From positions 1 to 24,896 of the IMG/VR virus record IMGVR_UViG_3300046804_003567: a stretch of DNA of 24,896 nucleotides; one strand, written 5' to 3'. A model generated the notes under the pieces. The model had not been told where the DNA came from. It was given only the letters and a program-made list of their open reading frames with translations, and did no database searches. This document shows, in pieces, positions 1 to 24,896 of the stretch (position 1 is its first letter; each line of letters opens with the position of its first letter). The translations under genes and the position numbers were made by a program. Origin of the DNA: a virus.

Positions 1-764
1 TTTTTTTCGTTTAAACCGTCGGCAAAAGTTCTATTTTCAAATCCAGGAAGCAACTGTTTTTTTATTTTAAATAAAAATTCTTTTAAAAAGAGTGAACTTA
101 AATTTAAAACTTTTGTTTTAGTAGTATGTGTTGAAATACTTGATGTGGAGAATACTAACTGATCTGGATTATTACTTGAATGGTAAGATGTTATACCACT
201 AAATCCTCTAGTGCAATTGTTAAATGTTGTACTTGTCTTATCTGAATATAATATAATTTCAGAATCTATTTGAATTATACCATTTTTTTCTGGAAATCCA
301 TAAGTTGATTCTACTGTTACTGATAAATCAGTAAAATTAACATCACTTTTTAAAAATGTTGTTGACTTAGATTCTGAAGAAAATTCTAAAATATCTCCAG
401 GAACAGCAGGTAAGACAAAAGATACTGATAACCCATCAGTTGCAAAATAATCAATATTTTTTGTTAACTTCAGTCCATTTTTATAAACAATAAGATCTTC
501 CGGAGAATAACCAGTCGAAATTACAAAATAATTTTCTGAAGACTGTGGTTTTATTGTTACGACACGGTTAAATAAACTATCATACAGTTTGTCAATTTTT
601 AAATACTGATCAATGTTTTGAAGAATATCTAAAGTTCCTCCCTGAGACTCAACTGAGTTATAATATTCTTTTAAAAACTCACTGACAAGAGGATATTCCT
701 CTTGCACAAAGTCTGGAAGTTGATTCTGTACGATTGAACTGATTTTAACTCGTGTATCTTTCAT
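1..764 (-). CDS. Baseplate wedge initiator-like protein (gp7-like), N-terminal part
   Basis: This gene starts with ATG at 764, one base after the gp6 stop, and runs off the left edge, so only the first 254 residues are visible. The N-terminus (MKDTRVKISSIVQNQLPDFV, then an acidic and aromatic stretch ending in LKEYY) and a later IDSEIILYSDK segment followed by a C-T-R-G-F-S-G turn look like the start of the large virion protein that follows gp6 in T4-like cyanophages. From memory that protein is usually annotated as the gp7 baseplate wedge initiator. Position directly after gp25 and gp6 supports a baseplate role. Because the C-terminus is missing, family length cannot be checked; another large baseplate or tail protein is possible. 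Confidence 0.6.
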   Translation of the reverse strand, partial: MKDTRVKISSIVQNQLPDFVQEEYPLVSEFLKEYYNSVESQGGTLDILQNIDQYLKIDKLYDSLFNRVVTIKPQSSENYFVISTGYSPEDLIVYKNGLKLTKNIDYFATDGLSVSFVLPAVPGDILEFSSESKSTTFLKSDVNFTDLSVTVESTYGFPEKNGIIQIDSEIILYSDKTSTTFNNCTRGFSGITSYHSSNNPDQLVFSTSSISTHTTKTKVLNLSSLFLKEFLFKIKKQLLPGFENRTFADGLNEK

Positions 765-765
765 G

Positions 766-2679
766 TTATTCTCTTATAATTACTCCGTTACTGTAACTTG
801 TAGTTTTTGTATAAGATGATCCTGCTGGATCATCTCCAGAAGAAATTCTATCTGGCAAAGTTTGTATTGACACATTATCAATACTTAAATTTAAATATAA
901 ATCTTGCAAACCTATAACATCGTTTGATTCTGGTATTGCAGATATTTCTATTATAGGTTCACCCCCACTTTCTTTAGATGTTCTAACAATGTTAATGGCA
1001 TTTAAGTAAATTTCTCCCTTTACATAATCAACTGAACCTGCATTTGAATCTACTATTCTATAAGATTGAGCAGAGTCTAGATAAAACAAGAAAATAGTTC
1101 CAGTTAAACCGTTTGATAGAGGTGAATCACTTAAATAAACAGTCTGAGCAATACCAGGAACGGTAAATCCAGAAGATTTGATGTTAAATCCATTAGGATT
1201 TTTTATATGAAATTGATTACCAAAACATATTTCATAAGTCGCTAAACTATTTAACACAGATTTTAAATCACGCCTCATTTCAACTTTTGTTATATTTGAA
1301 GTAATAGATTCGTGACTATCATCAATTAATTTTAAAAATTTGCTATATTTGAATCTAGCTCCATATCGATTTAACTCCGTTGATTTTGCATATTTGTTTA
1401 TATTTTGATAAACTACATTATTGATATACTCCGAAGATGGTGCGATGTTATTGTCGTAATAAATTGTTGAATTAATCTCAAGTATAAGATATTTTAAGTC
1501 TTTTATTTCTGGAATTATTCCAGCCACAGAATATTTTTTAAGTTTCTGTTTGATATTGTCTTTTACACCATTTGGAACAAAAAACCCATTTTGAGGTTTA
1601 ATTGTAATAAAAACTTTTCCATATTCTGGTGGATTTAAATCTTCCCCACCATATACGGAAATAGATTCTGCTTCAGGATAAATTTGTGAGACTATTGCTT
1701 CATAATCATTTGCTGTGACTGCTCTGTTCTGCGATGCATAAACCCTTGGGGCATATTTTTTGATAGAATCAATAGACTCTATCTCTTTACCACCACTTCC
1801 AGCAGTATTGGTGCTTATCAATGATATTTCACTTAAAACAATAAATCCATTATTGTCTACAATATTTCCACTAAAAACAAAAGATGATACTCCATTTGCA
1901 GACTCACCTTTAGTCACAACATACGAAATATCAACAATGTTTCCGCTGATCAATTTTCTACCAAAAATTCCATCACCAAATAAAAGTTCATATCTTTGAT
2001 CTTCTATTTCTTGAATAAAAAAGACTCTAGAATCTGCATTGATATTTAAAATATTATCTGATTGAATATATTTTTTTCTTGGACCGAGTTCGCCGTCACG
2101 AACCTCAACTCTAATTAAGGAAGAATCGACATCAGAATTGTTTAAAATATACTTTTGATTTGGATTTAATGAGTCAACAGTATATTTTTCTGTGATATAT
2201 GTACCTTCATATATGCTTATGTTACTAAATTCTGCAATTCCATTTATAACAGGAACTGTTATGTCATCAGGAATTGAAAAAACATAATTTTCTGATCCAA
2301 AAGATGACACCGAAGTAGCGACAATTCCTTTTTTCAGTGTCAATGCTACAGGTTTTTGTGGAGAAGAACTAGTTGAGGTATCAACAAAGAACGAAATATT
2401 AGCTCTTGATGCTATTTTAGATCTGGGAATATATCCAATGCTTCTTGCAATTGATACCACATTTTCTCTAAGAGTGGCACTATCAATAAAAACCTCATTG
2501 CTAACCATGTTAGCATTATATGAGGAAATATATGTATTATATGCAAGTATATCTAAGATTACTGATAGATTTGATCCTTCAAAATCGTAATCAGTAAAAT
2601 TTGAATTCGATCTAAGGTAATCCTTAATCGAAGTCTTAATTTGATCAAAATCTAGATTGGTAAAGTTAACTAGTGCCAT
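766..2679 (-). CDS. gp6: Baseplate wedge subunit gp6 (baseplate J-like)
   Basis: The product is 637 residues, close to T4 gp6 at about 660. It begins MALVNFTNLDFDQIKTSIKD and continues with a long beta-rich middle and the SQNRAVTANDYEAIV segment (about residue 316) typical of baseplate J/gp6 proteins. In T4, gp6 dimers form the ring that joins the wedges around the baseplate hub and remodel during sheath contraction. The start is 3 bases after the gp25 stop and the end is 1 base before the next ATG, so gp25, gp6 and the gp7-like gene form one late operon. Codon use is AT-rich, like the other structural genes here. Confidence 0.9.
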   Translation of the reverse strand: MALVNFTNLDFDQIKTSIKDYLRSNSNFTDYDFEGSNLSVILDILAYNTYISSYNANMVSNEVFIDSATLRENVVSIARSIGYIPRSKIASRANISFFVDTSTSSSPQKPVALTLKKGIVATSVSSFGSENYVFSIPDDITVPVINGIAEFSNISIYEGTYITEKYTVDSLNPNQKYILNNSDVDSSLIRVEVRDGELGPRKKYIQSDNILNINADSRVFFIQEIEDQRYELLFGDGIFGRKLISGNIVDISYVVTKGESANGVSSFVFSGNIVDNNGFIVLSEISLISTNTAGSGGKEIESIDSIKKYAPRVYASQNRAVTANDYEAIVSQIYPEAESISVYGGEDLNPPEYGKVFITIKPQNGFFVPNGVKDNIKQKLKKYSVAGIIPEIKDLKYLILEINSTIYYDNNIAPSSEYINNVVYQNINKYAKSTELNRYGARFKYSKFLKLIDDSHESITSNITKVEMRRDLKSVLNSLATYEICFGNQFHIKNPNGFNIKSSGFTVPGIAQTVYLSDSPLSNGLTGTIFLFYLDSAQSYRIVDSNAGSVDYVKGEIYLNAINIVRTSKESGGEPIIEISAIPESNDVIGLQDLYLNLSIDNVSIQTLPDRISSGDDPAGSSYTKTTSYSNGVIIRE

Positions 2680-2682
2680 TTA

Positions 2683-3084
2683 TTATCGTGTTGGTTGTAA
2701 TGCAAATGATAACTGTTGAGGAGATACATCAATACCAACTATGTAATATTTAATAGTTACATTAAATTCATAATTATCATAATTTGGAGTAACATTAACC
2801 TCTATTAAATTTACTCTGGGTTCATAATTTCGAATTGAAGATTCAATTTGATCTTTTACTATAGAAGCACTGATATCATCAATGTTTTCAAATAGAGACT
2901 GATTTACATTAGAACCTAAATTTGGTTCAAAAAACCTTTCTCCAGGTTGAGTTGCTATTAGATTACGAACAGATCGAGAAATAGCATTTTCATTTTTAAT
3001 CGCAATCAAATCATAGTTCAGGGGATTAACCTGAAAGGATAAACTAATATCTTTAAATGACTTGCTTATCCTTTCAGAAGGCAT
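2683..3084 (-). CDS. gp25: Baseplate wedge subunit gp25
   Basis: The product is 133 residues, the usual size for gp25-like proteins, which are also called lysozyme-like baseplate proteins without shown lytic activity. The RNLIATQPGERFFEPNLGSN segment (about residues 41-60) is the hallmark: the P-G-E-R-x-F-x-P-x-x-G core of the gp25/GPW family. gp25 lies at the wedge-sheath interface and helps start sheath assembly. A T4-type late promoter octamer lies 23 bp upstream and overlaps the stop codon of the previous gene. gp6 follows after 3 bp. The only ATG in good context is at 3084. Confidence 0.92.
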   Translation of the reverse strand: MPSERISKSFKDISLSFQVNPLNYDLIAIKNENAISRSVRNLIATQPGERFFEPNLGSNVNQSLFENIDDISASIVKDQIESSIRNYEPRVNLIEVNVTPNYDNYEFNVTIKYYIVGIDVSPQQLSFALQPTR

Positions 3085-3106
3085 GAAAAAAGTAATAATT
3101 CTATCT

Positions 3107-3114
3107 TATTTATC
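3107..3114 (-). promoter_or_regulatory. Late promoter octamer GATAAATA upstream of gp25
   Basis: The minus strand reads GATAAATA, one mismatch from the T4 late promoter TATAAATA and matching the NATAAATA form used for T4-like cyanophages. It lies 23 bp upstream of the gp25 ATG and shares bases with the TGA of the preceding gene (TGATAAATA). Confidence 0.7.
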
Positions 3115-3367
3115 ACTGATTTTTGGTTTCATAAAGGGGTTCTGTGCCATATTCCCAGTCATCGTAGTCAGAATCATTGCGAATTTTTGAGTGAATTTCA
3201 TTTTGGTGGTAAAAATCATGCTTTTTGGGTGTCAAATCATCACTTGCGATTTCACGAAGCATTTTTTGCTTAGTAATTTTGGTTTCCCACCCATATTCAC
3301 TTGACAAATACTCTGTTCCCCACTCATTTTTCATGAAATTTTGGTCTTTATCGACTTTTTTGGTCAT
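3113..3367 (-). CDS. Small charged conserved hypothetical protein
   Basis: The product is 84 residues, polar and charged, with many Asp, Glu, Lys and Tyr and no membrane segment. It starts MTKKVDKDQNFMKNEWGTEY and ends with a Trp/Tyr/Asp-rich tail (DYDDWEYGTEPLYETKNQ). I do not recognise a domain. It lies directly before gp25 in the late operon and its TGA overlaps the gp25 late promoter. A GGAG ribosome-binding site lies 6 bases before the ATG, next to a small inverted repeat. Late position suggests a virion or assembly role, but nothing in the sequence proves it. Confidence 0.75.
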   Translation of the reverse strand: MTKKVDKDQNFMKNEWGTEYLSSEYGWETKITKQKMLREIASDDLTPKKHDFYHQNEIHSKIRNDSDYDDWEYGTEPLYETKNQ

Positions 3368-3376
3368 TTTTTGCTC

Positions 3377-3393
3377 CTGATTTGTTAAATCAG
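3377..3393 (-). promoter_or_regulatory. Inverted repeat at the ribosome-binding site of the 3113-3367 gene
   Basis: The minus strand has CTGATTT-AAC-AAATCAG, a perfect 7-bp stem whose 3' arm runs into the GGAG ribosome-binding site. No T-run follows on this strand, so it is unlikely to be a terminator. It could tune initiation of the downstream gene. Confidence 0.35.
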
Positions 3394-3399
3394 AACTTT

Positions 3400-4017
3400 T
3401 TACGGGGTTCTATCCCGTGAGTCAATAAAGAATCCCCTTCTCAGGTAATCTTTATCTTCAATAAATGTAAAGTCTTCTATTTTTTGTGGTCTATCACCTT
3501 TCCAGACAGGAATTGCAACAGAATTGTTATAACGAAAATCTGGATTTTGTCTAAAATGTACTTCAATTAGGTTATTGCCAATGAATTCGCAGTTAATCCA
3601 GTCATAGGTTCCCCTTAAATTATTTAAAATGTCTGGGAATTGTACTTCTTTGTCAATTTTAGACCATTTTTTCCATTTATACAATGGATCATCAATATCT
3701 CTTTCTCCCAAAACAACTAATTTTGACTTTTTTTGATAAAAATCTACACTTATATGATCTCCTTCAAATATTTCGCACCAAAATTCGGATGGGTGAAAGT
3801 GATCGGTATTATCTTCAATCCACTCTATACGAGAAAATCGTCCCATTCCAAGTAAATTAATACATGGACGGACGATATAATATCCTGGTTGTGGAACAGA
3901 ACACCCTACAGGTCCACACAAGTGTCCCAGAAAGCGATTTAGAATTAGTTTGTTATAAACCCAAAGATCTTCTAAGTGAATCGAATTCCATTCGTCTGTT
4001 GGGTCTGTGTAATACAT
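3400..4017 (-). CDS. Conserved cyanophage hypothetical protein, 205 aa
   Basis: The product is 205 residues, rich in Trp, Tyr, Cys and Asp. It begins MYYTDPTDEWNSIHLEDLWV and has the segments GMGRFSRIEWIEDNTDHFHP and EFWCEIFEGDHISVDF in the middle. It is soluble, with no signal or membrane segment. From memory, close relatives occur at this position in many T4-like cyanophages, but I know no assigned function. The start overlaps the previous gene by 46 bp in another frame, a long overlap for this genome. The ATG at 4017 keeps the conserved-looking N-terminus, so the overlap is probably real. It ends 33 bp before the next gene of the late operon. Confidence 0.75.
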   Translation of the reverse strand: MYYTDPTDEWNSIHLEDLWVYNKLILNRFLGHLCGPVGCSVPQPGYYIVRPCINLLGMGRFSRIEWIEDNTDHFHPSEFWCEIFEGDHISVDFYQKKSKLVVLGERDIDDPLYKWKKWSKIDKEVQFPDILNNLRGTYDWINCEFIGNNLIEVHFRQNPDFRYNNSVAIPVWKGDRPQKIEDFTFIEDKDYLRRGFFIDSRDRTP

Positions 4018-4223
4018 GTATTAAATCCTGATACATGATTTCGATGAAGAGTTGCGTTCTTTTGAATTCTAATATCGGAATTCTTAAAGGTCCAACATTC
4101 TCCATTACTATCTAGAAAAACAACCCACTCAAGATCATGTTCTTGAGATCGATCAATTACAAAAAAAGCCCAACCTTTACCCTTTGGAGTAAAGACTGGG
4201 ATTTGAGGGTTAAGTTGAATCAC
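3972..4223 (-). CDS. Conserved hypothetical protein, GTG start
   Basis: The product is 83 residues: MIQLNPQIPVFTPKGKGWAF, then a hydrophobic beta-like segment ending in WVVFLDSNGECWTFKNSDIR. It looks like a small beta-barrel-like protein; I do not recognise a family with a known function. The start is GTG at 4223, which overlaps the upstream TGA as GTGA, a translational-coupling junction. The C-terminal 15 residues overlap the start of the next gene in another frame and have low-complexity Gln/Thr content, so the end may be a recent extension past an older stop. Confidence 0.7.
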   Translation of the reverse strand: MIQLNPQIPVFTPKGKGWAFFVIDRSQEHDLEWVVFLDSNGECWTFKNSDIRIQKNATLHRNHVSGFNTCITQTQQTNGIRFT

Positions 4224-4360
4224 CTACCTTGACCGCGATACTTTTTCTTTCGTCCGTTACGAGAGGTTGCACTCAATAGTGTGCGAGGAGAACGCCCTTG
4301 ACGGGTTTTCTTTGGTGCTCCTGGTTCAAAAATAGTCTTATTAGATCCACCCTTTGCCAT
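4220..4360 (-). CDS. Small basic conserved protein, 46 aa
   Basis: The product is 46 residues and strongly basic: MAKGGSNKTIFEPGAPKKTR, then QGRSPRTLL and a C-terminal NGRKKKYRGQGR. Such a composition fits nucleic-acid or head-interior binding, but no function is known to me. I recall near-identical small proteins in other T4-like cyanophages next to the same neighbours. The stop overlaps the GTG of the next gene (GTGA), and the gene follows the 4361-4513 gene directly. Confidence 0.75.
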   Translation of the reverse strand: MAKGGSNKTIFEPGAPKKTRQGRSPRTLLSATSRNGRKKKYRGQGR

Positions 4361-4513
4361 TTAGATTTCCTCCATTTCAATTAAATTAGGATCAATATCT
4401 TCTCCAGAGAAATAATCCTCAGAGAGATCTTGTAGAATCTCACTACACTCTTCCATAGTGAGATTCATGTAAATTTTACGCCCTTTATATAAAAGATTGT
4501 AGTGTTTTTCCAT
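4361..4513 (-). CDS. Small acidic conserved protein, 50 aa
   Basis: The product is 50 residues: MEKHYNLLYKGRKIYMNLTM, followed by an acidic half with EECSEILQDLSEDYF and ending in LIEMEEI. The second half is a likely amphipathic helix. The start codon overlaps the stop of the glycosyltransferase-like gene as TAATG, so the two are translationally coupled. No function is recognised. The pairing with the following basic 46-residue protein is constant here and may be conserved in related phages. Confidence 0.75.
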   Translation of the reverse strand: MEKHYNLLYKGRKIYMNLTMEECSEILQDLSEDYFSGEDIDPNLIEMEEI

Positions 4514-5280
4514 TAGATTACGCGAGTTTTTTCATGACCTACTCTAATCCGAGGATCGCACCAGATTTCAAAGCCTTCTTCTTTTGCATCAAGACAGAAA
4601 GAAACATCCTCTCCACACATATCTTGAACTTTACCAGACTCAAAGACTTGCATCTTCGGAGCAAACCAAGGATACTCAAGATTCTCAAAGACACCCTTCT
4701 TAATCAGAACCCAACCAAATCCAGTGTAATCAACAGTAAATGGTTTCCGACGCTTTGAGATAGACTCAACGGTTTCATGATTCATTACTCCACCGTTCTT
4801 ACGGAAATCATCCTCTTCCAACCAGTGTGCGACAGAGGTTGTGTGACCATCCTCAGTTGCATACCATCCTGCAACAATTTCCTTCTCTTCACCTTCCTCA
4901 TTGAGAGCAAGATCACAGAGTTGCCAGAATTTGTTAGTGTCAAAAACAATATCACTATCAATCCAAAGTTGATAATCATATTGTAGTTTTCCATCCCAAG
5001 GAATTTGCTTCGGACCTCTGAGAACATTTGCACCGAGTACTTTACAGCGAGCAAAGTTTACCATCGATGAGTAATCCTGAGAAATCTGAATACTCATTCC
5101 ATTCTGAACCATGTCAAAACAAAGTTGTACAAATGCTTTCAGAAAAATAAAAGAACATCCTCGACCAGGGAGACAAAAAACAATTGACTTCCCTTTCATT
5201 CTCTCTTTAATTGCATCAATATCCCATTCTTGTTCTTTGGGTTTTGGTGCATTTGCTTTAACTGTGAATCCTTTTGCCAT
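4513..5280 (-). CDS. GT-A-like glycosyltransferase
   Basis: The product is 255 residues. A Rossmann-like beginning (GKSIVFCLPGRGCSFIF, about residues 30-46) is followed by LWIDSDIVF (about 105-113), whose D-S-D fits the DxD metal and sugar-nucleotide site of GT-A glycosyltransferases. A C-terminal CGEDVSFCLDAKEEGFEIWC segment (about 223-242) resembles the acidic 'ED' motif region and acceptor side of such enzymes. Substrate is unknown; it could modify a virion protein, host surface or DNA. It has its own TTGACA/TAAAAT promoter and a GAAGG ribosome-binding site, and leads a run of late-region genes. The fold call is from motifs only. Confidence 0.65.
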   Translation of the reverse strand: MAKGFTVKANAPKPKEQEWDIDAIKERMKGKSIVFCLPGRGCSFIFLKAFVQLCFDMVQNGMSIQISQDYSSMVNFARCKVLGANVLRGPKQIPWDGKLQYDYQLWIDSDIVFDTNKFWQLCDLALNEEGEEKEIVAGWYATEDGHTTSVAHWLEEDDFRKNGGVMNHETVESISKRRKPFTVDYTGFGWVLIKKGVFENLEYPWFAPKMQVFESGKVQDMCGEDVSFCLDAKEEGFEIWCDPRIRVGHEKTRVI

Positions 5281-5303
5281 AAGTAAAAATAACCTTCAGA
5301 TCA

Positions 5304-5333
5304 ATTTTATCAGTCTATATATGCTTTTGTCAA
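5304..5333 (-). promoter_or_regulatory. Sigma70-type promoter before the glycosyltransferase-like gene
   Basis: The minus strand has TTGACA (5328-5333), an 18-bp spacer and TAAAAT (5304-5309), 24 bp upstream of the ATG at 5280. No dyad of the 22-bp family is present. Confidence 0.65.
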
Positions 5334-5524
5334 TGCGAAGAATTCAATAATACTTCCTTATTCAAACAAAGTTCTTCATAACTTAAATCATCCTTTGTAA
5401 GGTCCAAATCAAGAAGATCAACCATTCTGTGCATCATTTCCCAGGTCTCAGAAAACTTATTCTCTGATAAACTGTGATAGACGCACCGACCCTTTGCGTA
5501 TATGTGATAAACCTTTTCAGTCAT
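5330..5524 (-). CDS. Conserved hypothetical protein, 64 aa
   Basis: The product is 64 residues beginning MTEKVYHIYAKGRCVYHSLS, with an acidic middle (LLDLDLTKDDLSYEEL) and LNKEVLLNSSH at the end. It is soluble and probably alpha/beta. From memory, similar proteins sit at this position in other cyanomyoviruses; the function is unknown. Its last codons overlap the -35 of the next promoter. It starts 32 bp after the upstream small membrane protein gene. Confidence 0.75.
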   Translation of the reverse strand: MTEKVYHIYAKGRCVYHSLSENKFSETWEMMHRMVDLLDLDLTKDDLSYEELCLNKEVLLNSSH

Positions 5525-5556
5525 AAAAATATTTCCGGAATTTTTTCAGTCTCTTT

Positions 5557-5700
5557 TTAGTTTGTAGCCGCATTATATATCAGAACTATCAAAAATCCAA
5601 CGGGGAGGAATACAATTTTTCCCATTGTCTTTGGATATCTGATCATCCACCCCGCAAGAATAACTCTCCAGAAATTCCAGTATGGCGTAGATCTTCTCAT
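5557..5700 (-). CDS. Small membrane protein, 47 aa
   Basis: The product is 47 residues: a basic, aromatic N-terminus (MRRSTPYWNFWRVILAGWMI) and one hydrophobic segment near the C-terminus (IVFLPVGFLIVLIYN). This predicts a single membrane-spanning helix. The ATG at 5700 overlaps the upstream TGA as ATGA, which favours it over the longer in-frame start at 5742. Function unknown; a role in lysis or membrane remodelling is only a guess. Confidence 0.75.
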   Translation of the reverse strand: MRRSTPYWNFWRVILAGWMIRYPKTMGKIVFLPVGFLIVLIYNAATN

Positions 5701-5813
5701 TTTTTCTTTTTGCGTTTTCTCGAAGCATTCTTTTGGGCACAAGTTCTTCCCGCACCTTTTGCTTTGTTCTTATTAGGGCGACTTTTACCGTTCTTATGAA
5801 TCCATCCAAACAT
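5697..5813 (-). CDS. Small very basic protein, 38 aa
   Basis: The product is 38 residues: MFGWIHKNGKSRPNKNKAKG, then AGRTCAQKNASRKRKKKK. It is almost entirely basic after the first six residues. A strong GGAGG ribosome-binding site lies 8 bases before the ATG, and a late-promoter-like TATAAGTA lies about 35 bp upstream. The stop overlaps the next start (ATGA). The composition suggests nucleic-acid binding; I do not recognise a function. Confidence 0.75.
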   Translation of the reverse strand: MFGWIHKNGKSRPNKNKAKGAGRTCAQKNASRKRKKKK

Positions 5814-5847
5814 TTGAAATACCTCCGGAAAATTTTTATGCGTTTGA

Positions 5848-5855
5848 TACTTATA
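5848..5855 (-). promoter_or_regulatory. Late-promoter-like octamer TATAAGTA
   Basis: The minus strand reads TATAAGTA, one mismatch from T4 late consensus, 35 bp upstream of the basic 38-residue gene that begins the late block 5813-1. Confidence 0.5.
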
Positions 5856-5900
5856 GGTCGATTTGTCACCTCTGTAGGTTAGGGTAGTTTGCTTTTTTTA

Positions 5901-5928
5901 ATAAGGGGGGGGCGCAACGCCCGCTTAT
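5901..5928. other. GC-rich hairpin in an AT-rich intergenic region
   Basis: ATAAG and CTTAT arms flank GGGCG-CAA-CGCCC with an asymmetric run of Gs (eight Gs in a row). No T-run follows on either strand in the right place, so it is not a typical intrinsic terminator. It would lie in the 5' leader of transcripts from the 6018-6046 promoter. The remaining sequence of the 5814-6098 gap is AT-rich and without a gene. Confidence 0.45.
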
Positions 5929-6017
5929 AATAATAACAAACAACATAAAATCGCTGCTAATTCACTATACTGTCAAATCACGAATGTCGATATAAAGAAT
6001 TAACAACTCACAAAGTA

Positions 6018-6046
6018 ATTATAATACCTAACTGTTTAACAAACAA
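6018..6046 (-). promoter_or_regulatory. Promoter candidate TTGTTT-17-TATAAT
   Basis: The minus strand has a perfect TATAAT (6018-6023) 17 bp from TTGTTT (6041-6046), about 200 bp upstream of the 5813 gene. A GC-rich inverted repeat (6058-6086) lies just upstream. Confidence 0.45.
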
Positions 6047-6057
6047 AATACTTAAGA

Positions 6058-6086
6058 ACGGGGAGAAAGAATAACTAACTCCCCGT
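6058..6086 (-). terminator. Probable intrinsic terminator after the 6859-6099 operon
   Basis: A perfect 8-bp stem ACGGGGAG/CTCCCCGT with a 13-base loop lies just after the stop of the 6099-6239 gene. On the minus strand TTCTTAAGTATTTT follows, a weak T-run, so termination may be partial. Confidence 0.6.
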
Positions 6087-6098
6087 CCCAGTTTACTA

Positions 6099-6239
6099 TC
6101 AGAACTCGATGGTATCTGCAGTGGGTTCGTTCACACTCTCCCCTGCAATCTCTTCACTCACGATAACATCCAGAATGGACAGAATCTCATCACCAGTGTT
6201 ACCTTGAGCAAGCAGAGAGAACATCATCGACTTAGACAT
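6099..6239 (-). CDS. Small acidic protein, 46 aa
   Basis: The product is 46 residues: MSKSMMFSLLAQGNTGDEIL, then SILDVIVSEEI and an acidic C-terminus ending in TADTIEF. It is probably helical and soluble. The start is preceded by GGTGATT directly before ATG, the initiation context seen at many genes here. It is the last gene of its operon and is followed by a probable terminator. No known function. Confidence 0.65.
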   Translation of the reverse strand: MSKSMMFSLLAQGNTGDEILSILDVIVSEEIAGESVNEPTADTIEF

Positions 6240-6314
6240 AATCACCAAGAAAGAATAAAGAACTGTTGTGGTGTTAGTTTATAGTCATAACCCAGGACTG
6301 TTTGTGATACTAAC

Positions 6315-6506
6315 TCAGCGAACTTGTGTCACAAAGTTAGTGCCACTGCTACGGTTAGTTCTACAACGATTCCCCTTGGTTTGTGTCATCACTAGGTGAG
6401 ACTTACGGGGTTTCACTGTTGCTAACCGTGTCACCTTAACCTTACCTTGAACCTCAGCAATCACGAGATCCAGTGTAGACAACGAAGCAAACTCAGAGAC
6501 GGTCAT
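6315..6506 (-). CDS. Small basic protein, 63 aa
   Basis: The product is 63 residues: MTVSEFASLSTLDLVIAEVQ followed by a basic half (GKVKVTRLATVKPRKSHL, then repeated Arg/Asn/Ser/Thr). I chose the ATG at 6506, in the recurring GTGATTATG context, over an in-frame codon two residues earlier. The N-terminal 20 residues resemble the length and helix pattern of the next gene's product (hydrophobic helix then polar tail), but I do not claim homology. No known function. Confidence 0.6.
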   Translation of the reverse strand: MTVSEFASLSTLDLVIAEVQGKVKVTRLATVKPRKSHLVMTQTKGNRCRTNRSSGTNFVTQVR

Positions 6507-6541
6507 AATCACGAAGAAGTGTGTTGGTGAGTGATAACAAT

Positions 6542-6859
6542 TCAGTTAAGAATCATACCCTCAGTGAACGGAACTGTTTGGACAGTATCATTCACAAACC
6601 ACTCGAAGTCTTTCTGATAAACACGAGCACCATTTCCATGCTCTTGGAGAATAGCATTGAGACGCGACTTGGTGGTGTTTGTATAATACCCACAAGTGTA
6701 AAGTTCAATGAATGTATCACCAATAGTGGCAATGTGATTCCCGTGCAGATACACATAAGACGCATCTCTTTCGGGAGAATAAGTAACAGAAGTGTTGCTA
6801 TTCTTCCAGTCGATGCACTTATTGATAGCGGTATTCATCTGCTTTTCGATGATACGCAT
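6542..6859 (-). CDS. Conserved cyanophage hypothetical protein, 105 aa
   Basis: The product is 105 residues starting MRIIEKQMNTAINKCIDWKN, with YVYLHGNHIATIGDTFIELY in the middle and NTTKSRLNAIL later. From memory, proteins with the same N-terminus, the Y-L-H-G-N core and the T-T-K-S-R-L-N-A segment occur in many T4-like cyanophages, often in several copies; the function is unknown. I start it at 6859 because M-R-I-I-E-K-Q is the usual beginning as I remember it; 20 further in-frame residues upstream would read into the promoter. It is driven by the dyad promoter at 6911-6967. Confidence 0.75.
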   Translation of the reverse strand: MRIIEKQMNTAINKCIDWKNSNTSVTYSPERDASYVYLHGNHIATIGDTFIELYTCGYYTNTTKSRLNAILQEHGNGARVYQKDFEWFVNDTVQTVPFTEGMILN

Positions 6860-6910
6860 TGCAGGAAAGTGTCGGTGGGTTTGTGTGGTTGATCTCTCTT
6901 CCACCCTTAT

Positions 6911-6967
6911 AGAATACACGATTTTGGATCCTGTGCTCTTTTATTGTGCCACTTTAACTTGTGTCAC
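6911..6967 (-). promoter_or_regulatory. Dyad promoter D1 (for 6859-6099 operon)
   Basis: The -10 is TATTCT (6911-6916). The dyad GTGACACAA-GTTA-AAGTGGCAC occupies 6946-6967, 29 bp upstream of the -10. No TTGACA-like -35. The sequence CCAAAATCGTG before the -10 is shared with D2 and D4. The rest of the 6860-6990 gap holds no gene. Confidence 0.6.
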
Positions 6968-6990
6968 ATGGTATAAACAATCGGAGCAAC

Positions 6991-7164
6991 TCACCATCTG
7001 TCAGGTACACTTAGGTCTTCAACATAAGCATCACACTTCTCTGCAGGTTCCAACTTGAATAACTTCTCCCAATCAATCTGATGTGGGTCGAAGTCACCGA
7101 ACACTGATAGATCCAGAGTGATCCTATAACGCTGCTTCTGTGCTTGACTGTATGCTACTGACAT
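6991..7164 (-). CDS. Small hypothetical protein, 57 aa
   Basis: The product is 57 residues: MSVAYSQAQKQRYRITLDLS, then VFGDFDPHQIDWEKLFKLEP and an acidic end with DLSVPDRW. It is soluble. The ATG at 7164 sits in a GGAG context and about 30 bp after a strong TTGACA/TATAGT promoter, so a longer reading from 7221 would cover the promoter and is unlikely. It is a monocistronic unit between the 33-bp repeat region and the D1 promoter. From memory, short proteins with F-D-P-x-x-I-D-W-E-K-L-F-x-L-E-P are frequent in cyanophages; the function is unknown. Confidence 0.7.
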   Translation of the reverse strand: MSVAYSQAQKQRYRITLDLSVFGDFDPHQIDWEKLFKLEPAEKCDAYVEDLSVPDRW

Positions 7165-7192
7165 AAGTGCGCTCCGTTGGTGTATGTGAAAC

Positions 7193-7221
7193 ACTATAAG
7201 ATGCCTGTGAGAACTTGTCAA
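7193..7221 (-). promoter_or_regulatory. Strong sigma70-type promoter TTGACA-17-TATAGT
   Basis: The minus strand has TTGACA (7216-7221), a 17-bp spacer and TATAGT (7193-7198), upstream of the 7164 ATG. No dyad of the 22-bp family is present. This fits an early phage promoter read by the host polymerase. Confidence 0.75.
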
Positions 7222-7232
7222 GTCCTGTGGGG

Positions 7233-7240
7233 TATTTATG
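7233..7240 (-). promoter_or_regulatory. Late-promoter-like octamer CATAAATA
   Basis: The minus strand reads CATAAATA (NATAAATA form), 12 bp upstream of the -35 of the early promoter at 7193-7221. It may give late expression of the same gene. Confidence 0.45.
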
Positions 7241-7340
7241 AGCGAGTGGTGGATTTATGTGGGGGATGTGTGGGGATTTTGTGACGCTGGGGGTATTGAC
7301 ATTTGTGCGGAGTGCTGATATAATGCACGGTAAGATCACA
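7241..7340. other. Non-coding stretch between promoters and tandem repeats
   Basis: This G-rich plus strand stretch has several GTGGGG-type runs near 7250-7275. I see no gene. A CATAAATC near 7254-7261 adds to the ATAAAT elements in the region. Confidence 0.4.
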
Positions 7341-7440
7341 AGGTCTGAGCACATTTATAAGCACATAAGTACAAGACCTCAGCACATTTATAAGCACATA
7401 AGTACAAGACCTCAGCACATTTATAAGCACATAAATGGGT
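7341..7440. repeat. 33-bp tandem direct repeats (2.6 copies)
   Basis: Copies begin at 7348, 7381 and 7414: two full 33-bp copies that look identical and a third of 21 bp. Each holds AGCACATTTATAAGCACATA. On the minus strand each copy has TATAAATG, one mismatch from the T4 late promoter octamer, at 7352-7359, 7385-7392 and 7418-7425, and two ATGTGCT half-units 12 bp apart. Because 33 is divisible by 3, the repeat is open in frames on both strands; I do not regard those as genes. Confidence 0.85.
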
Positions 7441-7578
7441 CTTAATTGATACTAATTCTTATCATTATCACCTTTTAATAACAATAATTATCAGAGAATA
7501 AAAACACGCATATACATTTAAAAATACATTTTTAATTGATTTTATATCATTTTATCGTTATATTGTATTAAAAAGCAT
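7441..7578. other. AT-rich non-coding stretch
   Basis: About 140 bp of very AT-rich sequence with no credible gene lies between the tandem repeats and a terminator. It could be a DNA-unwinding or regulatory region. Together with the repeats it is the longest gene-free segment of the window. Confidence 0.5.
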
Positions 7579-7606
7579 AAAAAAGAGAGGGATTTGTTCC
7601 CTCTCT
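7579..7606 (-). terminator. Strong intrinsic terminator
   Basis: On the minus strand a perfect 9-bp stem AGAGAGGGA/TCCCTCTCT (7584-7606, 5-base loop) is followed by TTTTT. It lies 6 bp after the stop of the 7612-7788 gene and ends the 9017-7612 operon. Confidence 0.9.
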
Positions 7607-7611
7607 GAGCA

Positions 7612-7788
7612 TTATTCAATCACTGGTACTTTCACCTCTTGTTTGTACTTATCAGCATAGAATCCTGCTAACTCTACTGATGACATTGGCACTGGAGTTT
7701 GATTGTATTTGTATAAACGATGTCTGTCATAAGTGAACCATTCATACTCTTTTGTTTGTAGATTAGATGCAACGCAGTGTGAGATCAT
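7612..7788 (-). CDS. Small hypothetical protein, 58 aa
   Basis: The product is 58 residues: MISHCVASNLQTKEYEWFTY, then DRHRLYKYNQTPVPMSSVEL and AGFYADKYKQEVKVPVIE. It is soluble and Tyr-rich. It starts 4 bases after the stop of the previous gene and is the last gene before the strong terminator at 7579-7606. No family recognised. Confidence 0.7.
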   Translation of the reverse strand: MISHCVASNLQTKEYEWFTYDRHRLYKYNQTPVPMSSVELAGFYADKYKQEVKVPVIE

Positions 7789-7792
7789 TACA

Positions 7793-8119
7793 TCAAACTC
7801 CTAGAAGTTCTCGTTGTTCTGGTGTAAGACTTTCAATCAATTCTTTACGCTTTTGTGATTTGATTTCTTTCTGTTTCTGCTCTTCAAGTTTTTCATCTAA
7901 AATGTTATTCATTGTGTAAAACTCATAATCACCTTTATCCCAAGTAGATTCACCTTCGTTGGTGATGAAAACAGTTTTATTGCTCCATTCGTTACTATCG
8001 TACCAATCATCGCGCAGAGTGATTGTATAACCTTCATCTGTTTGAGTATAGGTTACATCAACAATAGAAAGTTTTTCTGCTTTACAGAGAAAGTCCAGCA
8101 GTTCAGTTGTAGTAATCAT
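7793..8119 (-). CDS. Hypothetical protein, 108 aa
   Basis: The product is 108 residues. The N-terminal two-thirds look alpha/beta (MITTTELLDFLCKAEKLSIV, then a Thr/Tyr-rich strand region with LRDDWYDSNEWSNKTVFI). The last 35 residues are a charged helix (LDEKLEEQKQKEIKSQKRKE) ending in LTPEQRELLGV, a possible coiled coil. No known function. It lies 5 bp after the small membrane protein gene. Confidence 0.75.
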   Translation of the reverse strand: MITTTELLDFLCKAEKLSIVDVTYTQTDEGYTITLRDDWYDSNEWSNKTVFITNEGESTWDKGDYEFYTMNNILDEKLEEQKQKEIKSQKRKELIESLTPEQRELLGV

Positions 8120-8124
8120 TTCAG

Positions 8125-8337
8125 TTACCTAAGATCAAAATTGTTAAACTGTTCACTCACATAATCCCACGAAAACATTGGTCCTTTGACAATAAGATAA
8201 CTGATGCCCATACATGCTACATAAGCACCACCAAATACAAATGCAAGTAACATAAAAGGAAGTGCAAATAGATTCTTCAGCATCACATACCAAGGCAACA
8301 GATTGTTGTTTGGTGTTTGAGGAAACTTCCAGTTCAT
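8125..8337 (-). CDS. Small membrane protein, 70 aa
   Basis: The product is 70 residues with a polar, Pro/Asn-rich N-terminus (MNWKFPQTPNNNLLPWYVML) and a hydrophobic segment of about 30 residues (ALPFMLLAFVFGGAYVACMG), followed by an aromatic, acidic end. This predicts one or two membrane helices. The ATG at 8337 overlaps the upstream TGA (ATGA). Function unknown. Confidence 0.72.
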   Translation of the reverse strand: MNWKFPQTPNNNLLPWYVMLKNLFALPFMLLAFVFGGAYVACMGISYLIVKGPMFSWDYVSEQFNNFDLR

Positions 8338-8507
8338 TGGTTTTCAGGATAAAGAATGTCTAGCATTTGTTGATAATACTCATCTGCTTCAACCTCACAT
8401 TGATGAGATTCAGTTGCATCTTCAATCTCATATTGTTTTAGGTTGAGAGTGTGAATCACTGTAGAGAGAAGTTCAGTCAGAGCATCAACTTTGTCTGCAT
8501 CAGTCAT
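8334..8507 (-). CDS. Small acidic helical protein, 57 aa
   Basis: The product is 57 residues: MTDADKVDALTELLSTVIHT, then LNLKQYEIEDATESHQCEVE and ADEYYQQMLDILYPENQ. It is acidic and predicted all-helical. The ATG at 8507 overlaps the upstream TGA (ATGA), which is better than the longer in-frame start at 8534. Both ends are coupled by 4-bp overlaps. No known function. Confidence 0.72.
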   Translation of the reverse strand: MTDADKVDALTELLSTVIHTLNLKQYEIEDATESHQCEVEADEYYQQMLDILYPENQ

Positions 8508-8635
8508 TGCATTAAGTGCGCAGGTGATCCACAAGAAAGATAAAACTCAATCATCCTTTGTGCTTCATCAAGTGTAGAGAATGATTGTATTCTCCACTCT
8601 TGTTGATATGGTGTGAAGTAGCGAATCGTGAACAT
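8504..8635 (-). CDS. Small hypothetical protein, 43 aa
   Basis: The product is 43 residues: MFTIRYFTPYQQEWRIQSFS followed by TLDEAQRMIEFYLSCGSPAH. It looks like a beta-hairpin plus one helix. I chose the ATG at 8635; a TTG at 8686 would add 17 hydrophobic residues. The ATG lies one base after the stop of a 17-codon ORF, so reinitiation is possible. The C-terminus overlaps the next gene as ATGA. No known function. Confidence 0.65.
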   Translation of the reverse strand: MFTIRYFTPYQQEWRIQSFSTLDEAQRMIEFYLSCGSPAHLMQ

Positions 8636-8636
8636 C

Positions 8637-8690
8637 TCAGTGATGAAAGTAGAAACGAAGTACAACTGAAATGAATACAGTTTCAATCAT
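8637..8690 (-). CDS. Possible 17-aa hydrophobic peptide
   Basis: ATG at 8690 follows directly on the upstream TAA, and the 17-codon frame (MIETVFISVVLRFYFHH) ends one base before the next ATG. The continuous stop-start chain is the only support; the peptide is hydrophobic and aromatic. It could be a leader or coupling peptide, or chance. Confidence 0.35.
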   Translation of the reverse strand: MIETVFISVVLRFYFHH

Positions 8691-9017
8691 TTACATCAAC
8701 GAAAATGCTTCAGTTTGAGATACACTACCTTCTGGCAGTTTTGTAGTTTCAGCACAGAAAACTGCATCAGCAAAAGTATTAAACTTTCCGAAGTTTACTT
8801 GATTACCAACCCAGCAACCTTTGTATTCATAAACCATTGCTTGCACAATAAACTCATCACCTTTTGTTTGCTGATTCACAGAATGACGAATCTCAATGTT
8901 GTTTCCTTCCTGAGAATAAGTGTCGAAACTATTACTCTTAAAGCGACGATTCCAGGTAGGAAAACTTACAGAAACATCAATGTTCTCAGCAAAGAGATTT
9001 GCGAAGTGAGCAGTCAT
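8691..9017 (-). CDS. Hypothetical protein, 108 aa
   Basis: The product is 108 residues and beta-rich: MTAHFANLFAENIDVSVSFP, then TWNRRFKSNSFDTYSQEG, EIRHSVNQQTKGDEFIVQAM and KLPEGSVSQTEAFSLM at the end. It is soluble, with aromatic residues spaced as in a beta barrel. It is the first gene of the operon driven by the dyad promoter D2, with the shared leader sequence directly before its ATG. No known function. Confidence 0.75.
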   Translation of the reverse strand: MTAHFANLFAENIDVSVSFPTWNRRFKSNSFDTYSQEGNNIEIRHSVNQQTKGDEFIVQAMVYEYKGCWVGNQVNFGKFNTFADAVFCAETTKLPEGSVSQTEAFSLM

Positions 9018-9058
9018 TGAGTGAAATCCCTTGAACTTCTATAGAATACACGATTTTG
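9018..9058 (-). repeat. Conserved promoter leader module, copy in D2
   Basis: From the -10 region to the ATG the minus strand reads TTCTATAGAAGTTCAAGGGA then TTTCACTCA. It matches copies at 10470, 11976 and 12518. Confidence 0.75.
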
Positions 9059-9099
9059 GACACTGGAGAGATTTATTGTGCCACCTCTACAAGTGTCCT
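9043..9099 (-). promoter_or_regulatory. Dyad promoter D2 (for 9017-7612 operon)
   Basis: The -10 is TATTCT (9043-9048), and the dyad AGGACACTT-GTAG-AGGTGGCAC is at 9078-9099, 29 bp upstream. The dyad lies inside the last codons of the upstream gene. A second inverted repeat, GGACACT/AGTGTCC, spans dyad and spacer. Confidence 0.65.
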
Positions 9100-9249
9100 A
9101 TCAATATATTTTTGATTGAGAATACTCAGGTAATCAAAAGGCCAAAGAACAGGATTTTCCAGAAAAAACTCATCATCAGCATCAGTCAGTTGTGGATACT
9201 TTTCCCGACACATTTGCAGGATTTCTTCATCAGTGGGAAACTTGTTCAT
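9073..9249 (-). CDS. Small hypothetical protein, 58 aa
   Basis: The product is 58 residues: MNKFPTDEEILQMCREKYPQ, then LTDADDEFFLENPVLWPFDY and a basic end. It is mostly helical and soluble. The TGATT context precedes its ATG. The last eight codons (RTLVEVAQ and stop) double as the D2 dyad, so coding and regulatory signals overlap. No known function. Confidence 0.72.
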   Translation of the reverse strand: MNKFPTDEEILQMCREKYPQLTDADDEFFLENPVLWPFDYLSILNQKYIDRTLVEVAQ

Positions 9250-9251
9250 AA

Positions 9252-9407
9252 TCAGCAGTTGCGAAGTTTCAATTCCTCAATGAGAAGATTCATATACTCT
9301 TCTGCTTCTGGTGTCTTTAACAGTGCTGTATCTGCAATCTCAAAGGATAAATCAGAATCAGCAAGTTCTTGCAGTTCTTCTACAGAATAGAAACCATAAT
9401 CAGTCAT
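9252..9407 (-). CDS. Small acidic protein, 51 aa
   Basis: The product is 51 residues: MTDYGFYSVEELQELADSDL, then SFEIADTALLKTPEAEEYMN and LLIEELKLRNC. It is acidic and helical. The ATG at 9407 lies 4 bp after the upstream stop; a longer frame from 9443 would overlap the previous gene. It ends in TGC-TGA-TT-ATG, leading directly to the next gene. No known function. Confidence 0.7.
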   Translation of the reverse strand: MTDYGFYSVEELQELADSDLSFEIADTALLKTPEAEEYMNLLIEELKLRNC

Positions 9408-9411
9408 TGAA

Positions 9412-9657
9412 TTAACCTCCACCGTATTCATAAGCAACAACACCAGCAGGATGATTCACACCTTCGATGACTTTAATTGGTGCAGAATTAAACTCTTTTT
9501 GCATATCTTCATTCTTTACTTTTGCATAATCACTTTCACCAGATTCACCAAACTGCTCCATAAAGATCTGCTCACAATGAGGCAATGATTCAGCAGCGAT
9601 TACACACATTCCAGGAGTGTAATCATACAGCACTTCGTTGAGAATGTAGAGGTTCAT
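9412..9657 (-). CDS. Hypothetical protein, 81 aa
   Basis: The product is 81 residues: MNLYILNEVLYDYTPGMCVI, then AAESLPHCEQIFMEQFGESG, KVIEGVNHPAGVVAYEYGGG. It is alpha/beta and soluble. The start at 9657 lies 4 bp after the upstream stop; upstream in-frame Met codons overlap the previous gene and are not favoured. I recall similar short proteins in cyanophages without a function. Confidence 0.72.
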   Translation of the reverse strand: MNLYILNEVLYDYTPGMCVIAAESLPHCEQIFMEQFGESGESDYAKVKNEDMQKEFNSAPIKVIEGVNHPAGVVAYEYGGG

Positions 9658-9661
9658 TGTT

Positions 9662-9859
9662 TTAGTTGCGGTCATAAACAAGATTCTCAAGTTCAGTAAG
9701 AAGTTCGGGCGTGAAGTTTTCTACAATGAGAACTGGTTCTTCATCCTCATTGCAATCATAATACAATTCACATTCATACTGATAAGCAAGGTCATCATCC
9801 AACAACATCAGATTCTCAAGTTGTTGTTCAATACTGCGAATCAGTTGTTCTTGTGTCAT
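9662..9859 (-). CDS. Small acidic protein, 65 aa
   Basis: The product is 65 residues: MTQEQLIRSIEQQLENLMLL, then DDDLAYQYECELYYDCNEDE and VENFTPELLTELENLVYDRN. The first third is an amphipathic helix; it is acidic overall with an Asp/Glu-rich centre. Its start overlaps the upstream TGA as ATGA. No known function. Confidence 0.72.
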   Translation of the reverse strand: MTQEQLIRSIEQQLENLMLLDDDLAYQYECELYYDCNEDEEPVLIVENFTPELLTELENLVYDRN

Positions 9860-10041
9860 TTTGCGGGATAAAGACAGGAACTAAGATGACCGGGGCGAAC
9901 AAGAACTTGCCCACCTTTTGCTGCACATTGTGCTTCAATCTTTGGATTGGTAAAAGCAAGAAGAATTGCAGCAAATGCAAGAAATACTACACCAATCCCA
10001 AGATAAACAAACACCTCAAACCAAGTTTCGTTGTTGTTCAA
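9856..10041 (-). CDS. Small membrane protein with Cys pair, TTG start
   Basis: The product is 61 residues: a short polar N-terminus, a membrane helix (FVYLGIGVVFLAFAAILLAF) and a C-terminal domain with two Cys (QCAAKGGQVLVRPGHLSSCL). This suggests a single-pass protein with a possible disulphide on the outer side. No ATG precedes the membrane segment; the start is TTG at 10041, which overlaps the upstream TGA as TTGA. No known function, though such small anchored Cys proteins are frequent in phage accessory regions. Confidence 0.65.
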   Translation of the reverse strand: MNNNETWFEVFVYLGIGVVFLAFAAILLAFTNPKIEAQCAAKGGQVLVRPGHLSSCLYPAK

Positions 10042-10226
10042 AACTCAACCTCCCAATCAGAATCGTTGTTGAGATTAACCCAGAAAAAGTTCTTTCCATT
10101 CAGTGAACGCAAAAATACACGATCACCTTTGTTTTGTTCAACAATACACTCTGATTCTGATTGCATCAAGTTACAAAATCTGTTCTTTGCTTTCTTAGAT
10201 TTTGGAGAGACAAATGCAGTGTTCAT
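10038..10226 (-). CDS. Small basic protein, 62 aa
   Basis: The product is 62 residues: MNTAFVSPKSKKAKNRFCNL, then MQSESECIVEQNKGDRVFLR and SLNGKNFFWVNLNNDSDWEV. A basic start is followed by a beta-rich part. It is soluble. It lies 3 bp after the previous stop and overlaps the next gene by 4 bp. No known function. Confidence 0.7.
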   Translation of the reverse strand: MNTAFVSPKSKKAKNRFCNLMQSESECIVEQNKGDRVFLRSLNGKNFFWVNLNNDSDWEVEF

Positions 10227-10229
10227 TGT

Positions 10230-10469
10230 TCAAAAGTGCGATTCGGACCAATCAAGTTTGTCACTGTACTTTGCAATACCATCGTAACAACGACCTGCCA
10301 TCAGATCGTCACCGTCAGCGACATAACCTTTGAGAAACTCAAAGCAATACTTGATACGCAGTTCAGGTGCAACTGCATCAAGTTGTTGTTGCTTACGCTG
10401 CTGATAGTTTGCATTGTAAGCAAACATTTCACGATCTTCGATGCTGATGGGATGAAACTTGCGATCCAT
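10230..10469 (-). CDS. Hypothetical protein, 79 aa
   Basis: The product is 79 residues: MDRKFHPISIEDREMFAYNA, a helix with NYQQRKQQQLDAVAPELRIK, then YCFEFLKGYVADGDDLMAGR and an acidic end. It is all-helical and soluble. It is the first gene of the operon from the dyad promoter D3, with the shared leader before its ATG. No known function. Confidence 0.72.
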   Translation of the reverse strand: MDRKFHPISIEDREMFAYNANYQQRKQQQLDAVAPELRIKYCFEFLKGYVADGDDLMAGRCYDGIAKYSDKLDWSESHF

Positions 10470-10511
10470 TGGGTGAAATCCCTTGAACTTCTATAGAATA
10501 CACCAATCTGG
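10470..10511 (-). repeat. Conserved promoter leader module, copy in D3
   Basis: The minus strand reads TTCTATAGAAGTTCAAGGGA then TTTCACCCA before the ATG, the same as the 9018 copy except at one base. Confidence 0.75.
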
Positions 10512-10551
10512 GCGCTGTGCTCATACCTTGTGACAGTTCCTCAACCGTCCG
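10495..10551 (-). promoter_or_regulatory. Dyad promoter D3 (for 10469-9073 operon)
   Basis: The -10 is TATTCT (10495-10500), and the dyad CGGACGGTT-GAGG-AACTGTCAC is at 10530-10551, 29 bp upstream. The TGA of the upstream gene (10541-10543) falls in the dyad centre. Confidence 0.65.
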
Positions 10552-10798
10552 CATTTACTACATTTTCAATCATTTCATTCACATAATCTTCATCATAAAA
10601 CTGTGAAATCTCTTCTACCAATTCATCTGGAGTAGAACAACTTTCACGCAGATTCATTTCAATTTGTTCTGATACAAATTGCACCAAACTGTCTAGATCC
10701 ATTCCATCAACCAACTGCTCAACATAGTTGGCAAGCAGTTTATCGTACTGATCTTGAGTAAGTTCCATTTTGTTTGTGAAGTTAGGAAGGGAAATCAT
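10541..10798 (-). CDS. Acidic hypothetical protein, 85 aa
   Basis: The product is 85 residues, acidic and helical: MISLPNFTNKMELTQDQYDK, then LLANYVEQLVDGMDLDSLVQ and FVSEQIEMNLRESCSTPDEL. The ATG at 10798 overlaps the upstream TGA (ATGA); an internal Met 10 residues in (MELTQDQYDKLL) is an alternative start. The stop lies inside the D3 dyad. No known function. Confidence 0.72.
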   Translation of the reverse strand: MISLPNFTNKMELTQDQYDKLLANYVEQLVDGMDLDSLVQFVSEQIEMNLRESCSTPDELVEEISQFYDEDYVNEMIENVVNADG

Positions 10799-11010
10799 TT
10801 TTTGAGAAAGTTTTTGATGAAACTAAGAATTAGAATCACACCAAACACCTGCCAATAGGTGACAGTCAAACCAATCAGAAAATGGATAATTGCATATAGC
10901 ACACCTGCGAAGATTGCAGTGGCAATGAGACTACCAATCAGTTCTCCAATCAATCCACTAATCTCAACTAAAATCTCTTTGATTTGTTGCTTTTCAGAAG
11001 AAATAGTCAT
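10795..11010 (-). CDS. Small membrane protein, 71 aa
   Basis: The product is 71 residues with a polar start (MTISSEKQQIKEILVEISGL) and two hydrophobic segments (IGSLIATAIFAGVLYAIIHF and TYWQVFGVILILSFI), ending in KNFLKK. This predicts two membrane helices with a basic cytoplasmic tail. It starts in the TGATTATG context after the upstream stop. It could be a holin-like or inner-membrane protein; nothing beyond topology supports that. Confidence 0.7.
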   Translation of the reverse strand: MTISSEKQQIKEILVEISGLIGELIGSLIATAIFAGVLYAIIHFLIGLTVTYWQVFGVILILSFIKNFLKK

Positions 11011-11012
11011 AA

Positions 11013-11237
11013 TCAGTTCTTGAAGTAAAAACCTGCAGTTTTGTTCATTGCAATCAATTTATCTTGAATCTCTTGCAACTCTGGTTCATAACAACCTTCA
11101 TATAAATCATCACTATCAACTTCTGCAGTTTCCTCCAGATAGAGTGTTCCACCTTCAAGAAGTGGAGTGTAATACATTGCACCTTCTGCATCAATAGAAT
11201 ATGCACAACCGTGACCTTCGGGAATGTATAGAATCAT
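11013..11237 (-). CDS. Acidic hypothetical protein, 74 aa
   Basis: The product is 74 residues: MILYIPEGHGCAYSIDAEGA, then MYYTPLLEGGTLYLEETAEV and an acidic segment with DSDDLYEGCYEPELQEI. It is beta-rich at first, then helical, and soluble. It lies 3 bp after the upstream stop and 2 bp before the next start. No known function. Confidence 0.72.
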   Translation of the reverse strand: MILYIPEGHGCAYSIDAEGAMYYTPLLEGGTLYLEETAEVDSDDLYEGCYEPELQEIQDKLIAMNKTAGFYFKN

Positions 11238-11240
11238 TGT

Positions 11241-11447
11241 TCAGTGAGTGTTGAGAATGTGACGGTAATCAATAGACTTAATGCACCAACCAGTCCAAGA
11301 TGTAATCTCTTCGACTAGATCTTCTTCATCATCTGCTTCTACAATCTGACCGATTGTTTCTTCAGTGATTGCGTTCATCTCTTCTGCAGAGATTTCATCT
11401 TCAGCACCAGTGAAATCAAACTCAATGTCAGTAACTTGGAATTGCAT
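11241..11447 (-). CDS. Very acidic hypothetical protein, 68 aa
   Basis: The product is 68 residues: MQFQVTDIEFDFTGAEDEIS, then AEEMNAITEETIGQIVEADD and EEDLVEEITSWTGWCIKSID. It is strongly acidic. The ATG at 11447 overlaps the upstream TAA as TAATG, preferred over a TTG nine bases earlier. Small acidic phage proteins sometimes mimic DNA, but I see no further support for that. Confidence 0.7.
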   Translation of the reverse strand: MQFQVTDIEFDFTGAEDEISAEEMNAITEETIGQIVEADDEEDLVEEITSWTGWCIKSIDYRHILNTH

Positions 11448-11581
11448 TACTTGCAATAGTTAGGGTCAATTTGACAGAAACGATCTGCTTGTTGTTCTTG
11501 ATACTCATTCACAGTAGCGTGAGCAGCAAGACCAACACGAAGACCAAGCGCGAGAGTAGCAATCAAAAAAGCAATTCGCAT
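11447..11581 (-). CDS. Small exported protein with signal peptide, 44 aa
   Basis: The product is 44 residues: a basic residue, a hydrophobic core (MRIAFLIATLALGLRVGLAA) and A-H-A before T, a fitting signal peptidase I site near residue 22. The mature part would be about 22 residues (TVNEYQEQQADRFCQIDPNY then CK) with two Cys. It is coupled on both sides (TGATG at the start, TAATG at the end). It may act in the periplasm; no function is recognised. Confidence 0.68.
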   Translation of the reverse strand: MRIAFLIATLALGLRVGLAAHATVNEYQEQQADRFCQIDPNYCK

Positions 11582-11727
11582 CAGACTTCATCCCTCATTT
11601 GACCAACTTTGTCATAAAGTTGCTCAATATCCACATCCAGATGTTCACTCAATTCTATCCAATCGTGAAACTCAATCAATGCAAGAATTGCATCCAATTC
11701 TTCAAAAGTGAGAGTGGTTTTAGTCAT
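11581..11727 (-). CDS. Small acidic helical protein, 48 aa
   Basis: The product is 48 residues: MTKTTLTFEELDAILALIEF, then HDWIELSEHLDVDIEQLYDK and VGQMRDEV. It is acidic with two or three helices. The start overlaps the upstream TGA as TGATG and the stop overlaps the next start in the same way. No known function. Confidence 0.7.
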   Translation of the reverse strand: MTKTTLTFEELDAILALIEFHDWIELSEHLDVDIEQLYDKVGQMRDEV

Positions 11728-11975
11728 CAAACTGCACCTTGCATAAAGTTGTACTCTTGAACCAGACCAATGTTGTCACCAGTGATGACATAATCCATTG
11801 CGATTCTCTCATCAATCTCGCGGATTGCATCTTTCTTGGTGATGCACTTCTGAGAGATTGTATCAATACCCTTCCAAGAAAGAATCTTGAGAGTGTGAGT
11901 AGAACAATCCTCAATGGGATAGAATCCCACGAGCATTGTGCCGTCTTTTGATTGAAGTGTGGGAAACTCGGTCAT
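11727..11975 (-). CDS. Hypothetical protein, 82 aa
   Basis: The product is 82 residues: MTEFPTLQSKDGTMLVGFYP, then IEDCSTHTLKILSWKGIDTI, a helix with KKDAIREIDERIAMDYVI and a polar end. It is alpha/beta and soluble. It is the first gene of the seven-gene operon from dyad promoter D4, with the shared leader directly before the ATG. No known function. Confidence 0.72.
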   Translation of the reverse strand: MTEFPTLQSKDGTMLVGFYPIEDCSTHTLKILSWKGIDTISQKCITKKDAIREIDERIAMDYVITGDNIGLVQEYNFMQGAV

Positions 11976-12016
11976 GGGTGAAATCCCTTGAACTTCTTAA
12001 GAATACACGATTTTGG
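11976..12016 (-). repeat. Conserved promoter leader module, copy in D4
   Basis: The minus strand reads TTCTTAAGAAGTTCAAGGGA then TTTCACCC before the ATG. The palindrome centre is TTAA where other copies have TATA. Confidence 0.75.
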
Positions 12017-12056
12017 GTCAGGAAACCAGAGCGTGTGCCAGAAATCGAACTGGCAC
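12000..12056 (-). promoter_or_regulatory. Dyad promoter D4 (for 11975-10541 operon)
   Basis: The -10 is TATTCT (12000-12005), and the dyad GTGCCAGTT-CGAT-TTCTGGCAC is at 12035-12056, 29 bp upstream. The arms extend outwards to a 9-bp perfect stem GTGTGCCAG/CTGGCACAC. This is the most divergent family member. Confidence 0.62.
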
Positions 12057-12073
12057 ACCTCTCTTAGTTTATA

Positions 12074-12517
12074 TCAACGAGCGTACAAATATCCTCCCGA
12101 CCAATCGCAATTCTCAAGCACATATTCACGATCAGTAATCAATCGCAAATCATAGCGAACACCTTTAGCAGGAGACTTCCAACTGGCAGACTTATAAACT
12201 TCTCCCGTTTGCTTATCAATGAAGCAATGAACACTGCGGGAACCGCCACCATTAACCAAAATCACTTTGTGATACTTTTTACCAGTTTCTACCTGATAAT
12301 CAATGTCGCACTCTCCAGACTTGAGTTCATCAATCTTGCGCTGATGATACTCTTGGGTATCAGCATCATTCGCGAACTTTTGATGACCGCGAATAGAATA
12401 CTCAACATAATTCTGTTTGAGTGCTTCAATCAGCATTTGAGTGTACTTAACAACATTCTCAGCAATTTGTTGCTTTGCTTGTTGTTGAGCAGGAAAATCA
12501 ACGAAAGCAGTTGTCAT
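12074..12517 (-). CDS. Conserved hypothetical protein, 147 aa
   Basis: The product is 147 residues. A helical N-terminal half (MTTAFVDFPAQQQAKQQIAE, then NVVKYTQMLIEALKQNYVEY) is followed by a beta-rich half with KKYHKVILVNGGGSRSVHCF and ASWKSPAKGVRYDLRLIT. From memory, the V-H-C-F-I-D-K-x-T-G-x-x-Y-K-x-A-S-W-K-x-P-A-K-G-V-R-Y core is widespread in T4-like cyanophages, with no assigned function. It is alone between dyad promoters D5 and D4. Confidence 0.78.
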   Translation of the reverse strand: MTTAFVDFPAQQQAKQQIAENVVKYTQMLIEALKQNYVEYSIRGHQKFANDADTQEYHQRKIDELKSGECDIDYQVETGKKYHKVILVNGGGSRSVHCFIDKQTGEVYKSASWKSPAKGVRYDLRLITDREYVLENCDWSGGYLYAR

Positions 12518-12558
12518 TGGGTGAATCCCTTGAACTTCTTAAGAATACATCATTTTGA
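12518..12558 (-). repeat. Conserved promoter leader module, copy in D5
   Basis: The minus strand reads TTCTTAAGAAGTTCAAGGGA then TTCACCCA before the ATG, one base shorter than the D3 copy. Confidence 0.75.
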
Positions 12559-12598
12559 GCACTGTGCTCATTTACTGTGCCACTTTCATAAGTGTCAC
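12542..12598 (-). promoter_or_regulatory. Dyad promoter D5 (for the 12074-12517 gene)
   Basis: The -10 is TATTCT (12542-12547), and the dyad GTGACACTT-ATGA-AAGTGGCAC is at 12577-12598, 29 bp upstream. The spacer holds a 13-bp palindrome GAGCAC-A-GTGCTC. The dyad includes the TGA of the upstream gene. Confidence 0.65.
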
Positions 12599-12849
12599 CA
12601 TTTGTTTTGTTGAATGAGGATCTTTTTGATCTCTTGATAAATGAACTGACGAAGTTTAAGTTCGGTAGTGTTATCAAAAGCATAATACAGTCGATTCAGA
12701 TATTCGTTCTGTGTTGCACCAATGTTACCATCACCACCGATGTCATTGAGTGATGAACCTGCAACAACTTTCGATTTTCCAAAGTTACCTGAGACACGCC
12801 CAGTTGTTCTCAGTTTAGGGCGAATCTTTGAGAGGTTAGAGTAAGTCAT
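12595..12849 (-). CDS. Basic hypothetical protein, 84 aa
   Basis: The product is 84 residues: MTYSNLSKIRPKLRTTGRVS, a Gly/Ser-rich linker (GNFGKSKVVAGSSLNDIGGD), then a helix (NRLYYAFDNTTELKLRQFIY and QEIKKILIQQNKW). The flexible, basic first half is unusual among its neighbours. The start overlaps the upstream TGA (ATGA). The TGA stop begins the D5 dyad. No known function. Confidence 0.7.
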   Translation of the reverse strand: MTYSNLSKIRPKLRTTGRVSGNFGKSKVVAGSSLNDIGGDGNIGATQNEYLNRLYYAFDNTTELKLRQFIYQEIKKILIQQNKW

Positions 12850-13019
12850 TCATCCTCTTCATAAGGGAACATTTCATCATACTCTTCATCTGTGAGAGTA
12901 AGATACTGAACATTAGCATTTTTGTGCTCTTCAGCATACACTAACTGATAATGTGCAAAAGAACTAGGATCGGAACTAGCAAACTCTACCAGACCATCAA
13001 TCAAACAAAGGTAATTCAT
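12846..13019 (-). CDS. Small acidic protein, 57 aa
   Basis: The product is 57 residues: MNYLCLIDGLVEFASSDPSS, then FAHYQLVYAEEHKNANVQYL and TLTDEEYDEMFPYEEDE. It is acidic, especially at the end. Both ends overlap their neighbours by 4 bp (ATGA). No known function. Confidence 0.7.
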   Translation of the reverse strand: MNYLCLIDGLVEFASSDPSSFAHYQLVYAEEHKNANVQYLTLTDEEYDEMFPYEEDE

Positions 13020-13159
13020 TTGAAACTCACATTTACACCAATTACTTTTGCTTTTGGATTTCGTGCAGTAGCAGTTTCTCTTGCATCTTTAGGAGAGTTA
13101 GCATACACCTCTTCCTTAAAGACTTTGCCACCAACATACAGATCAACAATGTACTTCAT
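13016..13159 (-). CDS. Small conserved hypothetical protein, 47 aa
   Basis: The product is 47 residues: MKYIVDLYVGGKVFKEEVYA, a helix (NSPKDARETATARNPKAKVI) and GVNVSFK. The beta-hairpin, helix and beta-strand pattern with A-R-N-P-x-A-K-V occurs, from memory, in short proteins of many cyanomyoviruses. The start and stop are coupled by ATGA overlaps. The function is unknown. Confidence 0.74.
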   Translation of the reverse strand: MKYIVDLYVGGKVFKEEVYANSPKDARETATARNPKAKVIGVNVSFK

Positions 13160-13350
13160 AGTGTTTGCCAGTGTTGTGCTTCTTTGATGTTAGAATTGAA
13201 AAACTTTTGAATGATAGAATCAATCACAGGATACCATTCTTCGTTTGCACTAGGATACCCACATTCTCGTGCTTGATTGAGAAACTTAAGGATGCAAGTT
13301 TCCTCATTAGGAGTAAAATTAACGCGATTGAAAGTGTAACCGTCAGTCAT
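13156..13350 (-). CDS. Small hypothetical protein, 64 aa
   Basis: The product is 64 residues: MTDGYTFNRVNFTPNEETCI, then LKFLNQARECGYPSANEEWY and PVIDSIIQKFFNSNIKEAQH. It is mostly helical and soluble. I use the ATG at 13350, which overlaps the upstream TGA as TGATG; a TTG one codon earlier is also open. No known function. Confidence 0.72.
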   Translation of the reverse strand: MTDGYTFNRVNFTPNEETCILKFLNQARECGYPSANEEWYPVIDSIIQKFFNSNIKEAQHWQTL

Positions 13351-13508
13351 CAATCATCTCCAAAGTTGTTGACAAGAAAATCCTCAAGTTCGCAAAGTTC
13401 CACCTCATCTAAGGAGTCAATGTAGTTACGCAAAGTATCTTCTAAGACACCATTATTCTTTTTGCAAGTTTCATACAGAAACTCAAAAAGTTGCGTTTTG
13501 TTAGTCAT
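13350..13508 (-). CDS. Small acidic protein, 52 aa
   Basis: The product is 52 residues: MTNKTQLFEFLYETCKKNNG, then VLEDTLRNYIDSLDEVELCE and LEDFLVNNFGDD. It is acidic and helical with two Cys. It starts in the TGATTATG context directly after the upstream gene. No known function. Confidence 0.7.
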   Translation of the reverse strand: MTNKTQLFEFLYETCKKNNGVLEDTLRNYIDSLDEVELCELEDFLVNNFGDD

Positions 13509-13510
13509 AA

Positions 13511-13780
13511 TCAGTTTGCGTAGATTGCCAGACCCTTACGGTCACGGATTGAATCATCAATCACCTCACCAATCTGTTCGTAAATGTAGTCGGAACCACC
13601 TACATCAGCGAGCACATCTTGAGTGAAAAGAGAAGAAAAATACTTCTCTTGATTGTCCTCACCATCAAACTCAACAACATCGTGTTGAGTGAATACAAAC
13701 GCAGCACAGGGAGCGTTCTCACCTTGACTCTCAATCATTTGGTTGATAGAGTCACGAAGTTCAGAAAGAGTGCGATACAT
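13511..13780 (-). CDS. Conserved hypothetical protein, 89 aa
   Basis: The product is 89 residues: MYRTLSELRDSINQMIESQG, then ENAPCAAFVFTQHDVVEFDG and VGGSDYIYEQIGEVIDDSIR. It is alpha/beta and acidic. From memory, the N-terminal helix and P-C-A-A-F-V-F-T strand recur in other cyanophages. The ATG at 13780 is in the TTTGATTATG context; two extra in-frame residues upstream are not favoured. The function is unknown. Confidence 0.74.
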   Translation of the reverse strand: MYRTLSELRDSINQMIESQGENAPCAAFVFTQHDVVEFDGEDNQEKYFSSLFTQDVLADVGGSDYIYEQIGEVIDDSIRDRKGLAIYAN

Positions 13781-13782
13781 AA

Positions 13783-13950
13783 TCAAACAGGGGTAACTTC
13801 AACAGAGCGGATAAGATTTGTGCGATCTCGTGCTAGGTAATCGTCTGCAATCTTGCCACAAGATGAACGAGACTTAATGAATGTTTCTTCATAATAAGTC
13901 TCTGCACTGTTGGGGACTTTATACTCAATCAAGAGTCGATAGTTGTTCAT
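13783..13950 (-). CDS. Small hypothetical protein, 55 aa
   Basis: The product is 55 residues: MNNYRLLIEYKVPNSAETYY, then EETFIKSRSSCGKIADDYLA and RDRTNLIRSVEVTPV. A beta-hairpin, helix and beta-strand pattern is likely. It starts in the TGATTATG context, preferred over a longer frame from 14004 that overlaps the previous gene. No known function. Confidence 0.72.
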   Translation of the reverse strand: MNNYRLLIEYKVPNSAETYYEETFIKSRSSCGKIADDYLARDRTNLIRSVEVTPV

Positions 13951-13952
13951 AA

Positions 13953-14162
13953 TCAGCAAGCAGTGGGAAGAATAGAGAAAGTGCCACACCAACGACAAAC
14001 CCAATCAAGGGTATCATTGTAGCAGCGAGGATTGCTCACCACCATGCTGCTGTTTCTTTCGGGATTGTATGCAACAGCAACATAAAGGTTCTTACCAACC
14101 TCCTGAATCCACATTTGATTCACTTTACCTTCCTTCCAGTTGGTAGTGTAGTGAAATACCAT
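13953..14162 (-). CDS. Small hypothetical protein, 69 aa
   Basis: The product is 69 residues: MVFHYTTNWKEGKVNQMWIQ, then EVGKNLYVAVAYNPERNSSM and VVSNPRCYNDTLDWVCRWCG. It is beta-rich with three Cys and many aromatic residues; a Cys cluster near the end (CRWCG) might bind metal. It is the first gene of the eight-gene operon from dyad promoter D10. A TTG 24 bases upstream is in frame but less likely. No known function. Confidence 0.7.
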   Translation of the reverse strand: MVFHYTTNWKEGKVNQMWIQEVGKNLYVAVAYNPERNSSMVVSNPRCYNDTLDWVCRWCGTFSILPTAC

Positions 14163-14190
14163 CGGTTGCGTGGTTTGATTCAACAAAGTC

Positions 14191-14249
14191 AGTATAAGCG
14201 CATCAGAGGCGATTCTGGTGCGCCTGGTGGACAGTTAATCAGGTGTCAC
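14191..14249 (-). promoter_or_regulatory. Dyad promoter D10 (for 14162-12595 operon)
   Basis: The -10 is TATACT (14191-14196). The dyad GTGACACCT-GATT-AACTGTCCA is at 14228-14249, 31 bp upstream. The TGA of the upstream gene lies in its centre. There is no TTGACA-like -35. A longer-loop pairing, GACAGT/ACTGTC, spans the same place. Confidence 0.58.
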
Positions 14250-14589
14250 TGTCGGCGCCGCGAGCAAGTTTATTTGCTCTTTTCTGCTGCGAACGATAAT
14301 GTGTTGTCATAGCATCAGATCTTGCTTGTGCAGTATCACGATCTGCTACTGTTTTTGTAGTTTTGCGAATCTTATTTGCTCTTTGACGATCTTTAGCACT
14401 TTGAGACTGACTTAGGCGCTCTGCTTTATTCAGTGCCTTTTCTTCACCAGTTTTCTTAGGATACTTGAAATTGCCAGCATCACGAGCGAATGGAACTTTT
14501 GCTTCACAAATGCTCATAAACTCCTCAAAAGTTCTTGGTTTTGGGATGGGTTTGCCAGTGATTCCTACTTCTGTTTGATCCTTTGACAT
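14239..14589 (-). CDS. Basic protein with capsid-targeting-like motif, candidate internal head protein (116 aa)
   Basis: The product is 116 residues and very basic. After a short Pro/Lys start it has RTFEEFMSICEA (residues 19-30), which resembles the T4 capsid-targeting sequence MKTYQEFIAEA. I-C-E before A fits the (L/I)-x-E cleavage rule of the gp21 prohead protease, giving a cut after residue 29. The remainder is a Lys/Arg/Ala/Gln-rich helix (LNKAERLSQSQSAKDRQRAN and onwards). A late promoter octamer AATAAATA lies 21 bp upstream of the ATG. The motif, promoter and composition together suggest packaging in the head and ejection with DNA. The fit to T4 is by eye only. Confidence 0.62.
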   Translation of the reverse strand: MSKDQTEVGITGKPIPKPRTFEEFMSICEAKVPFARDAGNFKYPKKTGEEKALNKAERLSQSQSAKDRQRANKIRKTTKTVADRDTAQARSDAMTTHYRSQQKRANKLARGADSDT

Positions 14590-14609
14590 CTTAACAAACA
14601 CTTTTTAGG

Positions 14610-14617
14610 TATTTATT
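14610..14617 (-). promoter_or_regulatory. Late promoter octamer AATAAATA before the 14589 gene
   Basis: The minus strand reads AATAAATA (NATAAATA). It overlaps the TAA of the upstream ligase-like gene and lies 21 bp from the ATG at 14589. Confidence 0.68.
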
Positions 14618-15512
14618 AAGTCCATTGCTTAGGAAGAGCAAAGTTTTGATGAGAAAACTCATCACGATTTACAATCTTGTAACTTCCAAACTCATTGTGC
14701 ATGACATAACCTTCATGATCACTGATTCCACCATCAATCTCACAAGTTACATCAGTGTCAGATTCAATGTAGAAGAACAAATCCATCTTGATAGATTCAA
14801 TCAACTTCCACAAACGCATCAAGTTGATGTCAACATCATAATTTTCTGCAATTTCATGCTCATCCACCTCACTACCCTCGCGGATGTAGGAATTGATGAC
14901 TTTTTTGAGTTCTTTTGCTTGTTTATCATTCACGAAGGTGCAAAGAGTGCTCATTTGTTTAGCAAACTTGCAGAAGTCTTCGATGTCTTCGCGATAAGGA
15001 CAAATAGATGCTTCTGGTTGCACCCATTTCACATCCAGAGTATCAGCAAACTGTTTGCTGATAGGATATGCAACAGCATTGCGAAGATCATCTTCACAAT
15101 CATACTCAGTGTGAGGTGCAATAATTACACTTTGCTCAATCACCTCAGGGAACTTGTAAGTGATCGTGTTGGGGCAATAAGTATCACTCCCAGCAAAACC
15201 AATAAAATCACCTTGATAGATATGACTTGTGCGAGGTAGACTATCAAAGCAAGTATGAAGAATAGTCGCAACTTTACCTTCATGGTTTTGATCAATTTCT
15301 TCATGAGAATGATTGATTTTAATTTTTACTTTGTTGAACACAGATTTGGTGCCAACAAAAAACTTACCGTTAGCAGGATTGCGACCCCACACAATAGCAG
15401 GAGCGCCATCAATCTTGACACTGACATGAGAATCAGCAGTGAACCAATCAAGAACTGAAAGATCACCAGTCAAGATGGTATCTTCAGGATGTTCGATGTG
15501 CTTGTTTTGCAT
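14616..15512 (-). CDS. Nucleotidyltransferase-fold (ligase-like) protein, DUF6267-like
   Basis: The product is 298 residues from the ATG at 15512. Motifs in order match covalent nucleotidyltransferases (DNA/RNA ligases, capping enzymes): motif I K-I-D-G at 33-36 with K33 the candidate AMP-accepting lysine, R44, motif III IYQGDFIGF (98-106), motif IV EGYVM (267-271) and motif V YKIVNR (278-283, K279). It resembles, from memory, the phage DUF6267 family. No OB-fold is apparent. It could ligate or cap nucleic acid, or be a non-catalytic relative. An intrinsic-terminator-like hairpin and a dyad promoter precede it. A TTG at 15545 would add 11 residues but begins in the T-run of the terminator. 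Confidence 0.62.
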   Translation of the reverse strand: MQNKHIEHPEDTILTGDLSVLDWFTADSHVSVKIDGAPAIVWGRNPANGKFFVGTKSVFNKVKIKINHSHEEIDQNHEGKVATILHTCFDSLPRTSHIYQGDFIGFAGSDTYCPNTITYKFPEVIEQSVIIAPHTEYDCEDDLRNAVAYPISKQFADTLDVKWVQPEASICPYREDIEDFCKFAKQMSTLCTFVNDKQAKELKKVINSYIREGSEVDEHEIAENYDVDINLMRLWKLIESIKMDLFFYIESDTDVTCEIDGGISDHEGYVMHNEFGSYKIVNRDEFSHQNFALPKQWT

Positions 15513-15533
15513 TGGTGTTTGAGTCACAGGTTG

Positions 15534-15592
15534 ATCATAAAACAAAAACAGGAACCTTGTGGGTTCCTGTGTGACAGTTGTTTAATTGTCCT
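15534..15592 (-). promoter_or_regulatory. Dyad promoter D6 (for the ligase-like gene)
   Basis: The -10 is TATGAT (15534-15539), and the dyad AGGACAATT-AAAC-AACTGTCAC is at 15571-15592, 31 bp upstream. The dyad holds the TAA of the upstream gene. A terminator hairpin lies between dyad and -10. Confidence 0.52.
15544..15570 (-). terminator. Intrinsic terminator inside a promoter
   Basis: On the minus strand a perfect 9-bp stem ACAGGAACC/GGTTCCTGT with a 5-base loop is followed by TTTTTGTTTT. It ends the 15931-15582 transcript 11 bp after its last stop, yet sits between dyad and -10 of D6. Confidence 0.85.
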
Positions 15593-15788
15593 CTTTCATC
15601 TTATCTTGAGCAGATTTGCTGATTTTGCACACCAAATCATTATCGTAAAAGTATTTTACCCTTTCACGGCGAGCAGCAATCAACATGTTGTACTCTTCTT
15701 GTTGCTGTTTCGTAAAAATAAAATCTTGACGACGCCAAGCATCTTTCAGTTCTTGAAGATGTGGCAGAACATTTACAGTATCAGTCAT
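15582..15788 (-). CDS. Small basic helical protein, 68 aa
   Basis: The product is 68 residues: MTDTVNVLPHLQELKDAWRR, then QDFIFTKQQQEEYNMLIAAR and RERVKYFYDNDLVCKISKSA. It is largely helical. The ATG at 15788 is in the TTGATTATG context. The stop lies in the D6 dyad and the terminator follows 11 bp later. No known function. Confidence 0.72.
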   Translation of the reverse strand: MTDTVNVLPHLQELKDAWRRQDFIFTKQQQEEYNMLIAARRERVKYFYDNDLVCKISKSAQDKMKEDN

Positions 15789-15790
15789 AA

Positions 15791-15931
15791 TCAATAATCG
15801 TAGTTGGAGTTTAGAAAAGAATTGAAAGACTTTTCCTCATCTTCGACTTCATCAAAGAGTCCATCATAAGATGCTTCTGCAAAGTCGAAACCATCAGATT
15901 CTTCAATTTGGAAATCATCAAAGGTGTTCAT
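15791..15931 (-). CDS. Small acidic protein, 46 aa
   Basis: The product is 46 residues: MNTFDDFQIEESDGFDFAEA, then SYDGLFDEVEDEEKSFNSFL and NSNYDY. It is extremely acidic and Phe/Tyr/Asp-rich, as are disordered interaction peptides. An AAGGAG ribosome-binding site lies 8 bases before the ATG. It is the first gene after dyad promoter D7. No known function; mimicry of DNA or binding to a basic partner are guesses. Confidence 0.7.
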   Translation of the reverse strand: MNTFDDFQIEESDGFDFAEASYDGLFDEVEDEEKSFNSFLNSNYDY

Positions 15932-15957
15932 GAAGTGCTCCTTGACTGAACAAATGT

Positions 15958-16015
15958 AATTTAACTGATCTTGGTGTGGAAATCAAGTGTCTTGTGACAG
16001 TTTGAGAACTGTCTC
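15958..16015 (-). promoter_or_regulatory. Dyad promoter D7 (for 15931-15582)
   Basis: The promoter has -35 TTGATT (15981-15986), a 17-bp spacer and -10 TAAATT (15958-15963). The dyad GAGACAGTT-CTCA-AACTGTCAC is at 15994-16015, 30 bp from the -10, with a perfect 7-bp stem. The TGA of the upstream gene overlaps its distal edge. Confidence 0.68.
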
Positions 16016-16592
16016 AAAGTTTCTTATAAAGTATGATTTTCTTGTTTTCTCCAGTAGGTTTAACAAACTTTTGCTTTAATTGTTCTCCACTATCCCATTT
16101 CATTGAAGATGATTTGTGGGCAGGAAGTCCTGCGGTTTCACCTATAACTTCCCAATTATCTGCTTTATAAACTGCACCAGTGTTTCCACCTGCAACAAAT
16201 GTGAGCAAATGCGATAGATCATCACCATATTTTTCTTTCCATACTTCTTGGCAAGAATTGCGAACAAGTTTCAAAATCTGTGTGCCTGCATTGGGTATCT
16301 TTCTCTTTAGGCAAAATCTCCAATTATTTGCGAAGTTGTTAAAAACCTTTCGATATTCATCTTTACTGAGATTTACCTTTTTCAACAAATCTTTCGGTGG
16401 TGGATATACTGAAGAACCAAGTCCAATCATGCCAATACACTCAGGAAGTAAACCCTCCTGAGTATAATAAATCAACCAATCAATCCGTCTACCTACAGAT
16501 GCTGCAGATGCGACATAACTGTGATAGTTCTCGATGATATTTTTTACTTCTTGCTTTTGTGCTTTTGTTGTAACTAACTCAATAGAAAACAT
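16014..16592 (-). CDS. DUF4338/Mom-like (GNAT-related) protein
   Basis: The product is 192 residues. The order of segments fits, from memory, the DUF4338 group (N-terminal part of Druantia DruA), itself related to the Mom DNA-modification acyltransferases. These are an N-terminal H-Y or H-S-Y helix (ENYHSYVASAASVGRRIDWL), ECIGMIGLGSS, VFNNFANNWRFCL, KIPNAGTQILKLVRNSCQEV, a W-x-x-K-Y-G motif and FVAGGNTGAVYKADNWEVIG near 145-150 onwards. If the match holds, it could modify DNA bases or act on DNA. It overlaps the nuclease-like gene as TAATG, so both are made together. Family membership is an eye-level match without a search. Confidence 0.55.
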   Translation of the reverse strand: MFSIELVTTKAQKQEVKNIIENYHSYVASAASVGRRIDWLIYYTQEGLLPECIGMIGLGSSVYPPPKDLLKKVNLSKDEYRKVFNNFANNWRFCLKRKIPNAGTQILKLVRNSCQEVWKEKYGDDLSHLLTFVAGGNTGAVYKADNWEVIGETAGLPAHKSSSMKWDSGEQLKQKFVKPTGENKKIILYKKL

Positions 16593-17260
16593 TAGAAAGT
16601 TTTGTAAATATGAAACATCAATCCATGATAACCAGAGGTATATTTTTTACCCGAACCTTTCATTTGAAGATGAAACATTTTATTGCCATTTGAGTCAATA
16701 AAATGTAGTGTGGTCTCATTCAATACCCATTGTCCATTATACACCAGTTGCTCAAGATCTTCAACAGAGTACACTTGAGTATTAGTAGTAGGTTTATCAA
16801 ACCAAATCAAATAATCAACTGGAGTGTCGCTCATGCCGCGGCGGACAATCACATCGAAGATTTCAAGTTTGTGTTGATTGAACCATTCAATCGCCCAATC
16901 ATTGTATCCATCATCAATTTGACTTTTAGTGAGTCGATGTTGACGACTTTGACCTTTGCTTACATCTTTTCCAGGAATACCAAAGAAAGAATCAAACCAC
17001 AGACGGAGATCTCCAGCAATGTTAAAAAACTCACACCACCTTTCAGTAGAAGTTAGGTGACATTGAGTGTGATTCTTACTGACAGATTTGAGACTGTAAG
17101 AAACACCAGTTTCGTTGTTAATGATGTCTTGCTTTGTCTTGGGTTTTCCATCAACAACATGACCAGCAGTTTTAGTATTCAACCAATCACAAATGCGCTG
17201 TTCATTAAGATGACCGATGCGCTTTGCTTCGGTTCCTGCAATGATTTGGGCAGTAGTCAT
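16592..17260 (-). CDS. Restriction-endonuclease-like protein (PD-(D/E)XK candidate)
   Basis: The product is 222 residues. The N-terminal part has a helix with E20 (GHLNEQRICDWLN), then KPKTKQDII with D45 and YSLKSVSKN with S56-L57-K58, which has the spacing of a PD-(D/E)XK active site in which Ser replaces the usual acidic residue. The remainder is mixed, with Trp/Phe/His-rich segments and a basic, Gly-rich C-terminus (LQMKGSGKKYTSGYHGLMFH). It resembles type II restriction enzymes in layout. It lies directly before the DUF4338-like gene and after a capsid-targeting-like gene in the same late unit. The catalytic assignment is uncertain because of the Ser. Confidence 0.48.
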   Translation of the reverse strand: MTTAQIIAGTEAKRIGHLNEQRICDWLNTKTAGHVVDGKPKTKQDIINNETGVSYSLKSVSKNHTQCHLTSTERWCEFFNIAGDLRLWFDSFFGIPGKDVSKGQSRQHRLTKSQIDDGYNDWAIEWFNQHKLEIFDVIVRRGMSDTPVDYLIWFDKPTTNTQVYSVEDLEQLVYNGQWVLNETTLHFIDSNGNKMFHLQMKGSGKKYTSGYHGLMFHIYKTF

Positions 17261-17285
17261 GAATTAGATGTCAAAAGTGAATAAT

Positions 17286-17552
17286 TTAGCGACTCATAAT
17301 TGCTTTGAGTCTTGCCTTCTTTGCTGCTTTTTCTCTACGCTTGAGTTCTCTCTTTACAGCACCACCGCCACTACGATTAACAATGAGTTTTTCTATTTCT
17401 TTTTTCTTTGGTTTACCTGCTGGACCTGAATGTGACTGGAGAGTGTAACTTTTTACTCCATCAACTTCTTTATAAGTTCCAGGAACTGCGTGTGGTGGAG
17501 TATTTGGTTTTTTACCTTCACAGATTTCGTAGAACTCTTTGAATGTCAACAT
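17286..17552 (-). CDS. Basic protein with capsid-targeting-like N-terminus, candidate internal head protein (88 aa)
   Basis: The product is 88 residues and highly basic. It begins MLTFKEFYEICEGKKPNTPP, close to the T4 capsid-targeting sequence MKTYQEFIAEA; I-C-E before G (residues 10-12) fits the gp21 protease rule, giving a cut after residue 12. The rest is Lys/Arg/Gly-rich (HSGPAGKPKKKEIEKLIVNR, then a Lys/Arg/Glu/Ala helix). A late promoter octamer AATAAATA lies 20 bp upstream of the ATG. It is the first gene of the late unit that continues with the nuclease-like and DUF4338-like genes. Confidence 0.62.
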   Translation of the reverse strand: MLTFKEFYEICEGKKPNTPPHAVPGTYKEVDGVKSYTLQSHSGPAGKPKKKEIEKLIVNRSGGGAVKRELKRREKAAKKARLKAIMSR

Positions 17553-17571
17553 TTGTCTATTGTTTTTTGAT

Positions 17572-17579
17572 TATTTATT
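17572..17579 (-). promoter_or_regulatory. Late promoter octamer AATAAATA before the 17552 gene
   Basis: The minus strand reads AATAAATA within a T4-type late context, just after the TAA of the upstream gene and 20 bp from the ATG at 17552. Confidence 0.68.
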
Positions 17580-17580
17580 T

Positions 17581-17850
17581 TTACTCAAACTCAAGAGTCC
17601 TATTTGCTTTTTGAAGTGGGTTCGGAGTTTGATATTCAAATTGCGAGGGAGTTTCAACAAATACTTCGATTTTAGTTTCATCGTTCCAATGTCGAATCAC
17701 ACCAGCACAAATAAAAGCATTAGTAATCAAATAAGTTGCAAATATAAAAGTGCGAATAATTGCAACCTTATCAGATTCTTTATCGCATTTGCTTGCCTTT
17801 TCACCCAATGCTTTCGCCCACCAGCGCCATGCAGTCTTGTTCTTCTTCAT
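17581..17850 (-). CDS. Small membrane protein, 89 aa
   Basis: The product is 89 residues: a basic amphipathic N-terminus (MKKNKTAWRWWAKALGEKAS), a membrane helix (TFIFATYLITNAFICAGVIR), then H-W-N-D and a polar tail. From memory, this W-R-W-W-x-K-x-L-G, helix, R-H-W-N pattern is common in cyanomyoviruses without a function. The ATG at 17850 gives the conserved-looking N-terminus; an ATG 24 bases upstream is also in frame. It overlaps the previous gene by 50 bp or more. Confidence 0.74.
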   Translation of the reverse strand: MKKNKTAWRWWAKALGEKASKCDKESDKVAIIRTFIFATYLITNAFICAGVIRHWNDETKIEVFVETPSQFEYQTPNPLQKANRTLEFE

Positions 17851-18076
17851 GTTTTGATTGTCTTGATTTAACATACTTTAACTGTTTCCAATCTTCTTTG
17901 TAACAAACCACAAGCAATCTTTCGTTTGCATGAATAGGGCAAGCATGATAGTTTACTTTATCTTTAGGACGAACAATGTACTCGATAGTAATGTATTCGT
18001 CATCCTTAAAATAAACCCAACCTTCAACACCCTTTGTCCATTCTACATAATCATTGACTTGTGGTTTGTATTTCAT
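17801..18076 (-). CDS. Hypothetical protein, 91 aa, extended over the next gene
   Basis: The product is 91 residues: MKYKPQVNDYVEWTKGVEGW, then VYFKDDEYITIEYIVRPKDK and LLVVCYKEDWKQLKYVKSRQ. It is beta-rich, like a small SH3- or Tudor-like barrel. From memory, relatives end near Y-V-x-S-R; here the frame continues about 20 residues over the start of the next gene, suggesting loss of an older stop. The start is coupled to the upstream stop (ATGA). No known function. Confidence 0.7.
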   Translation of the reverse strand: MKYKPQVNDYVEWTKGVEGWVYFKDDEYITIEYIVRPKDKVNYHACPIHANERLLVVCYKEDWKQLKYVKSRQSKHEEEQDCMALVGESIG

Positions 18077-18354
18077 ACAAAGAACGCATCTAGTGGAGAT
18101 TGTTTAATGGGCATTGCGGTGTAGTTTCGCGTGTCCGTGATATTTACACGAGCACCGATGGTTTTACTATTGATGGGGGCGAAGTATTCTCTGGTCTTGG
18201 ACTTGTAGAATCCCCAGATGGTTTTTGTTGCAGCACCATTATTGTAATCAAACTTGCGATGGCAATGCAACCATATAGCAATAACTCCGCGCTTAAACTC
18301 TTCGAACTCATAAGAATACCCCTTTGGTGCTTTGTGTGGAAACTCAGCAATCAT
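18073..18354 (-). CDS. Conserved hypothetical protein, 93 aa
   Basis: The product is 93 residues: MIAEFPHKAPKGYSYEFEEF, then KRGVIAIWLHCHRKFDYNNG and TIWGFYKSKTREYFAPINSK. It is beta-rich and aromatic. From memory, the G-Y-S-Y-E-F-E-E-F-K and I-W-G-F-Y segments recur in other cyanophages; the function is unknown. It starts inside the end of the coiled-coil gene (11-bp overlap). Confidence 0.74.
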   Translation of the reverse strand: MIAEFPHKAPKGYSYEFEEFKRGVIAIWLHCHRKFDYNNGAATKTIWGFYKSKTREYFAPINSKTIGARVNITDTRNYTAMPIKQSPLDAFFV

Positions 18355-18481
18355 AGAACTTGTCTCGCGACATGTACTCAATTTGTTTTTGCAGTTGTAA
18401 GATTTCGTGTTCTTGTTCTGCAATTTTACTTTGCAGTTGTTCAATGCGATCTTGATACTGTTTCTTCAAATCAAACACCAT
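18344..18481 (-). CDS. Small coiled-coil protein, 45 aa
   Basis: The product is 45 residues: MVFDLKKQYQDRIEQLQSKI, then AEQEHEILQLQKQIEYMSRD and KFYDC. Heptad-spaced Leu, Ile and Gln predict a coiled coil over most of its length. It overlaps the next gene by 11 bp. It could be an oligomerisation or adaptor peptide; the function is unknown. Confidence 0.68.
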   Translation of the reverse strand: MVFDLKKQYQDRIEQLQSKIAEQEHEILQLQKQIEYMSRDKFYDC

Positions 18482-18510
18482 TTTATTGGTGTGAGCAACA
18501 TGGTGAGTCA

Positions 18511-18753
18511 TCAGGTCGTAAAAGATTCAACTACTACAGATTCTACATCTTCTGCAAGAGCATAAGTCCTTGAGTTTAACACATTTTCGCGAAGAGTAGT
18601 GTAATGTTGCTCATAGAAGTTTCCTTCATCCTCCGCAGCAATTAAATCAAAACATTCATTGTCATCTTTGGCAATTACATTCCAAAGTCCACCGTATTCA
18701 CTAGATGGAAAAGGAATGTAGTGGTCAACGATGTAAAGAAACTTTTGTGTCAT
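18511..18753 (-). CDS. Acidic hypothetical protein, 80 aa
   Basis: The product is 80 residues: MTQKFLYIVDHYIPFPSSEY, then GGLWNVIAKDDNECFDLIAA and TLRENVLNSRTYALAEDVES. It is alpha/beta and acidic. It is preceded by a TTGACA/TAAACT promoter that lies inside the upstream gene. No known function. Confidence 0.73.
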   Translation of the reverse strand: MTQKFLYIVDHYIPFPSSEYGGLWNVIAKDDNECFDLIAAEDEGNFYEQHYTTLRENVLNSRTYALAEDVESVVVESFTT

Positions 18754-18776
18754 TTGTCTTTGTAAATTACCTCTTT

Positions 18777-18805
18777 AGTTTAATGTCATTGAATAGAATT
18801 GTCAA
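18777..18805 (-). promoter_or_regulatory. Sigma70-type promoter TTGACA-17-TAAACT
   Basis: TTGACA (18800-18805), a 17-bp spacer and TAAACT (18777-18782) lie 24 bp upstream of the ATG at 18753. The -35 is within the last codons of the upstream 32-residue gene. No dyad. Confidence 0.6.
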
Positions 18806-18884
18806 CATCATCATCGGAAGCAATCAAAAATGCAAACCCAATGGTAAGTAGAGAACCTAGTCCCATTCCAAGTAGAAAAGTCAT
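18786..18884 (-). CDS. Tiny membrane protein, 32 aa
   Basis: The product is 32 residues: MTFLLGMGLGSLLTIGFAFL, then IASDDDVDNSIQ. It has one membrane helix with an acidic C-terminal tail. The start overlaps the upstream TGA as TGATG. Its last codons contain the -35 of the next promoter. No known function. Confidence 0.62.
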   Translation of the reverse strand: MTFLLGMGLGSLLTIGFAFLIASDDDVDNSIQ

Positions 18885-19021
18885 CAGTAAAACTCTGCAA
18901 GATAATAGTCAACTGTCACTTCAAGTTTTGCTGCTTCACGCTCAATTTCTTTCCAAAACTCTTCTGCTACTTTGTCCATTTCTGCTTGTTTAATGAGGTC
19001 GCGGAGTCGTTTTGGGATCAT
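18884..19021 (-). CDS. Small charged helical protein, 45 aa
   Basis: The product is 45 residues: MIPKRLRDLIKQAEMDKVAE, then EFWKEIEREAAKLEVTVDYY and LAEFY. It is highly charged and helical. Both ends overlap neighbours (ATGA at the start, TGATG at the end). No known function. Confidence 0.68.
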   Translation of the reverse strand: MIPKRLRDLIKQAEMDKVAEEFWKEIEREAAKLEVTVDYYLAEFY

Positions 19022-19152
19022 TTTAGGTGTTGAGTTGCTTGTTGACGATAATATGATTTATACATTGCATCATCACGCTGGATTAGGAAAACATTCCAAC
19101 CAAGAATAACTGCAAAACCAATCAATCCAACAACAATGTACTTTTTGTTCAT
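19018..19152 (-). CDS. Small membrane protein, 44 aa
   Basis: The product is 44 residues: MNKKYIVVGLIGFAVILGWN, then VFLIQRDDAMYKSYYRQQAT and QHLK. It has one N-terminal membrane helix with a polar, basic tail. It is coupled to the SPFH-like gene upstream (ATGA) and to the next gene. No known function. Confidence 0.7.
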   Translation of the reverse strand: MNKKYIVVGLIGFAVILGWNVFLIQRDDAMYKSYYRQQATQHLK

Positions 19153-19556
19153 TTGTTCATTTGAAGAGTAGGAACGGGCATACCACCTTCAGTGGGAACA
19201 TAGATGGTCACATTACCTTTGTTAGATCCTTCTTCAAGACCAGTAATGTAAAGATACTGAAGATACTCACGGTTATCTTTCAGCGAATCACCAATGATTT
19301 GGTTTGCCTTGGCAACACCAGTGGCACGGATAATTTCAGCATCAGCAAGTTGTTGTGCTGAATCTTTCTTTGCTTGTGCTTCCAAAACAGCAACCTGTCG
19401 GGTATATTCTGCTTTTTGCAGTTCTGCTTTACCAGCAAGAGATTGTTGCCACACATTGTATTGAGGTCCACCAATGAAGATAAGACCACCAATCACTACC
19501 ACACCTACAGTAATAGCAGCAACTGCAGGGTCAATAAATCCGTTTTGTTGTTTCAT
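19149..19556 (-). CDS. SPFH/Band-7-like membrane protein (135 aa)
   Basis: The product is 135 residues: an N-terminal membrane helix (AAITVGVVVIGGLIFIGGPQ, about 13-32), then a charged helix (AELQKAEYTRQVAVLEAQAK) and ADAEIIRATGVAKANQIIGD, ending in NVTIYVPTEGGMPVPTLQ. The A-E-I-I-x-A-x-G-x-A-x-A helix, L-x-Y-L segment and V-x-I-Y-V-P-x-E end match the C-terminal half of prohibitin/HflK-type SPFH proteins, but the SPFH domain itself is missing. From memory, such short versions occur in cyanophages. It may act as a membrane scaffold or on host FtsH; that is inferred. Confidence 0.65.
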   Translation of the reverse strand: MKQQNGFIDPAVAAITVGVVVIGGLIFIGGPQYNVWQQSLAGKAELQKAEYTRQVAVLEAQAKKDSAQQLADAEIIRATGVAKANQIIGDSLKDNREYLQYLYITGLEEGSNKGNVTIYVPTEGGMPVPTLQMNK

Positions 19557-19573
19557 AATAATTTACCTAAGAA

Positions 19574-19993
19574 TTAAACAGCAAGGGCAGCAGAGGGGAT
19601 TTCAACAACTTCAGGCATTTTAGTTCCCCACTGGTGACGATCATAGCATACCCACTCACCTTTCAGAGTGTAGATGTAAGCATACTCTTCACCCTCAGCA
19701 AGATACTCATATTTGTTAGCATCAAGGCGAGGGGGGCAATCTTCACCACGCTCAGAGTAATACTGAGGACCATATTCAGATTTCTTTTCTACACCTTCAG
19801 AAGTGCGGAAGTGATCATCAGTCCAACAGCAAGACATATCACCACCATCAATCAGTTCGGCAACTTTCTGACGGGTGTTGTAATGGGTACGGAGAATACG
19901 ACCCAACCATTCAGGATAACCATCCCAATGGTGGTAAGCAGAAAGAATAGATCCGTCAGAGAGTTCAAGACCAATTCGTGCTCGGGTTGCCAT
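19574..19993 (-). CDS. Conserved hypothetical protein, 139 aa
   Basis: The product is 139 residues: MATRARIGLELSDGSILSAY, then HHWDGYPEWLGRILRTHYNT and later YIYTLKGEWVCYDRHQWGTK. From memory, the H-H-W-D-G-Y-P-E-W-L-G core is typical of a family spread through cyanophages and other phages, with unknown function. I chose the ATG at 19993, with a GGAG site 12 bases before; a longer frame from 20074 would run through the promoter. It is driven by dyad promoter D8. Confidence 0.75.
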   Translation of the reverse strand: MATRARIGLELSDGSILSAYHHWDGYPEWLGRILRTHYNTRQKVAELIDGGDMSCCWTDDHFRTSEGVEKKSEYGPQYYSERGEDCPPRLDANKYEYLAEGEEYAYIYTLKGEWVCYDRHQWGTKMPEVVEIPSAALAV

Positions 19994-20023
19994 TTGAGAG
20001 TTGTCTCCGTTGATTACTTTGTA

Positions 20024-20081
20024 AGTATAGGGTCTCCTGCGACCCCTGCGAGCATGTGTGGGACAGTTCCCCAACTGTCCT
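20024..20081 (-). promoter_or_regulatory. Dyad promoter D8 (for the 19993 operon)
   Basis: The -10 is TATACT (20024-20029), and the dyad AGGACAGTT-GGGG-AACTGTCCC is at 20060-20081, 30 bp upstream, with a perfect 8-bp stem. The -35 region (CTCGCA) is poor. GGGTC/GACCC arms lie in the spacer. The dyad abuts the TGA of the methyltransferase gene. Confidence 0.63.
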
Positions 20082-20917
20082 CAGTACAATAAACTCTCTA
20101 GTGCATTTGGATTAGATTCCACCTTCACTTCTGGATGTTTGATGATAATAAGTTCCGTTTTCTTTCCTCTGCAACTTACATCACCTGCCATCTGATAATC
20201 AAACTCCAAATAGCGAAACTCTGTCCAATCTTTATAAAGTTCTTTAAGGTAATCTGTGTTGTCATAAGACATCACGAACCCACCTTTATGTTGCTTCAAG
20301 ACATCAGAAAGTTTATCGTGATTGAATCCTTCGTGAGTGCTTCCATCAATACCATAATAGTATGATGTAGTTTTATAATAAGGAGGATCCAAATACATAA
20401 AATCATTCTGATGCTTTGGTATTGTATCAAAACAATTTCCAAAAGAAAATGAGAAGTTTGGATTATAGAACCCAATGAGTTTATGAATACCAGAAAGATT
20501 TAGATTCTTTCTGGATGATTCTGATGTGTGACCAAGATCTCCACTAAAGGCACCTTTGATGCAAATGTAAAATGACCATGCTCGGGTGAACTTATCATCA
20601 CTCTCTAAAAGAGGAAGAAAAGACTTATAGTGTTCTCTATCTTTTAGAGGATAATGCTTTGCTGCTTCTTCTCCAATTCTCTTTCCACCTTCTGTGGTTA
20701 GAATCTCCCAAAAATCAGCAAGAGGTTGAAATAAATCATATGCTTGAACTTTTACACCTCTTGCTGCAAGGGCAAGTTCAATACAACCTCCACCCATGAA
20801 AGGTGACATCATATATGTAAGATTAGGATGAATCTCATCAATAATCTTAATGATCTCATCTTTCATAGTGTTTTTACCACCAGCGTAGCGGTATAAACTT
20901 GTGGAGGTATATCTCAT
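20081..20917 (-). CDS. dam: D12-class N6-adenine DNA methyltransferase (Dam-like)
   Basis: The product is 278 residues, the usual size for Dam-type enzymes. It has the N-terminal YRYAGGK (9-15), motif I MSPFMGGGCIEL (37-48; AdoMet binding) and motif IV YLDPPYY (175-181; D177-P-P-Y180 catalytic). It transfers a methyl group from AdoMet to adenine N6; GATC is likely but not shown. Phage enzymes of this type protect DNA from restriction or mark it for packaging or replication. It is the last gene of the ParB-like, small ORF, methyltransferase operon, coupled by ATGA. Confidence 0.88.
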   Translation of the reverse strand: MRYTSTSLYRYAGGKNTMKDEIIKIIDEIHPNLTYMMSPFMGGGCIELALAARGVKVQAYDLFQPLADFWEILTTEGGKRIGEEAAKHYPLKDREHYKSFLPLLESDDKFTRAWSFYICIKGAFSGDLGHTSESSRKNLNLSGIHKLIGFYNPNFSFSFGNCFDTIPKHQNDFMYLDPPYYKTTSYYYGIDGSTHEGFNHDKLSDVLKQHKGGFVMSYDNTDYLKELYKDWTEFRYLEFDYQMAGDVSCRGKKTELIIIKHPEVKVESNPNALESLLY

Positions 20918-21090
20918 ATTGGTAACTTTGCTACAGATTTTCCTTTCTTATGATCAGCAATATACTTTCGTGCAGATGATTCTGTTCTGCAGATTTTTTC
21001 TAATTGCTGACCGTTATGGATAATTATATATCCTTTTTTACCAAATGGCACTGCCGCATACTCACCTTTACCTACAATAAATCCCTCCAT
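20914..21090 (-). CDS. Small basic protein between ParB-like and methyltransferase genes, 58 aa
   Basis: The product is 58 residues: MEGFIVGKGEYAAVPFGKKG, then YIIIHNGQQLEKICRTESSA and RKYIADHKKGKSVAKLPI. A beta-rich first half is followed by a basic helix. The start overlaps the ParB-like stop as TGATG and the stop overlaps the methyltransferase start as ATGA, a fully coupled trio. It may bind DNA or a partner enzyme; the function is unknown. Confidence 0.72.
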   Translation of the reverse strand: MEGFIVGKGEYAAVPFGKKGYIIIHNGQQLEKICRTESSARKYIADHKKGKSVAKLPI

Positions 21091-22091
21091 CAGTTAATTT
21101 CAACAAGAGATTGAGGATCTTCCACACCAATCAGTTGGGGAAGAGCACCTGCAATCGAATATGCAGAAGATTGATTACTCATACGCTTAACAACATATTG
21201 AACAACAAGATCATCAAGTTTTTTGAGATAATCAACTGCGAACTGTCGTTGTTTGGTAACTTCTTCTGCAGTTTCACAACCTTTAGTATAAGTCACAACA
21301 TCAGTCATCTCAATGTCCCTTTGGACAAAGTTTTCCATAATTTGGATGAAACCACGCTTCACATACATTACATCTTTACAACAAATCACAACAGGATTTG
21401 TAGAAGAATCAGTATCTACAATTTCAGCAACTTTAGACTGTGCGTTTTGTGGGTAAGGGAATGGGAGAATGTTGACAGCGATTGTGGTTTGTTGATAGAT
21501 TCGATTTACGGCATCTTCAACTTGCTTTGCTGTAAAAGAGTGATCAATACTTTCAATCCAATTTTTGATTTCTTTCTTTGAAAGATTACTACCGTGACGC
21601 TTGCAGTAGCACACGCCACGATTCACAAAATCATTGATAGTATGTCGCTTTGCAACTGTGTGATTGTTAGAACCAAGAGACACCATATCATAGGCATCTT
21701 CAATACGATCTTCCCAATCTTTTTTGAGTCGATATACAAGAAAGGGATAATCTTGAATACCAAGTTTATATGCAGCGTTGCTACGATTGTATCCATCCCA
21801 AAGTTGCTTTTTACCATTGGGAAGAATCATCACAACAGGAGGAAGTTCGGTTACGCGATAACCTTTTTGAAACTCTGCAATGAGACCGTTGATATTATCA
21901 GTATCAACACCACCTGCTCGTGCTTTATTTTTTTGTTGTTGAATTTGAAGTTGATTCCACTTAAGAATTTGAATATCATCAAATTCAGCACATTCAAATT
22001 CAGGAATGTCAAGAGAGTCAAAAGTAGGATTGCTCAGAAGAGCATCCCAAGAAGTCACATTAGACTGGAAAAAAGGAACAATTTGAGTCAT
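21090..22091 (-). CDS. ParB/sulfiredoxin-like protein
   Basis: The product is 333 residues. LWDGYNRSNAAYKLGIQDYP (about 97-116) is the ParB/Srx signature G-x-x-R-x-x-A-x-x-x-L-G, preceded by the usual strand LPPVVMILPNGKKQ. The remainder is helical with an H-T-V-A-K-R segment and no obvious centromere-binding helix-turn-helix. Phage ParB-like proteins are often linked to DNA methylation and modification genes and can carry nuclease or nucleotide-binding activity. It has its own TTGACA promoter and is coupled to a small ORF and a Dam-like gene. Confidence 0.75.
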   Translation of the reverse strand: MTQIVPFFQSNVTSWDALLSNPTFDSLDIPEFECAEFDDIQILKWNQLQIQQQKNKARAGGVDTDNINGLIAEFQKGYRVTELPPVVMILPNGKKQLWDGYNRSNAAYKLGIQDYPFLVYRLKKDWEDRIEDAYDMVSLGSNNHTVAKRHTINDFVNRGVCYCKRHGSNLSKKEIKNWIESIDHSFTAKQVEDAVNRIYQQTTIAVNILPFPYPQNAQSKVAEIVDTDSSTNPVVICCKDVMYVKRGFIQIMENFVQRDIEMTDVVTYTKGCETAEEVTKQRQFAVDYLKKLDDLVVQYVVKRMSNQSSAYSIAGALPQLIGVEDPQSLVEIN

Positions 22092-22157
22092 AATTAAAAA
22101 GTTAGCAATTTGCTTTGAGTGTCGGTGCTATGAACAGAAGTTCTGACCAACGAGACC

Positions 22158-22186
22158 AGATTAACAACTTTGGGTGGGGATGTCAA
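22158..22186 (-). promoter_or_regulatory. Sigma70-type promoter TTGACA-17-TAATCT
   Basis: TTGACA (22181-22186), a 17-bp spacer and TAATCT (22158-22163) lie about 67 bp upstream of the ParB-like ATG. A small CCCA/TGGG inverted repeat lies upstream, not of the 22-bp dyad family. Confidence 0.6.
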
Positions 22187-22202
22187 GCCCCATTTTGGGA
22201 TC

Positions 22203-22715
22203 TTAAAAACTCTTTACATACTCGTAATCAAACTCTTCTGCTTCTGCAAAGTAGTCTTTTTCATACTGATCCTGGTATCCGTGAAGGAAAAAATGATCCT
22301 GATTTGGATTACAACTTCCAGTAAGAACAGCACCAGTAAACTTAGTGTTGTAGATCATATTTGAAGGAACACAGCACGCTTTCCCAAGTTTTACATCAGT
22401 AAAGATAAAGAAATCGGCAAGTTTTTCGTTGACAGAACTGCTGGCGCGACTATTCTTCAGGATTACACCACGCACTGCCATTTTTGACACATTCTTGAAT
22501 TGAATGACTTTTGATTCATAAGTGCATCCATCAGTGCCAATCAAATCTACTCCAGGTAGATTAACTCTCTTGAGTTGTCCTTTGCTATAAACATCATATG
22601 CAATCTCCACAAGTTCCCCTGCTTTGGGAAAGCGAAGATTATTTGTGGTATAGTCTCTCAAACTCCACAAGAGTTTAGAAAGGCGATCTAGTTCAAATGT
22701 GTTGAAATCAATCAT
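22203..22715 (-). CDS. PD-(D/E)XK-like nuclease (helicase partner)
   Basis: The product is 170 residues. GVDLIGTDG with D57, followed ten residues later by YESKVIQFKN with E67-S68-K69, fits a PD-(D/E)XK nuclease active site. The preceding helix carries E34 and E37. FFIFTDVKLGKACCVP (about 102-117) looks like the following core strand. It starts in the TGATTATG context 2 bp after the helicase stop. Co-expression with an SF2 helicase recalls restriction or nucleic-acid degradation units; no separate specificity protein is seen. Confidence 0.62.
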   Translation of the reverse strand: MIDFNTFELDRLSKLLWSLRDYTTNNLRFPKAGELVEIAYDVYSKGQLKRVNLPGVDLIGTDGCTYESKVIQFKNVSKMAVRGVILKNSRASSSVNEKLADFFIFTDVKLGKACCVPSNMIYNTKFTGAVLTGSCNPNQDHFFLHGYQDQYEKDYFAEAEEFDYEYVKSF

Positions 22716-22717
22716 AA

Positions 22718-23947
22718 TCAGCGTTTGATTGTGGAAATAGCAGGTTCACCTTGTTGAAACACAGTGTCAACAACATTCTGAATTTTTTTAGCGGTGGAGA
22801 TTCCCACAGAGTTGAAGGTCGGGATAATCACCAGACCATACGACTTATGGTAGTCCTCCAACCGTCCAGGTGTCAAGTCTCCAGAGCGAAGTCGTGCAGC
22901 ATCCTTATGATGTAGTCGCACAACCCGTCCAATAGTCTGACAGATACCAATAGCATCCATAGATCGCATAAAGATCACTGCTTCAAGTCCAGATACATTG
23001 ATACCTTCGGACAGAATAGAATAATGAAGCAAAACAAACTTCTTAGAATCATCCAAACTCCACTTATGAAGAATCTCAAAGAACTCCTCACGATTTACCT
23101 TCTTACCATCAATGATTGCACCAGTCTTAGATGTAATGACCATCCAAGAATATCCACGATCTTCTAGTTCCTGACAGAACCCAGTTTGTGAGATTAGATT
23201 GGTGATTTGCTTGGTTGCTTTGGCACACACAAGCACCTTAGAAACTGCTGCTTCGTCAATACTTTCCAGAAGATGATTGCAGTCACGCTCAAATACATTA
23301 TTGCTGTCCAAAGATACTTGCTTAGCAACAATCTTAGGAGGAATAATATATCCTTCTCTCACCATACGGGGAGCAGGAACATTTGCAATGATGTTACCAT
23401 AAACCTGAGTATTGTTCATCCCAGGTTTCTTGGGAGTGGAAGAATACTTTGGAGTTGCAGTATAGAAATAACAACGATCCGCTTTCCTGCTGAAGTATTC
23501 AGTAGCAACATAGAAGTTCTTTTGCACGCTGTTATGTGCTTCATCAAAGTGAATTGTGTTCACTTTAATTCCTGCCTCCATAATTTTATGAAGGGAATGA
23601 TATGTGGTGAAGATCAGTTGATGTTTGTTGTATGATTTGTTGATATGATATTGTGCTTTGATCGCTCCAGGTTTAGTTGTACTGAAGTGATGAGTCTCTC
23701 CAGAGTGAACGTGAAAAACTTCAGCATCAGTAATGTGCTCAAGATACTCAGAAGAGAGTTGATTCGCAAGCAAAATGCGAGGAGCAACAACTACAACAGT
23801 CTGTGGAGTTTCTTTCAGAAACTCACGAATCGTATCACCAATACCTACAAGAGTCTTACCTGCTCCTGTCGTTGCACAGATAATACCTTTAAGATGAATC
23901 TCAGTCGCATCAAGACATTCATTCTGATGATCGCGAAAGGAAATCAT
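22718..23947 (-). CDS. SF2 DEAD/DEAH-box helicase
   Basis: The product is 409 residues. It has Q-motif-like FRDHQ near the N-terminus, Walker A ATTGAGKT (25-32), Ia VVVAPRILLANQL, motif II DEAH (135-138), motif III TATP (163-166), SEGIN (313-317) and motif VI QTIGRVVR (337-344). This makes a complete two-RecA-domain SF2 helicase. It lacks the N-terminal domain of T4 UvsW and is shorter. The layout resembles helicases of restriction-type units. It is driven by the D9 promoter and followed after 2 bp by a nuclease-like gene. Confidence 0.85.
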   Translation of the reverse strand: MISFRDHQNECLDATEIHLKGIICATTGAGKTLVGIGDTIREFLKETPQTVVVVAPRILLANQLSSEYLEHITDAEVFHVHSGETHHFSTTKPGAIKAQYHINKSYNKHQLIFTTYHSLHKIMEAGIKVNTIHFDEAHNSVQKNFYVATEYFSRKADRCYFYTATPKYSSTPKKPGMNNTQVYGNIIANVPAPRMVREGYIIPPKIVAKQVSLDSNNVFERDCNHLLESIDEAAVSKVLVCAKATKQITNLISQTGFCQELEDRGYSWMVITSKTGAIIDGKKVNREEFFEILHKWSLDDSKKFVLLHYSILSEGINVSGLEAVIFMRSMDAIGICQTIGRVVRLHHKDAARLRSGDLTPGRLEDYHKSYGLVIIPTFNSVGISTAKKIQNVVDTVFQQGEPAISTIKR

Positions 23948-23968
23948 AAATTAAGAATCAATGAAGTA

Positions 23969-24025
23969 ATTATACCAGGAATCTGGTGCTGTGGCAAGTC
24001 AGTGTGACAGTTGTTTAAGTGTCCT
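23969..24025 (-). promoter_or_regulatory. Dyad promoter D9 (for the helicase-nuclease operon)
   Basis: The promoter has -35 TTGCCA (23992-23997), a 17-bp spacer and perfect -10 TATAAT (23969-23974). The dyad AGGACACTT-AAAC-AACTGTCAC is at 24004-24025, 29 bp from the -10, and includes the TAA of the upstream gene. Confidence 0.72.
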
Positions 24026-24170
24026 CAATATAATCCCACTCAATAATTCCCGGATTATCTTCTGGGATTTTATCTACTGCTTGATTAAAATTATTCGCTT
24101 CACAATTAAATTCAAAAATTTCTCCATCTTCATCTAAATCAGATTTTGTGTAGAATATTTTGAATTTCAT
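24015..24170 (-). CDS. Small acidic protein, 51 aa
   Basis: The product is 51 residues: MKFKIFYTKSDLDEDGEIFE, then FNCEANNFNQAVDKIPEDNP and GIIEWDYIEDT. It is acidic with an alpha/beta pattern (strand, helix, strand). It follows the TTGACA/TATGGT promoter and is the first gene of the accessory region. The stop lies inside the D9 dyad. No known function. Confidence 0.72.
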   Translation of the reverse strand: MKFKIFYTKSDLDEDGEIFEFNCEANNFNQAVDKIPEDNPGIIEWDYIEDT

Positions 24171-24192
24171 TTTACTATTTGACTATCTTTAT

Positions 24193-24221
24193 ACCATATC
24201 ATAGCATAGGTTTTTTGTCAA
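24193..24221 (-). promoter_or_regulatory. Sigma70-type promoter TTGACA-17-TATGGT
   Basis: TTGACA (24216-24221), a 17-bp spacer and TATGGT (24193-24198) lie 22 bp upstream of the ATG at 24170. It opens the accessory block just after the structural-type gene. No dyad. Confidence 0.62.
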
Positions 24222-24224
24222 GTG

Positions 24225-24896
24225 TCAATTACCAACCTTAACATATATCGGAGTTTTAAGATTTTCTGCATAAATGTCATCGATTTTAAATCTTCTTCCA
24301 CTAAAAATAATAAACCCTCTTCCAGTTGCTAAAGAATATAAAGACAAGATCAATTTCTTTTTAAGTATCTTTTTAATCTGCAAATTGTGCTTCGCAAAAA
24401 TATATCCAAATTCAGCATTACTTAGCAAAGCATATGATTTTTGTATTTTTCCAACTGCTTTTTTCATAATTTTATCAGTTTCATTTTTATCTTTTGCTTT
24501 AGTTGCTTCTGATATTAAACTATTCATTTCATTTAAAGTAGTATTTTTTAAACTTACAAATTTCCCCATATTACTACTTTTTGACAAATATTGGGTATAT
24601 TCTTCATAAAATTGTTCTATAACTTTTAGATAATTCGTTTCTACGGATTCATACTTTGTTTGATAATATCTTTGGGCAGGAGTTGTTTTTGTTTTTGCTT
24701 TAGCAATCAAAGCACCAGTTAAAACTTTTGTTTTTCCATTTTCAGTTGAAACCACTGCACCAATTTTTCCTTGAGTCGTTTCAAGAATTTTTGAAATTAA
24801 TTTCTCATAATTTCCAGATGCAAAAATTGTTTTATTTACACTAGAAAGTCTTAAGTTACTTGGTATTTTTTGAATTTGATAAAGTTGACTTGATCC
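24225..24896 (-). CDS. C-terminal part of an unknown, probably structural protein
   Basis: The frame is open from the right window edge, giving 223 residues without a start; a GTG at 24755 is internal. Visible segments include IPSNLRLSSVNKTIFASGNY, KIGAVVSTENGKTKVLTGAL, a long Lys/Glu/Asn-rich helical region and SGRRFKIDDIYAENLKTPIY near the end. It is lysine-rich, helical and more AT-rich in coding use than the accessory genes, like gp6 and gp25. This suggests a virion or head-assembly protein, but no family is recognised. Confidence 0.6.
   Translation of the reverse strand, partial: GSSQLYQIQKIPSNLRLSSVNKTIFASGNYEKLISKILETTQGKIGAVVSTENGKTKVLTGALIAKAKTKTTPAQRYYQTKYESVETNYLKVIEQFYEEYTQYLSKSSNMGKFVSLKNTTLNEMNSLISEATKAKDKNETDKIMKKAVGKIQKSYALLSNAEFGYIFAKHNLQIKKILKKKLILSLYSLATGRGFIIFSGRRFKIDDIYAENLKTPIYVKVGN

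Follow-up and report, generated by a model that had tools for sequence, protein, structure and literature searches.

A helicase- and p58-anchored cyanophage locus with a predicted PD-(D/E)XK nuclease, read as a site of gene exchange

The window, meaning the whole stretch of DNA analysed here, is a 24.9-kb virus record and a fragment of a T4-like cyanophage, a virus of marine cyanobacteria. Its DNA-level relatives among phage isolates are confined to short stretches of Synechococcus phages. Baseplate-like genes were recognised by eye across positions 1-3084. GATC occurs 96 times in the window, with 84 occurrences expected from base composition and 146 from a Markov estimate. The locus under study consists of five open reading frames (ORFs), all of which were found as originally predicted and all of which lie on the minus strand (Table 1). 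The nuclease gene is spaced 2 bp from the helicase gene and is followed, after a gap of 111 bp, by the ParB-like gene. This overlaps the 58-aa ORF (p58) by 1 bp (TGATG), which in turn overlaps the Dam gene by 4 bp (ATGA). In the genes compared, dN/dS lies between 0.03 and 0.14 (0.05-0.08 for the nuclease), with synonymous divergence far exceeding non-synonymous divergence in each. The reading frames are therefore real rather than chance, and purifying selection is observed.

Table 1. Positions of the genes and sequence features of the locus in the window.
Feature	Position	Strand	Basis
Promoter-like site TTGCCA-17-TATAAT (11/12) ahead of helicase	23969..23997	-	promoter scan
SF2 (DEAH-box) helicase, 409 aa	22718..23947	-	PF04851 9.7e-17, PF00270 3.5e-12
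PD-(D/E)XK nuclease (predicted), 170 aa	22203..22715	-	invariant residues, structural matches
Promoter-like site TTGACA-17-TAATCT for ParB-like gene	22158..22186	-	sequence
Palindrome AGCAAATTGCT directly ahead of ParB-like start codon, candidate operator	22104..22114	-	sequence
ParB/Srx-fold protein (putative), 333 aa	21090..22091	-	low-confidence model, structural matches
p58, 58-aa protein (phrog_33194)	20914..21090	-	ORF, PHROG
D12-class (Dam-type) adenine methylase (predicted), 278 aa	20081..20917	-	PF02086 1.9e-18
Inverted repeat GGACAGTT-GGGG-AACTGTCC 3' of Dam; also in L012	20061..20080	-	sequence

Of the two promoter-like sites, the one ahead of the helicase is the better. The ParB-like gene had been credited with its own promoter; this holds for the -35 hexamer, which is perfect, but the -10 hexamer is weak and falls under the cut-off of the scanner. 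Both hexamers are kept in the related locus L006 although the surrounding bases differ. There is no T run downstream of the inverted repeat GGACAGTT-GGGG-AACTGTCC. For comparison, loci (L numbers) were seeded on the nuclease, helicase, ParB or Dam genes in IMG/VR contigs, which are fragments and partly redundant, and the frequencies given below are not population estimates. The HNH and EcoRI-like calls for which no Pfam or NCBIfam match is cited were made by eye. Full-text searching of the literature returned no work on this helicase-nuclease-ParB-Dam locus and only precedents for it.

In the window, the helicase and the methylase have clear Pfam matches, and none were found for the 170-aa protein, the ParB-like protein or p58. 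The SF2 helicase call is borne out by the two matches in Table 1. The protein is conserved in T4-like cyanophages and was found in approximately 420 phage records, every one less than 60% identical to that of the window. By sequence, the solved structures closest to its profile are the type ISP restriction enzymes LlaGI and LlaBIII, followed by MDA5 and RAD25. An identity with UvsW was ruled out, as the T4 UvsW orthologues (34-40% identity) are located elsewhere in the same genomes; a search of nine genomes found this separate gene in eight, the sister contig G001 among them, and the only one without a match, G004, is a fragment. The window helicase itself can be aligned with UvsW at the profile level only. 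Sullivan et al. listed a helicase and an N6A-methylase among the genes common to 14 of 16 cyanophages (PMC3037559); the helicase on that list is not equated here with the one in the window.

The 170-aa protein had been assigned to the PD-(D/E)XK nucleases by eye. The assignment is supported by its invariant residues and by its best structural matches, all of which are PD-(D/E)XK enzymes. E37, D57 and E67-x-K69 are invariant in all 38 homologues aligned, and 79 of 82 nuclease loci retain the strict catalytic motif; in L030 and L031, the middle part of the gene is deleted. The AlphaFold2 model (pLDDT 79.8) has as its top Foldseek and VIA-align matches NaeI, NhoI, Eco15I, DpnI, I-Ssp6803I, Hjc, PvuII and RecU. 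The Z-score is about 8 for NaeI, NhoI, Eco15I and DpnI and 6.6 for I-Ssp6803I, with weaker similarity to the Hjc and RecU resolvases. A Z-score near 8 can be taken as evidence of fold, not of function, and is not decisive. The fold is compatible with the PD-(D/E)XK homing group. Its closeness to both restriction enzymes and the homing enzyme I-Ssp6803I speaks for homing, and the higher scores of the restriction enzymes among the structural matches speak against it.

Profile searches of Pfam, PADLOC, PHROG and PDB returned no match that would give the nuclease a name at the sequence level. All 84 relatives detected lie in viral contigs. None were found in bacterial genomes in a scan with two short peptide patterns, which distant relatives would escape. 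Among isolates, the gene was found by tblastn only in S-SM1 (two entries), where it also lies 2 bp behind the helicase. The nuclease thus appears, by sequence comparison, to be a new virus-only PD-(D/E)XK family. F-CphI was excluded as a relative in view of the absence of profile similarity. A role as a replacement for EndoVII (gp49) was also considered and dropped: PF02945 went undetected in most cyanophages, whether or not they carry the nuclease, and is therefore uninformative on this point.

The ParB-like call is upheld by a low-confidence model (pLDDT 64), which has the ParB/sulfiredoxin fold according to Foldseek matches with modest E-values to Noc, ParB, PadC, KorB, Spo0J and Srx. PF18763 was matched in two relatives of the protein; no ParB model matched the window protein itself. 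The gene forms a precise insert: 1.1 kb separates the nuclease from p58 in the window, whereas in L012 the two genes abut with a TGATG overlap. Both L012 and L015 have the order helicase-nuclease-p58-Dam with no ParB gene at that place, and L012 carries another ParB-like gene (27% identical) after Dam. The palindrome AGCAAATTGCT occurs in 34 of 186 loci, many of them overlapping. In all cases checked, both divergent types included, it lies 9-12 bases ahead of the ParB-like start codon, a placement that makes it a candidate operator. No recognisable parA was seen among the neighbour genes read, and AGCAAATTGCT is a single palindrome found upstream of ParB-like genes only. The ParB-like gene, which comes with a promoter-like site and an upstream palindrome of its own, would be an independent insert and is probably self-regulated.

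The Dam-like enzyme is confirmed as a D12-class adenine methylase, its predicted activity resting on the PF02086 match and a DPPY motif. The window-type enzyme (87-100% identity) is found away from the position directly behind helicase and nuclease in L162, L163, L166, L170 and L171, and in L176-L182 a relative of 56-61% identity is found downstream of the helicase and an HNH-like ORF. The sister contig G001 has a second, core-type D12 methylase near gp44, and the window Dam is about 25-29% identical to the core-type cyanophage dam. The window-type Dam would be an accessory and mobile enzyme, additional to the core-type dam of that sister contig. No PDB match was found for the small protein p58; in relatives, the helicase usually has it as its downstream neighbour.

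The position between the helicase and p58 is where exchange is observed most directly. In L107, L112, L114-L120 and L122, this slot is empty and p58 follows the helicase directly. In L127-L129, L134-L137, L141, L142, L144 and L148, it holds GIY-YIG/NUMOD3-like proteins (NUMOD3 1.1e-15; group I intron endonuclease TIGR01453 9.6e-6), which were assigned by Pfam or NCBIfam on examples and by shared sequence for the remainder. L145-L147 have an EndoVII-type protein (2.8e-8) plus a methylase there, and in L130 the occupant is an HNH-like protein (weak match). Further downstream in relatives are PF01555 methylases, Mom (L019, L112) and an N6_Mtase/Eco57I-type gene (L143). L112 carries at this locus a MvaI/BcnI endonuclease and its N4/N6 methylase in addition to Mom, and S-SM2 has a MjaI-type endonuclease.

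The nuclease is found directly behind the helicase in 74 of 82 loci, with a 4-bp overlap in 45; the two genes recur together, among widely varying neighbours, at 74 or more loci. In four loci (L054, L058, L087 and L093), it lies behind gp44 instead, in the order gp44-nuclease-dam-gp62-regA where the contig continues, and an HNH-like ORF called by eye occupies the same gp44 gap in L054 and L093. At this second site, the nuclease again adjoins a conserved replication gene, an observation on the side of homing. In L054, L058 and L087, it overlaps the core-type dam, an observation on the other side.

Such frequent adjacency could reflect a single DNA-processing complex of helicase and nuclease, acting in replication-recombination, repair or the breakdown of host DNA. 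The overall correlation of helicase and nuclease divergence (Spearman 0.82) fits this proposal, as do the weaker structural similarity of the nuclease to the Hjc and RecU resolvases and the proximity of the helicase profile, among solved structures, to the type ISP translocases. The complex accounts for the adjacency but not for the rarity of the nuclease among isolates (only S-SM1 by tblastn, against the roughly 420 phage records with the helicase) or for the gp44 site. In addition, close relatives of the helicase have only p58 in the place of the nuclease, and in L017 the nuclease has moved without its helicase. The joint complex is accordingly considered unlikely. Still less likely is a related proposal in which the helicase would be a restriction-type translocase, with p58 as a constant accessory, working with whichever nuclease sits behind it. 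If it were true, the phage would carry a weapon against other phages infecting the same cell, in which the cutting module could be exchanged, as could the DNA-marking gene that tunes it.

The genes of the locus are mosaic in their histories. The nuclease of L017 is 85% identical to that of the window and its helicase only 56%, and the DNA similarity between the two starts and stops approximately at the start and stop of the nuclease gene. Seven helicase types that are 80-90% identical to that of the window, and lack the nuclease, are accompanied by a p58 of only 45-56% identity, while helicases of 60-62% identity are accompanied by a p58 of up to 81%. This discordance places a recombination boundary where the nuclease sits. 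Between the window and L012, dS is 0.37 for the helicase, 0.85 for the nuclease and 0.27 for Dam; between the window and L006, it is 0.22 for the ParB-like gene, 0.84 for the nuclease and 0.68 for Dam. Judged by these identities and dS values, the genes have had separate histories.

These results bear on the claim that all five genes form one dedicated defence or DNA-marking operon. The original prediction described the content as resembling a restriction-modification or DNA-marking system. The gene identities stand, and genes of this kind do cluster here in relatives; the five as one system do not stand. Tight spacing and overlaps in the window and six contigs are what such an operon would have, but the co-occurrence in other phages on which the claim depended is limited to those six contigs, which represent two sequence types, and this disfavours a single system. 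The ParB-like gene is a precise insert that L012 and L015 lack, and it shows 98.5% identity between the window and L006 against 86-92% for its neighbours; the p58-Dam and helicase-nuclease histories also differ. A single five-gene operon is thus highly improbable, and a dedicated system of this composition can be excluded with good confidence on the comparisons made.

The main rival explanation is a phage-borne type II restriction-modification pair, in which the PD-(D/E)XK protein would be the endonuclease and either the accessory or the core D12 methylase its cognate partner; DNA of the host or of rivals that lacks the methylation of the phage would be destroyed. It holds this place because the folds most similar to that of the nuclease belong to restriction enzymes and because genuine type II genes occur at the locus in relatives. 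A restriction-type fold, taken from the predicted structure, is combined with intact catalytic residues. The overlap with the core-type dam at the gp44 site would suit such a pair, as would the tight helicase-nuclease-p58-Dam run of L012, L013 and L015 and the different HNH-like ORF between helicase and Dam in L176-L182. D12 methylases were also found in the better-covered nuclease-carrying genomes (G001, G006, G009 and S-SM1); however, most cyanophages carry a D12 methylase anyway, so that this co-occurrence says little. The lack of a D12 methylase in G004 was dropped as an argument against the pair, since that contig also lacks gp44 and the absence is uninformative. A constant cognate methylase was not found beside the nuclease. 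At most nuclease loci no methylase adjoins the nuclease, which is intact in dozens of them, and the neighbours vary between D12, PF01555, Mom and nothing. The window-type Dam also occurs away from the nuclease, and the two D12 groups beside it are only 29% identical. The restriction pair is possible but doubtful on this evidence.

The locus is best read, from the sequence comparisons, as an exchange hot spot anchored on the conserved helicase and p58, where cassettes have come, gone and replaced one another, both between these two genes and downstream of them. The nuclease would be a homing-like, free-standing endonuclease engaged in contests between phages, and Dam an accessory mark; a probability of about one half is given to this reading. 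It is favoured because the slot is shared with homing families, because a methylase is not adjacent in the majority of nuclease loci, and because recombination boundaries coincide with the nuclease. Gene-free alleles with conserved flanks, as expected of homing, are present as the helicase-p58 adjacency in relatives, and recognised homing families (GIY-YIG/NUMOD3 and EndoVII-type) use the same site. Barth et al. have described nuclease genes at the boundaries of exchange between phages (PMC10448857), and Petrov et al. have pointed out that transfer of this kind may be driven by any endonuclease that produces double-strand breaks (PMC2993671).

Under the homing-like reading, the free-standing nuclease would most likely cut at specific sequences, as homing endonucleases do. 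When a nuclease-free phage infected the same cell, the nuclease would cut the corresponding region of its genome. Recombination would then copy the nuclease gene and some flanking DNA into the cut genome. The D12 methylase may mark the phage DNA, and could also protect that DNA against this nuclease or others. Many homing genes have a patchier distribution and decay. The nuclease described here has remained intact over long periods, is mostly inherited with the helicase and often has overlapping start and stop codons, observations that count against homing.

If the homing-like reading is right, a new virus-only PD-(D/E)XK nuclease family has two exchange sites, each next to a conserved DNA-processing gene, and the cyanophage locus is one in which homing-type nucleases, restriction-type pairs, Mom and orphan methylases take one another's place. 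It may then be asked, as a testable question, whether the restriction-like and homing-like nucleases of phages are two uses of one role, that of winning co-infections and spreading by recombination. The locus also cautions against taking tight phage operons as single systems.

The closest precedents are the free-standing homing endonucleases of T4-like phages, such as T4 SegE beside T4 uvsW, where the nuclease gene likewise lies 2 bp from a DNA-processing gene, is sporadic among relatives and marks an exchange boundary (PMC10448857). SegE is a GIY-YIG enzyme, whereas the window nuclease is of the PD-(D/E)XK type; its neighbour is another SF2 helicase and not UvsW, its long-term conservation is stronger than usual, and homing is here a prediction. 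I-Ssp6803I, a cyanobacterial PD-(D/E)XK homing endonuclease located in a group I intron, has the same catalytic fold and a similar size, but sequence similarity was undetected in the PDB profile search. The type II enzymes NaeI, NhoI/Eco15I, DpnI and PvuII share the fold and are the best structural matches. The solved structures of NhoI and Eco15I contain their target DNA in methylated form, and DpnI depends on methylation. The window nuclease differs in that it has no sequence match to these enzymes and no constant partner methylase. F-CphI of cyanophage S-PM2 is likewise a free-standing cyanophage endonuclease adjoining a conserved gene, and has an EndoVII-type catalytic motif (PMC6083498). 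The window Dam is, like the core cyanophage dam and T4 Dam, a D12-class N6-adenine methylase with a DPPY motif, but its sequence diverges from that of the core type, and in the sister contig it is a mobile gene additional to the core one. ParB-CTPase-fold domains are common in phages and are often fused to methylases (PMC12704722); the window protein appears from its low-confidence model to share this ParB/Srx fold, but is encoded by a separate gene.

In L030 and L031, two related loci gathered for comparison, the gene of the virus-only nuclease that mostly follows the SF2 helicase has decayed: residues ~25-134 are missing and the two remaining ends are out of frame with each other. Downstream of this remnant come a second nuclease-like ORF and one that resembles a methylase. 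In the cyanophage-like contig L112, Mom (1.2e-21) sits beside a complete type II pair, with the MvaI/BcnI endonuclease matched at 4.8e-40 and the N6_N4 methylase at 7.9e-59. The 182-aa ORF of a further locus, L130, carries an EcoRI-like stretch by eye (PDGG...EGKKQ...GNAIER), a call for which no Pfam family provides backing.

Coordinates of the features described (L, gathered locus)
Feature	Location	Strand	Remark
Nuclease gene remnant	L030:6001-6228; equivalent position in L031
Mom, MvaI/BcnI endonuclease, N6_N4 methylase, consecutive	L112:4894-7198		Downstream of helicase and p58
182-aa ORF, then 324-aa ORF	L130:3201-4681		EcoRI-like stretch by eye
222-aa ORF and DruA-like protein	Window 16014-17260	Minus	PF14236 match; nuclease look by eye
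760-766-aa protein and 286-294-aa unknown	L019:6703-10600; L167:869-3996
~40-base repeated leader	Window 9015-9055, 10467-10507, 11972-12012, 12514-12554	Minus	Sequence repeat
segE and uvsW	L187:4058-6441 (T4 record AF158101, 112057-114440)

The window itself may hold a further modification/nuclease cassette, in which the nuclease-like 222-aa ORF overlaps the DruA-like gene behind it by 1 bp; the Pfam match of the DruA-like protein (2.0e-6) is barely past the cut-off. The 760-766-aa protein, which matches ResIII/Helicase_C weakly, and its 286-294-aa companion co-occur alongside Mom in L019 and alongside Dam in L167, and the pair is possibly an undescribed module. Elsewhere in the window, four small ORFs have GTGTATTCTATAGAAGTTCAAGGGATTTCACCCAATG or a variant of it ahead of their start codons, as a leader that could be a common regulatory or promoter element.

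In T4, uvsW and the homing gene segE are 2 bp apart. This arrangement parallels that of the window's helicase and nuclease, but involves a different helicase gene.
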